Source: Bogoriella caseilytica (GTDB taxonomy: Bacteria; Actinomycetota; Actinomycetes; Actinomycetales; Actinomycetaceae). Taken from it: 64,000 nucleotides of DNA. Shown here one piece after another: positions 1 through 64,000 of this stretch. The stretch lies in NCBI RefSeq assembly GCF_003752405.1, contig NZ_RKHK01000001.1:496001-560000 (forward strand), read 5' to 3'. The notes under the pieces were generated by a model. The model saw only the letters and a list, made by a program, of their open reading frames with translations, did not search any database and had not been told where the DNA came from. A program made the translations under genes and the position numbers. Position 1 is the first letter of the stretch. The number at the start of each line of letters is the position of its first letter.

Positions 1-304
1 GCCGCTGCGCCGGCACCTGCTGGGCCGGGGGCGTGCGTGAGGCCTCGCGGACGGCGTTCGCCAGGGCGAGCAAATCGTCCTCCGACGGCGGTGCGGGCAC
101 GAAGTCGCTGGCCAGGCGCACTACATCCCAGCCGCGCGGCACGGTCAGGCGTTCGGCGTGGACGTCGCACAGGTCGTAGGAGTGCGGTTCGGCCACGCGA
201 GCAAGTGGCCCCAGCACTGCGGTGGAATCCGCGTACACATAGGTCAGCGTGGCCACCGCTGCACGACTGCAGGCGGCTCGGGTGCACTGACGGACTGGTC
301 TCAC
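1..304 (-). CDS. DUF3499 family protein, partial (runs off left edge)
   Basis: Reading the minus strand from a GTG at 304 gives a protein beginning VRPVRQCT, then a CxxxxC-type start (QCTRAACSR), followed by ATLTYVYADSTAVLGPL, HSYDLCDVHAERLT and PRGWDVVRL. These are the conserved segments of the small actinobacterial DUF3499 family, whose four cysteines and CDVHAE segment suggest a metal-binding fold; its function is unknown. The C-terminus lies beyond position 1. The next in-frame upstream GTG is eight codons earlier, so the start is not certain, but the family normally begins a few residues before RQC. It is transcribed away from the metallopeptidase-like gene at 369, leaving a short shared promoter region. 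There is no ATG in this frame, so a simple ORF search would miss it. Confidence 0.85.
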   Translation of the reverse strand, partial: MRPVRQCTRAACSRAAVATLTYVYADSTAVLGPLARVAEPHSYDLCDVHAERLTVPRGWDVVRLASDFVPAPPSEDDLLALANAVREASRTPPAQQVPAQR

Positions 305-356
305 CCGGCAGACGCTACCTCGCCGCACCCATTCGGCACCATGCCCCGCGCCCATC

Positions 357-368
357 TACGCTCACCCT
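357..368 (+). promoter_or_regulatory. -10 element for leaderless start at 369
   Basis: TACGCT at 357-362 ends 6 nt before the GTG at 369. No Shine-Dalgarno sequence is present. The arrangement fits a leaderless transcript. Confidence 0.55.
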
Positions 369-824
369 GTGACCGATGACCCCCAGGCGCTCATCCCCGC
401 CCTGCCGGTGCGGCACATGGGGCGACGCCGCGACCGCCGGGGCCGAGGACTGCGCGGGCCGCTGATGCCCTCGATCATGCCGGCCTGGCGCACGCGGAGC
501 GATCGCTTCGACGATCTGGTGCTTGCCTGCATGGAGCGCCTGGAGGACCGCTTGACCGATCGGCTCGCGGGTGTGGAGTTCGGGGTGGAGGAGGTTCCGC
601 CCTCGGAGCCCGCTCCGTGGGAGCATCGCGCCGTTCCCTTGGGCCGATCGTTTCCCGGTGATCGCCTGGCGGGGCTCAATGACCGGATCGTGGTGTACCG
701 GCGCCCGTTGCTGACCCGCGCGAGCAGCGAGGACGAACTCGAGATCCTGGTGCGCACGGTGCTGGCCGAGCAGATCTCGCACCTGTTGTCGATCCCGCTC
801 GAGGATGTCGACCCGGATCTCTGA
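369..824 (+). CDS. Zincin-like metallopeptidase family protein (degenerate active site)
   Basis: This 151-residue protein matches the small zincin-like family that sits beside DUF3499 in actinobacterial genomes. Typical segments are RSDRFDDLVL near residue 42, IVVYRRPL near 105 and the C-terminal IPLEDVDPDL. The helix that carries HExxH in active relatives reads LAEQISHLL here, so the first His-Glu pair is missing and only the last His is kept. Actinobacterial members are often degenerate in this way, so catalysis should not be assumed. The GTG start is chosen because it lies 6 nt after a TACGCT -10 element. It is divergent from DUF3499 and convergent with DUF5719, with a hairpin in between. 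Confidence 0.8.
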   Translation: MTDDPQALIPALPVRHMGRRRDRRGRGLRGPLMPSIMPAWRTRSDRFDDLVLACMERLEDRLTDRLAGVEFGVEEVPPSEPAPWEHRAVPLGRSFPGDRLAGLNDRIVVYRRPLLTRASSEDELEILVRTVLAEQISHLLSIPLEDVDPDL

Positions 825-825
825 G

Positions 826-853
826 GCACCGCTGGCCGGCTTCGGCCGGGTGC
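826..853. terminator. Bidirectional hairpin between convergent genes
   Basis: GCACC...TGGCCG and CGGCC...GGTGC form an interrupted stem around a GCTT loop. It fills the 29-bp gap between two convergent stop codons, so it probably ends both transcripts. There is no T-tract, which is common in high-GC actinobacteria. Confidence 0.6.
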
Positions 854-2425
854 TCAACGCACGGTGACGCGCACCGCGAGGTCCTCGGCGGCATCGGGCA
901 CAGGCGTGGCCACGGTGATCAGCTCCCCGTCGGCCGCGTCGGCCCGCAGCACGGCGGCAGCCGAGACGGCGCCGTCGGTCTGCACGAGCAGCGCGTGCCC
1001 CTCGGCGTCGATCACCCGGGTGGACCACGGGTCGATCTCGACCGTCTCCGGTGCTCCCATGCTGCCGTCACCCTCGATGGCGGCGAGTGTGACGTCGGCG
1101 GCCTCCGCGCCGTTGTTGCTCATCAGGACTGTCGCGTCCGCGAGTGCGGGCAGCGGGATGAGTGCCGCGGCCGCGGGAGAGACAGCCGGCGCCCAGGCGC
1201 GGTCGACCGGCGCGGTGGAGGGGTCGAGTGGTCCGGGCGTACCGGTGCGTGCGAGCTGGACCGCGCCGGTGAGTGGTTCATCGGCCACCACGTGCACGGC
1301 ATACGCGCCCGGGTCGACGACGGCCAGGCTCAGTTCCAGCACCGCGCCGGGGTCGATGGTGACGTTCTCGGCGCCGGGGAGATCGACCGGGCCGCTCTCG
1401 CCAAGCAGCTGGACGGTGGCGCGCGCTTCACTCTCGCCGGGATTGACCAGGCGAAGCCGCGCCGGCGTCTCGGGCGCGAGCTCGTCTGCCTCGCCCTCCT
1501 CTGCCTCCTCCTCCTCAGCCTCGTCCGGGTCGGCGCCGTCCTCCGCGGCGGAGGTCAGCAGCACCCCGGGGATGAGGAAGTCCGGTGCGGGCGGGGCAGC
1601 GGGCCCGAAGAGGTCGGCACCGGCCGGCACGATGCCGTCGAGGCGCAGTTCCTGGGCGTAGGCACTCACCTGCCCGCCCGGGCTCTCCACGCGCACAGCC
1701 AGATCTGGATCGCTGGAGATGGCCTCGAGCAGCAGGTGCTCAGATTCGCCGGGGGCCAGGGAGATCTCGTCGAGCTGCGGGGCCGGGACCTCTCCGAGTG
1801 ACGACCACAGCGTCACGGAGGCAGTGGCCGAGGTGGTGCCGGTGTTGGTCAGCGTCAGCCTCGTCGAGGAACCCACGTCTCCGGAGCCGCCCACCAGGTA
1901 GGTGGCCGAGGCCGGCCGCTGGCACGAGGTGCCGGCCAGGCCGCGTAGGTCACCGGCCTCGGTCATGGTGACCGAGGCACCGGCTGCGAGTGCCGCGGCG
2001 CCGCCGACCGCCTGGGCCTCCAGGATGCCGCCGGACTCAGGATCGTCGATCTGCGCAGCGCGGAGATCGCCCATGACCGTCAGGCCCTCAGGTGTGTCGC
2101 CCTCGAGCTGGTACTCGGCCTCCGCCGCGTCGCTCGATCCGTTGCCGTCGCGCGCCAGCGTGAACACCTCGGTGCGGGAGGCGGGCACGAGCAGGTCGGG
2201 ATCGGCGTCGGTCTCCGGGTCGATGGCGATCTGCTCGCCGGTGGTCAGCTCCAGCGGCCCGGCGCACACCAGCGACAGGGGCCCGGCGGAGACCGCGGTG
2301 GCCTCACCGGTGACCGTGGCCGGTGCTGCGGGCGGGTACTGCTCCGCGAGGATGATCGCACCCACGGCGGCAGCAAGCAGGACGACGGCGGAGACGACCC
2401 GGGCCAGCACTCTCAGGATTCTCAC
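854..2425 (-). CDS. DUF5719 family secreted/anchored protein
   Basis: A 523-residue protein with one hydrophobic N-terminal segment (about residues 8-27), consistent with a signal anchor, followed by a long extracellular region of repeated beta-rich, Ala/Gly/Thr-rich modules. Two cysteines (about residues 54 and 168) could form a disulfide. A strongly acidic insert lies near residues 296-320. The match to DUF5719 rests on its place after the large GT2 membrane protein and on its architecture. Function is unknown; partnership with the GT2 protein in envelope assembly is an inference from constant adjacency. The GTG start overlaps the upstream GT2 stop by 4 bp (GTGA), indicating translational coupling in a whiB-GT2-DUF5719 operon. 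Confidence 0.8.
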   Translation of the reverse strand: MRILRVLARVVSAVVLLAAAVGAIILAEQYPPAAPATVTGEATAVSAGPLSLVCAGPLELTTGEQIAIDPETDADPDLLVPASRTEVFTLARDGNGSSDAAEAEYQLEGDTPEGLTVMGDLRAAQIDDPESGGILEAQAVGGAAALAAGASVTMTEAGDLRGLAGTSCQRPASATYLVGGSGDVGSSTRLTLTNTGTTSATASVTLWSSLGEVPAPQLDEISLAPGESEHLLLEAISSDPDLAVRVESPGGQVSAYAQELRLDGIVPAGADLFGPAAPPAPDFLIPGVLLTSAAEDGADPDEAEEEEAEEGEADELAPETPARLRLVNPGESEARATVQLLGESGPVDLPGAENVTIDPGAVLELSLAVVDPGAYAVHVVADEPLTGAVQLARTGTPGPLDPSTAPVDRAWAPAVSPAAAALIPLPALADATVLMSNNGAEAADVTLAAIEGDGSMGAPETVEIDPWSTRVIDAEGHALLVQTDGAVSAAAVLRADAADGELITVATPVPDAAEDLAVRVTVR

Positions 2426-5400
2426 GCGCCCTCCCCGGCGGTTTCGGACTGCTCCGCAGCCTCGGCGTCGGTGGGCTCGCCGTCCCCGGGTTCCGTTCCT
2501 CCGGGTTCCGTTCCTCCGATCTCTGGCACCTCGGTCTCCTCAATGACGGCGCGGCCCGGGCGGCGTCGTAGCGGCAGGGCCAGCAGACCGGTGAGGGCGA
2601 GGACCACGACCTGAGCCACCGACCAGACGCTGCTCAGAGGCGCGTGGTAGTCCAGGCGCAGGGTGCCCGCCTCCGCCGGGAGGGCGAAGGCTTGCTGGCC
2701 GTCACGCGCCAGGCTGCGCAAGGGCTCGTCGTCATACCAGGCGCGCCACTGGGCATCAGCGGGCTCAGCGAGCACCATCAGCCGGCCGCTCGAACCGGCC
2801 GGCACCTCGGCCTCGACTCCCACGTGACCGGCCGGGAGATCCCCGGCGACGGTGCCATCGGCGTCGAGGATGCGGGCGCGGGCCACCGAGCCTGCCCCGG
2901 CGGCCACCGGCACGCGCCAGAAGGCTCCCGTGGGGTTCTCGGTGACGTACTCCAGGCCTTCGGCATCGAGGCGGTTCGCCAGCGCTGCCCGGGCATCAGC
3001 ATCGGCAGGCACCCCGGGCGGTAGCACGACCACCCCGATGGCGTGGTGGCCGAGCACCGTGGCCGCATCGACCTCTCCCCCGGCGGCCAGGGAGGCGATC
3101 ACTTCCTGGAGCTCAGCGCTCAGTTGCGCCGCCGAGGCTCCGGCGCCATGCAGGCCGGCCTCGCCCTCGGTGTGTGCGCGGAGTTCGGTGAAGGACCGGA
3201 CGGCCGACTCCTCGATGCCTTGCCTGCCGGGGTACCGCCAGACCTCGGCCTGGACGCCCTCGCCGTCCGGGCGCAGGGCGAGCACGCGGCCGCGGGTGCC
3301 GGATTCCTGGTACTGCTGCGCGATGGCGGGCACCTGTTCGCCCTCGCGGCCCGCCACGGCAATGGCCACGGTGCGTTCGGTGGCGCCGGGCTGACCATCA
3401 GTGCCCGCATGCACGGCCCAGAGCCATCCGGCCCCGGTGAGCAGCGGCCCGGCGAAGAGGAGCAGGCCCAGCACTCCCGCCACCACTTGCGCCCAACCGA
3501 AGCTGCGGGTGGCGAGTTCACGGTGGAGGCCGTCGCCGCCAGTGAGGACGGCAATCAGCACACCGAGCAGGAGCAGCGAGGTTCCTGCGCCGGCCCAGGC
3601 CGGGACCACCTCCAGGGCACCGTCGCCGGCAGGAGCCAGTCCGGCCTCGGTGCGTTGGGCGATCAGGGCCACGGCCAGTCCGGTCAGCGCGAGCAGCCAT
3701 CCGGCGCGCACGGCGCGAGCCCGGGAGGTGCCGCGCAGCAGGGCCAGCACGGCGCCGGCTCCCAGGGCGGCGCCACTCAGCAGCAAGGCGTGCTCACCGA
3801 GCCACCCGATGATTCCCGAGCCGTTCACCGGCACGGCCACGGGCGCAGCGGGCCAGCCCAACAGCACCTCCCATGGCTCCGCGGCCGGCACGGGAGCTGG
3901 CGCTCCGCCGGCGAGCAGCATGCGCCAGCTCCCGCCACGAAGGTCTCCTGCCGCGGCCTGGAGAAGTGGTGCGAGCACCACCAGCGCGGGCACGGTGATG
4001 GCGGCGAGCACCCAGCCGCGGCGTCGCACCGGCAGGAGCGGCCACATTAGGACCGCGGCCAGGAGCGCGGCAGGCAGGAGCACGGGCGCCCCGGCGCATG
4101 CCGCCGCGAGCGCCAGCGCCGATCCTGCGCCGGCTGCCACCCGGCCGGCGCGGCTGGCGCCCAGGGTGGCTACGGTCCCCACGCCGGTGTGTGTGCGATC
4201 GCGTCGCTCCACACCGAGGGCCCGCACCGCACCCAGGACCGCCCAGGGCAGGGCGAGGTGAGCGAGGAGCGGGCCGAGGCGTCCGTGGCCGGCGGCGAGC
4301 AGCAGGGCCGGGGCCAGCGCCCAACTCAGCGCAGCAAGGGCGCGCAGCGAGACGGCGCGGGAGGCGGCCCCGGCGGCGAACCAGGCCCCGAGCCCGGCCA
4401 GCGGCAGCGCGAAGACGATGAGCGCGGTGATCACGCTGTTCCCGCTCACGCCCAACAGGGCGGGAATCGCGAGGATCTGCCAGAACGCGTCCGCAGGGCC
4501 GGGCGCACCGATACCGGCCGCCAGCCACCCCGAACGTGCCAGTTCCCACAGCTCCGCGCCGCTGAGGTCGGCGGGCAGGAGGGCGCCTTGGCCAGCGGCC
4601 AGGCCGCCGGCGCCCGATCCGGCCGGCTGGGAGGTGAGCGGACCGGCGGTGAGCAACGGCCCGAAGGCCGCCAGGGTGAGCCCGAGAAGGAGCAGCGTGG
4701 TCACCCCGGCGCCGAGCCGGCGGCGCCGGGCCACGGCAGCGCGTTCGGCGATCTCGAGCTCACTGGGCGCGACCCGGCGCTGATGGGCCGTGGCCTGGGT
4801 GCGGCGCAGGTCGCGGCGGGCCCGGCGCAGCTGGGCGCCTCGCGCTTCGAGAGGTGTCAGGGCGGCCGGGCGGAAGCGGCGCGTGGTGCGGCTCCGAGCC
4901 CGGATGAGAGGGAGCGCCTGGCCGAGCACCCCCAGCGGCGCGGCGAGCTCGGCCCCGGCCATGCCGATCTCTTTGGTGGCCACCCGCCAGAGCGCACGGG
5001 CTGCACCGAGGACGAGATACCCCAGCACCATCAGGGGTGCCGCGAGCGCCGGCGCCGCCAGGACGGCGTTGTAGATCTGAGCACGGCGCCGGGGCAGGAA
5101 GGATCGGCGCAAGTCGGGCTCGGGGAGCTCCGCGGCGGCCTCCTCGGGCGTGGCCGGCCGCTGGCCGAGGAGGGAGGCTTGCGCGTGGTGGACCACCGCT
5201 GCGGGCACCACCACCACGCGGTGGCCGGCCAGGCGCACTCGGCGGCTCAGCTCCAGTCCGTCGCCGAAGGGCCCGAGGGCGGGATCGGTGCCGCCGAGCT
5301 CATCCCAGACCGTACGGCGCACCAACGCCCCGGCAGTGCCGACGGCGAGGACGTCCTCGCGATGGTCGTACTGACCCTGGTCGATCTCGCCCGGTTCGAT

Positions 5401-6075
5401 CTCCGGGAGGCGCCGGGCGGTGCGGGTGGCGGTGATACCCACCTCGAGCAACTGATCCGGGTCGGCCCAGCCACACTGCTTCGGCCCGGCCAGGGCGATG
5501 GACCGGCCCGACTCGACGGCGCGGAGCAGGTGGTCGAGGGCGCTCGGCGCGGGCGCGGAGTCGTCGTGCAGCAACCACAGCCACTCGGGTTCGGAGCCGG
5601 CGCCGGCGGGGCCGGATGCTGGCGCGACCACGCGGATCTCGCCGGTGGTCACCGGGGAGACCTCACCGGTGAGCGGGGCGTCGGAGGTGTGCTCACCGCC
5701 GCGCTCCTCACGCCGGCGTGCCCGCTCAGCGGCGCGCTCCACAAGCCGGTGGTACTCGGCGAGTCCGTCGCGCACCGCGGCACCGAAGTTCTGTGCCTGC
5801 GGCGCGCGGACCACGCGCACCAGGGCGGCGTCGGCCAGCCCGGCCTCGATCACCGCGTCATGGACCGGAACGCCCGTGCCGACGTCGCGGTCCGGGCCGG
5901 CGACGTCCACGATCACGACCACCTCGGGGAGGTGATCCTGTGCGGTCAGGCCGCGCAGGGTGCGGGGCAGGTAGCGGGACACGCCGGCGGTGACGACCAC
6001 CGCCAGGGTGCTGGGGCGTGCTGGCCCGGCAGCGGTGCGGAAGCTGGCGGCTGCAGGGCTGGGAGCGGCCGTCAT
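2422..6075 (-). CDS. Large glycosyltransferase family 2 / multi-membrane-span fusion protein
   Basis: A 1217-residue protein. The N-terminal part (about 24-300) is a GT2 domain: VVVTAGVSRYLPRTL at the start, a nucleotide-sugar binding LLHDDSAP motif near 168, and GTAGALVRRTVWDELGG followed by GDGLELSRRVRLAG, the acceptor-side motifs of GT2 enzymes. A basic linker (about 395-450) leads into roughly a dozen hydrophobic segments and a C-terminal extracytoplasmic beta-rich domain with a last membrane span near residue 1165. The tail is rich in Glu, Pro and Gly repeats. Such proteins occur throughout Actinobacteria between WhiB and DUF5719 and are thought to act in envelope glycan synthesis; donor and acceptor are unknown. 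The start lies 24 nt after the whiB stop. The very long antisense open frames here are GC-driven shadows. Confidence 0.85.
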   Translation of the reverse strand: MTAAPSPAAASFRTAAGPARPSTLAVVVTAGVSRYLPRTLRGLTAQDHLPEVVVIVDVAGPDRDVGTGVPVHDAVIEAGLADAALVRVVRAPQAQNFGAAVRDGLAEYHRLVERAAERARRREERGGEHTSDAPLTGEVSPVTTGEIRVVAPASGPAGAGSEPEWLWLLHDDSAPAPSALDHLLRAVESGRSIALAGPKQCGWADPDQLLEVGITATRTARRLPEIEPGEIDQGQYDHREDVLAVGTAGALVRRTVWDELGGTDPALGPFGDGLELSRRVRLAGHRVVVVPAAVVHHAQASLLGQRPATPEEAAAELPEPDLRRSFLPRRRAQIYNAVLAAPALAAPLMVLGYLVLGAARALWRVATKEIGMAGAELAAPLGVLGQALPLIRARSRTTRRFRPAALTPLEARGAQLRRARRDLRRTQATAHQRRVAPSELEIAERAAVARRRRLGAGVTTLLLLGLTLAAFGPLLTAGPLTSQPAGSGAGGLAAGQGALLPADLSGAELWELARSGWLAAGIGAPGPADAFWQILAIPALLGVSGNSVITALIVFALPLAGLGAWFAAGAASRAVSLRALAALSWALAPALLLAAGHGRLGPLLAHLALPWAVLGAVRALGVERRDRTHTGVGTVATLGASRAGRVAAGAGSALALAAACAGAPVLLPAALLAAVLMWPLLPVRRRGWVLAAITVPALVVLAPLLQAAAGDLRGGSWRMLLAGGAPAPVPAAEPWEVLLGWPAAPVAVPVNGSGIIGWLGEHALLLSGAALGAGAVLALLRGTSRARAVRAGWLLALTGLAVALIAQRTEAGLAPAGDGALEVVPAWAGAGTSLLLLGVLIAVLTGGDGLHRELATRSFGWAQVVAGVLGLLLFAGPLLTGAGWLWAVHAGTDGQPGATERTVAIAVAGREGEQVPAIAQQYQESGTRGRVLALRPDGEGVQAEVWRYPGRQGIEESAVRSFTELRAHTEGEAGLHGAGASAAQLSAELQEVIASLAAGGEVDAATVLGHHAIGVVVLPPGVPADADARAALANRLDAEGLEYVTENPTGAFWRVPVAAGAGSVARARILDADGTVAGDLPAGHVGVEAEVPAGSSGRLMVLAEPADAQWRAWYDDEPLRSLARDGQQAFALPAEAGTLRLDYHAPLSSVWSVAQVVVLALTGLLALPLRRRPGRAVIEETEVPEIGGTEPGGTEPGDGEPTDAEAAEQSETAGEGA

Positions 6076-6099
6076 GTCAGCCGAGCGGGAGAGGGGACG

Positions 6100-6432
6100 T
6101 CAGATCGCCCGGCGCTTGAGCTTGCGGCGTTCGCGCTCGGAGAGCCCGCCCCAGATCCCGAAGCGCTCATCGCTCTCCAGGGCGTACTCCAGGCACTCGG
6201 CACGAACGTCACAGGAGGTACAGACGCGCTTGGCCTCACGAGTGGAGCCACCCTTCTCGGGGAAGAACGCCTCCGGATCGGTCTGCGCGCACAGCGCACG
6301 ATCCTGCCAGCCGAGAGCCCCCTCCTCGGGATTCTCGGCGGCCACCAGGCGCAAGACGTCTGCCGGGGTCCGTGGCTCGCGCTCACGTCCGCCGTTCGGG
6401 TTCAATGGGCCGTCTCCGAGTATGTTCCACAC
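6100..6432 (-). CDS. whiB: WhiB-family Fe-S transcriptional regulator (WhiB2/WhmD type)
   Basis: The protein carries the four Fe-S cysteines of WhiB proteins (ALCAQTDP, then VCTSCDVRAEC), the sequence AFFPEKGGSTREAKR, the GIWGG turn and a basic tail (SERERRKLKRR), all close to the WhmD/WhiB2 group linked to septation and division. The frame is open up to a TTG at 6501, but a GTG at 6432 is preferred: a GGGGAG Shine-Dalgarno (6439-6444) ends 6 nt before it, giving 110 residues. The upstream codons then fall in the promoter region. It heads the minus-strand operon with the large GT2 protein and DUF5719, and is divergent from TIGR03089. The cluster presumably senses redox or NO, as known for the family. 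Confidence 0.9.
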   Translation of the reverse strand: MWNILGDGPLNPNGGREREPRTPADVLRLVAAENPEEGALGWQDRALCAQTDPEAFFPEKGGSTREAKRVCTSCDVRAECLEYALESDERFGIWGGLSERERRKLKRRAI

Positions 6433-6538
6433 GTTCCGCTCCCCATCGACCGCCGGGCTTCCTTGACTACGAATTACATAGGCGTAACTCCTGCGCGTCA
6501 AGCCCTCGTCGGTGCACTGGTCGTGATAGATCGCCCGA

Positions 6539-6551
6539 TAGCCTGGCTACC
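6539..6551 (+). promoter_or_regulatory. -10 element for leaderless start at 6552
   Basis: TAGCCT at 6539-6544 ends 7 nt before the ATG at 6552, with no ribosome binding site, as in other leaderless genes of this window. Confidence 0.55.
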
Positions 6552-7310
6552 ATGACCGCATTGATGCCGCACGCCCTGCTGGCCGATCTGGCCGGTGCCG
6601 GCACCACCCCCCGGCTGACCTGGTACGGGACCGGCGGGGAACGCGTGGAACTCTCCGGCCGGGTGCTCAGCAACTGGGTGGTGAAGGCCACGAACCTGCT
6701 GGTGGAGGAGGCGGACGCCCAGCCAGAAGCGATCGTCGGTGTCCACATGCCGGTCCACTGGCGGGCCGCTGTGTGGACGTTGGCTGCCTGGACCGCTGGC
6801 GCTGCGGTCAGCCTGATCGAGGACGAGAGCGCCGATGAGGCTCCGCCGCACGCAAGTGCATCCCAGCCCACGCGCCTGAATGCCCTCGCCAGCTGGGCTC
6901 CGGGCCGCACCAGGGCAGCCGACGCCGCCGAGCTGATCCTGGCCGTCGCTCTTCCAGGACTAGCACGCTCCTGGGATGGCGGGCCGGACGGCAGCGCACT
7001 TCCCCCAGGGGCCATCGATGCGGCCTCTGAGATCCTCGGTTACGGCGATGAGCTCGGATACACCTTGTCGCCGAGTGCTGACGATGCCGCGTTGGACGGC
7101 GTGAGCTTCGGCGGCCTGGCGGCGTGGGCGAGCAGCTCCGCGGTCACGCCCGGCGAACGCCGCCTCATCGCACCTCGCGACGTTCACGAGTTGCTGCGAG
7201 ACTGCGTGCAGGTGTGGTGCAACGGTGGCTCGGTGGTGCTGCTCTCGCCCGAGGTCGCCGCGGACACCGAGCGCCGGTCGCGCATCGCCGACGATGAGAA
7301 GGTGGGCTGA
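6552..7310 (+). CDS. TIGR03089 family protein
   Basis: A 252-residue protein recognised as the actinobacterial TIGR03089 family, distantly related to the N-terminal part of AMP-binding enzymes. It has LTWYGTGGERVELSGRVLSNWVVKATNLL near the N-terminus, a VGVHMPVHWRAAVWTLAAWTAGA hydrophobic helix region, and GELG/GGLA-type loops, but it lacks a complete adenylation active site. The function is unknown. Family members sit close to LCP ligases and surface polysaccharide genes, as here. The ATG at 6552 is favoured over longer in-frame starts because of the TAGCCT -10 element 7 nt upstream. Its TGA overlaps the ATG of the next tiny frame. Confidence 0.85.
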   Translation: MTALMPHALLADLAGAGTTPRLTWYGTGGERVELSGRVLSNWVVKATNLLVEEADAQPEAIVGVHMPVHWRAAVWTLAAWTAGAAVSLIEDESADEAPPHASASQPTRLNALASWAPGRTRAADAAELILAVALPGLARSWDGGPDGSALPPGAIDAASEILGYGDELGYTLSPSADDAALDGVSFGGLAAWASSSAVTPGERRLIAPRDVHELLRDCVQVWCNGGSVVLLSPEVAADTERRSRIADDEKVG

Positions 7311-7396
7311 TGGCCACCGTCGACGTGATCGTTCGCACCAAGGACCACCCGGTCTTCCTGCGGGCCATCTGGCGTCGCCTGGCACGCAAGAGCTGA
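7310..7396 (+). pseudogene. Short frame resembling the N-terminus of a GT2 glycosyltransferase
   Basis: An ATG overlapping the TIGR03089 stop (TGATG) opens a 28-codon frame whose first half reads TVDVIVRTKDHPVFLRA, very like the first beta-strand and loop of GT2 glycosyltransferases (VDVIVRTKxRPxFLxRAL). It then ends at a TGA with no GT continuation seen in any frame before the LCP gene. I read it as the stump of a deleted glycosyltransferase once coupled to TIGR03089; a functional micropeptide cannot be excluded. Confidence 0.4.
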
Positions 7397-7449
7397 ACGA
7401 TCCGATGGGTGGCGTCGCCCTCACTCCCGCGCGTTCACCGCTAGACCCG

Positions 7450-7462
7450 TAGGATCGCCCAC
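7450..7462 (+). promoter_or_regulatory. -10 element for leaderless start at 7463
   Basis: TAGGAT at 7450-7455 ends exactly 7 nt before the GTG at 7463; no Shine-Dalgarno sequence is seen. Confidence 0.55.
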
Positions 7463-8767
7463 GTGGCAAGACACGCAGGAAAGAGGCCTGCCCTCTCCGT
7501 ACCGGATACCGGCAGTGCACCCGGTAGCCGCCATGCCCAGCGCAAGCCCTTCGGGCACGTGCGGCAGCAGGTGGCCACGGCGCTGCTCGGCATCGTGGTC
7601 TTCCTCGCGTCCTTCACCGGCATCGCCGTCGCCAGACTCCAGGGCAACATCGGCGTGCACGACATCAACGAGCTGCTCGGCGACGACCGGCCCACGCGCC
7701 ACGGCTCCGACGATGACGGGATCGAAGCACCCGGCGATCCGGCGAGCGGCGAAGCGATCAACCTGCTCGTCTTCGGCATCGACGCCCGGGACGAGCCGGG
7801 CATGACCGCCGAGGGCGGCACCCGCACGGACGTCACCATGCTGATGCACATCAGCGCCGATCGGGATCGCGTCGAACTCATCTCGATCCCGCGGGACACC
7901 TTGGTGGACATCCCGGACTGCCCTCTCCCGGATGGCCGCCGGACCGCGCCGCAGGCCCAGTCCATGTTCAACTCGGCCTTCTTCTTCGGGAGCCAGACCG
8001 GAGACCTGGGCGGAGGGGCCGCCTGCACGGTTCTCACCGTGGAGGCCTGGACCGGCATCCGCATCGACGACTTCGTGCTGGTGGATTTCAACGGGTTCCA
8101 GGCCATGGTCGACTCCCTCGGCGGGGTCCCCATGTACATTCCTGAACCCATCTCGGACAGCCGCGCGCATCTCGAGATCGAGGAAACCGGCTGTCAGCTC
8201 CTGGACGGTCATGACGCCCTCGGGTATGCCCGCGCCCGGTACAACATCTTCGGATCCGACGGCTCGGACATCGCGCGCATCGGGCGGCAACAGGAACTGG
8301 TCGCCGCGATCGCGCGCGAGGCACTCACCACGCGCATCCTCACCGACCCAGCCGCGATGTTCCAGTTCCTCGATGCCACCACGCGCACGCTCGAGACCGG
8401 TTCGTGGATCGGTTCCCTGACCACCATGGCCGGCCTGGGGCTCTCGCTGGATGTGGACCCGGCAGACATCCGCTTCGCGACCATGCCGAACATGCCGTGG
8501 CCACAGAACCCCAACCGCGTCGTGGCCACGGCCGAAGCGGAGGAGATGTGGGCCGCGGTCCGGGAGGATCGCCCGATCGATGCCGACATCGACGGCACCG
8601 GTGACGAAGCGCCAGAACCGGAGCCAGAGGACACTGACGTTCCGGAGGACACCGACGTTCCGGACGACGAGGTACCAGAGGTGGACGAGACCCCCACTCA
8701 GCCCGAGGCCGAGGAGCCGGACGTCGACGACGGCGCGCCGCGGGTGTGCACTCGCGCGGACGTGTGA
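7463..8767 (+). CDS. LCP (LytR-CpsA-Psr) family glycopolymer ligase 1
   Basis: A 434-residue membrane-anchored protein. A basic N-terminus precedes one transmembrane helix (about 37-57). The LCP domain covers about 90-300, with INLLVFGIDARDE, GGTRTDVTMLMHI, the ELISIPRDTLVDIP motif carrying the key Arg and Asp, a VLVDFNGFQAMVDSLGGV block and GYARARYN. LCP enzymes move glycopolymers from polyprenyl-diphosphate carriers to peptidoglycan or protein on the outer membrane face. Residues 365-430 are an acidic Glu/Asp/Pro-rich tail with short repeats (EDTDVPEDTDVP), unusual for the family and probably disordered. A second LCP gene follows after 10 bp, and the galactan exporter is next, so this enzyme plausibly attaches that polymer. 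Confidence 0.9.
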   Translation: MARHAGKRPALSVPDTGSAPGSRHAQRKPFGHVRQQVATALLGIVVFLASFTGIAVARLQGNIGVHDINELLGDDRPTRHGSDDDGIEAPGDPASGEAINLLVFGIDARDEPGMTAEGGTRTDVTMLMHISADRDRVELISIPRDTLVDIPDCPLPDGRRTAPQAQSMFNSAFFFGSQTGDLGGGAACTVLTVEAWTGIRIDDFVLVDFNGFQAMVDSLGGVPMYIPEPISDSRAHLEIEETGCQLLDGHDALGYARARYNIFGSDGSDIARIGRQQELVAAIAREALTTRILTDPAAMFQFLDATTRTLETGSWIGSLTTMAGLGLSLDVDPADIRFATMPNMPWPQNPNRVVATAEAEEMWAAVREDRPIDADIDGTGDEAPEPEPEDTDVPEDTDVPDDEVPEVDETPTQPEAEEPDVDDGAPRVCTRADV

Positions 8768-8777
8768 GGCTGCCAGC

Positions 8778-10073
8778 GTGAGCGACCAGAATCCGCCGAG
8801 CTTCCGCCCTTCGGGAACCCCGGAGGGGCGGCCTGACCCGCGAACCGCACGCCCTGTGGGGAAGCGACAGGACTCCCCGCGCACTCGGCCGATGGCTGCG
8901 GGCCAGGGCAGCACGGAGGCCGATCGGGCGGCGGCGAGCCGCGAGGCACGCCGCTCCATCCGGGAGCGGGGCACTGCCGGAGGAGCGCAGACGCCATCCC
9001 ACCGGCCGGCCCCTGCCCGCTCCACCGCCGGGAGTCAGCCGCCGCCCAGTTACGCACCTGCCTCAGCCGCCGGCTCACGCCCCTCGCCCCCGCCGCCACC
9101 ACGAGGCCCCCATACGCCCGCCGAGCCCGCGCGCCCGCGGCGCCGCCGCCGAGGGCGGGTGCTGGCCCTCATTCTCGTGCTGCTCCTGATCGTGGTGCTG
9201 GCGTGGCCGGTGGGTCTGGTGATCTACGCCAACGGGCGCATGTCGCAGGTCTCAGCGCTCTCGGGCGCAGCCGACACCGAGGGAACGACCTACCTGATCG
9301 CCGGCTCCGACGAACGCGCCGAGGACTCCGAGGAACAGGTCGAGGGGGCCCGCACCGACACGGTGATGGTGCTCCACCGGGTCGCGGGCACCACCACCTT
9401 GCTCTCCCTGCCGCGTGACACCTACGTGGAGATTCCCGGAGTGGGCTTCAACAAGCTCAACGCCGCGTACACCTTCGGTGGACCGGCCACGCTCACCGCC
9501 ACCGTGGAGAACCTCACCGGACTGACGGTCGACCATTACGTCGAGATCGGCATGGACGGCGTGGAGCAACTGGTTGACGCCGTGGGCGGCGTGGAGCTGT
9601 GCCTGGACTACGACGTCGACGACTGGCGCTCCGGGCTCGACTGGCAGGCCGGCTGCCACCACTCCGACGGCGCCACCGCGCTGGCCTTCTCACGGATGCG
9701 CTATTCCGACCCGCTGGGCGACATTGGCCGGGCCGAGCGGCAACGGCAGGTGGTCGGCGCCGTGCTGCGCGAGGCGACTCAGCCCGCCACGCTGGTGAAC
9801 CCGCTCGCGCACGTGCGCTTGGTCAATGCCGGCACCGACGTGGTCACCACCGACGAGGGCAGTGGCGTGGTCGCGCTCGGGCAGATGGCCCTGGCGCTGC
9901 GTGCGGCCACCGGGGAGAACGGGCAGATGGGCACTCCGCCGATCGCCAGCTACGACTACCGCCCCGGCGGTATCGGCTCCGCCGTTCAGCTCGACCCGGA
10001 GCGCACGCCCGGGTTCTTCGAACGGCTCCGCACCGGGGACCTCACGGCCGACGACCTTGCGCCCAGCTTCTGA
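8778..10073 (+). CDS. LCP family glycopolymer ligase 2
   Basis: 431 residues from a GTG 10 bp after the first LCP gene; the frame is open further upstream but that part overlaps the first LCP gene and is not protein-like. Residues 1-120 are Pro/Arg/Ser-rich and cytoplasmic, a transmembrane helix spans about 127-150, and the LCP domain follows: TYLIAGSDERAED, EGARTDTVMVLHR, LLSLPRDTYVEIPG, GFNKLNAAYTFGGP, VENLTGLTVDHYVEI, VDAVGGVELCLDY, and FSRMRYSDPLGDIGRAERQRQ with the conserved Arg cluster. Two cysteines in the loop after VEL may pair. It probably shares glycopolymer attachment with the preceding gene. A GC-rich hairpin after the stop marks the end of the transcript. Confidence 0.9.
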   Translation: MSDQNPPSFRPSGTPEGRPDPRTARPVGKRQDSPRTRPMAAGQGSTEADRAAASREARRSIRERGTAGGAQTPSHRPAPARSTAGSQPPPSYAPASAAGSRPSPPPPPRGPHTPAEPARPRRRRRGRVLALILVLLLIVVLAWPVGLVIYANGRMSQVSALSGAADTEGTTYLIAGSDERAEDSEEQVEGARTDTVMVLHRVAGTTTLLSLPRDTYVEIPGVGFNKLNAAYTFGGPATLTATVENLTGLTVDHYVEIGMDGVEQLVDAVGGVELCLDYDVDDWRSGLDWQAGCHHSDGATALAFSRMRYSDPLGDIGRAERQRQVVGAVLREATQPATLVNPLAHVRLVNAGTDVVTTDEGSGVVALGQMALALRAATGENGQMGTPPIASYDYRPGGIGSAVQLDPERTPGFFERLRTGDLTADDLAPSF

Positions 10074-10374
10074 CCGTCACCGCGCCCAGCCGCGGAGCGA
10101 GACGTGCCGGCCGGCGCCTCCGGCCGGCGGGAAGGGGAGGGGCCAAGTCACCGCCGGCCGGAGCAGCGCGCCCGCATAGACGCGCACTCCATAACATCAC
10201 GGTTTGGTAACGAACAACACTCGAGCGGGACGATCAGCCCGCCCCGGTGAGAGAAACCACCAGGACATGGGGCACGTGAGCGGGCTGGAACGTCCTAGAC
10301 TCTGGCAGCAGCTACGAGCGCACGGCACGCGTACTCCGCGCCCACCCGAGCGCCTACCCGACCTCAGGAGCTTC
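10074..10374. other. Intergenic region upstream of the ABC exporter
   Basis: This 301-bp stretch holds a terminator hairpin near its left end and, to the right, a candidate -10 box TAGACT at 10296-10301 for the exporter operon, which would leave a leader of about 70 nt. The right part is open in the exporter frame back to 10204, but those codons are not conserved-looking. No RNA gene is recognised. Confidence 0.5.
10106..10128 (+). terminator. Terminator hairpin after the LCP pair
   Basis: GCCGGCCGG and CCGGCCGGC form a perfect 9-bp stem with loop CGCCT, 32 bp after the second LCP stop. No T-tract follows. Confidence 0.6.
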
Positions 10375-11295
10375 ATGGGAGCCACACCCACATCGGGCGC
10401 GGACACGCACTCACGCGAGCTCGAAGCGCTGGCCCGCGAACACGGCCTGAACCCTATCGGCGTCCGCCCTCGCCTCTGGCACTACATCAGCGAGATGTGG
10501 CGGTTCCGCCACTTCGTCTACTACATGGCGACTGCGCGGGCCTACGCCGAGAATCAGCGCAACTACCTGGGCCAGATGTGGGCCGTGCTCACCCCCACCC
10601 TCACGGCCGCCGTGTACGTTGCGGTCTTCGGCCTGGTCCTGGGCGCTGACCGTGGCCTCGAGAACGGTGTTGCCTTCATCGTGGTGGGAGTCTTTCTCTT
10701 CCGCTTCTTCCAGACCTCAGTGACTTCCGGGGCTCATGTGCTGGCCGAACGTCTCACGCTGGTGCGATCGCTACGGTTTCCGCGCGCCGCTCTACCCATC
10801 TCTGCCGTCATCACCGAGCTGGCCAATCTGGTGCCGGCCCTGGTGGCAATGTGCCTCCTGGTGCCCTTGACCGGCCTGATACCAGGCTTCGATCCCGTTC
10901 CCATCACCTGGTGGTGGCTCCTACTTCCGGTCGCCGTGCTGATCTTCGCCCTCATCAACACCGGGGTAGCCCTCATCGCGGCGCGGATCGTCGCAGCGAC
11001 GCCTGACTTCATGCAGATCATCCACTTCCTGATGCGCTTCGCCATCTACGGTTCCGGTGTGCTCTTCCCCGTCACACACTATGTGGAGGATTGGGACCTG
11101 CCCTGGCTCGTGGCGATCCTGGAGTACCAACCCATCGCGTTGGGACTGGATCTGAGTCGGCAGATCATTCTCGATGAGCCCACGATCCCCATCGATCCAC
11201 TGAAGTGGCTGATCGCCCTCGGCTTCGGCATCGCCCTCGTGGTGGTCGGCTTCATCTACTTCTGGGGCGCGGAGGAACGCTATGGCCGAGACTGA
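10375..11295 (+). CDS. ABC-2 type polysaccharide export permease (Wzm/TagG/Rv3783 type)
   Basis: 306 residues starting at an ATG with AGGAG 4-5 nt upstream. About 50 cytoplasmic residues are followed by an amphipathic helix segment (YISEMWRFRHFVYYMATARAYAENQRN) and six predicted transmembrane helices with the ABC-2 layout (WAVLTPTLTAAVYVAVFGLVLG; FLFRFFQTSVTSG; LANLVPALVAMCLLV; LLLPVAVLIFALINTGVALIAA; FLMRFAIYGSGVLFPV; LIALGFGIALVVVGFIYFW). The family exports polyprenyl-linked glycans such as teichoic acid or mycobacterial galactan. The 14-bp overlap with the ATPase gene shows a paired exporter. Nearby Glf and GlfT genes suggest galactan as cargo; that is an inference. Confidence 0.9.
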   Translation: MGATPTSGADTHSRELEALAREHGLNPIGVRPRLWHYISEMWRFRHFVYYMATARAYAENQRNYLGQMWAVLTPTLTAAVYVAVFGLVLGADRGLENGVAFIVVGVFLFRFFQTSVTSGAHVLAERLTLVRSLRFPRAALPISAVITELANLVPALVAMCLLVPLTGLIPGFDPVPITWWWLLLPVAVLIFALINTGVALIAARIVAATPDFMQIIHFLMRFAIYGSGVLFPVTHYVEDWDLPWLVAILEYQPIALGLDLSRQIILDEPTIPIDPLKWLIALGFGIALVVVGFIYFWGAEERYGRD

Positions 11296-12217
11296 GATCG
11301 ACTTCGAGTACGACGCCGAGGACTTCGCCGGCGACACCACCACCTCAGCTCGCATCGGGGCACCGTCGGTCGTGGTCGACAACGTGCACGTCAAGTACCG
11401 CGTCTTCGGCTCCAAGAAGACCAGCCTTGTCGACGGCGAGGCCGGCCCGTCGCGGCTGCGCCGGCTCCGGAACCGCATGAAGGGTCACGTGGGTGCCGTC
11501 TCGGAGGTGCACGCCGTCAAGGGCGTCTCCTTCGTGGCTCACCGTGGTGAGTCGATCGGCATCGTCGGAACCAACGGATCGGGGAAGTCCACGCTGCTGC
11601 GCGCCGCCGCCGGTTTGGTACCGCTGGCCGAAGGGCGGATCTGGACGGAGGCGAAGCCTTCACTGCTGGGCGTCAACGCCGCCCTGGTGCCGGCGCTCAC
11701 CGGTGAACGCAACATCATGATCGGTGGCCTCGCTCTCGGGTTGAGCCCCCAGGAGGTCCGGGAGCGGACTGCGGAGATCATCGACTTCGCCGACCTTGGC
11801 GACTTCGTGCACCTTCCGATGAAGACCTACTCCTCGGGCATGGCAGCGCGTCTTCGCTTTGCCATCTCCTCCGTGGCGCGGCCCGACATCCTCATGATCG
11901 ACGAGGCACTCTCGACTGGTGACGCCGAGTTCCGGCAGAAATCCAAGGCGCGCATCGACGAGATCCGCGAGCATGCCGGAACGATCTTCCTGGTGACGCA
12001 CTCCTCGGAAGCGATCATCCGCATGTGCTCGCGGGTCATCTGGATCAAGCAGGGGCAGGTCGAGGCCGACGGTGACCCGGACGAGGTGACGCAGGAGTAC
12101 CGGAAGTACATCCGGACGGTCCGCGCCGACCAGAAGGCCGCTCGCGAGGCACAGCTGCAGGCCGAACTCGCGGCGGTCGAACGTTCGGAGAAGGAACGCC
12201 GAAAGGGTCAGGCCTGA
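11282..12217 (+). CDS. ABC exporter ATP-binding protein (Wzt/TagH/Rv3781 type)
   Basis: 311 residues. Walker A is GTNGSGKST (about 98-106), the signature is YSSGMAARLRF, Walker B is PDILMIDEALS, and the switch His is in IFLVTHSSEAI. The first 35 residues are acidic and variable. The form is typical of polysaccharide exporters that load the glycan-lipid (VGTNGSGKSTLLRAAAGL; LGVNAALVPALTGERN). The C-terminal tail is a charged helix without the carbohydrate-binding domain found in O-antigen Wzt proteins, so substrate choice probably does not rely on terminal sugar recognition there. It is translated from within the permease gene end, with a 14-bp overlap. No clear terminator follows. Confidence 0.92.
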   Translation: MAETEIDFEYDAEDFAGDTTTSARIGAPSVVVDNVHVKYRVFGSKKTSLVDGEAGPSRLRRLRNRMKGHVGAVSEVHAVKGVSFVAHRGESIGIVGTNGSGKSTLLRAAAGLVPLAEGRIWTEAKPSLLGVNAALVPALTGERNIMIGGLALGLSPQEVRERTAEIIDFADLGDFVHLPMKTYSSGMAARLRFAISSVARPDILMIDEALSTGDAEFRQKSKARIDEIREHAGTIFLVTHSSEAIIRMCSRVIWIKQGQVEADGDPDEVTQEYRKYIRTVRADQKAAREAQLQAELAAVERSEKERRKGQA

Positions 12218-12257
12218 CCGACTGAACTCACGGCGTTTCCGTTAGTGGACCTCGAAC

Positions 12258-12404
12258 ATGTCGTCCAGGACGCCCTCGGCCTGGCAGATCCGCCAGGCCG
12301 TGGACGACCACCCGTGGGGCGGTTCCGTGGCGGCTCGCGGACGGTTCTCCGTGCGTCCCCGTTCCCCTCGGCTCACCAAGGTGGGGCCGTTCCGCCCGGA
12401 GTGA
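12258..12404 (+). pseudogene. Unrecognised 48-codon frame, possibly a gene remnant
   Basis: The frame starts at ATG 12258 and ends in TGA at 12402-12404. It encodes a basic 48-residue peptide (MSSRTPSAWQ..., ending TKVGPFRPE) with nearly all codons ending in G or C, as in real genes of this genome. There is no Shine-Dalgarno or -10 signal at the right distance. The frame reopens after the stop and continues 72 codons. I do not recognise the protein; it could be a small gene, or the head of a gene broken by the stop. Confidence 0.3.
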
Positions 12405-12449
12405 TGGAGTGAGCTGAGGCTGCGAGAGGGGCGCACCGTTGACATCGAG

Positions 12450-12503
12450 AGCGCCAGCATCGACGAGGGCGCCAGCATCGACGAGGGCGCCAGCATCGAG
12501 CTG
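12450..12503 (+). repeat. Three 18-bp tandem repeats
   Basis: Unit GGCGCCAGCATCGACGAG occurs three times head to tail; the first copy differs at its first base and the third in its last five. The length is a multiple of three and, in the frame of the decayed ORF above, encodes (G/S)ASIDE units. Confidence 0.85.
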
Positions 12504-12588
12504 ATCGAGACCATCGATGTGGCCGTTCATCAACTCGACGATCGCTCCGCTCCCCCTTCACCCGAGCGGCGCACGCCTGCAACGTCCT

Positions 12589-13827
12589 TCAGTTCCGCGC
12601 CCCTGAGGCGACCTGCTCGATGATGTCCACCTGCTTCATAGCGTTCGCACGAACACCGACCAGTGCGGTCGAAACCTGGATGGCGATCTCCTCCTTGCGA
12701 TCAAGGAGTTCGGCGACCTTGCTGCGATACGTGTCCTCGGTGAGTTCTTTGTGCCCAACGGCGAAGTCCTCCTGCCCGAACATCTCAAGGACCTCGCGGT
12801 ACTTATGGCTCCACCCGATCACGAAGGTCGGAACACCCATCGAGAGCGAGGAGACCATCGCATGGAAGCGCGAGGCCACGAAGACCTCACAGCGACCGAT
12901 GAGGTGGCGCAGTGCCTGCGAGGAGAGCTCGTCGTCAATGAAGAGCACCTTGTCCTTCGACGCGAGCCCGGCGTAGATCTCGCGAGTCAAGGGCAGATCA
13001 TTGTTGTGCGTCTTGGTCGTCTTCGCGCGAGCCGAGTGCGCCACCAAGAAGACCTTCTTGCCCAGCACTTCAGTGAGGTGATCGATCTGCGCACGCACCT
13101 GGGCCACATAGTCCTCACCTCGCGAGGCAGCGCTCTTCTGCAGCACTGCCGATGGCGAGAAGCCCACCACGTCATCGGAGTCGAAGAATCCAGGTGCCAC
13201 ACGATCTGCAGCGGCCTGGCCCTCAGCGACGTCCGCATCGGTCAGCTCGAGGGTGAACGCGAGGTCTGCACCAGCATGGATGTTGGTCAGACCGAACTCG
13301 ACCAGATGTTGATGGGTGATGGCGCCGCGGGAGATGATCGCGGCGACCTTCGGGAGCAGCGCACGGGCCGCAAGCTTGTTCTGCCGCTCGGTGAACGGCC
13401 CCATAGCCTGGGCCACCTTGACCACGGGCGTTTTGACGAAGAGCGCGGGCAAGATCGAGGCCATGTTGTAGATGAGAAACTTGCCGCGCCCGTCGACGAA
13501 GGTGATCCCCCCTTCGTCCAGGAGAACGTCGGCCGATGCGAGAGCCCCGACCTCCGGGACCGCCCGCTCGAGCGCCCGCCGAAGCGGCGGCAGAATCCGC
13601 CACGCAAGTGCCGTTCCGTTGATCAGCACGCCCAGGCGCATCGGAGAGGCATCCAGCACGTTCAGGTTCGCGAACGGGTTCTGTTCCGCGTCTGAGCGCG
13701 GATACATGCTCAGCAGCACGAAGCGGGGATCCTCCCCACGCCGCGAGAGGTGCTGGACCGAGGACTCGAGCATGGCCGAGGCACCCTTGTTCCCGGCGAA
13801 GGCTGAACCGATGATGGCGATCTTCAT
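12589..13827 (-). CDS. Polysaccharide pyruvyl transferase family protein
   Basis: 412 residues of the PS_pyruv_trans family. It begins MKIAIIGSAFAGNKGASAML (the family N-terminal strand and Gly-rich loop), has DVLLDEGGITFVDGRG near 105, VVKVAQAMGPF near 140, ISRGAITHQHL near 170, and the C-terminal sugar-nucleotide like site RCEVFVASRFHAMVSSLSMGVPTFVIGWSHKYREVL, where the R-F-H-A motif is typical. These enzymes put a pyruvate ketal from PEP on a sugar of a surface glycan. It overlaps the flippase-like gene upstream by 4 bp, so the two are co-translated. The acceptor is unknown; a galactofuranosyl or galactosyl residue is plausible from the cluster. Confidence 0.87.
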   Translation of the reverse strand: MKIAIIGSAFAGNKGASAMLESSVQHLSRRGEDPRFVLLSMYPRSDAEQNPFANLNVLDASPMRLGVLINGTALAWRILPPLRRALERAVPEVGALASADVLLDEGGITFVDGRGKFLIYNMASILPALFVKTPVVKVAQAMGPFTERQNKLAARALLPKVAAIISRGAITHQHLVEFGLTNIHAGADLAFTLELTDADVAEGQAAADRVAPGFFDSDDVVGFSPSAVLQKSAASRGEDYVAQVRAQIDHLTEVLGKKVFLVAHSARAKTTKTHNNDLPLTREIYAGLASKDKVLFIDDELSSQALRHLIGRCEVFVASRFHAMVSSLSMGVPTFVIGWSHKYREVLEMFGQEDFAVGHKELTEDTYRSKVAELLDRKEEIAIQVSTALVGVRANAMKQVDIIEQVASGARN

Positions 13828-14771
13828 GTGGTGACCGTCCCCTTTCGAGACACTGCTCTGAGAATTCCGTAGATGGCGGCGACCACCACGTCACCGAGTG
13901 TGGCGTACAGACGGGCTGCGAGAGCGAGGATAATCGCCTGTTCGGCGGGGAGGAAGGGAGCGGCAAGCAACACGATGACCGCCTCACGAACACCAATACC
14001 GCTCGGCACGAAGAGCGCCAGGAGGCCGACGCCACCTGCGATCACATAGGCGCATGCAAGCGGAAGCCAGTACTCGCTGGGCACGTCGAGCAAGGATACC
14101 GCCACGAGAACGAAGCCTGCACCGTTGATCGCGCGCGGAATCAGGTAGAGGACCTGGTACTTCATGGCCGCGCCCCAGCGCAGGAAATACTCATCGGGCA
14201 CGGTTCGCTTAGCCAGTCTCTTCGCTATCAGATTGGTGCCAACTCGAAAGACGGGACCGTTCGTCACCAGAACCAGCGGGATGAGAGACATGACAGCTAG
14301 CAGGATGTAACTGTCCCCCAGGTCAAGGGCGCCAGCGCCCAGCAGGATCACCGCTGGTGGCAAGATCGAAGAAATCAAGAGGAAGGCGTTCTCGTAGACG
14401 AAAGTGATCGTCACCAAGACTTTCGACACGCCGCGATCGACCGCCCAGGCCAGCTTATTGACAACCGACCCCACTTGCCCAGGGACATATTTCAACAACC
14501 ACGACAAGCAGTGCACCCGCACCGCCTCCAGAGCCGACGGCCGAAAAGAGCCGAGTTCGCCGACCATGCGCCCCCACAACACTCCCGACACTGGCACAGC
14601 CGAGGCAAAGACCACGACCGAGGCCACACCCCAGAAGCTGAACGAGAAGTCGACGTCACTAAGCTGATCCCAGTTTCGCGCGAGAGTGCGGGCGAAAAAG
14701 TAGCCAACGACCAGAACGATCGCGACGGTCAGAAATATGCGCAAGAAACGCTTCGCGGACTTAGACATCAT
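13824..14771 (-). CDS. Flippase-like LPG-synthase transmembrane domain protein (UPF0104 type)
   Basis: 315 residues, almost wholly membrane-embedded with about eight helices. It matches the lysylphosphatidylglycerol synthase transmembrane family without the catalytic domain: the SWLLKYVPGQVGSVVNKLAW segment (KYxPG motif), then FVPSGIGVREAVIVLLAAPFLPAEQAIILALAARLYATLGDVV near the C-terminus, are hallmarks. Members act in or near polysaccharide and glycolipid export, where lipid flipping is suspected. The start is MMSK; the second Met is 3 bp in. Its base composition is lower in GC than the housekeeping genes. It lies 29 bp after the GT2 gene stop and overlaps the pyruvyltransferase gene. Confidence 0.85.
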   Translation of the reverse strand: MMSKSAKRFLRIFLTVAIVLVVGYFFARTLARNWDQLSDVDFSFSFWGVASVVVFASAVPVSGVLWGRMVGELGSFRPSALEAVRVHCLSWLLKYVPGQVGSVVNKLAWAVDRGVSKVLVTITFVYENAFLLISSILPPAVILLGAGALDLGDSYILLAVMSLIPLVLVTNGPVFRVGTNLIAKRLAKRTVPDEYFLRWGAAMKYQVLYLIPRAINGAGFVLVAVSLLDVPSEYWLPLACAYVIAGGVGLLALFVPSGIGVREAVIVLLAAPFLPAEQAIILALAARLYATLGDVVVAAIYGILRAVSRKGTVTT

Positions 14772-14800
14772 GCTCCCTCAGCGGAAGGTGTCGCCACGAG

Positions 14801-15853
14801 CTAGTCGGCTGACACAGAATGGGCGACAGCTCGCTCCGCTGGCGCCACGCGTTCGTGGATGCGGTCCGGCACTACCGTCGACGCAGCTTCCATGGTCTCG
14901 CGACGTGCGTGCGGGTCGGCGTATTGCAGCGCCTTCACACGTTCGAGCGACTCCTCGAGCAGCACCCGATTGGTACGTAGGAGGTCGGCGATGATCAGCA
15001 GGGCGTAGCTCAGGAGCGCTCCCACCAGCAGCGCGGTGCCAAAGATCAAGGACTGGACGTGGCCTCCGGAGTCGCCCATCAGCCACAGCACCAGGAAGCG
15101 GACGAAGGGCACCAGGCCGGCGATCAACATGATCGTGCCGAGTGTGCCGAGCATGACGTGTGGCTTGAACATCAGGTACGAACGCACGATCGCCGAGCCC
15201 GACTTGAACATGTGTTGCCAGATGTTCTTGAACAGCCGAGACTCGCGAGTCTTGGGGTTGGTAGTAATCGGCAACGATTCGATCCGCAACCGCTTGTTGC
15301 CGGCCTGGATGATCGTCTCCATGCAGTACGAAAACTGAGTGACGACGTTGAGACGGACGAGCGCCTGCTTCGAGTAAGCGCGGAAGCCCGAGGCGGCATC
15401 CGGTAAAGCGGTCCCGGCAGCCCGGTTGACCACGTCGGAGCCCACGCGCTGCATCAGCTTCTTGAACGGTGAGAAGTGACTGATCTTGGCGGTTTGGCGG
15501 TCTGCGATCACAATGTCTGCCTCACCCCGAACGAGAGGCTGAACCAGGTCGGAGATGCGCTCCTGCGGGTACTGGTTATCGCCGTCGGTGTTGACCACGA
15601 TGTCGGCACCCTGCGCCAGGGCGTAGTCCACCCCATCGCGGAATGACCGGGCAAGTCCCATGTTGCGGGCATGGCGCACGAAATGCTTGACGCCGTGTGC
15701 TTTGGCTACCTCGACCGTGCGGTCGGTGGAGCCATCATCGACAATCAGGATCTCGACGGAATCGATTCCGGGAATCTCCCGCGGGATCGTCGAGAGCACG
15801 GCGGGGAGGGTCTCCTCCTCATTGAGACAGGGGACCTGGACAAACAGCTTCAC
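14801..15853 (-). CDS. Glycosyltransferase family 2, polyprenyl-phosphate sugar synthase type
   Basis: 350 residues. The GT2 domain begins at once (VKLFVQVPCLNEEETLPAVL), has VDDGSTDRT near 50, the NTDGDNQYPQE donor/metal motif near 105, and GFRAYSKQAL near 175, as in DPM1/ArnC-like enzymes that load a sugar onto polyprenyl phosphate. Two to three C-terminal helices (VMLGTLGTIMLIAGLVPFVRFLVLW; LIFGTALLVGALLSYALLIIAD) anchor it. The GTG at 15853 is chosen because AAAGGA stands 5 nt upstream; the frame is open 20 codons further. A TAGACT box (15932-15937) may be the -10 of a GT2-flippase-pyruvyltransferase operon. Confidence 0.87.
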   Translation of the reverse strand: MKLFVQVPCLNEEETLPAVLSTIPREIPGIDSVEILIVDDGSTDRTVEVAKAHGVKHFVRHARNMGLARSFRDGVDYALAQGADIVVNTDGDNQYPQERISDLVQPLVRGEADIVIADRQTAKISHFSPFKKLMQRVGSDVVNRAAGTALPDAASGFRAYSKQALVRLNVVTQFSYCMETIIQAGNKRLRIESLPITTNPKTRESRLFKNIWQHMFKSGSAIVRSYLMFKPHVMLGTLGTIMLIAGLVPFVRFLVLWLMGDSGGHVQSLIFGTALLVGALLSYALLIIADLLRTNRVLLEESLERVKALQYADPHARRETMEAASTVVPDRIHERVAPAERAVAHSVSAD

Positions 15854-16129
15854 GTCAATCCTTTGGGTGCGGCTAGGTGAGTCGCGCGATCTGACTGCGG
15901 GAGAGCCGGTCACGGCTCGGCAGGTAGATCCAGTCTAGACGCCGAGTTGCCGGGCCTGATCGGCCTGAGAGAGTGACGATCGACAAACCTTCAGCTCGCA
16001 CCTGGACGAGAGGGAGTCCAGTGCTTGATCGCACTCGAGCATCCCAGTGATGGGCGACAAGGACTCACTGCTTTGCGATGAAGTTTCTGGGCAACTCCGC
16101 GCGGGGAGCGGGGCGGCGTCGCGATCAAA

Positions 16130-16291
16130 TCACGAGCTTTGGCTACTCGGCCCTTCGAGCCTGGCCTCGATGGCGGTCAGGCGCGCGTCCAGATCCTCGA
16201 CGACGGCAAGAATCGTCTCGGTGAACTGCAGATCACCATCCGCTTCAGGGTTCTCGGCGACAGCGCGCAACGCGTTCAGATCGGCACCCAT
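16130..16291 (-). CDS. Small protein of unknown function (53 aa)
   Basis: A 53-residue acidic protein from ATG 16291, preceded by a good Shine-Dalgarno (GAGGGAG, 7 nt spacing). The sequence (MGADLNALRAVAENPE..., then ILAVVEDLDARLTAIEARLEG) is predicted to be helical with a heptad pattern of Leu/Ile in the second half, so a short coiled coil is likely. I do not recognise a family. It stands alone between the GT2 operon and the pyruvyltransferase-nitroreductase gene, all on the same strand. The strong ribosome binding site and GC-rich third codon positions argue for a real gene. Confidence 0.6.
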   Translation of the reverse strand: MGADLNALRAVAENPEADGDLQFTETILAVVEDLDARLTAIEARLEGPSSQSS

Positions 16292-16430
16292 GACAAGTCT
16301 CCCTCTGGTCGGTCCCCGCATCGATGCTGCAGGACGTTGATCCCACCGTAGAGCCTCCAGGCGGAACGGGGCATCTGCACAGTGCCTCGATCGACCCGGA
16401 CCTCAGAACAGGATCCGCCAGGCGCAGCTT

Positions 16431-19010
16431 TCAGCTCTTGCCGTGATGGATCAGCACGTGGTCCACGCTGGACCTCTTCGAGCGCGGCACCAGCACCTTC
16501 TTCTTGTAGTGCCCCACCGCGACGAAAGAAATGAGCACCTCACTGTCAGAGAGTCCGATGATCTCCCGGATCGCCTTCTCACGCGCAAGCCCCATGGCGG
16601 TGTTCAGCGGGCAGGAGCCCAGTCCCACGTGGGTCAGGCCAAGAAGGAGCCCCATCATGAACAATCCGCCGTCCACGAACGGCTGGTTGCGCTCCTCCGG
16701 GAAGAGCATCGCGTCCAGGTCAGCCGTCACGAGCAGAAGGCGTGGCGGCATGGGATAGCCGCTGAATCCTCCCTGGATGTCCACCAGCTTCTTGATGGTC
16801 TCCGGGTCACTGAACTGGTGGACGCGCCCGGTCTGGCGGTTGCACACCGATGGCGACTGCATTCCGATCTGCACGGCTCGGGCGATGTCCTCGTCGCGCA
16901 CCGGCTTCTTGGTGAACTCACGGACGCTGCGCCGGCCGTACATGATGTCGATGAAGTCGTTCTTGCCGGCCCGTCGCGGAACTATCTCGCGCTCCTTGGC
17001 TGCTGCCAGCACGCCACCCTCGATCCGCGGCGCCTTGCTGATCAACTTCTGAGCGTCCCGGTTGAAGTTGTCCCAGAACTCAGAAACATCGTGCTTGAGC
17101 TTGGCGTGGCGGTCGAAGTACGTGCGGGCCACGGCGGCCGAGCTCTGCAGGAACGGGTCCTCCAGGCTGTGCCCGGCCTCCAACCAGGCGTTCATCTCCC
17201 TGGCGAGCCCGGGCATGGCAATCTTGCCGAAGCCAGCACGGAAGTCCTCACGGCTCAGGCCCTTCTCGAGGGCGTGGGCGTGAAAGATGATCCTCGCGCG
17301 GGAACCGCCGAGGCTTTCTGGCACGCGCCGCTTCTCTTGTGCTGCAAGCAGCCTCTCCAGGTCGCTGTCCACCACGAGCTTGGCACGCTCAGCGAAGGAC
17401 TTCGGCTTCGGCTTCGGCTTCGGCTTGGCGGCGGGCGGCGCGGGCACGAACTCGAGTGGTACTTCCTCGATGGAGATGCTTCGCACCTCGGCACCCGCAT
17501 CCGGGCCGGTGAAGTGCACGGCACCGAGCATGAACTGGGAGTAGCCGTCTTCCGTCATGCGGAAAGGAACGACGTCCACCCGAGGCACCGCCTCGTAGGT
17601 TGCGATGTCGACCGCACCCACCACTCGGAACTTGCCGCTCTGCGGGTTGCGCAGATGGACGTTGACCGACGAGGTCTGCGTCTTCGGGGTCCAGTCGATG
17701 CGGAGCCGGTAGGCGCCACCTTTGCGAACGGGTTTCGGCAGGTCACACCAGACGAGATTGCCGCGAGCTGCGCCATCAGTGCCAACCCTGAGGCGGGCCC
17801 CGCTTCGGCGTCGCTTGATCTGCCAGGCCTCGTTATTCGCCGTGAACTCGGGCTTGACGACCTCGGACTGCTCCACAGGATGCAAAGAGGCTGACTGTTT
17901 CTTGCTGGGGTCCAGTGCTTCCGCCAGCCATTTCAGTGACGTGTTGCGTCCAGTCTCCATGTACTCTTCGGCGCCGCTCAGGTCAATCTTGAGGGTGACC
18001 TGGGGGTTGGCGTTGATCGTCTCAGCGGTGTCGGTCTCATAGACCCGCCGGCGCTCCCCCAACCCGAAGGCGTCCATGAGGTTTTGGAAACGATCGGCTC
18101 CGCGCTTGGTGTTGTAGATCGAGGAGAAGGGCTTGCCGAAGATGGCTGCGAAACAGGACCCGTGGTAGCTGTCAGTGATGACATACGTCGAGTCACGGTA
18201 GGTGCGCAGGAAGTTCTCCGGGCCGTCCTCGCCCATCACCTCCGCACGAGGGTCAACCTGCCAGAGTTCCTGAGCCGGCTCGCGACCTCCGTCAGGGTTG
18301 GGGATGACGCGGATCTTGGCCAGCCCGAGCTTGTCTGCGATCCGCCGGGCGACGGCAACCTTCTCGCGGTTCGGGTCGAGGAAGAAGACCGTGAGGTACT
18401 CGCCGTCGGTGCTCACCGTGCCTTTGTCCGCAAGGTCGCTGTAGTGCTCGCGGGGCAGCAGGAAGACCGGGTCGACCACCAGGGAGGCGCCCACGCCGAA
18501 GACGTCTCGCGCGGTGTCGATGGCGTACTTCTCCCGAACGGAGATCGCCTGGAAGTCCTGGAGGTTCGCGGCGTGCTTGGCGACGAACGCGGGATCGAAC
18601 TTCTCGGTGCCGCGGTTGCCGAACGATGTGGCATAAGCGACGCGGTTGTTCTCCGGGCGCACGAAATGCAAAAAGAGATCGTCATTCACTCGCCCGATCA
18701 GCGGGTTCCACAGCTGGTCGCTTCCCACGACGAAGGTCCGGGCCTTGTCGTTAAGATACGGGAGCTCGGAGTAGTGGAACTGGTCGGTGAAGTCGTAGCC
18801 GATCCGCCGCGCGAATTCGAGGGAAAGGATGTCGTCAGGCCAGTCGACGCGATAGCCGTTATAACCCAATGGCTCGTGAACCATCAGGGTCTTGTGGCCA
18901 AGCCCGACGATCGCCCGGTTCAGTCCGTAGTACGTGAGAATAGATCCGTAGTTCTTCCCGTACCACCATCCGAGAATAGCAACGTCATACGCCTTCTTCG
19001 GACTATTCAT
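16431..19010 (-). CDS. Polysaccharide pyruvyltransferase - beta-sandwich - nitroreductase fusion protein
   Basis: An unusual three-part protein of about 860 residues. Residues ~8-360 are a polysaccharide pyruvyl transferase domain: DVAILGWWYGKNYGSILTYY at the start, FVVGSDQLWNP near 98, RVAYATSFG near 128, and YVITDSYHGSCFAAIFGKPF near 285. Residues ~390-525 look like a beta-sandwich, possibly carbohydrate-binding. A (PK)n linker lies at ~530-539. Residues ~545-680 are helical, with an HALEKGLSREDFRAGFGK motif, and ~685-860 form a nitroreductase domain with the FMN-site motifs RRSVREF, SPSVCNRQ and VGLGSCPLN. Family knowledge: the first domain ketalises a sugar with pyruvate, the last uses FMN to reduce a small substrate; the combined role is unknown. 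The third-codon ATG at 19010 is chosen for its spacing to GAAGGG; an ATG at 19016 is possible. TAGACT at 19041-19046 may be the -10. Confidence 0.88.
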   Translation of the reverse strand: MNSPKKAYDVAILGWWYGKNYGSILTYYGLNRAIVGLGHKTLMVHEPLGYNGYRVDWPDDILSLEFARRIGYDFTDQFHYSELPYLNDKARTFVVGSDQLWNPLIGRVNDDLFLHFVRPENNRVAYATSFGNRGTEKFDPAFVAKHAANLQDFQAISVREKYAIDTARDVFGVGASLVVDPVFLLPREHYSDLADKGTVSTDGEYLTVFFLDPNREKVAVARRIADKLGLAKIRVIPNPDGGREPAQELWQVDPRAEVMGEDGPENFLRTYRDSTYVITDSYHGSCFAAIFGKPFSSIYNTKRGADRFQNLMDAFGLGERRRVYETDTAETINANPQVTLKIDLSGAEEYMETGRNTSLKWLAEALDPSKKQSASLHPVEQSEVVKPEFTANNEAWQIKRRRSGARLRVGTDGAARGNLVWCDLPKPVRKGGAYRLRIDWTPKTQTSSVNVHLRNPQSGKFRVVGAVDIATYEAVPRVDVVPFRMTEDGYSQFMLGAVHFTGPDAGAEVRSISIEEVPLEFVPAPPAAKPKPKPKPKSFAERAKLVVDSDLERLLAAQEKRRVPESLGGSRARIIFHAHALEKGLSREDFRAGFGKIAMPGLAREMNAWLEAGHSLEDPFLQSSAAVARTYFDRHAKLKHDVSEFWDNFNRDAQKLISKAPRIEGGVLAAAKEREIVPRRAGKNDFIDIMYGRRSVREFTKKPVRDEDIARAVQIGMQSPSVCNRQTGRVHQFSDPETIKKLVDIQGGFSGYPMPPRLLLVTADLDAMLFPEERNQPFVDGGLFMMGLLLGLTHVGLGSCPLNTAMGLAREKAIREIIGLSDSEVLISFVAVGHYKKKVLVPRSKRSSVDHVLIHHGKS

Positions 19011-19040
19011 CAACATTTCCCTTCGTACCGAGGCCAGGCC

Positions 19041-19046
19041 AGTCTA
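19041..19046 (-). promoter_or_regulatory. Candidate -10 box for the fusion gene
   Basis: On the minus strand TAGACT lies about 30 nt upstream of the start region, leaving a short leader that includes the GAAGGG ribosome binding site. Confidence 0.45.
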
Positions 19047-19095
19047 GCGGCCGGGGCCCACCGAGGAGGCGCCACCGCGGGGACATCGGTCACGA

Positions 19096-21738
19096 TCAGC
19101 GGATGCTGACGTCCCCACGGGCCACCCACCTGAGACCGACTGCGGTCTGGACTTCCAGCCACTGGCCCGATGCGGAGACGCGCGTCGCCTGCAGCACCGT
19201 TCCCGGATTCAGGGCGTGCGGAGCAGTGCCACCTTCCCAGGAGCTCGCTCGAGGTCCGCACGCCGAGCTCGTGAGGGGCGAGACCCAGCCTTGAGTCTGG
19301 GACTCGACCACATACTGGCGGGACGCAGCCCTCGTCCCGGACGGTGTGCCGCACATGGTCAGATCCTCCCGCGGAACCCACCGATTACCGGCGCGTGTCT
19401 GGATCTGGAGCCACTGCCCAGAGGCGGAGATGCGGGTCGCCTGGACGACCGCGCCGGCGCTGATCGAAATCGGTGCGGTACCAGTCCCCCAGTGTCGCGC
19501 CTCAGGCCCACAGGCCGAGCTGACGATCGGGGACACACCGGCAGAAGTGGCATCTTGTGCGACGTAAAGCCTGGAGGCCTGCCTCGTACCAGCGGGGGTG
19601 GCGCATTGACTCACATCATCTCGCCTCACCCAGCGAGGCCCACCAGCGGTCTGGATCTCCAGCCACTGCCCGGACGCGGAGATCCGGGTCGCCTGGACGA
19701 CGGTCCCGGCACCGATCGATCGCGCCTCAGCGCCGCACCGCTCGAAGGGCGACCGCCAACCGACGGTCGATGACTGCACCACGTACTGCCTGGAGGCGCC
19801 GCGGGTCCCGTTAGGATCCGTGCAGGCGGCGTTGATCTGGGCCGAACTTGCGTAGTCCACCGAGTCACGGGCCACCCACCGCCGGCCGGATTGGGTGTGG
19901 ACCTCCAGCCAGAGGCCCGAAGCGGAGATCCGGGTCGCCTGCAGGACGGTTCCAGCTGGCATCGAGACGGCATCGGTGCCACAGCGGAGCAAGGGCTTCG
20001 CCCAACCAAGCGTCCCTGTGCGCACCACGTACTGGCGCGAAGCACTGCGGGTCCCGGCTGGGTCGGTACAGGCTCGCGCGATGTCACTGGAGGTGGCGTA
20101 GTCCACCGCGCTGCGAGCCACCCAGCGAGGACCGGAAGGTGTCTGCACCTCGAGCCAATCCCTGGAGGCTGAGATCCTCGTCGCTTGCAGGGTGGCACCC
20201 ACTGGGAGCGTGATTGACCCTTCCGCGCAGTTGTCTCGTGGCACGAGCCAGGCCGTGACCGCGCTCGTGACGACGTACTGGCGGGACGCGGAGGAGGCCC
20301 CACTCACCGGTTCGCACTCAGGAGGAGTGGGTTGGTAGGGCGGGTGCTGCGAGGTGCTCGTGTAGACCCGCTGGATCAGCCCGGGGATGCGATCGACGAT
20401 GGCCTGCCCCGGGCAGGTGGTGGACTGCACCCGGCGGTGTCCGTAGATGCGCGGCAAGCCAGAGGTGGACCCCACCGTCGTGGTGGTGCGGGCATCGATG
20501 CCGGCCCGGTGGAACTGCCAGGCGATGATTTCCACGAAGCGGTCATAGACCACCTCGGGTGGGCTGGTACTGGTGAAGTCACCCATCACGGCGATGCCCA
20601 GCGAGCCGGTGTTGTGGCCAGAGGCGTGCCCACCGACCACCATCCGGCCAGCGGGCGAGTCCAGAGTGCCTTTGCGGCCTTCGAAGACCTGACCGAATCG
20701 GTCGACGAGGAAGTTGTATCCGATGTCGCCCCAGTTCCGGTCCCAGCGGTGAAAGTGCCAGATTCCGCGAACGATGCCAGCGGACTGCCCTGCGGTGTAG
20801 TTATTCGTGCCGGCCGTGTGGTGCAGGGTGGCGCTGCGCAACTCCGGGTACTCCACGGGGTAGTCGATCGGCCAGGTGGTATTGGCCTCGTCAGCACTCC
20901 AGCCAGCCCGGGAGATGATCGTGGGTGCGGCCGGGCCACTGGCTGGCATGGCCGAGGTCGTCTGCGGGCTCGCCTGGCTCTGTGACTCGGATGTACTGCT
21001 CTCCGCCTGGGCCTCTACCTCGTGCGTCTCTGCCTCTGCTGCGGCCTCGGCCGCAGCGAGCTCAGCGAAGGCGCTCGCCGGGACGACCGGGTCTTCCGTG
21101 GGCAACTCGCGAGCCGTCTCAGGCTCGACGATCTCTGCAATGGCCTGCTCGGGCTCGGCAGGATTGTCGGGAATGAGGGCGAGTTCCAGTCCCGTGGGAA
21201 GCTCCTGGATGTCGCCCGAGATCTGGATCTGGACACCGGTGGCTCCGCCCGTGATGAACACGCCCGCGCACGCCGGACAGGTACAGATCGGGAGCCACGG
21301 CGACCAGCCCTCCGCCTCATAGACACGGAGGAAGATGTCGAGGTCCGCGTCGAGACCCGCCTCCGGATCCTCGCTGCCCGCCCAGGTGAGCCCTGCGACG
21401 AGGAAGTGCTCGGTCTGCACGGGCTCGCTCAGCACGGCAATGCCCTCGAGAGATTCGTCCGCGCGCATCGTGGAAGGCTGCGCGGCGAGCTGCTCGGCTC
21501 CGTCGACGGCGATGGATGTGCGCTCCGCCGCATCGTCGGTGAGTGGGAGGTACTGGACCGGTGCCGGGTCGGAGGTGGCTTCGTGGGTCGACACTCCACC
21601 CTGTGCGCCCGCATCCTCTTCCGGACCGGTCGATTCCGGATCCTCGGTGTTCGCATGTGCTGGTAGGGCAACAGTGGAAGTCAGGCCGGCGAACACCAGC
21701 GCTGCGGCCGTGGCAGTGACGGATCGGGTAACGGTCAT
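19096..21738 (-). CDS. Secreted PGRP-type N-acetylmuramoyl-L-alanine amidase with five C-terminal repeats
   Basis: 880 residues. Signal peptide 1-30 (cleavage near ALPAHAN). A poorly defined N-terminal region includes an odd ICTCPACAG cysteine cluster near 151-159. An Ala/Glu-rich linker (225-265) precedes the PGRP/amidase_2 domain (about 272-465) with zinc ligands H306 (LHHTAG), H434 (YGHRRV) and C442 (TTCPG) and the signature GHNTGSLGIAVMGDF. Residues 483-880 are five repeats of 75-85 residues, each with ASRQYVV, then QATRISASGQWLEVQT and RWVARxDV, probably SH3-like wall-binding modules, each with paired Cys/Pro segments. It should cut the amide between muramic acid and the peptide stem outside the cell. 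It sits between the fusion gene and glf in the galactan cluster. Confidence 0.9.
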   Translation of the reverse strand: MTVTRSVTATAAALVFAGLTSTVALPAHANTEDPESTGPEEDAGAQGGVSTHEATSDPAPVQYLPLTDDAAERTSIAVDGAEQLAAQPSTMRADESLEGIAVLSEPVQTEHFLVAGLTWAGSEDPEAGLDADLDIFLRVYEAEGWSPWLPICTCPACAGVFITGGATGVQIQISGDIQELPTGLELALIPDNPAEPEQAIAEIVEPETARELPTEDPVVPASAFAELAAAEAAAEAETHEVEAQAESSTSESQSQASPQTTSAMPASGPAAPTIISRAGWSADEANTTWPIDYPVEYPELRSATLHHTAGTNNYTAGQSAGIVRGIWHFHRWDRNWGDIGYNFLVDRFGQVFEGRKGTLDSPAGRMVVGGHASGHNTGSLGIAVMGDFTSTSPPEVVYDRFVEIIAWQFHRAGIDARTTTTVGSTSGLPRIYGHRRVQSTTCPGQAIVDRIPGLIQRVYTSTSQHPPYQPTPPECEPVSGASSASRQYVVTSAVTAWLVPRDNCAEGSITLPVGATLQATRISASRDWLEVQTPSGPRWVARSAVDYATSSDIARACTDPAGTRSASRQYVVRTGTLGWAKPLLRCGTDAVSMPAGTVLQATRISASGLWLEVHTQSGRRWVARDSVDYASSAQINAACTDPNGTRGASRQYVVQSSTVGWRSPFERCGAEARSIGAGTVVQATRISASGQWLEIQTAGGPRWVRRDDVSQCATPAGTRQASRLYVAQDATSAGVSPIVSSACGPEARHWGTGTAPISISAGAVVQATRISASGQWLQIQTRAGNRWVPREDLTMCGTPSGTRAASRQYVVESQTQGWVSPLTSSACGPRASSWEGGTAPHALNPGTVLQATRVSASGQWLEVQTAVGLRWVARGDVSIR

Positions 21739-21762
21739 GAGCAGGCCCCCGGGGGAAGTGAC

Positions 21763-21796
21763 TGGGCGCGGGCAGAGAAGGTTCTGCCCGCGCCCA
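21763..21796 (-). terminator. Strong hairpin between glf and the amidase gene
   Basis: A perfect 14-bp inverted repeat (TGGGCGCGGGCAGA with its complement) around a 6-nt loop lies 55 bp after the glf stop and 24 nt before the amidase start. It can end the glf transcript, but its place just before the amidase start also allows a role as an attenuator. Confidence 0.65.
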
Positions 21797-21850
21797 AGCT
21801 ACGTCAGCTTCCACCTCAGGCCACGGCGGACGCGCGGGGGCTGGGAAAGA

Positions 21851-24882
<3,032 letters not shown>

Positions 24883-25001
24883 GAAGCTCTCCTGAGTCGT
24901 CAGCGGCGCCGTGTGGGCACCCCGCACTATATGGGTCAAGGCACGCCGCCACCAAGACCCCCCAGGACGACGATCCACTCGAAGGATTGAGACTTCTTCG
25001 G

Positions 25002-26810
25002 TCAGCCGTGAATGGTGGCGCGCCAGCTCTCGGGGTCGGTGAGGTCCCGGGCAGCGGCGCGGTAGCTCTCGGAGAGTTCATCCCACTGCTTGCGCAACTC
25101 GGCCAGCGCGGCACCAGAGCTCTTGAACTGAGCGCGGAAGAACGCCTGGTCACGGCGGTAGACGTTGGCCGAGGTGCGCGCCGAGTCGGTCACCACCACA
25201 GAGTCGTAGCGCGGCATACGCCACCAGGTGGCGTCGCGTCGAACAAGTTCGATCTGGGGCGCCGCATCGGGAGGCGGCGATGCCGAGGCCCAGTGCCTGG
25301 CGACCTGCGCGGCCGTCCAGACTGGCAACTTCCGGCGTGAGGGCGGGAAATCCCACTCGATATCGAAGGTTCGTCGCCCACCCACAGCCGCGGGGATCGC
25401 ATCCGGCTTCGCGTAGAGCTGGTTCTCCACGAAGTCTCCACGCAGGGCACGCAGTCGAGCAAAGATCACCGGAAGGTCCTCGTGCAAGTGCTCCGGGCCG
25501 CGCAGAATGTCTCGGTACGCCAACTCCCGGATGTGCGCAGCGAAGTACTCCATACACAACAGATGCTTGGAGTCGATCCGACCCAGGTGTCCAAGCAGCT
25601 TCCCGGAGTTCTCGTACGGCGAATGCAGCAGCGCCGAGAGAATACGGTTACGGGCGTGGAAGTAGGCCTGCCACTCGCGCGAGTCGTCCTTGTCCGTCCA
25701 GGCCACATGCCATAGTGCCGAGGAGGGCAGGGAGACCGTGGAAATGTTCGCCTGGAGCTTGGCGCGAATCGAGTATTCGGCGTCGTCCCACTTCAGGAAG
25801 GCGGGCAGGGAGAGGCCGATGCGGCGCATCACGTCGGTGGGGATGAGGCACATCCACCAGCCGGTGTAGTGCGCGGTCTCACGGCGGTGGGCCCAGGTGG
25901 TGGCCCGCAGGTTACGGTCGTTGAAGTTATGCCGATGGTGCGCCGGGGGTCCGGGGTTCCACAAGAAGTTCTTCAGATCGATCTTCTCAGCCCAGGCGTG
26001 CACCACCGTGGGGTTGAACATGTCGAGCATGTGCCCACCGACGATCGTGGGTTCCGTGGCGAAACGCCCGAACTGCACCAGGCGGTAGATCGCCTCGGGC
26101 TCGACCCGGACATCGTCGTCGAGCAGTAACGTGAAGTCCGAGACCCCGGCGTCCAGAGTCTCGAGCATCGACCGGGAGAAGCCGCCGGAGCCACCGAGAT
26201 TGGCCTGTTGGATGTAGCTGAACTGCTCGCCCAGCCGCTCCGCGATGGCTTCATAGCCCGGATAATCGGAGACCTTCTTGCTGCCCTGGTCGATGACGTA
26301 GATCCGGTCGATGACCGAGAGTGCTTCCTCGGAGTCCGCGAGGGCGTCCAGGGTGGCCAGGCAGTAGTCCTCCTTGTTCACCGTGGTCATCCCGATCGAG
26401 GCGTGCCCCTGCCTGCGTGGCTCGGATTCGGTGGTCCACTCACCACTGAGGAGCTCGAGGCCGGCCTCGCCTGGGAGCAGGTCGAACCAGAACCAGCCGC
26501 CCTTCTCCCGCCCTGCGAGGGAGAGGGTGGCGGTCAGCTCGCCCTCGCCGTTGACCTCCTCGCGGTGGACGACCTGCGATGCGGAGGTGTGGTCGGAGGC
26601 GAAGACCTCGATGGCGCCACTGCCGCGGGTGCGCACGGTCAGGGTCACCTCGTCGGCGTCAGTGTGGTGACTCCAGTAGCCGGCGGGAAGCGCGTTGAAG
26701 TACGTGCCGTAGGAGATGCGCTCTGGCCCTCCGGAGCGGTCGACGTACAAAGCGGTGGCCTGGTGCTCCTCAGAGACGCCGGAGATGGTGTGAGCCAGCA
26801 CGATGGTCAT
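25002..26810 (-). CDS. glfT2: Galactofuranosyltransferase GlfT2-like
   Basis: 602 residues, close to mycobacterial GlfT2 in length and order. An N-terminal beta-barrel region (1-150) precedes a GT-A domain: HASIGMTTVNKEDYC near 135, IDQGSKKVSDYPGY near 173, NLGGSGGFSRSM near 204, the DDD metal motif at 231-233, WDDAEYS at 341-347 with the catalytic-type Asp, and a conserved His in LWHVAWTDKDDSREW near 368. A helical C-terminal domain follows. In Mycobacterium GlfT2 polymerises alternating beta-1,5/1,6 galactofuranose from UDP-Galf; here the linkage is not known. The ATG at 26810 has AGAAGGA 6 nt upstream and overlaps the GlfT1-like stop by 4 bp, so both transferases are coupled. Confidence 0.93.
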   Translation of the reverse strand: MTIVLAHTISGVSEEHQATALYVDRSGGPERISYGTYFNALPAGYWSHHTDADEVTLTVRTRGSGAIEVFASDHTSASQVVHREEVNGEGELTATLSLAGREKGGWFWFDLLPGEAGLELLSGEWTTESEPRRQGHASIGMTTVNKEDYCLATLDALADSEEALSVIDRIYVIDQGSKKVSDYPGYEAIAERLGEQFSYIQQANLGGSGGFSRSMLETLDAGVSDFTLLLDDDVRVEPEAIYRLVQFGRFATEPTIVGGHMLDMFNPTVVHAWAEKIDLKNFLWNPGPPAHHRHNFNDRNLRATTWAHRRETAHYTGWWMCLIPTDVMRRIGLSLPAFLKWDDAEYSIRAKLQANISTVSLPSSALWHVAWTDKDDSREWQAYFHARNRILSALLHSPYENSGKLLGHLGRIDSKHLLCMEYFAAHIRELAYRDILRGPEHLHEDLPVIFARLRALRGDFVENQLYAKPDAIPAAVGGRRTFDIEWDFPPSRRKLPVWTAAQVARHWASASPPPDAAPQIELVRRDATWWRMPRYDSVVVTDSARTSANVYRRDQAFFRAQFKSSGAALAELRKQWDELSESYRAAARDLTDPESWRATIHG

Positions 26811-27775
26811 GGATGATCCTTCTCGGGTGAGCGGGCGGAGTCGGTGGTCAAGGGTGGCATGGGCGCCCACTCGCGGTCGCGCCAGATCCGGCGGCCGTCA
26901 CGCACTCCGCGCATCAGCACGCCCAGGCCGCGCAGACTCCGCTCGACGACCACCAGCCGGAAGATCTCCTTGGCCAGGGTCAGCACGGTTCCCAGGGCGA
27001 AGCCGGGGCGGTTCAGCTTGCCATGCTCGGCGAAGTACCGGCCGACGTACGCCCGGTTACGCATGACGTGGTACTTCGCCAAGGCGCTGGAGTCGTTGAG
27101 ATGTCGCAGCCCCAGGTTGACCTGCCGCTGGGCACGTTTGCGCTTGAGCACGAAGGCATCCACGTAGGCCACCTCAGTCTGCCGTGAGGCCAGCCAGGCG
27201 TAGATGGCGTCGTCCCAGGAGATGAAGAACCGAGGGTCCGGCAGTCCGATTGATCGCACGATGTCGGTGCGGATGAGCATGCCCTCGAAGGTGCCGGAGT
27301 TGGTGATTGCGTAGCCCTCGTCGCTGAAGGCGCGGCGCGTATATGGCAGCGGCACCCCGAGGAACTGGTTGAACTTCGCTTGCCAGAAGAAGGGGGTGCC
27401 GTCCACGTCGTACCGGCGGCCGTGCAGCACGGCGAAGCGGTCCATCCAGGGCTCGAAGCGGTCCATCGCCTCGGGAAGGATCTCGACGTCGTCGTCCATC
27501 AGCCAGATCCAGTCGGCACCGGCCTCCACCGCGAGCCGGACGCCCTCACTGAACCCCCCGGCGCCACCGGTGTTCGTCTCCATCCGATGATTGACCAGAA
27601 CATCGTCGCCCAGCCGGGCGCGGTAAGACTCGATGATCTGCGCCGTCTCCGGTGCCGAGGCGTTGTCCACCACCACCACCCGGAAGGGCGGTCGATTCAT
27701 CGCAAGCACGCTCTCCAGGAGCTCGTCCAGGAGGCCCGGCCGGTTGTAGGTAACGATGGTGACAGCGAGTCGCAC
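26807..27775 (-). CDS. glfT1: GlfT1-like galactofuranosyltransferase (GT2)
   Basis: 322 residues, a GT2 enzyme from a GTG start. Motifs: VTIVTYNRPGLLDELLESVL (1-25), VVVDNAS near 37, NTGGAGGFSEGVRLA near 68 (donor loop also seen in GlfT1/GlfT2), DWIWLMDDDVEILPEAM with DDD at 94-96, and FFISWDDAIYAWLASR near 190, equivalent to the catalytic acidic pair. Mycobacterial GlfT1 adds the first galactofuranose residues to the lipid-linked primer; the same role is likely because the gene lies just upstream of and overlaps glfT2. The C-terminal 60 residues are basic and may bind the membrane. A different priming sugar cannot be ruled out. Confidence 0.82.
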   Translation of the reverse strand: MRLAVTIVTYNRPGLLDELLESVLAMNRPPFRVVVVDNASAPETAQIIESYRARLGDDVLVNHRMETNTGGAGGFSEGVRLAVEAGADWIWLMDDDVEILPEAMDRFEPWMDRFAVLHGRRYDVDGTPFFWQAKFNQFLGVPLPYTRRAFSDEGYAITNSGTFEGMLIRTDIVRSIGLPDPRFFISWDDAIYAWLASRQTEVAYVDAFVLKRKRAQRQVNLGLRHLNDSSALAKYHVMRNRAYVGRYFAEHGKLNRPGFALGTVLTLAKEIFRLVVVERSLRGLGVLMRGVRDGRRIWRDREWAPMPPLTTDSARSPEKDHP

Positions 27776-27844
27776 ACCCCGCAGTCTCGCATGCCGGCCG
27801 GGACCGGGCTGCCCTGGGGGCGCGCCGCGGCAGTGGGTCTGGTC

Positions 27845-28843
27845 TCAGCCGATGCGCCGGGGGCCGGCCTGCCAGGCCTCCCAGGCGGAGCGGATGATGT
27901 CGGAGAGCCCGTGCTCGGCTTTCCAGCGCAGGACATCGCCGATCTTCTCCGGGGAGGCCACGAGGCGCGGCGGGTCGCCCGCCCGGCGCGGCTCGATCTC
28001 GGCGGTGACGTCGAGCCCGGACGCCGCCCCGATCTCCTCGATGACCTCCTTGACCGAGATGCCCACGCCGGTGCCCACATTGAAGGCTTGGCCCACGGCC
28101 CCTTCCTCGGCCAGCACCGGGTCGCGCAGCTCGTCCAGCGCGGCCAGGTGAGCCTGGGCGAGGTCCAGCACGTGGATGTAGTCCCGGATGCAACTCCCGT
28201 CCGGGGTCGGGTAGTCCTCCCCGAAAATCCTGGGCCGCTCACCGCGCGCGAGCCGGTCGAGGACCATGGGCACGAGATTGAGCACGGCCGGATCACCGAG
28301 ATCGGGCCAGCCGGCCCCGGCCACGTTGAAGTAACGCAGGGCAGACCATCGCAAGCCCCAGGCACGCTCACTCGCGGCCATCATCCACTCGCCGATCAGT
28401 TTGGTCTGGCCGTAGGGATTGATCGGCCGAGGTTCAGTGCCGTCTTCCGTGATCAGCTCGACGTCCGGCATGCCATACACAGCAGCTGAGGAGGAGAAGA
28501 TCATGGTGCCGACCTTCGCCGCTTCCATCGCGGTGAGCAGATTCGCCAGGCCGCCGACGTTCTGCTGGTAGTACCACGCGGGGCGGAGCACCGACTCGCC
28601 CACCTGCTTCTTGGCCGCGAAGTGGATCACGGAGTCGACGGCATGCTCGCGCATCGCCGTTTCGAGGCTCTCCGCGGCACCCGGGGCGGCGATGTCGACC
28701 TCGATGAGAAGGGCGTCGCCCACGCGTGCTGCCTGCCCAGTGGAGAGATCATCGGCGACCACGACCTCCTCGCCCCGCTGCTGGAGAAGACGAACCACGT
28801 GGGCGCCGATGTAGCCGGCACCGCCGACGACCAGAATGCTCAT
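27845..28843 (-). CDS. galE: UDP-glucose 4-epimerase
   Basis: 332 residues, short-chain dehydrogenase fold: NAD-binding GGAGYIGAHVVRLL at the N-terminus, VIHFAAKKQVGES near 72, SSSAAVYG near 117 and the catalytic YGQTK (Tyr-x3-Lys) near 144, with RYFNVAGA and SCIRDYIHVLDLA as further GalE motifs. It interconverts UDP-Glc and UDP-Gal and supplies Glf. ATG 28843 follows a TAGGCT -10 by 6 nt, consistent with leaderless expression. The gene is 69 bp ahead of the GlfT1-like gene and on the same strand, so it probably heads the galE-glfT1-glfT2 operon. Confidence 0.95.
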   Translation of the reverse strand: MSILVVGGAGYIGAHVVRLLQQRGEEVVVADDLSTGQAARVGDALLIEVDIAAPGAAESLETAMREHAVDSVIHFAAKKQVGESVLRPAWYYQQNVGGLANLLTAMEAAKVGTMIFSSSAAVYGMPDVELITEDGTEPRPINPYGQTKLIGEWMMAASERAWGLRWSALRYFNVAGAGWPDLGDPAVLNLVPMVLDRLARGERPRIFGEDYPTPDGSCIRDYIHVLDLAQAHLAALDELRDPVLAEEGAVGQAFNVGTGVGISVKEVIEEIGAASGLDVTAEIEPRRAGDPPRLVASPEKIGDVLRWKAEHGLSDIIRSAWEAWQAGPRRIG

Positions 28844-28849
28844 ACACCC

Positions 28850-28855
28850 AGCCTA
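28850..28855 (-). promoter_or_regulatory. -10 element for leaderless galE
   Basis: TAGGCT on the minus strand ends 6 nt before the galE ATG. Confidence 0.55.
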
Positions 28856-28894
28856 GCCACGTGTGAGCAGCTCTCGCTCCGAGGCCGGAAAGGC

Positions 28895-30136
28895 TCAGGG
28901 CACCCACGCGCAGACGGCGCGGCCGGAACCACTGAGGCGGATACCGCCGGCCGCGTGCGGGATGAATGCGGAAGCGCCGCGCGGCAAGTGCATCGACCTG
29001 CCATCAGCACGGTCGCACAGAAGCTGGAGATCGCCGTCCAAGGCGAGGACGATCCGCGGACCGTCGGCGGGAAGCTCCTCCGCGTCGGTGCTGCCCGTAT
29101 GCAGCACGGTCACAGTGAGGGCGAACTCGCTGGCCGGCACACGGTAGTTCTGCGTGCGCTCCCCCGATCCCGTGTAGGACACCTCGGGAAGCGTGAGATC
29201 GCACGGGAGGAAGGAGGCGCAGTAGAGAAGCGCCCCCTCATCCATGTATTTGGTGGTCAGGCCTGCCCGCAGCACGTTGTCCGAGTTCGCCATGACCTCC
29301 ACTCCCATTCCGGAGAGGTAGGCGTGCACCTGCCGGACGGGGATGAAGGCCGCCTCGCCCGGGTCCAAGGTGAAGCGGTTGAGCATCAGGGAGGCCAGGG
29401 CCCCGGGGTCCGCCGGATGTTGCTCGATCAAAGCCAGCACCGTGCTGTCAGCACGTGGATAGGGCGATCCTGCGGCGAGGCGCCGGCGGATCGACTCCAC
29501 GGCAACGTCGAGTTCGGAGAGCATCCTGGGGTCGGACCGCGCGGCGATCAGCGACTGGAATGCTCTCCTTGTGCGCCCAGCGCCCCGATCGGCCAGGAGT
29601 TTGCTGCGCACCGTCTCGGCCAGCGCACCCTCCACACCGTCGAGAAGGTCGAGGATCACCTGGGGGCGCCGGAAACCAGCAAGGCCATTGACCTCGGTCA
29701 GTGCCAAGATCATCTCCGGCTTGTGCTGGTCGTCGTGAAAGGAGCGGCGCGGATCCCCCGGAGCAATGCCCCTCCGGAGCTCACGCTCGTGACCTTCGAT
29801 CGCCTGCGTCCGAGAGGGATGCACCTGCAGCGAGAGTGCCTTGCCCGCCGCAAGAACCTTGAGCAGGAAGGGCAACCGCGGCCCGAACTGCTCGGCCACC
29901 CGGGGCCCGAGGGCCTGCTCGGGTGCCTCAGCAATATGGCGGTCGAGACCGATCTCCTCGCCCCCGAGCTGCACGACCGACGGCGCCTGGGCGTGCGCAC
30001 CAAGCCAGAGCTCAGCCTGCGGCTCCCCGTCGGGCTCGCGGCCGAGCAGCTGGGGGATGGCGTCGACCGAGCCCCAGTCATAACGCCGCACAGAGTTGCT
30101 CAGCGGCAGCGGCTCGCAGAGTGGGGAGGACAGCAC
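28895..30136 (-). CDS. manA: Mannose-6-phosphate isomerase, class I
   Basis: 413 residues of the type I phosphomannose isomerase family. It opens with PLSNSVRRYDWGS, carries ELWLGAHAQAPS near 45, LPFLLKVLAAGKALSLQVHPS with the zinc-binding Gln-x-His near 95, DQHKPEMILAL near 135, and the distal VHAYLSGMGVEVMANSDNVLRAGLTTKY block, all expected. It interconverts fructose-6-P and mannose-6-P, linking glycolysis to GDP-mannose for envelope mannosides. The GTG start is 6 nt after a TATTCT -10 element. The gene follows the purEK operon on the same strand with a gap of 75 bp and its own promoter. Confidence 0.95.
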   Translation of the reverse strand: MLSSPLCEPLPLSNSVRRYDWGSVDAIPQLLGREPDGEPQAELWLGAHAQAPSVVQLGGEEIGLDRHIAEAPEQALGPRVAEQFGPRLPFLLKVLAAGKALSLQVHPSRTQAIEGHERELRRGIAPGDPRRSFHDDQHKPEMILALTEVNGLAGFRRPQVILDLLDGVEGALAETVRSKLLADRGAGRTRRAFQSLIAARSDPRMLSELDVAVESIRRRLAAGSPYPRADSTVLALIEQHPADPGALASLMLNRFTLDPGEAAFIPVRQVHAYLSGMGVEVMANSDNVLRAGLTTKYMDEGALLYCASFLPCDLTLPEVSYTGSGERTQNYRVPASEFALTVTVLHTGSTDAEELPADGPRIVLALDGDLQLLCDRADGRSMHLPRGASAFIPHAAGGIRLSGSGRAVCAWVP

Positions 30137-30142
30137 CGGTCA

Positions 30143-30148
30143 AGAATA
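30143..30148 (-). promoter_or_regulatory. -10 element for leaderless manA
   Basis: TATTCT on the minus strand ends 6 nt before the manA GTG; CTGACC about 18 bp further upstream is a weak -35. Confidence 0.5.
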
Positions 30149-30211
30149 GACAGCGGGTGTGTCACCGGTCAGCCCCATTGCGGTGGCCGATCGAGCGTGG
30201 CCGGATCCGCG

Positions 30212-30754
30212 CTACGCCGAGAACCCGACGCCTCCCTGGGCGCGCTTGCCCCGCAGCCGTGCACCCTTCTTTTCCGCCGCGGCACGCAGCTCCTCCTGGA
30301 AGGTGGCCATGCGCTCTCGCACGGCAGCGGCGGCATCGTCGCTCCCGGCGCCCAGGATGCGGGCGGCGAGCAGGCCGGCGTTGCGCGCTCCGGCCACGGA
30401 GACCGTGGCCACCGGGACCCCGGCGGGCATCTGCACGATGGAGAGCAGCGAGTCCATGCCGTCGAGGTGGCGCAGCGGGACCGGCACGCCGATGACAGGC
30501 AGGGGCGTGACCGAGGCCAGCATGCCGGGCAGGTGGGCGGCGCCGCCGGCACCGGCGATGATGACTCGCAGTCCGCGCCCTGCGGCCTCACGGCCGTAGT
30601 TGATCATCTCTTCGGGCATGCGGTGCGCGGAGACCACGTCCACCTCGTGGGCGATGCCGAACTCCTCGAGTGCGGTGGCGGCGTCCTCCATGACGGGCCA
30701 GTCGGAGTCCGAGCCCATCACGATGCCGACCTGCGGGGCTGCTGTCTCAGTCAT
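30212..30754 (-). CDS. purE: 5-(carboxyamino)imidazole ribonucleotide mutase
   Basis: 180 residues, class I Pur[18 protein letters not shown] near 9 holds the Ser-Asp-Ser-Asp site, followed by [11 protein letters not shown] near 40 and [15 protein letters not shown] near 67 (catalytic His), with [26 protein letters not shown] closing the active site. It moves the carboxyl group of N5-CAIR to C4 in purine synthesis. It lies 36 bp after purK on the same strand, forming a purKE operon in which the two enzymes act in sequence. The basic tail ([10 protein letters not shown]) extends a little beyond the usual end. Confidence 0.97.
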
Positions 30755-30790
30755 GGGATCAGTCTCCCATCACCGTGCGCGCTGTGGCGG

Positions 30791-31960
30791 CTACGCGGGC
30801 TCCTCGCCGCGCAGCAAGGCGACAGCGCCGTGCGCGGCCGCCCGGGCCGCCTTCAGATCCTCACCGGTGACGGTGACGTGCCCGAGTTTGCGCCCCTGCC
30901 GCACCTCTTTGCCGTAGAGGTGCACCTTCGCGCGGGGGTAGCGCGCCATGACCTCGGGATAGGCGGCCACCGGGTCTTCCAGCGCCGAGCCGAGGAGGTT
31001 CACCATCACGGCATGCGGCGCCGTGGGTGCGGTCTCACCGAGGGGCAGGTCCAGCACGGCACGCAGGTGCTGCTCGAACTGGCTGGTGATGGAGCCGTCG
31101 ATGCTCCAGTGCCCGGAGTTGTGCGGGCGCATGGCGAGTTCGTTGACGAAGAGCTCGCCATCGACCTCGAACATCTCCACGGCCAGCACACCGGTGACAT
31201 CGAGCGCTGTGGCGATCCGCTCGGCGATCTCTTCGGCGCGTTGCGCCACCGCGGGCTCGAGACCGGGTGCGGGCGCTGTGACCTCGAAGCAGACGCCGTC
31301 CTGCTGCACGGTCTGCACGGTCGGCCAACTGCGCAGCTCACCGGAGGGCCGCCGCGCCACCAGCACCGCGAGTTCCCGCGTGAAGGGCACCTTCGCCTCG
31401 GCGAGGAGCTGACCACCGGGCTCGAGCGCACTCAACCAGTCGCCGGCCTCATCTGCGGAGGACACCACCCGCACGCCTTTGCCGTCATAGCCGCCACGGG
31501 CGGTCTTGACCACCACGGGCCAACCGGCCTGCTCGCCGAAGGCGGTGAGTTCGAGACGGTCGGAAACCGCCGCCCACGCCGGGCACGGCAACCCGGCTGC
31601 GGTGAGCGCGCGGCGCATCACGATCTTGTCCTGGGCGTGCAGTAGTGCGTGCGGTCCGGGGCGCACCGCCACGCCATCGGCGCTGAGCCGCTCCAGGATC
31701 TCTGCCGGCACGTGTTCGTGCTCAAAAGTCAGCGCCGCAGCTGGGCCAGAAGCCGAGGCGGAGGCTGATCCCGCCACCAGGGCGGCAATGGCCACACCGT
31801 CGGAGGCGGCACCCACCGAGACGTCCGGGACCACCTGGGCTGCGGAGACCGTGGGAGATTCCACGAGCACCCGCAGGTGCACCCCGAGCGCCACTGCTTG
31901 CTGCTGCATCATGCGGGCCAGCTGCCCGCCGCCGACCACGGCGACCACCGGTGCGTTCAC
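30791..31960 (-). CDS. purK: N5-carboxyaminoimidazole ribonucleotide synthase
   Basis: 389 residues, ATP-grasp enzyme: GGGQLARMMQQQAVALG at the N-terminus (mononucleotide-binding strand), LTFEHEHVP near 75, QDKIVMRRAL near 105, VVKTARGGYDGKGV near 150 (ATP-grasp loop), GVLAVEMFEVDGELFVNELAMRPHNSGHW near 265. It carboxylates AIR with bicarbonate and ATP. The GTG at 31960 is chosen because the family begins just before the GGGQL motif and a TAGTCT -10 lies 8 nt upstream; 83 upstream open codons overlap the divergent GtrA gene and are discarded. Confidence 0.96.
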   Translation of the reverse strand: MNAPVVAVVGGGQLARMMQQQAVALGVHLRVLVESPTVSAAQVVPDVSVGAASDGVAIAALVAGSASASASGPAAALTFEHEHVPAEILERLSADGVAVRPGPHALLHAQDKIVMRRALTAAGLPCPAWAAVSDRLELTAFGEQAGWPVVVKTARGGYDGKGVRVVSSADEAGDWLSALEPGGQLLAEAKVPFTRELAVLVARRPSGELRSWPTVQTVQQDGVCFEVTAPAPGLEPAVAQRAEEIAERIATALDVTGVLAVEMFEVDGELFVNELAMRPHNSGHWSIDGSITSQFEQHLRAVLDLPLGETAPTAPHAVMVNLLGSALEDPVAAYPEVMARYPRAKVHLYGKEVRQGRKLGHVTVTGEDLKAARAAAHGAVALLRGEEPA

Positions 31961-31968
31961 AGGGCCTG

Positions 31969-31974
31969 AGACTA
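31969..31974 (-). promoter_or_regulatory. -10 element for the purKE operon
   Basis: TAGTCT on the minus strand ends 8 nt before the purK GTG, so the transcript is leaderless or has a 1-2 nt leader. Confidence 0.45.
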
Positions 31975-32056
31975 CCGGCCCGGCGGCCTGCCGCCGACGC
32001 CACAGTGCGCAGGCGGACGCCGTCCCGCCGCCGGCACGGTCCGTGCTCCTGGCCGC

Positions 32057-32069
32057 TACGCTCAGGCTG
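32057..32069 (+). promoter_or_regulatory. -10 element for leaderless start at 32070
   Basis: TACGCT at 32057-32062 ends 7 nt before the ATG of the GtrA-family gene. Confidence 0.55.
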
Positions 32070-32597
32070 ATGTCGCTCGAAGGCCCCCACTCTCTCTCGC
32101 TACGGCAGCGGCTGCGCCGCGGACAGTCTCTCCGCGCGCTGCTCGCCGAACTGTTCCGCTTCGGAGCGGTGGGCGCCGTGGCCTTCGTGGTGGACGTGGG
32201 GCTCTTCAATCTGCTGCGTTTCGGGCCGGGCGGGCTACTGGCCGATCAGCCGCTGACCGCCAAGACGCTGGCGGTCAGTGCAGCAATGCTCACGGCCTGG
32301 CTCGGGCACCGGCTCTGGACCTTCTCGCGCACCCGCCGCCACCGCCGTGGCTCGGAACTGGTTCTGTTCGTGGCGGTGAATCTCGCGGCCATGGGGATCG
32401 CGGTGGGTTGCCTGGCCGTGAGCCACTATGTGCTCGGCTTCACCTCGGCCCTGGCGGACAACATCTCCGCCAACGGCGTGGGGTTGGTGCTGGGCACCGC
32501 GTTCCGGTACGTCTGCTACCGCTACCTGGTCTTCGCGGAGCCAGCCTCAGCGGCGCCTGCGGCGCCGGCCAACGGTGACGAGGCCACCCTGCGGTAG
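32070..32597 (+). CDS. GtrA family membrane protein
   Basis: 175 residues with four hydrophobic helices, the GtrA layout: LFRFGAVGAVAFVVDVGLFNLLRF, the KTLAVSAAMLTAWLGHRLWTF segment with the conserved Asn/Arg-Trp-Thr-F type motif, LVLFVAVNLAAMGIAVGCLAVSHYVLG and GVGLVLGTAFRYVCYRYLVF. GtrA proteins help move polyprenyl-linked sugars across the membrane or support surface glycan decoration. It is divergent from purK and convergent with the histidine kinase gene, overlapping that gene by 51 bp at its 3' end. ATG 32070 is supported by the -10 spacing; longer frames are purK antisense. Confidence 0.88.
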   Translation: MSLEGPHSLSLRQRLRRGQSLRALLAELFRFGAVGAVAFVVDVGLFNLLRFGPGGLLADQPLTAKTLAVSAAMLTAWLGHRLWTFSRTRRHRRGSELVLFVAVNLAAMGIAVGCLAVSHYVLGFTSALADNISANGVGLVLGTAFRYVCYRYLVFAEPASAAPAAPANGDEATLR

Positions 32598-33869
32598 CAC
32601 GACATCGGGGTCGAGCGACTTCGGCAGAGCGTTCAGCAGCACCTGGAAGATCGGCGGGCGGCGCTGGACCAACTCCAGTCGCCCGCCATCGGCGGCCACC
32701 AGATCCTTGGCCAGCGCGAGGCCCAGGCCGGTGCCGGATCTGCCGGAGACGTGCTTGGTGAAGATGTCGGGAGCGAGCTCGTCGGAGACGCCCTCGCCCT
32801 CGTCGCTGATCTCGATGAAGACGCTCGCCCCGCCCCCCTGCCCGGTGGTGCGGGTGCGCACCGTGGTGGTGCCGTCCCCATACTTCAGAGAGTTCTCGAT
32901 GAGCGTGGCCAACACCTGGGCCAAGGAGCCGGGCGTCGCGAGCACGGGTACTCCGGCGGCGTCATCGAGCACCAGTTCCCGGCCGGCCTTCTTGAAGGCA
33001 TTCGTCCACTCGGCGGACTGCTGTTCGAAGATTTGATCCAGGTGCACGGCCTCCGTGGTCCCCCCGGAGTTCGAGCGTGAGGTCCTCAGCAGATCCTCCA
33101 CCACGCCGGTGAGCCGCTCGAGCTGTTCCAGGGAGACCCGTGCCTCCTCCTGCACCTCATCGTTCTCCGCCATCAGCATGATCTCCTCCAGGCGCATGGA
33201 CAGCGCGGTGAGCGGAGTGCGTAGCTGGTGGGAGGCATCGGCGGCGAATTGCCGCTCTGCAGCCAGGCGTCCGGCCACGCGCTCCGCGGAGCGCACCAGC
33301 TCGGCACTGACCAGATCGATCTCCTCGATGCCGGAACGTTCCAGGCGGGGGCGCGCCTGACCGGAGCCGAGTTGCTCGGCGGAGGCCGCCAGGTAGACCA
33401 GCGGTTTGGACAACGTGCGGGCTTGATGGCGTGCGACCAGCACTCCGACCACCAGCGCCAAGGTGGCCCCCGCGGCGATCAGCGCCACCACCTCGGCCAC
33501 TTGGATCCGCACCGCGCCGGCCGGGATGTCCATCTGCACGCGTGCCCCCGACGGCGTGGTCTGCACCTCGCGCAGCACCGTGCCGGAGAGCTCGGGACCG
33601 GCGCGGTACTCGTCACCATCGGGGCCGGTGACCATGATGAAGGCCTGGTGCTCGCCGCCCACGAGGGCCTCGACCATCTCGGCGTCGAGTTCCTCGTTGT
33701 CCAGCAGCCGGCGCTCGACGATGCGGGCCACCTGATTCGCGCGGTTGGCGAGATCCGAGCGCTGGTTCTCCCAGACGAAGATCCCGCCGAAGATCGCCAT
33801 CGGCACACCGAGGATGAGGACCGCGATGGTCACCGCCACCACGATCATCTGCACAGTCCTGCGCCTCAT
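32547..33869 (-). CDS. Two-component sensor histidine kinase
   Basis: 440 residues. Transmembrane helix 1 at about 7-32, an extracytoplasmic loop to about 122, helix 2 at 123-146, then a HAMP linker, a HisKA region with the phospho-acceptor H214 (FAADASHQLRTPLTAL), an N box (LIENSLKYGDG near 325), a G1 box (DEGEGVSD) and a G2 box (GTGLGLALAKDLV). Substrate or signal is unknown; the sensor loop has no recognised fold. It begins 41 bp after the response regulator stop, forming an RR-HK pair. Its last 51 bp overlap the 3' end of the convergent GtrA gene, so the final Arg-rich tail is coded across from GtrA. Confidence 0.93.
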   Translation of the reverse strand: MRRRTVQMIVVAVTIAVLILGVPMAIFGGIFVWENQRSDLANRANQVARIVERRLLDNEELDAEMVEALVGGEHQAFIMVTGPDGDEYRAGPELSGTVLREVQTTPSGARVQMDIPAGAVRIQVAEVVALIAAGATLALVVGVLVARHQARTLSKPLVYLAASAEQLGSGQARPRLERSGIEEIDLVSAELVRSAERVAGRLAAERQFAADASHQLRTPLTALSMRLEEIMLMAENDEVQEEARVSLEQLERLTGVVEDLLRTSRSNSGGTTEAVHLDQIFEQQSAEWTNAFKKAGRELVLDDAAGVPVLATPGSLAQVLATLIENSLKYGDGTTTVRTRTTGQGGGASVFIEISDEGEGVSDELAPDIFTKHVSGRSGTGLGLALAKDLVAADGGRLELVQRRPPIFQVLLNALPKSLDPDVVLPQGGLVTVGRRRRRR

Positions 33870-33910
33870 CCGCGCCTCCTACGCACACATCGTGGTGAAT
33901 CGGGGAGCAA

Positions 33911-34597
33911 CTACTCCCCGGAGGTCTCGAAGCGGAAACCCATCCCCCGCACGGTGGTCACGTACTTGGGGTCGTTCGCGTCATCGCCCAGCTTCCGGCG
34001 CAGCCACGACACGTGCATGTCGAGGGTCTTGGTGGAGCCGGTGGGGTCCGTGCCCCAGACCTCGCGCATGAGGGTTTCGCGGGAGACCACCGAGCCGGCA
34101 TCGCGCACCAGCACGCGCAGCAGGTCGAACTCCTTGGCCGTCAGGTGCATCTCGCGGTTCCCGCGGAAGGCGCGGTGCGCGGCGACGTCCACCCGCACGT
34201 CCTTCGCGGCGAGCTCGTCGTCCTCGGTGACCTCACCACCGGCACGCCGCAGCAAGGCCCGCACGCGGGCGAGCAACTCGGCGAGGCGGAAGGGCTTGGT
34301 GACGTAGTCGTCCGCGCCGGCATCCAGCCCGACCACCAGGTCGACCTCGTCGGCGCGGGCGGTCAGCACCAGGATCGGCACGCTCAGGCCCTGAGAGCGG
34401 ATGTGCCGCGCCACGTCCAGGCCGTCCATGTCCGGCAGGCCGAGGTCGAGGACCACGAGGTCCACGCCGTCGGCAAGATCGTTGATTGCCCCCTGGCCAG
34501 TGGTGTGGGGACGCACTTGATAGCCCTCACGGCCGAGCGCCCGAGCGAGGGGCTCGGCGATGGCGGGGTCGTCTTCGACGAGCAGCACAGTGGTCAC
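33911..34597 (-). CDS. OmpR-family response regulator
   Basis: 228 residues. The receiver domain has the acidic pair VEDD (E8/D9/D10), phospho-acceptor D51 (VVLDLGLPDMDG), Thr/Ala switch in VLTARAD and K101 (YVTKPF). A winged-helix output domain follows (AHRAFRGNREMHLTAKEFDLLRVL; VVSRETLMREVWG; TLDMHVSWLRRKLGDD; TVRGMGFRFE). The GTG start lies 7 nt after TAGACT, with a TTGACC -35, so translation is probably leaderless. The open frame extends 91 codons further but is non-coding there. It should be phosphorylated by the adjacent kinase; target genes are unknown. Similar RR-HK pairs in Micrococcales are often constitutive envelope regulators, an inference only. Confidence 0.95.
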   Translation of the reverse strand: MTTVLLVEDDPAIAEPLARALGREGYQVRPHTTGQGAINDLADGVDLVVLDLGLPDMDGLDVARHIRSQGLSVPILVLTARADEVDLVVGLDAGADDYVTKPFRLAELLARVRALLRRAGGEVTEDDELAAKDVRVDVAAHRAFRGNREMHLTAKEFDLLRVLVRDAGSVVSRETLMREVWGTDPTGSTKTLDMHVSWLRRKLGDDANDPKYVTTVRGMGFRFETSGE

Positions 34598-34604
34598 GTC
34601 TCGG

Positions 34605-34635
34605 AGTCTAGGCCAAATCCTCAAGAGCGGGTCAA
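34605..34635 (-). promoter_or_regulatory. Promoter of the RR-HK operon
   Basis: On the minus strand a TTGACC -35 (34630-34635) and TAGACT -10 (34605-34610) are separated by 19 bp; the -10 ends 7 nt before the GTG. This is the best-formed leaderless promoter in the window. Confidence 0.7.
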
Positions 34636-34706
34636 ATGATGGCGTGGTGCCGGGAGTGACGATGACCTCTCTACCGCGCCAGGGCGCGCCTGGTGCGTGA
34701 TGCGCC

Positions 34707-35774
34707 TCAACGTGGAACGCGGCGCAACTCGATCGGGGTGATCTCGCCCAGCCCCTGCAACTCCGCGGCCGCGCGCGGGACCATGGTGTAGCGCCCGGCC
34801 GCCGCGGGGTGTTCGGACAGCGTCTTCGCACTGGCCGAATCGGTGAGGATCGCGCCCGGGGGCGCCACATCCGTCAGCCGGGAGGCGAGGTTGACCGTGG
34901 AACCGAAGATGTCGCCGTTGCGGGAGAGCACCCCGCCCCACACCACCGAGGAACGCACCGGCAACATCTCTTCCTCCGCCTGCAGGGCCGAGAGGAGCTC
35001 GGCAGCCACCTCCGCACCGGTGGCCATGTCATCGGCCACGTAGAGCACCGCGTCGCCGATGGTCTTGACCACGCGGGCACCGTGCGTGGTGATCACGTCA
35101 CGCGAGGTGTACTCAAAGGTCTGCACCAGGTCAGCGAGCGCCTTGATGCCGAGCTCAGCGGAACGGCGCGTGTAGGCGACCATGTCCACGAAGCCGACGG
35201 CGCGGGTCAGGGGCATCGGCCCGCCCGCCTCGGGCGTGGAGCGCACCGAGGCCACCTCGTCCTCGGTGCGGACCATGAGCGCTGCGAGCTGACGCCGCCA
35301 GCTGTAGGTGAGCTGGGACTGCAGCACATCCACCATCTCGGGAAGCCGGTCCAGGATCACCATGCGCGCGGAGGGATCGTCGAGTTCGTACATCCTGGCC
35401 GCGCCGTCCACCAGCGCTTCGGTCTGCCACAGCACGAGGCGGTCGGTGGTGTGGGACTGGGCGCGCAGCAGGGAGATCGCCGTCGTGGTGTCGATCCGCC
35501 CGGAGGCGATCAGCTCGGCCATCACCTGCAGGGCCTTGACGTCGATGTCGCGGAAGACGATGCCCTCGTCCGGCACGTTGGGAAAGCCCATGGCGCGCCA
35601 GAAGGCCCGGGCGAAGTCGACCGTGGTCCCCGCCTTCTCGGCGAGGTCGATCAGCGTGTAGCGCCGTGAGCCGTCGAGCAGTTGCTCGACCGCATCGCGC
35701 ACGGACGAGGACTCCCCCGCCCGGTAGCTCTCGTCCAGGCCGTCGTCGCCTGGCATATCGGAGGTCTGGCTCAC
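34707..35774 (-). CDS. Class III adenylate/guanylate cyclase domain protein
   Basis: 355 residues. A helical N-terminal region of about 180 residues (YTLIDLAEKAGTTVDFARAFWRAMGFPNVPDEG) resembles a pH-sensing/regulatory module described in mycobacterial cyclases such as Rv1264; the similarity is a recollection, not a search result. The class III catalytic domain (about 190-340) shows metal-binding Asp in AVGFVDMVAYTRRS, KTIGDAVLYVADD (second metal Asp), VVWGGVLSRNGDIFGSTVNLASRL with the transition-state Asn and Arg. It makes cAMP from ATP, probably as a homodimer. GTG at 35774 follows TACGCT by 7 nt. It lies between birA and the RR-HK pair, all on the minus strand. Confidence 0.9.
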   Translation of the reverse strand: MSQTSDMPGDDGLDESYRAGESSSVRDAVEQLLDGSRRYTLIDLAEKAGTTVDFARAFWRAMGFPNVPDEGIVFRDIDVKALQVMAELIASGRIDTTTAISLLRAQSHTTDRLVLWQTEALVDGAARMYELDDPSARMVILDRLPEMVDVLQSQLTYSWRRQLAALMVRTEDEVASVRSTPEAGGPMPLTRAVGFVDMVAYTRRSAELGIKALADLVQTFEYTSRDVITTHGARVVKTIGDAVLYVADDMATGAEVAAELLSALQAEEEMLPVRSSVVWGGVLSRNGDIFGSTVNLASRLTDVAPPGAILTDSASAKTLSEHPAAAGRYTMVPRAAAELQGLGEITPIELRRVPR

Positions 35775-35781
35775 ACTACAG

Positions 35782-35787
35782 AGCGTA
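35782..35787 (-). promoter_or_regulatory. -10 element for leaderless cyclase gene
   Basis: TACGCT on the minus strand ends 7 nt before the GTG at 35774. Confidence 0.55.
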
Positions 35788-35817
35788 GTGGTTCCTGCGC
35801 CGGCACCGGTAACACCC

Positions 35818-36597
35818 TCACCATCGGCGCAGGTGGCGGACATCCCCGGCGTCGATGACGACCTCCGTCCCGCCGCTGTCGATCACGAGGCGGCCGGTCT
35901 CATCGAGGCGACTGGCCGTCCCCACCACGTCGTCGCCGGCGGGGCGCTCCAGGCGTACTCGCATCCCGAGGGTGCGGCATACCGCGGAGATCTCCTCGCG
36001 CAGCGCCGCAGCTCCCCCGGCAGCTTCCCACCTCGCCGTCACCGCGAGGAGCTCGCTGCGGACGGCCTCCAGGATCACCTCACGATCGGGATCCGCAGCG
36101 CCGAGGATCGCGAGAGAGGTCGCGCTCGGGACCGGGAGCTCGCTGCTGCGCTGACCCAGGTTGAGGCCCACGCCCACGATCGCCGCCTGATCGGGCAGCA
36201 GCCCTTCCACCAGGATGCCCCCGAGCTTGCGATCGCCCCCGAAGCCGTCGATCTCCTCGGCTACATCGACGGCGAGCAGATCGTTCGGCCATTTCACCGC
36301 GAGCTCCACCCCCGGCACGAAGGGCACCAGCGCCCGCTGGACCGCAAGACCGGTGAGCAGAGGCAGCCAGGTCCAGTCCGCGACGGGCACCGCGGGCCGC
36401 AGCAGGATCGAGACGGTCAGGGCCACGCCCGCCGGCGTCTCCCACACGCGCCCAGCCCGGCCCTTGCCGGCGAACTGGTGGTCGGCCATCAGCGCGGAGC
36501 CATGCGGCCAGGACTCGGGCTCGGCCAGTGCCGCGGCGCGCAGTTCGTCATTGGTGGATCCGGCGCGCGGGAGGCGCCGGACCGGGAAGTTCTCCAT
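35818..36597 (-). CDS. birA: Biotin-[acetyl-CoA-carboxylase] ligase
   Basis: 259 residues, the group I (non-DNA-binding) form: no N-terminal HTH. GSTNDELR near 13, the biotinyl-AMP loop GKGRAGRVWETP near 46, KWPNDLLAVD near 99 and GGILVEGLLPDQAAIVGVGLNLGQ near 120 are the expected ligase motifs; a C-terminal SH3-like domain (about 210-255) follows. It attaches biotin to the acyl-CoA carboxylase alpha subunit coded 5 kb away and is divergent from the carboxylase beta gene. ATG 36597 follows a TTAAGT -10 by 6 nt with a TTGTGG -35. The upstream open frame of over 400 codons is antisense to the beta subunit gene and is not coding. Confidence 0.93.
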   Translation of the reverse strand: MENFPVRRLPRAGSTNDELRAAALAEPESWPHGSALMADHQFAGKGRAGRVWETPAGVALTVSILLRPAVPVADWTWLPLLTGLAVQRALVPFVPGVELAVKWPNDLLAVDVAEEIDGFGGDRKLGGILVEGLLPDQAAIVGVGLNLGQRSSELPVPSATSLAILGAADPDREVILEAVRSELLAVTARWEAAGGAAALREEISAVCRTLGMRVRLERPAGDDVVGTASRLDETGRLVIDSGGTEVVIDAGDVRHLRRW

Positions 36598-36603
36598 GGC
36601 GCC

Positions 36604-36632
36604 ACTTAAGGCGAGTTGTGCACTCTCCACAA
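36604..36632 (-). promoter_or_regulatory. Promoter of birA
   Basis: TTGTGG (36627-36632) and TTAAGT (36604-36609) on the minus strand are 17 bp apart; the -10 ends 6 nt before the ATG, suggesting leaderless mRNA. Confidence 0.5.
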
Positions 36633-36687
36633 GCACCCGGGCGCGAACACACCAGAGTCCGGCATCCAGGCGTAGGAGTACGACAAC

Positions 36688-36699
36688 TATGGTGGCCGG
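36688..36699 (+). promoter_or_regulatory. -10 element for leaderless carboxylase beta gene
   Basis: TATGGT at 36688-36693 ends 6 nt before the GTG at 36700. Confidence 0.5.
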
Positions 36700-38292
36700 G
36701 TGACCGAGAAGCCGACCACCGCTGCCAAGCTCGCCGATCTCCATGACCGGCTGGAGCGCGACATCACCGCCCCGGCCGAGGCCGCCGCTGCGAAACAACA
36801 CGCTCGCGGCAAGCAGTCCGCCCGCGAGCGCATCGACGCGCTGCTCGACCCGGGCTCCTTCACCGAGATCGATGCCTTCGTGACCCACACCTCCACGCGC
36901 TTCGGCCTGGAGAAGAAGAAGGTTCCCGGCGATGGCGTGATCACCGGCTACGGCACCATCGACGGCCGCCGCGTGTGCCTGTACTCGCAAGACTTCTCCG
37001 TCTTCGGCGGTTCCCTGGGTGAGGCACACGGCCGCAAGATCACCAAGGTGCAGGACATGGCGCTCCGCACTGGCGCACCACTGATCGGGATCTCCGACGG
37101 CGGGGGCGCCCGGATCCAGGAGGGCGTGGCGGCGCTGACGCAGTTCGCCGAGATCTTCCGCCGCAATGTGGCGGCCTCCGGGGTGATCCCGCAAATCTCG
37201 CTGATCCTGGGCCCCAGCGCCGGTGGTGCGGTGTACTCCCCGGCACTGACCGACTTCGTCATCATGGCCGAGGGCACCTCGAACATGTTCATCACCGGCC
37301 CCGACGTCATCAAGGCCGTCACCGGTGAGGATGTGGGCTTCGAGGAACTCGGCGGCGCGGCCACGCATCACCGGACCTCCGGGGTGGCGCACTATCAGGC
37401 CAGCGACGAAGAGGACGCCATCGAGTACGTGCGCGCGCTGCTCTCTTACCTGCCCGACAACAACCTCTCCGAGCCGACCGTCTACCACGCGGACACCTCC
37501 CCGGAGGCTGCCGTGGAGATCACGGAGGAGGACCGCGAACTCGACACCTTGGTGCCGGACTCGGACCACCAGCCCTATGACATGCGCACCGTGGCCGAGC
37601 ACGTGGTGGATGAGGGCGAACTGCTCGAGATCCAGCCCGGCTACGCGCCCAACATCGTGACCGCCTTCGCCCACGTCGAGGGCCACTCGGTGGGCATCGT
37701 GGCCAACCAGCCCCAGCAGATGGCCGGCACCCTGGACATCAATGCCGCCGAGAAGGCCGCGCGCTTCGTGCGCACCTGCGACGCCTTCAACATCCCGGTG
37801 CTCACTTTCGTCGACGTGCCCGGTTTCCTCCCCGGGGTGGGCCAGGAGCACCAGGGCATCATCCGCCGCGGCGCAAAACTCATCTACGCCTACGCCGAAG
37901 CCACTGTGCCGCTGGTCACCGTGATCACCCGCAAGGCCTATGGCGGTGCGTACATCGTGATGGGGTCCAAGCAGCTCGGCGCCGACATCAACCTCGCCTG
38001 GCCCACCGCGCAGATCGCGGTCATGGGCTCCGAGGGGGCGGTGAACATCCTGCAGCGCCGTTCACTGAAGGCGGTGGAGGAGGCCGGCGGCGACGTCGAG
38101 ACCGAGCGCCAGCGCCTGGTGGCGGAGTACGAGGACGCGCTGGTGAACCCGTGGGACGCCGCCCAGCGCGGGTACGTCGATGCCGTCATCCCACCCGCGG
38201 AGACTCGGGTGCAGATCGTGAAGGCGCTGCGCGCGCTGCGCACCAAGCGCGCCAGCCTGCCGGCCAAGAAGCACGGCAACATCCCCCTCTGA
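36700..38292 (+). CDS. accD: Acyl-CoA carboxylase beta (carboxyltransferase) subunit
   Basis: 530 residues of the propionyl/acetyl-CoA carboxylase beta family. [17 protein letters not shown] near 45, [12 protein letters not shown] near 105, the crotonase-like oxyanion sequences [19 protein letters not shown] near 125 and [18 protein letters not shown] near 170, then the biotin-side [49 protein letters not shown] near 370-425 are typical of the actinobacterial AccD5/PccB type. It moves the carboxyl group from biotin to acetyl- or propionyl-CoA for fatty acid synthesis. The gene for the epsilon subunit follows after 11 bp, and the biotinylated alpha subunit 3 kb on. Which acyl-CoA it prefers cannot be read reliably. 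Confidence 0.95.
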
Positions 38293-38303
38293 GGAAGCCG
38301 CCC

Positions 38304-38543
38304 ATGACGAACGACGAGATCCCTGCCGTCCAGGTGCTGCGCGGTGGGCCGGACGAGGTGGACCTCGCCGCGCTGACCGCGGTGCTCTCCGCCTATCAGG
38401 CCGCCCAGTCCGCGGCTCCGGCCTCCGAGCCGGCGCGACCGGATCACCGTGCCGCCCCGGTCAGCGCGTGGAGTTCCCGTGCGCGCGGTCTGCGCCCGCC
38501 GGTCCATCCCGGGCCGGGCGCCTGGCGCTGGTCGCGTCCGTGA
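38304..38543 (+). CDS. accE: Acyl-CoA carboxylase epsilon subunit
   Basis: 79 residues. The N-terminal VQVLRGGPDEVDLAALTAVLSA and the C-terminal Trp-rich tail (VSAWSSRARGLRPP, PGAWRWSRP) are the two conserved parts of the actinobacterial AccE/PccE family, joined by an Ala/Pro linker. The subunit stabilises alpha-beta carboxylase complexes and is found only in actinobacteria. It starts 11 bp after the beta subunit stop, with GAGGAAG as the likely ribosome binding site, and is translated from the same mRNA. Confidence 0.88.
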   Translation: MTNDEIPAVQVLRGGPDEVDLAALTAVLSAYQAAQSAAPASEPARPDHRAAPVSAWSSRARGLRPPVHPGPGAWRWSRP

Positions 38544-38606
38544 CCGGCTCGGCGCGAGCAACCCCGGCGTGACCTCCCCGGCGTGACCCTGGAGGCGGGG
38601 CCGGGC

Positions 38607-38619
38607 TAGCCTGCTCCGC
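38607..38619 (+). promoter_or_regulatory. -10 element for leaderless start at 38620
   Basis: TAGCCT at 38607-38612 ends 7 nt before the GTG at 38620. Confidence 0.55.
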
Positions 38620-40326
38620 GTGAGCAACACTGCGCCCGAAACCCGCTCCGCGACCGCCACTGACGCCGTCGCCGAGTCCTATGTCACCCAGCTGGCCGCA
38701 CTCGATCCGATCCTGGCCACCGATCTCGGCCTGGCGGGCCACGATCACCGGCTGCCGGATCTCTCGCCGTCCGGGATCGCCGAGCGGGCCGAACTCCACC
38801 GCGCCACACTCGGTGAGCTGGAGGCGATCGAGCCCGAGGACGAGGTCGACCGGATCACGCACGCCGCGATGCGCGAACGCCTGGGCCTGCAGCTCGAACT
38901 CTTCGACGCGGGTGAGCTCCACCGGGAGCTGAACATCATCTACTCGCCCGTGCAGACGCTGCGGGAGGTCTTCGACCTCATGCCCACGGCCACGGCCCAG
39001 GACTGGGAGAACATCGCCCAGCGACTCTCGGCCATCCCCGAGGCCCTGGCCGGCTACCGGGAGTCTCTTGAGCTGGCCCGCGAGCGCGGGCACGTGGCAG
39101 CCCGCCGCCAGGTGGAGGCCTGCCGCCTGCAGGCGCTGGAACTGGCCGAGGCCGACTCCTCCTTCTTCACCAGTTTCACCGCCGAGGCCGAGCCTGGCGG
39201 TGAGGAGCCGGCAGAGGAGCTCACCGCAGCACTGACCGAGGGGGCAGCCGCCGCCCGCGAGGCCTACCGCATGCTCGCTCTGCACCTCGAGGAACTCGCC
39301 GCCGACGCCCCCGAGAAGGACGGCGTCGGCAAGGAACGCTACGCCCTGTGGTCGCGCTTCTTCCTCGGCGCCACCGTGGACCTGGAGGAGACCTACGAGT
39401 GGGGCCTGGCCGAACTCGACCGGATCATCGCCGAACAGGAGGCCACAGCGGCCGAGCTCTACGGCGAGGGCACCGGGGTCCGCGAGGCCATGGACCGGCT
39501 GGATGCCGATCCCGCACGCAAGCTCGAGGGCACCGAGGCCCTGCGGGAGTGGATGCAGGCCACCTCGGATGAGGCGATCGAGGCACTGGCGGGGAGCCGC
39601 TTCGACATCCCGGAGCCGGTGCGGCGTCTGGAATGCCTGATCGCCCCCACCCAGAGCGGCGGCATCTACTACACCGGCCCGAGTGCCGATTTCTCCCGGC
39701 CGGGCCGCATGTGGTGGTCTGTGCCTTCCTCCGTCACCGAGTTCTCCACCTGGCGGGAGAAGACCACCGTCTATCACGAGGGCGTGCCGGGCCATCACCT
39801 CCAGGTCGGGCAGACCGTCTACCGCTCCGGTCTGTTGAACTCCTGGCGCCGGATGGCCTGCTGGGTCTCCGGCCACGGCGAGGGATGGGCGCTCTACGCC
39901 GAACGCCTGATGGCCGATCTGGGCTTCCTGGACGATCCCGGTGATCGCATGGGCATGCTCGACGGGCAGCGGTTACGGGCGGCCCGCGTCGTCCTCGACA
40001 TCGGCGTCCACCTGGGCAAGCCGATGCCGCAGCGCTGGAGCCAGTGGGGCACGGGCACCTGGGACCAACCCAAGGCGTGGAAGTTCCTCCAGGCCAACGC
40101 CAACATGGACGAGGACTTCCTGGCCTTCGAGCTCAACCGCTACCTGGGTTGGCCGGGGCAGGCGCCGTCCTACAAGGTGGGCCAGCGCCTCTGGGAGGAG
40201 TTCCGGGACGCCGCCGAGGCGGACGCCACCCGGCGCGGCGAGAACTTCGATCTCAGTGCCTTCCATCGCCGCGCACTCGATGTCGGCTCAGTGGGTCTGG
40301 ACGTGCTGCGCGAGGCGCTGCGGTGA
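38620..40326 (+). CDS. DUF885 family protein (putative zinc peptidase)
   Basis: 568 residues. The signature HEGVPGHHLQVGQ near residue 387, where His-Glu and a later His would bind zinc, places it in DUF885, distantly related to M32-like carboxypeptidases. Other family blocks are YSPVQTLREVFDLMP near 107, GGIYYTGPSADFSRPGRMWW near 347, ISGHGEGWALYAERLMADLGFL-type sequence near 415 and GWPGQAPSYKVGQRLW near 510. No signal peptide is present, so it is cytoplasmic. Substrate unknown. Its stop overlaps the GTG of the Maf gene by 3 bp, so the two are translationally coupled. Confidence 0.9.
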   Translation: MSNTAPETRSATATDAVAESYVTQLAALDPILATDLGLAGHDHRLPDLSPSGIAERAELHRATLGELEAIEPEDEVDRITHAAMRERLGLQLELFDAGELHRELNIIYSPVQTLREVFDLMPTATAQDWENIAQRLSAIPEALAGYRESLELARERGHVAARRQVEACRLQALELAEADSSFFTSFTAEAEPGGEEPAEELTAALTEGAAAAREAYRMLALHLEELAADAPEKDGVGKERYALWSRFFLGATVDLEETYEWGLAELDRIIAEQEATAAELYGEGTGVREAMDRLDADPARKLEGTEALREWMQATSDEAIEALAGSRFDIPEPVRRLECLIAPTQSGGIYYTGPSADFSRPGRMWWSVPSSVTEFSTWREKTTVYHEGVPGHHLQVGQTVYRSGLLNSWRRMACWVSGHGEGWALYAERLMADLGFLDDPGDRMGMLDGQRLRAARVVLDIGVHLGKPMPQRWSQWGTGTWDQPKAWKFLQANANMDEDFLAFELNRYLGWPGQAPSYKVGQRLWEEFRDAAEADATRRGENFDLSAFHRRALDVGSVGLDVLREALR

Positions 40327-41057
40327 ACGCTTCCGCCGTGCGCCTGCTGCTGGCCTCGGCCTCGCCCGCTCGGCTGGCGACCCTGCGCTCAGCGGGCATC
40401 GAGCCCGATGTCGCGGTCTCGGCGGTGGACGAGCCGGCCGTTCTCGCTGCCGCCCAGCAGGAGGTGCGCCAGGCCGGCGAGGAGCCGCTCAGCGCCGCCG
40501 AGCAAGTGTTGGTGCTGGCCCGCGCGAAGGCCGAGGACGTCCTCACCCGGCAGGTGCTCACCCCCGAGCCGGCAGGACTGCGCCTGCGCCACCGTCCCCG
40601 CCCGGACTTCGTGCTCGGCTGTGACTCCATGCTGGAAATCGACGGGCCTCAGGGCGTGATGGTGGTGGGCAAGCCGGAGGATGCCACCGCTGCGATCACG
40701 CGGTGGCAGGCCATGCGCGGCCGTTCGGGCGTGTTGCACTCCGGGCACTACCTGGTGCGCACCGCCGACGGGGAGGCCCGCGGGGCGACGTCCTCGACCA
40801 CCGTGCACTTCGCCGACCTCAGCGACGCCGAGATCGAGGCCTATGTGGCCACCGGTGAACCGTTGCGAGTGGCCGGAGCCTTCACAGTCGATGGCCTCGG
40901 CGGGCCCTTCGTGCGCGGCCTCGAGGGCGACCATCACGGTGTGGTGGGAGTGAGCCTGCCCCTGCTGCGCGAGATGCTCGGCGAGCTGGGCACCTCCTTG
41001 ACCGAGCTGTGGTCACCGGCTCACCGCGGCGCCTCATCCCACCGGCGTGACTTGTGA
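40323..41057 (+). CDS. Maf/YhdE-family nucleotide pyrophosphatase
   Basis: 244 residues. [18 protein letters not shown] at the N-terminus is the Maf S-x-S-x-R triphosphate loop; [20 protein letters not shown] near 100, [32 protein letters not shown] near 115-147 and [24 protein letters not shown] near 180 complete the family. Maf proteins hydrolyse modified or canonical NTPs and are linked to septum control and house-cleaning. An insert near residues 78-95 ([10 protein letters not shown]) is longer than usual. GTG start within the DUF885 stop. In many actinobacteria Maf lies next to carboxylase genes, as here. Confidence 0.92.
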
Positions 41058-41274
41058 CACTCCCACAACCTACGGCTCCGTAACCGCGATCGAGGCGGGA
41101 TCTGTTGTACGGTTCCTCCAACCACGGCCCCGCGCCTCCTGCTTGGTCGGACAGACTTCCCGGCCACGCCAGCCGGGAGCTTCGCCTCTCGCATGGCTGG
41201 CCGATAGTGTCGTGCGGTCCCTGCCCTGCGTGGCGCTTCCGAGCGGTACGAGAACCCTCCCGAGGAGAATCCTG
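41058..41274 (+). promoter_or_regulatory. Leader region of the carboxylase alpha gene
   Basis: 217 bp without a gene. A palindrome TACGGCTCCGTA (41071-41082, within AACCTACGG..CCGTAACC) could be a TetR-type operator. A TAGTGT box near 41207 may be a -10. Unlike its neighbours the alpha gene has a long leader and a GAGGAG ribosome binding site. I infer a regulated promoter. Confidence 0.4.
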
Positions 41275-43101
41275 ATGTCGAGTGCCCGGTCTGGCTCCGC
41301 CGCGTCAGGGAGATCCCGCCCGGGCACCATCACCAAACTCCTCATCGCGAACCGCGGCGAGATCGCCGTACGGATCATCCGCGCCTGCGCCGACGCCGGC
41401 ATCGCCACCGTCGCGGTCTACGCCGACTGCGACCGGGACGCCATGCACGTCACGATGGCCGACGAGGCCTACGCACTCGGCGGGGACCGCGCTGCGGACA
41501 CCTACCTCGATGCCGAGAAGATCCTCGCGGCGGCGCGCCGCTCCGGAGCCGACGCTATCCACCCGGGCTACGGCTTCCTCTCCGAGAACGCCGACTTCGC
41601 CCGCGCCGTGGACCGGGCCGGCCTGGTCTGGATCGGCCCGCCCCCGGCGGCCATCGAGGCCCTCGGCGACAAAGTCACCGCGCGGCGCATCGCCCAATGG
41701 GTGGGCGCGCCGCTGGCCCCGGGCACCACCGACCCGGTCTCCAGCGCCGAGGAGGTGCTGGAGTTCGCCGACGAGTTCGGCCTGCCGGTCGCGATCAAGG
41801 CGGCTCACGGCGGTGGCGGCCGCGGGCTCAAGGTGGCCCGCACCCGCGAGGAGATCCCCGAGCTCTTCGACTCCGCCGTGCGGGAAGCCACCGCGGCCTT
41901 CGGGCGGGGCGAGTGCTTCGTGGAGCGATTCCTGGACCGCCCACGGCACGTGGAGACCCAGTGCCTGGCCGATCACACGGGGAACGTGGTGGTGGTCTCC
42001 ACCCGGGACTGCTCCCTGCAACGCCGCCACCAGAAGCTGGTCGAGGAGGCGCCGGCCCCCTTCCTCAGCGCCGAGCAGGAACGCATCCTGGTGGAGTCCT
42101 CCCAGGCGATCATGCGCGAGGCCGGCTACGTGGGCGCCGGCACCTGCGAGTTCCTCGTCGGATCCGACGGCACCCTCTCCTTCCTCGAGGTCAACACCCG
42201 CCTGCAGGTGGAGCACCCGGTCACCGAGGAGGTCACCGGCATCGACCTCGTGCGCGAACAGCTGCGCATCGCCGCCGGTGAGGAACTCGGCTACACCGAG
42301 GTCACCACCACCGGCCACGCCATCGAACTGCGCATCAACGGCGAGGAACCGGCGGCCGGATTCCTCCCGGCGCCCGGCCAGATCACCGCACTGAACTGGC
42401 CCGGCGGCCCGGGCGTGCGGATCGATTCGGGCGTCCGCGCCGGTGACGTCGTGACCGGCGCCTTCGACTCGATGCTCGCCAAGATCATCGTCGTGGGCGC
42501 CACCCGTCAGCAGGCACTCGAACGTGCCCGCCGTGCCGCCGATGAGGCCCAGGTGGACGGCATGCCCACCGTCTTGCCCTTCCACCGCGCCGTGCTGCGC
42601 GAACCGGAGTTCACGGCCACCGACGTCGAATCCTTCGCCGTTCACACCACCTGGATCGAGTCGGAGTACGCCGACCGGGTGCGCGACCTCCCCACCAGCT
42701 CCACCGGCGGTCACGCGGCGCCCACGAGCCCGCAGCGCGGAGAACGCGTGGTCGTCGAGGTCGAGGGCAAGCGCCTGGAGGTCGTGCTCCCCGAAGGCCT
42801 GGGCACCGGATCCGCCAACGGTGCCGCGCACGGCGGCGCCCGGCGTCGCCCCAAGCGCCGATCCGCGGCTGCGGCGGCCGCCGCCAATGGCGAGGCACTC
42901 TCCTCCCCGATGCAGGGCACCATCGTCAAACTCGCGGTCGAGGAGGGGCAGGAGGTCGAGGCCGGAGACCTCATCGCCGTCCTCGAGGCCATGAAGATGG
43001 AACAGCCTTTGGCGGCGCACCGCTCGGGAACCGTGGCCGGTATCGCCGCCGCGCCGGGACAGTCCGTGACCGCCGGCGAAGTCATCTGCCAGATCACCTG
43101 A
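41275..43101 (+). CDS. accA3: Acyl-CoA carboxylase alpha subunit (biotin carboxylase + BCCP)
   Basis: 608 residues. The biotin carboxylase part (about 20-470) shows [22 protein letters not shown], the ATP-grasp loop [15 protein letters not shown] near 175, [36 protein letters not shown] near 245 and [22 protein letters not shown] near 300. A basic Ala linker (about 515-540) leads to the biotinyl domain ending in [11 protein letters not shown], where Lys is the BirA target, at about 575. It carboxylates biotin with bicarbonate and ATP and passes it to the beta subunit. ATG 41275 is set by GAGGAG 7 nt upstream. Partner genes birA, accD and accE are within 5 kb. Confidence 0.96.
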
Positions 43102-43136
43102 GGCCCTCGCGCCGCCGTCCGTGCCAGGCTAGACAA

Positions 43137-44030
43137 GTGAACGAACACTCACCCCGACCTGCCGACCCACGCGCGCAGCGCCTGCCCGGCGACGGCTGGG
43201 TCGAGTGCTCCTGCGGCGCGCGGCACTGGGGCTTGCACGGCGCTGCCGGCTTGATGCTCTGGCGCGCAGCCGGGGCCGGCACGGTGGACGTCGTCTTGCA
43301 GCACCGCGCGCTGTGGTCGCATCACGGCGGCACCTGGGGGCTGCCGGGCGGCGCGATCGCCACCGGTGAGAGCGCCCTGGAGGGCGCCGTCCGCGAGGCC
43401 ACCGAGGAAGCCGGCATTGACCCCACCGGGCTACGCGTGCACGCCACGCGACGCCTGACCCACCCCGACTGGAGCTACACCACGGTCCTGGCCGAGGCCA
43501 CCGCCGACCAGCAGGTCAGCGCCACGGATCCGGAGAGTCTCGACATCGCCTGGCGGCCTCTCGCTGACACTGCAGATCTGACACTCCTGCCCGCCTTCGC
43601 CGACTCCCTGGCCGAGCTGAGCGCCATGACCCGGCGCCTGGTGCTGGTGATCGACGGCGCGAACGTGGTGGGCTCACGCCCCGACGGCTGGTGGTCCGAT
43701 CGCGCCGGCGCGGCCGTGGCCCTGCGGGACCACCTCGGCACGCTCGCGGCCCAGGGCTTGCGCGCCGCCGACGTCGGCCTGCCCGGGGAGCGCTGGTACC
43801 CGCACATCGTGCTGGTCACCGAAGGCCGGGCCCGCGGGGTGGGTTCCGTTGCCGGCGTGGAGGTGATCGAGGCTCCGGGCGAAGGTGATGACACCATCAC
43901 CGCGCAGGCCTTAGTGCACGCGGCCGACCCGCGCAACGAGGTCCTGGTCGCCACAGCCGACCGCGAACTGATCGGGCGGGCCCGCCAGGCCGGTGCCCGT
44001 CCACTGAGCCCGCGACTCGTGCGCCACTGA
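43137..44030 (+). CDS. NUDIX hydrolase fused to a NYN/PIN-like domain
   Basis: 297 residues. A short Cys/His segment (CSCGARHWG near 24) precedes a NUDIX domain (about 30-150) with the full box GGAIATGESALEGAVREATEEAGI (Gx5Ex7REUxEExGU) near 76. From about residue 165 a second domain starts (RRLVLVIDGANVVGSRPDGWWSDRAGAA), followed by VLVTEGRARG and VEVIEAPGEGDDTI...VLVATADRELIGRARQAGA, which is the NYN/YacP-like nuclease layout with acidic residues in IDGAN, GEGDDTI and ATADREL. Elsewhere in actinobacteria this second part occurs as a separate small protein. A link between nucleotide sanitising and RNA cleavage is inferred. Start GTG 43137; a CAGGCT box 6 nt upstream is a weak -10. Confidence 0.85.
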   Translation: MNEHSPRPADPRAQRLPGDGWVECSCGARHWGLHGAAGLMLWRAAGAGTVDVVLQHRALWSHHGGTWGLPGGAIATGESALEGAVREATEEAGIDPTGLRVHATRRLTHPDWSYTTVLAEATADQQVSATDPESLDIAWRPLADTADLTLLPAFADSLAELSAMTRRLVLVIDGANVVGSRPDGWWSDRAGAAVALRDHLGTLAAQGLRAADVGLPGERWYPHIVLVTEGRARGVGSVAGVEVIEAPGEGDDTITAQALVHAADPRNEVLVATADRELIGRARQAGARPLSPRLVRH

Positions 44031-44046
44031 GCGCAGCAGCTATCCC

Positions 44047-44266
44047 GCTGACTGCCGTCTCGCCCACCGGCATCCCGACTCCCCCCTCACGCTGACTGCC
44101 GCCTATATCCGCCAATGCCGGGCGCGCGAGCGGCAGCGGCTGCATCGAGCGGCAGTCACCGGAGGGGGCGCAGCGAAGGGGCGCAGCGAAGAAGCGCAGC
44201 GAAGAAGCGCAGCGAGCGGCAGTCAGCGAGAAGCGCAGCCAGGAGACGCAGCGAGGGGGCGCAGGG
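44047..44266. repeat. Repeat-rich intergenic region upstream of dapD
   Basis: Two direct copies of GCTGACTGCCG (44047-44057, 44091-44101) are followed by two inverted copies (about 44150-44159 and an exact one at 44217-44227). Between and after them runs an irregular array of about seven GCGCAGCGA-type units with a 13-nt period (44168-44266). The copies can pair into large hairpins. No coding sense is seen, and the array ends just before the dapD -10. Confidence 0.75.
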
Positions 44267-44288
44267 AGAATCGCGTCGCTCCAGCGCC

Positions 44289-44300
44289 TACCCTGGGGCC
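44289..44300 (+). promoter_or_regulatory. -10 element for leaderless dapD
   Basis: TACCCT at 44289-44294 ends 6 nt before the ATG at 44301, directly downstream of the repeat array. Confidence 0.55.
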
Positions 44301-45233
44301 ATGACCGATCGCACCGCATGGGGCCATGGCCTCGCCACCGTCACAGCATCCGGCGACGTCCTCGACGTCTGGTACCCCGCTCCGGCCCTGGGCCGGGCGT
44401 CAGCGGATGAGCCACCTGCCGACCTGGCCGACCTCACCGGCGAGGACACGGCCCGCGGCGTGCGCACCGAGACCGTGCGCACCGAGATCGATCTCGACGC
44501 CGCGCCGTCCTCGGCGGCTGACGCCTACCTGCGCCTGCACCTGCTCTCCCACCGCCTGAGCGCCCCGAACACGCTGAATCTGGATGGCCTCTTCGGCCAG
44601 CTCACCAACGTGGTGTGGACCTCGGCCGGCCCTTGCGCCGTCGAGGGCTTCGAGCTGGTCCGGGCCCGCCTGCGGGCGGCGCACGGCCAGGTCACCGTCT
44701 ACGGCGTCGACAAGTTCCCGCGCATGACCGACTACGTCACGCCCCCGGGCGTGCGGATCGCCGACGCCGGCCGGGTGCGGCTCGGCGCCCATCTGGCCGA
44801 GGGCACCGTGGTGATGCACGAGGGATTCGTGAACTTCAACGCCGGCACCCTGGGGCGCTCCATGGTCGAGGGCCGCATCTCCCAGGGCGTGGTCGTCCGC
44901 GACGGCGCCGACATCGGTGGGGGGGCCTCGATCATGGGCACGCTCTCCGGCGGCGGGAGCGAACGCATCGAGATCGGTGAGCGCTCCCTACTGGGGGCGA
45001 ACTCCGGGGTGGGTATCTCCCTGGGCGCGGACTGCGTGGTCGAGGCGGGGCTCTATGTCACCGCCGGCACCAAGGTCACCGTCCACTCCGACGGCGGCTC
45101 CCGGCTGATGTCCGCCCGCGAACTCTCCGGGGTGGACAATCTGCTCTTCCGCCGCCACTCCACCACCGGCGTCGTGGAGGCATTGCCCCGCAGCGGGGCC
45201 GGCATCGCGTTGAACGCGGACCTGCACAGCTAG
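44301..45233 (+). CDS. dapD: 2,3,4,5-tetrahydropyridine-2,6-dicarboxylate N-succinyltransferase
   Basis: 310 residues of the actinobacterial DapD type. The N-terminal domain has [20 protein letters not shown] and [17 protein letters not shown]; the left-handed beta-helix follows with the family sequences [48 protein letters not shown] and [32 protein letters not shown]. It succinylates tetrahydrodipicolinate in lysine/meso-DAP synthesis. DapC, the next enzyme, is encoded 1.6 kb away on the opposite strand. A strong hairpin follows the stop. ATG 44301 is chosen from the -10 spacing and family length; the 62 upstream codons are repeat sequence. Confidence 0.95.
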
Positions 45234-45282
45234 CCGCAGCGCCGCAGGCCTCGCGGTTGACGTGTGCCCGAGCGCAGCACGA

Positions 45283-45311
45283 AGCCCCCGCATCCTGAGG
45301 ATGCGGGGGCT
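45283..45311. terminator. Bidirectional terminator between dapD and citrate synthase
   Basis: AGCCCCCGCATCC and its exact complement form a 13-bp stem with a 3-nt TGA loop, midway between two convergent stops. No T-tract on either side. Confidence 0.85.
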
Positions 45312-45334
45312 GACGTGTCTAAGCGGGTGGGGGC

Positions 45335-46621
<1,287 letters not shown>

Positions 46622-46805
46622 CTGGTTCCTCCTCGAACGGCACCAGTGGGCGCCTCGTGGCGTGACCCGTTCTTCGGGTCCTTCTCGGGATTCACGCTCC
46701 AACATATGCCATGGCGCGAGCGGTCCCGTACCGCTCCTCGCGCGGCAGCCGTGCCCTCGGACAGTACTCGTCCGGTGATCGCAGCGCCCGCTGAGGATGC
46801 AGATC

Positions 46806-47984
46806 TCACCTCACCAGCGGGCCACCCTGGCTCAGGCGGGAGGCAGCGGCATCGATGCGCTCGTCGCTTGCGGTCAGTGCCATGCGGACATAACCCTCGC
46901 CTGCGGGTCCGTAGAAAACCCCCGGTGCCACCAGGATCCCCCGCGCGGCCAGCGCCTCCACCAGGGCCCAGGAACCGGTGGCGCCCTCGGGTCCGGGCTC
47001 GCCCACCGCTCCAGCGCGCAACCACAGGTACAGGCCGGCCTCGCTCTGCGGATCCGGCTGCAGGCCCGCGGCCCGGACCGCGTCAAGCAGGACGGCGCGG
47101 CGCCGCCCATAACGCGCCTTCTGCTCGGCCACGTGGGCGTCGTCGTGCAGGGCCGCGGTCATCGCGGCCTGAATCGGGCCGGGCACGATCATGCCGGCGT
47201 GCCTGCGCACCTCGCGCAGCGGGGCCACGAGCGCTGGATCCCCGGCTGCGAAGGCCGCACGGTAGCCGGCCAGGTTGGACTGCTTGGACAAGGAGTACAG
47301 CACCAGCAGGCCAGAGAGGTCGCCGTCGCTCACGCGCGGGTCGAGCAGACTCGGGATGGGCTCAGCCTGCCAGCGCTCGGACCAGCCGAGCTCGGCGTAG
47401 CACTCATCGGCGGCGACGACGACGCCGTGACGGCGGGCCCAGGTCACGATCGCGCGGAGCTGCCCGGCATTGAGCACATGACCATGTGGGTTCCCCGGTG
47501 AGTTCAGCCAGATCAGGCGCACCCGCGCACCCGCCACGCTCTCCGGCCACGTGGCCGGGTCGATGCCCACCGCAACGGGCTGGGCACCTGCCAGGCGGGC
47601 GCCGACGTCGTAAGTGGGGTAGGCCACCTGCGGGTGCAGCACGACATCACCGGCGCCGAGACCGAGCAGTGCCGGCAGCAGAGCCACGGCCTCCTTGGAG
47701 CCCACCGTCGGCAGAACGCCGTCCTCGGGCAGGTCCGGCACTCCCCGGCGCCGGGCGAACCAGTCCGTGATGGCCGCACGCAGTTCGGGGGTGCCGACGG
47801 TCTGCGGATAGCCCGGGCTGTCCGCGGCGCGCTCAAGTGCCGCGCGCACCACCGCCGGTGTGGGATCGACCGGCGTCCCCACCGAGAGGTCGACCATCCC
47901 ACCGGGATGCTCACCGGCCACGCGCTTGGCCGGCGCGAGGGCGTCCCAGGGAAAGTCCGGCAGCGCGGCGCCGTTCAGGCCCAC
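46806..47984 (-). CDS. dapC: Succinyldiaminopimelate transaminase
   Basis: 392 residues, fold-type I aminotransferase of the DapC family. PDFPWDALAPAKRVAGEHPGGMVDLSVGTPVDPTP opens the protein; VGSKEAVALLPALLGLGAGD near 92, WLNSPGNPHGHVL near 158 (substrate loop), ADECYAELGWSERW near 190 (PLP ring Asp-x-x-Tyr) and YSLSKQSNLAGYRAAF near 231 with the PLP-binding Lys follow. It makes N-succinyl-LL-2,6-diaminopimelate in the same route as DapD. It starts only 7 bp after the ferredoxin stop, a pairing conserved in actinobacteria. Confidence 0.94.
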   Translation of the reverse strand: MGLNGAALPDFPWDALAPAKRVAGEHPGGMVDLSVGTPVDPTPAVVRAALERAADSPGYPQTVGTPELRAAITDWFARRRGVPDLPEDGVLPTVGSKEAVALLPALLGLGAGDVVLHPQVAYPTYDVGARLAGAQPVAVGIDPATWPESVAGARVRLIWLNSPGNPHGHVLNAGQLRAIVTWARRHGVVVAADECYAELGWSERWQAEPIPSLLDPRVSDGDLSGLLVLYSLSKQSNLAGYRAAFAAGDPALVAPLREVRRHAGMIVPGPIQAAMTAALHDDAHVAEQKARYGRRRAVLLDAVRAAGLQPDPQSEAGLYLWLRAGAVGEPGPEGATGSWALVEALAARGILVAPGVFYGPAGEGYVRMALTASDERIDAAASRLSQGGPLVR

Positions 47985-47991
47985 GGGAAGG

Positions 47992-48315
47992 TCAGTCCTG
48001 GTTCTGCGGGGGCAGAGCGGCCACGAGGGGGTGATCCTTCTTGATCAGCCCCATCTTCGCGGCGCCACCAGGCGAGCCGATGTCGTCGAAGAAATCGACA
48101 TTGGCCTTGTAGTAGTCGGCCCAGATGGAGGGGGTGTCATCCTCGTAGTAGATGGCCTCCACCGGGCACACCGGCTCGCAGGCGCCGCAGTCGACGCACT
48201 CGTCCGGGTGGATGTAGAGCATCCGTTCACCCTCGTAGATGCAATCCACGGGGCACTCGTCGATGCAGGCCTTGTCCTTGAGGTCGACACACGGTTGAGC
48301 GATCACATAGGTCAC
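47992..48315 (-). CDS. fdxA: 7Fe/8Fe ferredoxin
   Basis: 107 residues. Two cluster motifs are clear: [20 protein letters not shown] (3Fe-4S type spacing C-x7-C-x3-C-P) and [16 protein letters not shown] (4Fe-4S), followed by a C-terminal helix-rich extension [23 protein letters not shown] typical of actinobacterial FdxA. It carries electrons at low potential. It heads a fdxA-dapC operon. The GTG start lies 12 nt after the VanW-type gene stop; GAGAAT, 6 nt before the GTG, may be a weak -10, which would overlap the upstream stop. Confidence 0.96.
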
Positions 48316-48327
48316 GGGGTGATTCTC

Positions 48328-50130
48328 TCAGTCGTCGCCGTTGTTGTCATTGCCGCCACTGTCACCGTCGTCACCATTGCGGCTGTCGCCACCGCCCGGT
48401 GACGGCGGAGAACCGCAGATGACGCGATGCCAGGGCCGGTAGGTGTGAGTGCGCACCTCGTCGAGGACCACCTCACCGGACTCGCGGTCGGTGACGGTCC
48501 GCCCGTAGTCCACCGTGAAGCCGTGGTAGTGCGGGTTCTCCGCTACGCACTGCGGGTGGGGGTTGTACTCGGTGCCGGGCTGGGTGATGTCCCGCTCGGC
48601 GGAGATCCAGTCGTCCACCTCCCACACCGGGGTGCTCCACAGCCGGGTGTGCATGCCCTCGTCGTTGACCCAGGCTTCGATCATCACGCCGTACTCGGTG
48701 TTGTTGCGCCAGCGCATATCCAGCGATCCCGCCACCACGGTGGCTTCACGCCCCCGGGGGTAGCGGTCGAACCAGCGCGTGTGCGCGCGATGTTCCACGA
48801 GCTCCATACCGGCGAGATAGCCGACATTGAACATCTGCGTCGATACCTGGGAGAGCCCGCCGCCGATGCCTTCGGTCGCGAAGCCCCCGCTGACCATTCC
48901 CGAGGCCACGTAGCCGTTCTCCAACGTGAACGGGCCGATCGTCTCAGTGAGGGAGAAGATCTCCCCCGGCCTGACCAGGGTGCCGCTGAGGAGCTCCGCG
49001 CCGCGCCGCAGGTTCGCTGTGCGCGGCGGGTCGTAAGGAATCGGGGTGGAGAAGGACACGATCTCCTCGTTCACGCCCAGGGCCTCGGCATCGGCGGTGC
49101 TGAACTCCGGTTCCGCCTCGGTGAGCTCCACCACGGCCCGGCGGCGGTCAGCGGTGATGGCCTCGCGAACGCCCTCCGCGAGCAGTTCGGGGTCCACGCC
49201 GGTTCCGGTTGTCGCCGGCTCGATCTCCGGGCCGTCACTGGTCAGCACGATGCGGGCGTCCTCACCGGCGGTCTCGATGTCCGGGTTGCTTTCCACCAGC
49301 GCTTCGGCAAGCTGGTCGGCGGCGAGTTCCAGGCGCAGTCCGGCGCCATTGGGCACGAAGGTCGCCGCCTCAGCCAGCGTGGCCGGGCTGAGCTCAGCTT
49401 CCTGCTCACCGGCCTCGATAGTGACCGGGCCGGCCACCAATGGCTCGGCGTACTCACGGCGGGCCTCCTGCACAGCCTCCTCGCCGATACCCGGCTCCAG
49501 GGTCTGGCCGGGGAGTTCAAGCGGATGCGGTTCGGTCAGCCAGTCCGCCGAGACCAGTGCGGCGGCGCCGTCGAGGTCGAGCTGCAGGCCGTCCTCTGGT
49601 TCGGTGACGACCACGGTGGTTCCGGAGAAGGTGATGAAGCCCTCCACCGGCGCGCGCTCGATGTCCTGGTTGACCAGTTCGAGCTCAGCACGCAGCGCCT
49701 CCTCGTCCACGGCGGTCACGGGCTCCACCGCGCCGATCCCGAAGAGCCGGTCCCACAGCACGCGCGGGTCAACGGAGAAACCGGTCAGCCCTTCGAGGGT
49801 GGCGGCGGCGTCGAACTGCAGGCCCGCCGGGCCGGGATCGATGGTGGCGGAGACGTCGTCGATCCGCACCGAGATCGGCTGTTCGGTCACTGCGCCCAGC
49901 TCGGTCTCCAGCCGCTGGTGGGCCTCGTCGTGGCTGAGGCCTCCGATCGGCACGCCGGCGACCGTGGCATCGGAGGCGACACGATCAGAGAGCCACCAGG
50001 CGAGGCCTGCGTAGGCAGCGGCCAGGAGCGCCACGATCACCACCGGGATGACCCAGCGGTACCGCCGGCGTGGTTCCTCACCGTCGAACCCCTCGAAGGG
50101 GGATGCGGGATTCGCGGATTCGTCGCTCAC
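48328..50130 (-). CDS. VanW family protein with peptidoglycan-binding-4 domains
   Basis: 600 residues. One transmembrane helix (about 28-47) anchors it. Two similar extracellular domains of the PG_binding_4 type (VAGVPIGGLSHDEAHQRLETEL near 56; a second near 225-330) precede a VanW domain (about 360-500) with FSTPIPYDPPRTANLRRGAELLSGTLVRPGEIFSL, NGYVASGMVSGGFATEGIGGGLSQVSTQMFNVGYLAGMELVEHRAH and the RWRNNTEYGVMIEAWV C-terminal motif. The tail is Gly/Asp/Asn-rich. The biochemical role of VanW is unknown; it acts at the wall surface. The GTG start has no clear ribosome binding site. It is upstream of fdxA on the same strand. Confidence 0.9.
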   Translation of the reverse strand: MSDESANPASPFEGFDGEEPRRRYRWVIPVVIVALLAAAYAGLAWWLSDRVASDATVAGVPIGGLSHDEAHQRLETELGAVTEQPISVRIDDVSATIDPGPAGLQFDAAATLEGLTGFSVDPRVLWDRLFGIGAVEPVTAVDEEALRAELELVNQDIERAPVEGFITFSGTTVVVTEPEDGLQLDLDGAAALVSADWLTEPHPLELPGQTLEPGIGEEAVQEARREYAEPLVAGPVTIEAGEQEAELSPATLAEAATFVPNGAGLRLELAADQLAEALVESNPDIETAGEDARIVLTSDGPEIEPATTGTGVDPELLAEGVREAITADRRRAVVELTEAEPEFSTADAEALGVNEEIVSFSTPIPYDPPRTANLRRGAELLSGTLVRPGEIFSLTETIGPFTLENGYVASGMVSGGFATEGIGGGLSQVSTQMFNVGYLAGMELVEHRAHTRWFDRYPRGREATVVAGSLDMRWRNNTEYGVMIEAWVNDEGMHTRLWSTPVWEVDDWISAERDITQPGTEYNPHPQCVAENPHYHGFTVDYGRTVTDRESGEVVLDEVRTHTYRPWHRVICGSPPSPGGGDSRNGDDGDSGGNDNNGDD

Positions 50131-50358
50131 GTGTCGCCTTCTCAGCCTGTCGCTCCGTCAGCCCTGGTGCGCGGGATGCACTGCGGGCGGAGGTCGGACC
50201 AGCTCACCGCCCACATCGTGGACCGAGCCAACCAGGCCCCTGCGGCATCGTAGGCGCCGGGCTCCGCGTGGCGAGGCCTGGGGGCAGGACGTCACCACAT
50301 CGTTATCATGGGGCGGCTCACATCTGTTGCCAGACCAACGATTGCAGCCCCTTGCTCC

Positions 50359-50850
50359 TCAGAGGTGGGGCCGCAGGCGGGCCAGGTGATGGACCAGCGC
50401 CGGAGCACTGCTCGCCCCGCCGGCGTACACGCCCTCCACCTCCCCCACCACGACATCGTGATCGCCGGCCTGGCGAATCCAGCTCGTCCGGCACTCGAGA
50501 TGCACCCGCGCGGGCTCGATGAGGGCCGCTCCGCTCCGTGCGCCTCGGTGATGGTCGATTCCGATGAGCTGCCCCAGGGCCGGGCGGCCAGGCTCGGCCA
50601 TCCGCTCCGCGGCCGCCTCAGCGCCGGCCGAGAGCACGCTGACGGCCCAGAGGTCCGTCTCCTCGAGCGCCTCACGGAGGCGAGCATCGGCATGCACGGT
50701 GAAAAGCACCATGGGCGGGCGGAGCGAGACCGAGACGACCGAGGTCGCGGTCATTGCCAGGTCGAGGTTCCCCTGCCGCAGGCTGATGGCGCATACCCCG
50801 GCGGGAAGCCGCGCCATGGCGTTGCGGAAGTCGTCGATCAGGTCAGGCAT
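50359..50850 (-). CDS. Flavin reductase family protein
   Basis: 163 residues, flavin reductase-like (FMN-binding split barrel): DFRNAMARLPAGVCAISLRQG near 8, MTATSVVSVSLRPPMVLFTVH near 33 (FMN loop), WAVSVLSAGAEAAAERMA near 68, and a terminal HHDVVVGEVEGVYAG-type block. It probably reduces free FMN with NAD(P)H for a partner monooxygenase; no such partner is adjacent. ATG 50850 overlaps the stop of the DUF6113 gene by 8 bp, so it is the last gene of an mshB-DUF6113-flavin reductase operon. Confidence 0.88.
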   Translation of the reverse strand: MPDLIDDFRNAMARLPAGVCAISLRQGNLDLAMTATSVVSVSLRPPMVLFTVHADARLREALEETDLWAVSVLSAGAEAAAERMAEPGRPALGQLIGIDHHRGARSGAALIEPARVHLECRTSWIRQAGDHDVVVGEVEGVYAGGASSAPALVHHLARLRPHL

Positions 50851-51328
50851 CGCCGTACCAGGACCGCGGCGTGAGCGCCGGAACCAGCACGGCAAGAACG
50901 GGCACGCCGAGCAGGAGGAAGAGGCTGGTGTTGTCGTCGGCGACCAGCACGTTGGTTCCGCCGCCGAGGTAGGTCAGGGCGAGGATCGCGATGAGCAGTG
51001 CCGCCGCATTGAGCAGCACGCCGCCGAAGTCCGCCGCGGCGCGGGCCAGCATGCCGCTGACCGCGGCGACAGCGAGCGCACCCACGAGCCCCGCGGGGAG
51101 ATCGAAGGCGACCACCCGGTGCAGCAGCGTGGCCACCAGTCCGGACATCGCCCCCACGATGAACACGGCCGCGAGGGCCAACAGCCCCCAGGAATCCCAC
51201 CTTCGGTTCGAGGGACCCGGCCCGGCCTCGGGGCCACCCGGCTCGGCTTCGTGGCCACCCGGCTCGGTCTCGTGGCCACCCGGCTCGCCCTCGTGGGCAC
51301 CCGGCCCGGCTGCTGGGCGGTCAGTCAT
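50843..51328 (-). CDS. DUF6113 family membrane protein
   Basis: 161 residues with four predicted transmembrane helices (LLALAAVFIVGAMSGLVATLL; LPAGLVGALAVAAVSGMLARAAA; GVLLNAAALLIAILAL; SLFLLLGVPVLAVLVPAL), preceded by a 40-residue Gly/Pro/Glu segment built from four 7-residue repeats (EPGGHEx). The arrangement next to mshB fits the actinobacterial DUF6113 family, whose role is not known. It overlaps the mshB stop by 8 bp at its start and the flavin reductase start by 8 bp at its end. Confidence 0.75.
   Translation of the reverse strand: MTDRPAAGPGAHEGEPGGHETEPGGHEAEPGGPEAGPGPSNRRWDSWGLLALAAVFIVGAMSGLVATLLHRVVAFDLPAGLVGALAVAAVSGMLARAAADFGGVLLNAAALLIAILALTYLGGGTNVLVADDNTSLFLLLGVPVLAVLVPALTPRSWYGDA
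51230..51310 (-). repeat. Four 21-bp tandem repeats inside the DUF6113 gene
   Basis: Copies begin near 51231, 51252, 51273 and 51294. The unit is in frame and codes for EPGGHE(T/A)-type heptads, so copy number can change without breaking the gene. Confidence 0.8.
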
Positions 51329-52337
51329 GGCCAAAGAAGGAACGGAGCTGTTCGGTGGTGGCCTCTTGCCCCGGCGCGAGGGTGATCGAGGCGGCCGCCA
51401 TGATCGGCTGGAGCACGCCATTGGAGACGGCGAACCACCCGGCCAGTTCGGCACCGGCTTCGGCGGCAGACTCACGCTCAGCGTCGTCCAGGAGGTGCAC
51501 GGCCTGCACCTGAGTGCGGTGGGCGCGCATCGCCTCGGTCAGCGAGCCGAGAACCGGGGCGAGGTCGACGTCGAGGTCGATACGCTCGGGCGGATAGGCG
51601 CGCGAGACCAGCGGCCCCGTGGAGGGGCGCGGCGTCAGCTCATCCCCCCGCTCACCGAGGATGGCCTCTCGCGCGGCGCGCTGCTCCATCCAGGCCAGGG
51701 CGGTGCGCATCTTCTCGGCGTTCGTGGTGACCCAGGCGATCGCCGGTACCTGGAACGGTTCCAGCCCTGCGAGAGGATCGTCCTCGGCTTCAGCCCCCAC
51801 GCTCGCGGCGGCCCGCGCCTCGTCGGCGGCCAGCTCTGCCGCGCGCATGGCGACGTCGTGGACGCGGATGTGATCCGGGTGGCCGTAGCCGCCGTCGGGC
51901 TCCTCGGTCAGGAGCACCTCGGGGCGGCGGGAGCGGATCACTGAGGCCAGCAGCCGCGCCGTGACATCGAGGTCGATGGCGGTGAAGGCATCCGCGCCGG
52001 CGTCCTCACCCGGCCCCGCGAGACCAGGACGGATCCAGCGCATACCGGAATCGGTGAATCGGGGCGGACGCAGGTCGCTGAGACCCTCCACGGCGTCGAG
52101 CATGAGGTGCTCGGCTGGTTGCAGCGCCGCGATCGCACGGTCCAGCTCCCGGGCGCGCTCGGCGGCCAGCGCGTGATCGTCGCCTTCGAGGTGGGCGAGG
52201 TCGGCGGGAATGACCTCGCCCTTCTCTCCTCGGTTGGCGTTGACCACGGTGACCTGGCGACCGGCTCGGACGGCGGAAGCGATGAGGCCGCCGCCGCCGA
52301 GGGTCTCGTCGTCGGGATGGGCGAAGAACGCGAGCAT
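51321..52337 (-). CDS. mshB: N-acetyl-1-D-myo-inositol-2-amino-2-deoxy-alpha-D-glucopyranoside deacetylase
   Basis: 338 residues, PIG-L/LmbE-type deacetylase. The zinc site is HPDDE at 7-11 (H7, D10) with a later His in GGYGHPDHIRVHDV near 165; VNANRGEKGEVIP near 34 and the C-terminal ERIDLDVDLAPVLGSLTEAMRAHRTQ are characteristic of MshB. It removes acetyl from GlcNAc-Ins in mycothiol synthesis, the low-molecular-weight thiol of Actinobacteria. The protein starts a few residues earlier in other species; here the ATG at 52337 is fixed by a TAGGCT -10 exactly 7 nt upstream. First gene of an operon with DUF6113 and a flavin reductase. Confidence 0.9.
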   Translation of the reverse strand: MLAFFAHPDDETLGGGGLIASAVRAGRQVTVVNANRGEKGEVIPADLAHLEGDDHALAAERARELDRAIAALQPAEHLMLDAVEGLSDLRPPRFTDSGMRWIRPGLAGPGEDAGADAFTAIDLDVTARLLASVIRSRRPEVLLTEEPDGGYGHPDHIRVHDVAMRAAELAADEARAAASVGAEAEDDPLAGLEPFQVPAIAWVTTNAEKMRTALAWMEQRAAREAILGERGDELTPRPSTGPLVSRAYPPERIDLDVDLAPVLGSLTEAMRAHRTQVQAVHLLDDAERESAAEAGAELAGWFAVSNGVLQPIMAAASITLAPGQEATTEQLRSFFGHD

Positions 52338-52344
52338 GACCGCC

Positions 52345-52350
52345 AGCCTA
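52345..52350 (-). promoter_or_regulatory. -10 element for leaderless mshB
   Basis: TAGGCT on the minus strand ends 7 nt before the mshB ATG. Confidence 0.6.
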
Positions 52351-52402
52351 CGGCCGCTGAGCCTGCCGGGTGCTCCCCGGGCTACTTCGCGGCGCCCACC
52401 GA

Positions 52403-54304
52403 CTACTTCGCCCGCTTCGAAGCGCGGTAACGCTCCGTGGCATCGAGGATCACCTTGCGGATGCGCACCGATTCCGGAGTGACCTCCACGCACTCGTCCT
52501 CGGCGGCGAACTCCAGGGACTCCTCGAGGGTGAGCTTGCGCGGAGGGGTGAGGCTCTCGAAGGTGTCGGCCGAGGCCGAGCGCATGTTCGTGAGCTTCTT
52601 CTCCTTGGTGATGTTGACGTCCATGTCCTCATTGCGGGAGTTCTCCCCCACCACCTGGCCCTCGTAGACCTCGGAGGTGGGCTCGACGAAGAAGCTGCCC
52701 CGGTCGGACAGGCCGAGCATGGCGAAGGGTGTCACCGCTCCGGCCCGGTCGGCCACCAGGGAACCGGAGGAACGCATCTCGATCGGGCCGTGCCAGGGTT
52801 CGAAGCCCTCGGCGATCGAGGAGGCGATGCCGGTGCCCCGGGTCTCGGTGAGGAAACGGGTGCGGAAACCGATCAGCCCGCGGGCGGGCACCACGAACTC
52901 CATGCGCACCCAGCCCGAACCGTGGTTCGACATGGTCTCCATGCGGCCCTTGCGGGCGGCCATGAGCTGGGTGACGGTGCCGAGGTACTCCTCGGGCACG
53001 TCGATGGTCATCCGCTCCATCGGCTCGTGGCGGGCGCCGTTGACCTCCTTTGTGACCACCTGCGGCTTGCCGACGGTCAGCTCGAAACCCTCGCGGCGCA
53101 TCTGCTCCACCAGGATGGCCAGCGCCAGCTCACCGCGGCCCTGCACCTCCCAGGCGTCCGGCCGCTCGGTGGGCAGCACGCGCAGTGAGACGTTACCGAT
53201 GAGCTCGGCGTCGAGACGGTCCTTGACCTGACGCGCGGTGACCTTGTGGCCCTTACCGCCCTTGCCGGCCAGCGGCGAGGTGTTGATCCCGATGGTCATC
53301 GAGATCGCCGGGGCGTCCACGGTGATCAAGGGCAGTGGCTTGGGGTTCTCCGCGTCGGTGAGGGTCTCGCCGATCATGATGTCGGCGATACCGGCCACGG
53401 CCACGATCTCACCCGGTCCGGCCTCCTCGGCCGGCACGCGCTGCAGGCCTTCGGTGCGGAGCAACTCGGTGATCTTCACCGTCGTGGTGGTGCCGTCGGT
53501 CTTGGCCCAGGCCACCTGCTGGCCCTTGCGCAGTGTGCCGCCGCGGATCCGCAGCAGCGCGAGGCGGCCGAGGAAGGGGGAGGCGTCGAGGTTGGTGACG
53601 TGCGCCTGGAGGACGGCGCCCTCCTCGTAGGCCGGCGCCGGGATGGTCTCGAGGATGGTGGCGAAGAGCGGCTCCACGGTCTCGTTGTCCGGGAGACCGC
53701 CGTCGGCCGGCTGGTTCCGGGAGGCGCGCCCGGCCTTGGCCGAGGCGTAGACCACCGGGACGTCGAGCAGCGCATCGATATCGAGGTCCGGCACCTCGTC
53801 GGAGAGGTCGGAGGCCAGACCCAGCAGCAGATCGGTGGTCTCGCCGACCACCTCGTCGATGCGGGCGTCCGGGCGGTCGACCTTGTTGACGACGACGATC
53901 ACCGGCAGCTTGGCGGCCAGCGCCTTGCGCAGCACGAAGCGCGTCTGAGGCAGCGGGCCCTCCGAGGCGTCCACGAGCAGCACGACGCCGTCGACCATGG
54001 ACAGGCCTCGCTCGACCTCACCGCCGAAGTCGGCGTGGCCGGGGGTGTCGATCACGTTGATGGTGATCTCCGGGGTACCGGAAGCAGCCGCCGAGGGGCC
54101 CGTGTACCGGATGGCAGTGTTCTTCGCGAGAATGGTGATGCCCTTCTCGCGCTCGAGATCGCCGGAGTCCATCACGCGCTCGGCCACCTCCTGGTGGCCG
54201 CCGAAGGCGCCACCCTGGCGGAGCATGGCGTCCACGAGGGTGGTCTTGCCATGGTCGACGTGGGCGACGATTGCGACGTTGCGCAGGTCAGAGCGCACGG
54301 GCAT
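52403..54304 (-). CDS. typA: Translational GTPase TypA/BipA
   Basis: 633 residues. G1 AHVDHGKTTLVDAMLRQ, G2 region EREKGITILAKNTA, G3 DTPGHADFGGEVERGL, G4 NKVDRPDAR and the EF-G-like domains II, III and V (PLITVDAPAISMTIGINTSPLAGKGG; RPDAWEVQGRGELALAILVEQMRREGFELTVGKPQV) plus the TypA-specific C-terminal domain (ESLEFAAEDECVEVTPESVRIRK) are all present. It binds the ribosome and assists assembly and stress translation. ATG 54304 fits the family start MPVRSDLRNVAIVAHVDHG. It is divergent from the HesB-like gene with 299 bp between them. Confidence 0.97.
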   Translation of the reverse strand: MPVRSDLRNVAIVAHVDHGKTTLVDAMLRQGGAFGGHQEVAERVMDSGDLEREKGITILAKNTAIRYTGPSAAASGTPEITINVIDTPGHADFGGEVERGLSMVDGVVLLVDASEGPLPQTRFVLRKALAAKLPVIVVVNKVDRPDARIDEVVGETTDLLLGLASDLSDEVPDLDIDALLDVPVVYASAKAGRASRNQPADGGLPDNETVEPLFATILETIPAPAYEEGAVLQAHVTNLDASPFLGRLALLRIRGGTLRKGQQVAWAKTDGTTTTVKITELLRTEGLQRVPAEEAGPGEIVAVAGIADIMIGETLTDAENPKPLPLITVDAPAISMTIGINTSPLAGKGGKGHKVTARQVKDRLDAELIGNVSLRVLPTERPDAWEVQGRGELALAILVEQMRREGFELTVGKPQVVTKEVNGARHEPMERMTIDVPEEYLGTVTQLMAARKGRMETMSNHGSGWVRMEFVVPARGLIGFRTRFLTETRGTGIASSIAEGFEPWHGPIEMRSSGSLVADRAGAVTPFAMLGLSDRGSFFVEPTSEVYEGQVVGENSRNEDMDVNITKEKKLTNMRSASADTFESLTPPRKLTLEESLEFAAEDECVEVTPESVRIRKVILDATERYRASKRAK

Positions 54305-54545
54305 GCGAGGTCTCGCTTTCACAGTGGGGTGCCGCCCGGCCATGGGCAGCGGAGAACGGGCGCGGAGCGCCGTCGCCATGGTACTGGCAGATGGCACAGT
54401 CTCGCTCTCGGCGCAAAATCTCACTCCATGAGACACCTGTGGGGTTGTGGCTTGCATCGAAGGGGCAAGCCCGCAAGCGTTGGGGTGTCCGAGGCGCGTG
54501 CGTTGTGCCCGCAGGTATTGCGTAGGCGTCGGCTGTTCCCGATGA

Positions 54546-54564
54546 GTCCGGAGGTTCTCCGGAC
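54546..54564 (+). other. Perfect hairpin in the leader of the HesB-like gene
   Basis: GTCCGGAG and CTCCGGAC (8 bp, exact) pair around a GTT loop, about 40 nt before the ATG at 54604. It may be in a 5' untranslated region. No known regulator is implied. Confidence 0.5.
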
Positions 54565-54603
54565 CCCGGGCCCGCCTCCCCGCACCGACGACAGGAGCCC
54601 CAC

Positions 54604-54897
54604 ATGCTCACTCTCACCGAGAACGCCCAGGCCGCAGTGGCCGGCCTGACCACCGAAGCCAATGTTCCGGACACAGGCGGTGTGCGCATCGCGCTGACCG
54701 AGGACCAGAGCCAGCTGGAGATGTCGCTCGTCCCTGAGCCCCAGGAGACCGACGAGGTCATCGACACCGACGGCGCGAAGGTTTTTGTCGCCGCCGAGAC
54801 CGCCCCCGTGCTGGCTGACCACACCCTCGATGCCCAGCAGACCCCCGAGGGCATTGGCTTCAGCCTCGACAAGCCCGGTGCGCCGGCCGAGGGCTGA
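54604..54897 (+). CDS. HesB/IscA-like protein without cysteines
   Basis: 97 residues from an ATG with ACAGGAG 6 nt upstream. The fold matches HesB/IscA A-type carriers (MLTLTENAQAAVAGLTTEA at the N-terminus; VRIALTEDQ near 28; VFVAAETAPVLADHTLDAQ near 61), but the three cysteines that bind iron or Fe-S in IscA are absent: the protein has no Cys at all. Such actinobacterial members are common and of unknown function, so Fe-S delivery should not be assumed. Divergent from typA. A strong hairpin follows the stop. Confidence 0.85.
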   Translation: MLTLTENAQAAVAGLTTEANVPDTGGVRIALTEDQSQLEMSLVPEPQETDEVIDTDGAKVFVAAETAPVLADHTLDAQQTPEGIGFSLDKPGAPAEG

Positions 54898-54950
54898 CGC
54901 CAACGCGCGTCGGCCTGAGGGCTGACCGCGAGTAGGGTCGCTCGCGACTG

Positions 54951-54982
54951 AGGGAGGTTCGCCCGGATGGGCGGGCCTCCCT
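54951..54982 (+). terminator. Terminator after the HesB-like gene
   Basis: AGGGAGG..CGCCC and GGGCG..CCTCCCT pair around GGAT with two mismatched T bases; the hairpin starts 53 bp after the stop and is followed by TCGTCGTT. Confidence 0.7.
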
Positions 54983-55103
54983 TCGTCGTTCCGCAGGATC
55001 GCGCCGCCACCTCGCACGACCAGGGGCCTGTCATCCTCCGGCCGTCGTCATGCTCCTCGCGGCAACGAGCATGACGATCGCCCGCCGCCGTCGGCCGATG
55101 GCC

Positions 55104-55116
55104 TAATCTCACAGCT
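55104..55116 (+). promoter_or_regulatory. -10 element for leaderless start at 55117
   Basis: TAATCT at 55104-55109 ends 7 nt before the ATG at 55117. Confidence 0.55.
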
Positions 55117-56385
55117 ATGACCTCGGTGACACCGGCAAGTGGTTCCGCTCGACCCCACGGCGCACCACCGCGCCGGTCGTCAGGAGGCGGGTTCCTCGCC
55201 CTGCTCTTCACCGTGCTGGGCGCGGGCCTGCTGGCGGGAGGTGCTGGCCGGGCCACCTTCCTCGCCATCCCCGACGCCACACTTCTGGAGGCCCCCTTTG
55301 CGCTGGCCCTGATCCTCGGCGGCGCCGGGTCTCTCGGCATTGGCGCCGTGCTGGCCGCGCGCGGGCGCTCCACCTCGCCGGGCGCCGTACTGCTCGCCAT
55401 TTCGTTCTATCTCACGGTGACCTCCCTCATGGCCATGTCCGCAGCCACGCAGATGCTCGGACCGTGGTACTGGATCTCTGACCGATTCGGATTCGAGACC
55501 GTCTCGGGCCTGCGGGTCATGCTGCTGACCGGCGTTCTTCCCGCAACTGCCGCAGTACTACTCGGCGGAGCGATCGGCGCGCGGCGGTCCGCGAAGTCAG
55601 CGCGAGACGTCTCCGCATCGCCGGGGACGGCGCAGCCGGGTGGCTCGGCCACCCCCGGGCTGACCGTCAGTACCGTCGATTCCTCCCTGACCGGCCCCTC
55701 CGGCCCTTCCGGCTCGGCCGCCATTGCGGCACTACTCGGCACGGTCGCGGCCGGTGGCGGCCTCGCGTGGACGGTCATTCAGGGAACCCAGGCCATGCAA
55801 GAGCTGCAGCTGACCATCACTCCACTGCCGCAACTGGCCCTCATGCTCCCGGGCGTGGTCGTGCTGGGGATTGCGGCCTATCTGGTGCGGTGGACCCGAC
55901 TCCACCTGTGGCTGGTCAGTGTCACCCTGCTTGGCCTGACGCTCGCGGCATCGGTGATGCCGAGGGACCTCGCTCTCCTGCTCGAACCCGTCATGGGAAC
56001 CGGCAGCTACACGCTCGTGTCGCTCTTCTTGCGGCCTGGACTGCTCCTCGGCTTCGCCCTGGTGCTGGCAGGGATCGCGATCGGCTCACGCATGGAATTC
56101 ACGCGTTCCGGCAACATCCAGGTCTCCTGGTACCGGGGTGACACCACCGAGCCGTGGCTCGCCGACCAGTTCCGCTCCGGCAGGCCCGGCTCCGGCCCGG
56201 CATCCGGGTCCTCTGCCGACGGTCCGGCACCTGGCACTCCGGCGTCCGGCCAGGCGGGAGGCGCGTCGCCGTACGGGCCTCCGCCCACCGGCGAATGGCC
56301 TCCACCCACCGAGGGCCCGGCCACCGGTCCCTCGGGCAACCCCACCAACCCCTTCGGTCCGCCCGGCCCACAGCAACGCTTCTGA
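55117..56385 (+). CDS. Multi-span membrane protein of unknown function
   Basis: 422 residues with about eight hydrophobic helices (first LALLFTVLGAGLLAGGAGRATFL, last LVSLFLRPGLLLGFALVLAGIAIG). Between helices four and five lies a cytoplasmic or periplasmic Ser/Thr/Gly-rich linker. The C-terminal 75 residues are Pro/Gly/Ser-rich (SGSSADGPAPGTPASGQAGG and similar), probably disordered. I recognise no family. The gene stands alone between the HesB-like gene and the biotin transporter and is convergent with bioN. Base composition is typical of the genome. Confidence 0.7.
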   Translation: MTSVTPASGSARPHGAPPRRSSGGGFLALLFTVLGAGLLAGGAGRATFLAIPDATLLEAPFALALILGGAGSLGIGAVLAARGRSTSPGAVLLAISFYLTVTSLMAMSAATQMLGPWYWISDRFGFETVSGLRVMLLTGVLPATAAVLLGGAIGARRSAKSARDVSASPGTAQPGGSATPGLTVSTVDSSLTGPSGPSGSAAIAALLGTVAAGGGLAWTVIQGTQAMQELQLTITPLPQLALMLPGVVVLGIAAYLVRWTRLHLWLVSVTLLGLTLAASVMPRDLALLLEPVMGTGSYTLVSLFLRPGLLLGFALVLAGIAIGSRMEFTRSGNIQVSWYRGDTTEPWLADQFRSGRPGSGPASGSSADGPAPGTPASGQAGGASPYGPPPTGEWPPPTEGPATGPSGNPTNPFGPPGPQQRF

Positions 56386-56407
56386 GCCGCGCAGCGAGGC
56401 GCGCGGC
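56386..56407. terminator. Hairpin between convergent genes
   Basis: GCCGCGC and GCGCGGC pair around an AGCGAGGC loop directly after the membrane protein stop, in the 56-bp gap to the convergent bioN stop. Confidence 0.45.
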
Positions 56408-56441
56408 CGAGCGGCATCGCACGGCGCGGGACCGCGTCGTC

Positions 56442-57026
56442 CTAGTCGGTGAGGCCGCGAGCGTGGAGCGCCTCTCCCGTGGCGCGGGCGCCGGCCACGG
56501 TGCGCAACACCAGCGGAGTGAGATAGGCACGCGGCTGCCGGTGCAGGCCACGAGCGAGGGCCGCATCGCGGGTCTGAGCGGCCAGTTCCATGGTGGCGGG
56601 AACCGCCCGGATCACCAGCGAGAACGCGAGCGCCACGCGCTCAGGGTCAGCACCCCAGCGGCGGAAGGGGCGCACCAGCCAGACCACCACATCCACGATC
56701 GCGTCCATCGGCGTGGTGGCGGTGACGAGGTTCGCTGCGAGCACCACGGCGAGGAGCCCTCCGGCCACCACCACGGCGCGCTCCAGGTCGTGCTGCCAGG
56801 CCTGCACTCCGAAAACCAGCAGCGCGATGATCGCGAAACCGCGCAGTACCCGCCAGGTTTCAGCGCACCCGGGGCCGGCCCACAGGCTCGCGGCCAGCAC
56901 CGCCACCAGCAGACCCGCGGTGACCACCACATGCGCGACCAGCACCGTGAGCAGGGCGAAGACCAGGAGCCCGGCGAGCTTCACTCCGGCCGGAAGGCGA
57001 TGCAGCAGTCTCACCCTCCTCCTCAC
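56442..57026 (-). CDS. bioN: Energy-coupling factor transmembrane protein EcfT (BioN)
   Basis: 194 residues, EcfT/CbiQ family: RLLHRLPAGVKLAGLLVFALLTVLV at the start, several helices, and the coupling motif ALARGLHRQPRAYLTPLVLRTVAGARATGEALHARGL with the A-R-G pattern that contacts the ATPase. It couples ATP hydrolysis to the BioY substrate unit. GTG 57026 overlaps the ATPase stop by 4 bp (GTGA), with GGGAG 5 nt upstream; a second GTG five codons later is possible. Last gene of bioY-bioM-bioN. Confidence 0.9.
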   Translation of the reverse strand: MRRRVRLLHRLPAGVKLAGLLVFALLTVLVAHVVVTAGLLVAVLAASLWAGPGCAETWRVLRGFAIIALLVFGVQAWQHDLERAVVVAGGLLAVVLAANLVTATTPMDAIVDVVVWLVRPFRRWGADPERVALAFSLVIRAVPATMELAAQTRDAALARGLHRQPRAYLTPLVLRTVAGARATGEALHARGLTD

Positions 57027-57700
57027 GCCAGCTCCCGGTACCGCGCAATGACCTCGGCCGGGCGACCATCGGCCTCGATGCGGCCGTTCTCCACCAGCAG
57101 CAGGCGCTCGCATCGCGCCGCGAGCTCAAGGTCGTGAGTGACCAGGACCAGTTGCTGCTCCAGGCCCCAGAGCAGGTCGGCCACGCGGCGGGTGTTGCGC
57201 AGGTCGAGCAGGGTGGTGGGTTCGTCGGCCACCACGATGCTCGGTTCGGCGGCCAACACCGCGGCGAGGGCGAGGAGCTGGCGCTGCCCGCCGGAGAGAG
57301 TGTGCACGGAGCGGTCGGCCAGTTCCGCGAGGCCAAAGCGCCCGAGCACCTCGAGGGCAGCCCGGTGGCGTTCCGCACGGCGCTTGTGCCGGCGGCGCAG
57401 CGAGAGGGCCACATCCTCCACCGCCGTCGGCATGACGAGCTGGCTCGCCGGATCGGTGAAGACGAAGCCCACCTGCTGGCGCACCACCGAACCGCGCTGC
57501 CGGGTGTCCAGACCGCGCACGCGCACCGCGCCGGTACTGGGCTCGACCAGTCCGTTGATCAGACGTGCCAGGGTGGATTTCCCGGAGCCATTGGCCCCGA
57601 TGACGCCGACGCGCGCCTCGGTCAACGTCACGGTCAGCGGTTCAAGGATGACCGTGGCCTCCTCCCCCGCCGTGACGCCGGCCGCGTCGAACTCGATCAT
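57023..57700 (-). CDS. bioM: Biotin transporter ATPase (BioM/EcfA)
   Basis: 225 residues: Walker A GANGSGKSTLARLINGL near 35, Q-loop VGFVFTDPASQLVMPTAVEDVALSL near 78 (the D-P-x-x-Q sequence is typical of EcfA), signature LSGGQRQLLALAAVLA near 136, Walker B IVVADEPTTLLD near 158 and switch His in LVTHDLELA. It powers an ECF importer. It overlaps bioY by 4 bp upstream and bioN by 4 bp downstream, so all three are coupled. Confidence 0.94.
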   Translation of the reverse strand: MIEFDAAGVTAGEEATVILEPLTVTLTEARVGVIGANGSGKSTLARLINGLVEPSTGAVRVRGLDTRQRGSVVRQQVGFVFTDPASQLVMPTAVEDVALSLRRRHKRRAERHRAALEVLGRFGLAELADRSVHTLSGGQRQLLALAAVLAAEPSIVVADEPTTLLDLRNTRRVADLLWGLEQQLVLVTHDLELAARCERLLLVENGRIEADGRPAEVIARYRELA

Positions 57701-58362
57701 CGACGCGAGGGAAGCAGATCCGGGAAGGCTCGGTGCACGGCCGTGGCCACGAGGGCCATCAAGAGGTTCTTCACCACGTCTCCCGGCCAGAACACCAGGT
57801 CAGTGAGCAGCGCGGCCTGGGCACTGAGGTCGGCTCGCCACATCAGCCCGAGGATGCCCAGCGGGTGAGTCACGGTGAAGGAGCCGGCGAGACCAGCGAG
57901 CAGGATCAGCGGGACCGAGGTGGCGAGGCGCCGTCGCGGGAGTCGCTGCACCAGGAAACCGGTGATGGCCGCGGCGAGGGGGAAGGAGATCAGGTATCCC
58001 GCGGTCGGCCCGGCGAAGGGTGCCAGGCCGGCCGATCCCCCGGCGAAGACGGGGAATCCGGCCGCGCCCACGGCCAGGTAGAGCAGCACCGCCAGGAAAC
58101 CGCGGCGTGCTCCGAGCACAGCCCCGGCGAGGAGCACGCCGAAGGTCTGGAAGGTGATCGGCACCAGGCCACCACCCAGGTAGAGGGCCGGAAGCAAGGA
58201 GCAGGCGGCGATCAGCGCGGCGAAAGCGGCAATCAGCGCCAGATCGGTGCTGGCCTGCCGCGCGCTGACGGATCTGCGCCGACGTGCCGGGGCGGTCTGC
58301 TCGTTGTCAGGCGCCGGCATTTCGTGCTCGGCGGGCAGCCGTACTTCAGGTTCTCTCGTCAC
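57697..58362 (-). CDS. bioY: Biotin transporter substrate-binding subunit BioY
   Basis: 221 residues with six hydrophobic helices. The first 40 residues are Glu/Pro/Arg-rich and cytoplasmic; ALYLGGGLVPITFQTFGVLLAGAVLGARRGFLAVLLYLAVGAAGFPVFAGGSAGLAPFAGPTAGYLISFPLAA is the biotin-binding signature region of BioY. It binds biotin from outside. GTG 58362 is chosen because a perfect GGAGGTGA Shine-Dalgarno (58370-58377) precedes it by 7 nt. That site overlaps the stop region of pepC, so the genes may be co-transcribed. Supplies biotin to BirA and the carboxylase. Confidence 0.95.
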   Translation of the reverse strand: MTREPEVRLPAEHEMPAPDNEQTAPARRRRSVSARQASTDLALIAAFAALIAACSLLPALYLGGGLVPITFQTFGVLLAGAVLGARRGFLAVLLYLAVGAAGFPVFAGGSAGLAPFAGPTAGYLISFPLAAAITGFLVQRLPRRRLATSVPLILLAGLAGSFTVTHPLGILGLMWRADLSAQAALLTDLVFWPGDVVKNLLMALVATAVHRAFPDLLPSRR

Positions 58363-58369
58363 GTCCGGT

Positions 58370-59731
58370 TCACCTCCCGCGCGCCAGAGCACCCATCGGG
58401 TCCCAGGCAGGGAGGGTGATGGGCTGCTCGTTCAGGCGCTGCTGGAGTTCCTCGGGCAGGCGTGAGCGGTGCACGGCCACCTCGAAGACGTGCTCGCCGA
58501 ACCAGGAGTCATTCATGGTCCAGAAACCCTTGTCGGCCTTGTCGGTGCCCCAGGAGTTCTCCACGCGCCAGCGCCGCGGGACGCCGTCGTGCAGGTCCAC
58601 GCCGGTGAACACCATGGCGTGGGTCATCAAGGACTCGTGGTGGAGGAGCCGCTCCGCCTTGGTGAGGCTGAAGTCGACGTCGTAGACCGAGCCGTAGTCG
58701 TAGAGCGCGGCATCCCAGTACCCCAGGGCGCGCTGGGCCTGCTTGCCGGTGTCACATCCGAACCAGACCGGCTCGCCGTCCTGGATGGAGGCAGCGGTGA
58801 GGGAACGGATGAGATCGATGTCCACATTGAGGTAGGTGACCGGTGGCGCGTCGGCGACGTTACCGAGGAACTCCACGGTGAAGGTCCGGCCCTGGGGCGA
58901 GCTCTCGCGCGGATCGTGCACGAGGCAGACGTAGTCCTCGAGGTCGGCACCCAGGTACTTCTCCGCGAACTCCACCGGGGTAAGTTGCCCGTCGCGGTGG
59001 AAGGTGCCGTCGGCGTCGTTCCACTGCCACAGGAAGGACTCCGGCGGGGTGCCCAGGTGGATGGCCAGCACCCGGTAGACCGCGGCCATCACCTGATCCT
59101 TGCGTTCGGCGATCTCGTCGTCCCCCACGCCGGCTGTGTGTAGGGCACGCAGGTCACGCGTACCTTGGCGCAGCACCGTCCGCAGCGCCCGGTTCATCTG
59201 CCCGGTGTTCGAGGAGGACTCGGTCTCCGGCATGGCAGCCTTGGGCACCACGCCGTACTTGCGGACCAGGGCCACGAACATGTTCCACTGCCCGCCGTCG
59301 TCAATGGGGTTGGCGAGGAGATGGGCCACGGTGCGATCGTCGACGTCGCGGTCGGCGGTGGCGAGCATGGCCTCGAGGAAGTAGTTGGCGCGCTCGAGCT
59401 TGTCCCAGAAGTGCAGCCAGGTCTGGGAGAACTCGAAGTTCTTCACGTTCATCCGTGCGGCCGCGTTGCTGCGGAGCACGTTGAGGCCGGCGAAGAGCCA
59501 GCAGCGCCCGGAGCGCTTCTGGTTGGTGGCCTCGTGTTTGTCCAGCACGTGTGACATCGAGTGATCGATGCTCATGACCACGTCCCGATCGAGGGCGATC
59601 TCGTCCACGGAGTTCTTCGTGACGGCGTTCTGCGCCACCTTGAGACGCACGTCGGAGGCAAAGGCCGCGCGATAGCGGGCGATGTCGCTCGGAGCCACGG
59701 CGCGCGCGAGTGCTGTGTCGTTGGAGGTCAT
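58370..59731 (-). CDS. pepC: C1-family aminopeptidase (PepC/bleomycin hydrolase type)
   Basis: 453 residues, C1B cysteine peptidase. The active-site Cys is in NQKRSGRCWLFAGLNVLR near 70, the His in ESLMTHAMVFTGV near 380 and the Asn in RVENSWGTDKADKGFW near 405; IDDGGQWNMFVALVRKYGVVPKAAMPET near 145 and FWGKLER-type sequence near 115 are family blocks. Homologues form hexamers with the active sites inside and trim peptides in the cytosol. The start ATG at 59731 is chosen because GAGAAT ends 6 nt upstream and the family N-terminus is near. It precedes bioY on the same strand, a link of unclear meaning. Confidence 0.94.
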   Translation of the reverse strand: MTSNDTALARAVAPSDIARYRAAFASDVRLKVAQNAVTKNSVDEIALDRDVVMSIDHSMSHVLDKHEATNQKRSGRCWLFAGLNVLRSNAAARMNVKNFEFSQTWLHFWDKLERANYFLEAMLATADRDVDDRTVAHLLANPIDDGGQWNMFVALVRKYGVVPKAAMPETESSSNTGQMNRALRTVLRQGTRDLRALHTAGVGDDEIAERKDQVMAAVYRVLAIHLGTPPESFLWQWNDADGTFHRDGQLTPVEFAEKYLGADLEDYVCLVHDPRESSPQGRTFTVEFLGNVADAPPVTYLNVDIDLIRSLTAASIQDGEPVWFGCDTGKQAQRALGYWDAALYDYGSVYDVDFSLTKAERLLHHESLMTHAMVFTGVDLHDGVPRRWRVENSWGTDKADKGFWTMNDSWFGEHVFEVAVHRSRLPEELQQRLNEQPITLPAWDPMGALARGR

Positions 59732-59818
59732 CGCCCCATTCTCACCCAGGTTCCACAGCACACCTGCACCTGGTCAGGGCATACCCCCTTGAGCGCGATG
59801 GTGGTAGATATAAGCGCT

Positions 59819-60706
59819 ATGACTACCACCCCGCCTCCCGGTTGGTACCCCGATCCTGAGCGCCCAGGCGCCTCTCGCTGGTGGGACGGCTCGGCATGGG
59901 GCGCTCCCCAGGCACCCGGTGTGCCCTCCGGTGCGGAGCCCAGCGCTGCCTCCGCCGATCACGGTGGCTACGGCAACCCCCAGGGCGCCTTCGGTGCCGA
60001 GCAGCCTGGTGACAGCAACCCCCAGGGCGCGTACGGGTACCAGCAGAGCGGGTATGAGGCGAGCTCGGGGGCGTATGGGGCGCAGCAGAACCCCTACGGA
60101 CCTACGACGACCCAGCAGAGCCCCGCCTGGGGGTCCGAGCAGCAGAAGAGCAGCAACGCCGTGGCCTTCATCGTCATCGGCATCGTGGCTGTCCTTCTGA
60201 TCGGGGCGCTCATCTGGCTCGTCGTCGCGCTGCGAAGCTGGAGCGGCGACTGGATTCCCGACCAAGCCGGGCCGCCACCGACCGAGGTCACGTCTGAGCC
60301 TGACGAGGACGACGTCTGGGATGACGACGAGGACGACAGCTGGGACGAAGACGACATCGAGGACGACGCGGAGACTCCCGGAACCTCCGCGCCTGGTGAC
60401 CCGGGTTCCGGAGAGGTCATCGACACGACCTCGATCACGGTGGCCGAGGGGGACAACGAGACCGCGGAGTACGCCTTCACCATCGACGACGCTGGGTTCT
60501 ACGCCATCCACGTCAACAACACCAACGGTGCGGACCCCCGCGCCGAGCTCCTGGGGCCGAACGGCTTTGCTGTGATGGATGATGACGGCGGCGATGGCTT
60601 CGACTCCCTGATCGTCGAGGACCTCGAAGCCGGGGACTACACGCTCGTGGTCGACGAGTACTGGGGCTACGAACTCGAGGCTGAGGTCATCATCGAGCGT
60701 CTCTGA
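59819..60706 (+). CDS. DUF2510 domain membrane protein with a pre-peptidase-like C-terminal domain
   Basis: 295 residues. DUF2510 at the N-terminus (PPPGWYPDPERPGASRWWDGSAWG) is followed by a Gly/Gln/Tyr/Asn-rich repeat region (YGNPQGAFG, YGYQQSGYE, YGAQQNPYG) to about residue 115, one transmembrane helix (about 120-142), an acidic linker (DEDDVWDDDEDDSWDEDD) and a beta-sandwich of about 90 residues (TSITVAEGDNETAEYAFTIDDAGFYAIHV) resembling a bacterial pre-peptidase C-terminal domain. Topology suggests a cytoplasmic N-terminus and an outward C-terminal domain. Function unknown. ATG 59819 is taken as the start since DUF2510 begins there. Divergent from pepC. Confidence 0.75.
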   Translation: MTTTPPPGWYPDPERPGASRWWDGSAWGAPQAPGVPSGAEPSAASADHGGYGNPQGAFGAEQPGDSNPQGAYGYQQSGYEASSGAYGAQQNPYGPTTTQQSPAWGSEQQKSSNAVAFIVIGIVAVLLIGALIWLVVALRSWSGDWIPDQAGPPPTEVTSEPDEDDVWDDDEDDSWDEDDIEDDAETPGTSAPGDPGSGEVIDTTSITVAEGDNETAEYAFTIDDAGFYAIHVNNTNGADPRAELLGPNGFAVMDDDGGDGFDSLIVEDLEAGDYTLVVDEYWGYELEAEVIIERL

Positions 60707-60723
60707 CCTCAGTCTCTCGGACC

Positions 60724-61185
60724 TCAGTCGAGGCAGAACTCGTTGCCTTCCGGATCGGCCATCACGATGAAGCCGATGCTCAGCGGCGGCTCCGGATCGA
60801 AGCGCTGACGGCGTGTGGCGCCGAGAGCGACCAGGCGCGCGCACTCTGCTTCCAAAGCGGCCATACGCTCCTCGCCATGCAAGCCGACGGCGGTCCGCAC
60901 ATCCAGGTGGAGCCGGTTCTTGGCCGTCTTGGGTTCGGGGACCTGCTGGAAGAAGATCCGGGGCCCGGCGCCCTCGGGGTCTTCCAGGGCACAGGAGGAG
61001 TTGCGCTGCTCCTCGGGCACCCCGGCGCGCTCGAGGAACTCCTGCCAGGCCGCCAGCACGTCGGCGTCCTCGGGGAGGTCGGTGCCGGGCGGGTGCGGGA
61101 AGACGTAGCCGAGCACCTCGCGCCAGAACGTAGCCAGGGCTTGTGGGTCAGCGGCGTCGAAGGTGATCTGCACGGTGGCGCTCAT
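60724..61185 (-). CDS. VOC family (glyoxalase-like) protein
   Basis: 153 residues of the vicinal oxygen chelate superfamily, single-domain form: VQITFDAADPQALATFWREVLGY at the start, PRIFFQQVPEPKTAKNRLHLDV near 75 and the C-terminal IGFIVMADPEGNEFCLD. Metal ligands (His in RLHLDV and Glu in GNEFC) are kept, but the substrate is unknown; such proteins often give antibiotic or aldehyde resistance. ATG 61185 has AAAGG 6 nt upstream and overlaps the DinB stop by 4 bp, so the two are co-translated. Confidence 0.9.
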   Translation of the reverse strand: MSATVQITFDAADPQALATFWREVLGYVFPHPPGTDLPEDADVLAAWQEFLERAGVPEEQRNSSCALEDPEGAGPRIFFQQVPEPKTAKNRLHLDVRTAVGLHGEERMAALEAECARLVALGATRRQRFDPEPPLSIGFIVMADPEGNEFCLD

Positions 61186-61742
61186 GGACGGCCTTTCTGG
61201 GCGTGCAGGTCTCGCAGGAGCGAGACCTCGGCGAGGTGATGGATCAGTTCACGGTGGATGTGCAGGATGAGCGCGGCCATGGAGTGCTCCTCGAAGCCGT
61301 CCTCGCCGCACGGCCTGCTGAGGCCGGCCTCGCCCAGAGCGGCGACGCCGTCGACCCAGATGCGGTACTCGGCGTCGAGTTGGGCGAGGGCTTCCTCTGC
61401 GGTGGCTGCGTACTCGAAGGATTGGTAGTCCGTGGTGGCCCGGCCGAAGTGCGTGGCATTGCGCATGGCCAGGATACCGACGATGACGTGGGCCAGGCGC
61501 CACGAGATGGTGGTGACCGGCGGCGGCTCCGGAGGCGGGAAGGCGAAGTCGATGGTCATGGCGCCCGCACCGCCTTGGACCGGCGCGGTCGAGGTGCCGC
61601 GGGGGCGCACGTTCCACGCACCGGGTACCGGTTCCCAGAAGTACTCCTCGTCGCTCAGCCCGTCCAGGCGGGGGCGCACCTGATTGCTCCAGTGCCACTC
61701 GATCTGGTCGCGCAGGATCTCGTTCCAGTGCATGTCGCTCAT
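61182..61742 (-). CDS. DinB family protein
   Basis: 186 residues, four-helix DinB/DUF664-like fold: WNEILRDQIEWHWSNQVRPRLDGLSDEEYFWEPVPGAWNVRP at the start (His near 16), SWRLAHVIVGILAMRNATHF near 82 and ALILHIHRELIHHLAEVSLLRDL near 155, giving three His for a metal site. Members include thiol-dependent transferases using mycothiol or bacillithiol, which fits an mshB-containing organism, but the substrate is unknown. ATG 61742 preferred; two other Met codons lie within seven residues. Same transcript as the VOC gene. Confidence 0.87.
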   Translation of the reverse strand: MSDMHWNEILRDQIEWHWSNQVRPRLDGLSDEEYFWEPVPGAWNVRPRGTSTAPVQGGAGAMTIDFAFPPPEPPPVTTISWRLAHVIVGILAMRNATHFGRATTDYQSFEYAATAEEALAQLDAEYRIWVDGVAALGEAGLSRPCGEDGFEEHSMAALILHIHRELIHHLAEVSLLRDLHAQKGRP

Positions 61743-61798
61743 GGAGCACACTCTGGCGTAGATCCCGGACAGATGCGTTCCGCGATTGCCATGGGCGA

Positions 61799-63838
61799 TC
61801 AGATTCGTGCTGCCAGCTCCGTGGCCTGCTTGATCGCCCGCTTCGCATCCAGCTCAGCGGCGAGATCGGCGCCGCCGACGACATGGACCGGGACGTCGAG
61901 GGAGGCAAGCGGTTCGACGAGCTCAGTGACCGACTCCTGCCCGGCGCACAGCACCACGGTGTCCACGGCGAGCAGGAGCGGCTCGCGTGCCTGCCCATCG
62001 GGGCCGGGCACGGTCAGGTGCAGGCCCTCACCGTCGATCCGGACGTATTCGGCGCCTCCGATCATGTTGACCTCGGCGTCGCGCAGCTCTGCGCGGTGCA
62101 CCCATCCGGTGGTCTTGCCCAGCCCCTTGCCGTGGCTGGTGGTCTTGCGCTGCACGAGGTGGATCTCCCGCGCCGGCGGCGGCTGGCTCCGCTCTCCCAA
62201 GCCGGCGCGCCGCTCCCAAGGCCCCACCACGCCCCAGCGATCCCGCCACTGCTGCGCGGACTCGTGCGGCTCGTGCAGCAAGGCCCGGCACACATCGAAG
62301 CCGATCCCGCCGGCGCCGATCACCGCGACCTTCGCGCCGACCTGCTCCGGGTGGGTGATCGCCTCGGGGTAGGCCATCACGCTGGGGTGGTCGACCCCGG
62401 GGATCGCGGGACGTCGGGGGGTGACCCCGGTGGCGAGGACGATCTCGTCGAAGTCCGTGAGCTGGGAGGGACCGGGGCGGGTGGAGAAGTGAGTCGCGAC
62501 GCCACGCACACCGAGCATGTGGGCGTAGTAGGCGATCGCCTCGCTGAACTCCTCCTTGCCGGGGATCTGGGCGGCAAGCCGGAACTGCCCGCCCAGGTGC
62601 GCGCTCGCCTCGAAGAGCTCGACCTGGTGCCCACGCCCCGCCAGCTCGACGGCGGCCGCGAGCCCCGCCGGGCCGGCGCCGATGACGGCGACCTTCTTGG
62701 CGCGCCGGGTGGGGCTGAGTACCAGCTCGGTCTCGTGCGCGGAACGCGGGTTGAGAAGGCATGTGGCGCGCTGGTTGGCGAAGGTGTGGTCCAGGCACGC
62801 CTGGTTGCAGGCGATGCACGGGATGATCTCCTGTGTGCGCCCCTCCTCGGCCTTGCGCACCCACTCCGGGTCAGCGAGCAGCGGGCGGGCCATCGAGACC
62901 AGATCCGCCTCGCCGGCTTCCAGGATCTGCTCGGCGGTCTCGGGGCGGTTGATCCGGTTCGAGGCGATCACCGGAATGCCGACCTCGGCCTTCAGGCGCG
63001 CGCTCACGAAGCTGAAGGCGGCGCGGGGCACCGAGGTCACGACCGTCGGGATCCGCGACTCGTGCCAGCCGATCCCCGTGTTGAACAGCGTCACGCCCGC
63101 CTCGGTCAGCCCCTGCGCGAGCTCGAGGGTCTCCGCCCAATCCTGCCCATCAGGAACCAGGTCGAGCATGCTCATCCGGTACTGCACGATCACGTCATCG
63201 CCGACGAGCTCACGGGTGCGCCGCACGATCTCCAGCGGGAAGCGCATCCGCGCGCTGGCCGAGCCGCCCCAGGAGTCCGTGCGGTCGTTGGTGCGAGCGC
63301 TGAGCATCTGGTTGATCAGGTACCCCTCGGAACCCATGATCTCGACGCCGTCATAGCCCGCCTGCACGGCGAGCTGGGCCGAGCGGGCGAAGTCGTTGAT
63401 GGTCGCCTCGACCTGCCGGCTGGAGAGCGCTGCGGGCGCGAAGGGGGTGATGGGCGACTTCCGCCGCGAGGCGCCCTGGGCGAAGGGGTGGTAGGCGTAG
63501 CGCCCGGCGTGCAGCAGCTGCAACAGGATCTTTGAGTCGTGCTCGTGGACGGCGTCGGTGACCGTGCGATGCCTGCGCGCCTGTGCGGAGCGGACCATGC
63601 TGGAACCGAAGGGCAGCAGCCAGCCCCGCCACGAGGGGGCGTATCCCCCGGTGACGATGAGGCCGACGCCGCCGCGGGCGCGCTCGGCGAAGTACGCGGC
63701 GAGTTTGTCGATGTCCCGCCCGCGGTCCTCGAGCTTGGTGTGCATCGACCCCATCACCACGCGGTTGCGCAGGGTGACCGGGCCCAGGTCGAGCGGCGTG
63801 AAGAGGTGCGGGTAGTCCCTGGGCGCCGTCGCGGTCAT
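61799..63838 (-). CDS. fadH: NADPH-dependent 2,4-dienoyl-CoA reductase-like flavoprotein
   Basis: 679 residues. The N-terminal Old Yellow Enzyme barrel (about 1-340) shows LFTPLDLGPVTLRNRVVMGSMHTKLED, LQLLHAGRYAYHPF near 92 and GYDGVEIMGSEGYLINQML near 170. The Fe-S loop CIACNQACLDHTFANQRATC (C-x2-C-x3-C-x11-C) follows at about 340-360. The C-terminal part holds FAD- and NAD-binding domains (KVAVIGAGPAGLAAAVELAGRGHQVELFE; KVAVIGAGGIGFDVCRAL). FadH reduces 2,4-dienoyl-CoA in unsaturated fatty acid oxidation; other members reduce different enoates or enones, so the substrate is not certain. ATG 63838 follows TACCCT by 6 nt. Confidence 0.92.
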   Translation of the reverse strand: MTATAPRDYPHLFTPLDLGPVTLRNRVVMGSMHTKLEDRGRDIDKLAAYFAERARGGVGLIVTGGYAPSWRGWLLPFGSSMVRSAQARRHRTVTDAVHEHDSKILLQLLHAGRYAYHPFAQGASRRKSPITPFAPAALSSRQVEATINDFARSAQLAVQAGYDGVEIMGSEGYLINQMLSARTNDRTDSWGGSASARMRFPLEIVRRTRELVGDDVIVQYRMSMLDLVPDGQDWAETLELAQGLTEAGVTLFNTGIGWHESRIPTVVTSVPRAAFSFVSARLKAEVGIPVIASNRINRPETAEQILEAGEADLVSMARPLLADPEWVRKAEEGRTQEIIPCIACNQACLDHTFANQRATCLLNPRSAHETELVLSPTRRAKKVAVIGAGPAGLAAAVELAGRGHQVELFEASAHLGGQFRLAAQIPGKEEFSEAIAYYAHMLGVRGVATHFSTRPGPSQLTDFDEIVLATGVTPRRPAIPGVDHPSVMAYPEAITHPEQVGAKVAVIGAGGIGFDVCRALLHEPHESAQQWRDRWGVVGPWERRAGLGERSQPPPAREIHLVQRKTTSHGKGLGKTTGWVHRAELRDAEVNMIGGAEYVRIDGEGLHLTVPGPDGQAREPLLLAVDTVVLCAGQESVTELVEPLASLDVPVHVVGGADLAAELDAKRAIKQATELAARI

Positions 63839-63844
63839 CCCGTC

Positions 63845-63850
63845 AGGGTA
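63845..63850 (-). promoter_or_regulatory. -10 element for leaderless fadH
   Basis: TACCCT on the minus strand ends 6 nt before the ATG at 63838. Confidence 0.5.
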
Positions 63851-64000
63851 GCCAGTGGGGTGGAGCCTCTTGGAGGAGGGGCGCCCGGGCATCGCGTCGC
63901 GCCAGTGCCGGTGTCGGGTGGCGGAGCCTGCGGCAGTGTCGGTGGTGGGTCGACGGCGGTGTCTGTCGTGGTGTCGGTGGTGGGGCTTAGGGTGCTGGTG
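63851..64000. other. Right edge, no gene assigned
   Basis: The last 150 bp contain two copies of GTGTCGGTGGTGGG and a Pro/Thr-rich open minus-strand frame that runs in from beyond the window and would end in a TGA overlapping the fadH ATG. It could be the tail of a further gene, but is too short to call. Confidence 0.3.

Follow-up and report, generated by a model that had tools for sequence, protein, structure and literature searches.

A fused pyruvyl transferase and nitroreductase of Bogoriella caseilytica as a candidate lactyl-ether synthase for a surface glycan

Introduction

Many O-antigens and capsules carry 1-carboxyethyl (lactyl) ethers. A well-described way to form such a group is that of the MurA/MurB pair, where reduction by MurB turns an enolpyruvyl ether into a lactyl one. 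For the lactyl ethers of surface glycans, we found no paper that assigns the enzymes, in a literature search of partial coverage that leaves room for a prior proposal. An antigen of Shigella dysenteriae contains 4-O-[(R)-1-carboxyethyl]-D-glucose (reviewed in PMC10609480), and the Klebsiella K22 capsule bears 4-O-[(S)-1-carboxyethyl]-GlcA, according to the title of a study cited in PMC7246685. The Klebsiella K22 and K37 loci contain a polysaccharide pyruvyl transferase (PPT) gene although pyruvylation is absent, and two nitroreductase genes were counted across all Klebsiella cps loci (PMC4616057); K22 and K37 differ through an acetyltransferase mutation. The PPTs WbbZ, Pvg1p, WcaK and CsaB (PF04230) form ketals; the motif of ketal-forming members is NxGD, and the D106A substitution in Pvg1p leaves almost no activity (PMC10629545).

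Here we analyzed a 64,000-nucleotide stretch (hereafter the window) of the closed, 3.2-Mb genome of Bogoriella caseilytica, in which a first-pass annotation made from the sequence alone had pointed to a gene joining a PPT to an FMN-dependent nitroreductase (NR). A PPT-NR fusion was not described in the literature that we searched, again with partial coverage. Sequence comparisons lead us to propose that this fusion is likely a two-step synthase of lactyl (1-carboxyethyl) ethers on a galactofuranose-containing wall glycan.

Results

The fusion gene is read in a single uninterrupted frame with zero internal stops (Table 1), as previously claimed; it opens at position 19016, and the start given by the first-pass annotation, 19010, is the second in-frame ATG. 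Pfam searches detected both PS_pyruv_trans (PF04230, residues 22-302, 90.5 bits vs a cut-off of 25.3) and Nitroreductase (PF00881, two stretches within the last 180 residues, 60 bits vs a cut-off of 23.5) in the same protein, from which the MurB domains FAD_binding_4 and MurB_C were absent. Against the CsaB model TIGR03609, the protein scored 28.6 bits, far below the equivalog cut-off of 213.1. We compared an AlphaFold model of the full-length protein (mean pLDDT 87.6) with known structures, and found similarity to GT-B-fold UDP-sugar epimerases over residues 9-371 (Z 21) and to FMN nitroreductases over residues 684-860 (3m5k, Z 20.3; 3e10, TM 0.82 by target), in agreement with the earlier assignment of the first and last domains. 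The middle part, which had been called beta-sandwich-like, was modelled alone with a pLDDT of 93.6 as a beta-sandwich resembling CBM families 29, 22 and 4; its match to CBM29 (Z 11.5, 128 residues, 3.0 A) has an identity of only 6% and is one of fold, not of family membership. This domain probably holds the polymer.

Table 1. Positions of the fusion gene, its parts and the neighbouring genes in the window
Feature	Position	Strand	Evidence
Fusion gene, 861 aa: PPT - CBM-like - KP linker - helical extension - nitroreductase	16431..19016	(-)	
PPT domain, GT-B fold, residues 8-378; motifs NYGS (Asp lost), VREKYA, SYHGS	17883..18995	(-)	PF04230, 90.5 bits; fold
CBM-like beta-sandwich, residues 380-532	17421..17879	(-)	Model pLDDT 93.6; CBM29/22/4 matches, Z about 10-11.5
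Pro/Lys-repeat linker, about residues 523-541	17394..17450	(-)	Sequence; low pLDDT at 531-534
Helical extension, residues 541-684, EKGLS motif	16965..17396	(-)	Alignments and model
FMN nitroreductase domain, residues 685-860	16437..16964	(-)	PF00881, 60 bits; 3m5k, Z 20.3; FMN motifs
UDP-galactopyranose mutase (Glf)	21851..23194	(-)	PF03275, 276.6 bits
GlfT2-like galactofuranosyltransferase	25002..26870	(-)	Glft2_N and GlfT2_domain3
GT2, partial GlfT1 resemblance below cut-off	26807..27775	(-)	
ABC-2 permease and ABC ATPase, likely glycan exporter	10204..12217	(+)	
LytR-CpsA-Psr (LCP) protein, likely wall ligase	8451..10073	(+)	PF03816, 148 bits
GT2 glycosyltransferase between both PPT genes	14801..15913	(-)	PF00535, 86.9 bits
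Second PPT, 412 aa, NKGA motif	12589..13827	(-)	PF04230, 118.6 bits

The C-terminal part displays the FMN-site motifs RRSVR, PSVCNRQ and GLGSC, and residues R695, R699, P722, C725, R727 and Q728 were invariant (100%) in an alignment of 78 NR relatives. It is thus a nitroreductase by Pfam and by fold, with FMN-site residues that are conserved, not lost. The domain has the fold and the FMN motifs of PF00881 nitroreductases such as 3m5k, 3e10 and the enone reductase CLA-ER, but differs from them by an additional helical extension with an EKGLS motif, common to the fusion and to stand-alone NRs of the same subfamily, and by belonging to a CNRQ subfamily that is linked with PPT genes and for which we found no experimentally tested member.

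The surrounding genes support the galactan context that had been claimed, with a UDP-galactopyranose mutase, a GlfT2-like transferase, an ABC exporter and an LCP protein, and an exported, wall-tied galactofuranan is a fair reading of the locus product; in the literature searched, lactyl ethers are not named in actinobacterial galactofuranan. The locus contains one NAD-dependent epimerase; next to the fusion we recognised neither a sugar dehydratase nor a keto-sugar gene. Outside the immediate gene run of the fusion, a DUF5719 protein (window positions 854-2425, 209.7 bits) adjoins a 1217-aa GT2 protein.

Full-length relatives of the fusion, with 54-66% identity, were found in the Actinobacteria Demequina, a Ruaniaceae isolate, Isoptericola, Brachybacterium, Microbacterium, Glutamicibacter and Arthrobacter, and also in Sedimentitalea, Gemmobacter, Loktanella and Tritonibacter, and remoter ones (38-41%) in Pararhizobium and, lacking the middle domain, in Paracoccus. 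The same domain order therefore recurs in at least seven actinobacterial genera, in Rhodobacterales and in Pararhizobium, and since it is conserved in other genera, the fusion is no assembly fault. A Gemmobacter plasmid also bears it, and the patchy taxonomic scatter suggests horizontal transfer.

To follow the redox domain independently of its fusion partner, we scanned a collection of 84,980 genomes for the NR part only, using a query built from eight NRs, a 17-NR alignment being too diverse. The scan yielded 78 loci, and PPT presence at doubtful ones was checked by Pfam. A PPT lay at most 8 kb from the NR in 73 of the 78: it was fused to the NR in 20, within 300 bp in 35 and within 8 kb in 18, and none was seen in the remaining 5. 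These loci are not independent, 24 of them coming from Bifidobacterium; the others include Enterococcus, Companilactobacillus, Sphaerochaeta, Sphingobacterium, proteobacteria, Saccharibacteria and one archaeon. Fusions occur in both domain orders, PPT-CBM-NR as in the window, GT2-NR-PPT in two loci (L111 and L124) and NR-PPT in L120, a frame without the GT2 part, which points to enzymes that would take consecutive steps or form a physical complex. Locus L084 has another larger fusion with an added glycosyltransferase, GT-PPT-NR; this protein and those of L111 and L124 suggest that sugar transfer, enolpyruvylation and reduction may be combined in one chain. The NR subfamily is also present on large plasmids of Rhizobium leguminosarum and relatives, where the query was matched by the NR part only.

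A second flavoenzyme accompanies the same PPTs. FrhB is an F420 hydrogenase beta-like flavoenzyme unrelated to NR. In a tree of 58 PPT sequences, the window fusion falls in a clade with 100/100 support (clade A), nearly all members of which adjoin either an NR or an FrhB gene, the two partners alternating along the tree. We then used as a control 80 PPT regions of the phylum, drawn blind to partner, in which FrhB was found near 7/10 clade-A PPTs vs 8/62 others (Fisher p 4e-4). FrhB is rare where an NR is present (3/62 loci vs 7/10, p 9e-6), a comparison of differently drawn samples that is indicative only. In E. coli, the cassette order is flippase, FrhB or NR, PPT and glycosyltransferase: the cassette of plasmid p30COLEC-2 (L240) carries NR, the O124/O164 cluster carries FrhB, and plasmid pBDSF8-3_3 (L245) has both redox kinds. 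A DNA search of E. coli with a Hydrogenovibrio NR gave no match. The polysaccharide cassettes of both small plasmids are partly disrupted by insertion sequences.

A third flavin partner was found in Demequina sp. NBRC 110053 (L069:4531-8894), where a PPT-CBM-MurB fusion is followed by a CBM-NR gene. The MurB part has complete FAD_binding_4 and MurB_C domains (PF02873, 78 bits; S. aureus MurB 1hsk, E 4e-60), with GSxF and EV still in place, and the housekeeping murB of this genome is a different gene. This PPT-MurB fusion, though a single case, names the chemistry. Because MurB and NR are neighbours here, the NR of Demequina may do something else. No further MurB was found near a PPT in the 78 NR loci or the 80 control regions, and we rejected MurB as a general PPT partner, Demequina being the only case. 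The CBM-like domain occurs twice in this region.

We then examined the PPT active site. Alignment shows that WcaK retains NRGD while the window fusion has NYGS, with Ser in place of Asp, and this Asp is missing from every clade-A PPT. Of the two other motifs, RxxxS/T and His, the fusion keeps the Arg and the His (VREKYA and SYHGS), with Ala for Ser/Thr. In the partner-blind sample, Asp was lost in 12/17 PPTs with a redox partner vs 11/55 without (p 2e-4), and outside clade A in 5/10 vs 8/52 (p 0.03). As a strict marker of lactyl chemistry, loss of the Asp was rejected, since some PPTs beside FrhB or NR keep it and some partnerless ones lack it.

Clade A provides a link to a known glycan. The Shigella dysenteriae antigen mentioned above is, we assume, that of type 3, shared with E. 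coli O124. In the E. coli O124/O164 O-antigen cluster, FrhB and a clade-A PPT are adjacent, and the window PPT is 28% identical to the O124 PPT over 364 aa (E 6e-36), nearer to it than to the second PPT of its own locus, with which BLAST found no similarity. This link runs through FrhB, not NR. The Klebsiella link rests on an inferred gene assignment, namely that K22 and K37 are the sources of the two nitroreductase genes counted among the cps loci, which would fit. The O124/O164 PPT (L241:8148-9283 in E. coli TUM18780) is annotated in two pieces in 3/5 cluster-bearing E. coli genomes and intact in 2/5, and strains with the two-piece annotation may lack the lactyl group.

Discussion

In the reaction that we propose, the PPT domain would move the enolpyruvyl group of PEP onto one sugar hydroxyl, and the reaction would halt at the enolpyruvyl ether, with no closure to a ketal, because the Asp needed by ketal-forming PPTs is replaced by Ser. 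The FMN domain, reduced by NAD(P)H, would then saturate the enolpyruvyl double bond by hydride transfer and so yield the 1-carboxyethyl ether, a step that parallels the action of MurB after MurA. The proposed logic, a PEP-derived enolpyruvyl ether followed by flavin reduction to a lactyl ether, is that of MurA/MurB, and one relative of the fusion, that of Demequina, has a true MurB domain; however, the transferase of the fusion is a GT-B-fold PPT and not of the MurA fold, its reductase is an FMN nitroreductase, and its acceptor is probably a glycan and not UDP-GlcNAc. With WbbZ, Pvg1p, WcaK and CsaB, the fusion shares family, fold and two residues of the proposed PEP site, Arg and His, but it has Ser for the NxGD Asp, its PPT lies in a different clade from WcaK (100/100 support), and it is remote from the CsaB model. 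Another related system is the E. coli O124/O164 pair, a same-clade PPT beside a flavin redox protein in a cluster whose antigen, on the assumption made above, has a 1-carboxyethyl ether, from which the fusion differs in that the O124/O164 partner is FrhB, encoded with the PPT by two separate genes lacking a CBM-like domain.

Two suggestions of the first-pass annotation, that the FMN domain reduces a pyruvate-derived group and that the product is not a simple ketal, are probably correct given the NR-PPT pairing, the NR/FrhB swap, the PPT-MurB fusion and the O124/O164 cluster. If instead the PPT made an ordinary pyruvate ketal, with the NR modifying another residue or providing some other enzyme of the locus with reduced flavin, this would agree with the ketals made by PF04230 enzymes of known function and with the retained Arg and His, but a bystander NR is disfavoured by repeated fusion and by partner exchange, and the PPT-MurB fusion, the loss of Asp and the O124 cluster, which has a clade-A PPT and no reported ketal, also argue against a plain ketal; we consider it unlikely. 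It is distinctly improbable, in our view, that the pyruvate-derived group is reduced to a product other than a simple 1-carboxyethyl ether, further modified or differently linked: the Demequina PPT, accompanied by both MurB and NR, makes two redox steps conceivable, but the known chemistries at such loci, in the literature searched, are 1-carboxyethyl ethers.

That the NR domain might instead reduce or oxidise the sugar itself, keto or unsaturated, before or after pyruvylation, is very improbable. Enone reductases and C-C oxidases do exist among nitroreductase-fold enzymes, judging by PDB names, but the locus has one NAD-dependent epimerase, and the chemistries tied to such loci in the literature searched are lactyl ethers and not altered sugars. 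Reduction of a keto-sugar group, one of the roles raised by the first-pass annotation, was rejected for want of a recognised dehydratase or keto-sugar gene beside the fusion, and nothing was found in support either of it or of a second such role, the making of a reduced donor by the FMN domain. Finally, a catalytically dead, purely structural NR domain is a general possibility for fused domains with no specific support here, and the conservation of the FMN-site residues, seen in the fusions as well as in each of the 78 relatives, makes it hardly credible.

Beyond this gene, we lean slightly towards a wider version of the lactyl-ether proposal, according to which a PPT branch, having lost the Asp that closes the ketal, turned into an enolpyruvyl transferase feeding three unrelated flavoenzymes, nitroreductase, FrhB and MurB, and forming with them a convergent and general MurA/MurB-like pathway for the lactyl ethers of surface glycans, of which the window gene would be the single-chain form. 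If true, an enzyme pair could be named for a class of surface sugars and predicted from sequence, the presence of "pyruvyl transferase" genes at loci that make a pyruvate-free glycan would be explained, and the fusion would offer a one-protein system for testing lactyl-ether synthesis. The B. caseilytica wall would be predicted to carry lactic-acid ethers instead of pyruvate rings, and the lactic-acid decoration of surface sugars in many bacteria would find an explanation.

The second PPT of the locus had also been taken for a ketal enzyme, which now appears doubtful. It has NKGA in place of NxGD, so that the Asp is missing, and in the 58-PPT tree it groups with an FrhB-associated PPT (support 100/99). 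A search of the window's genome found no FrhB and a single copy of murB, distant from the locus. As this genome is without FrhB and has, besides the fusion, only one further, ordinary nitroreductase, our guess is that the fused NR may serve both PPTs. Relatives of the second PPT lie close to stand-alone nitroreductases in nine further genomes from this order.
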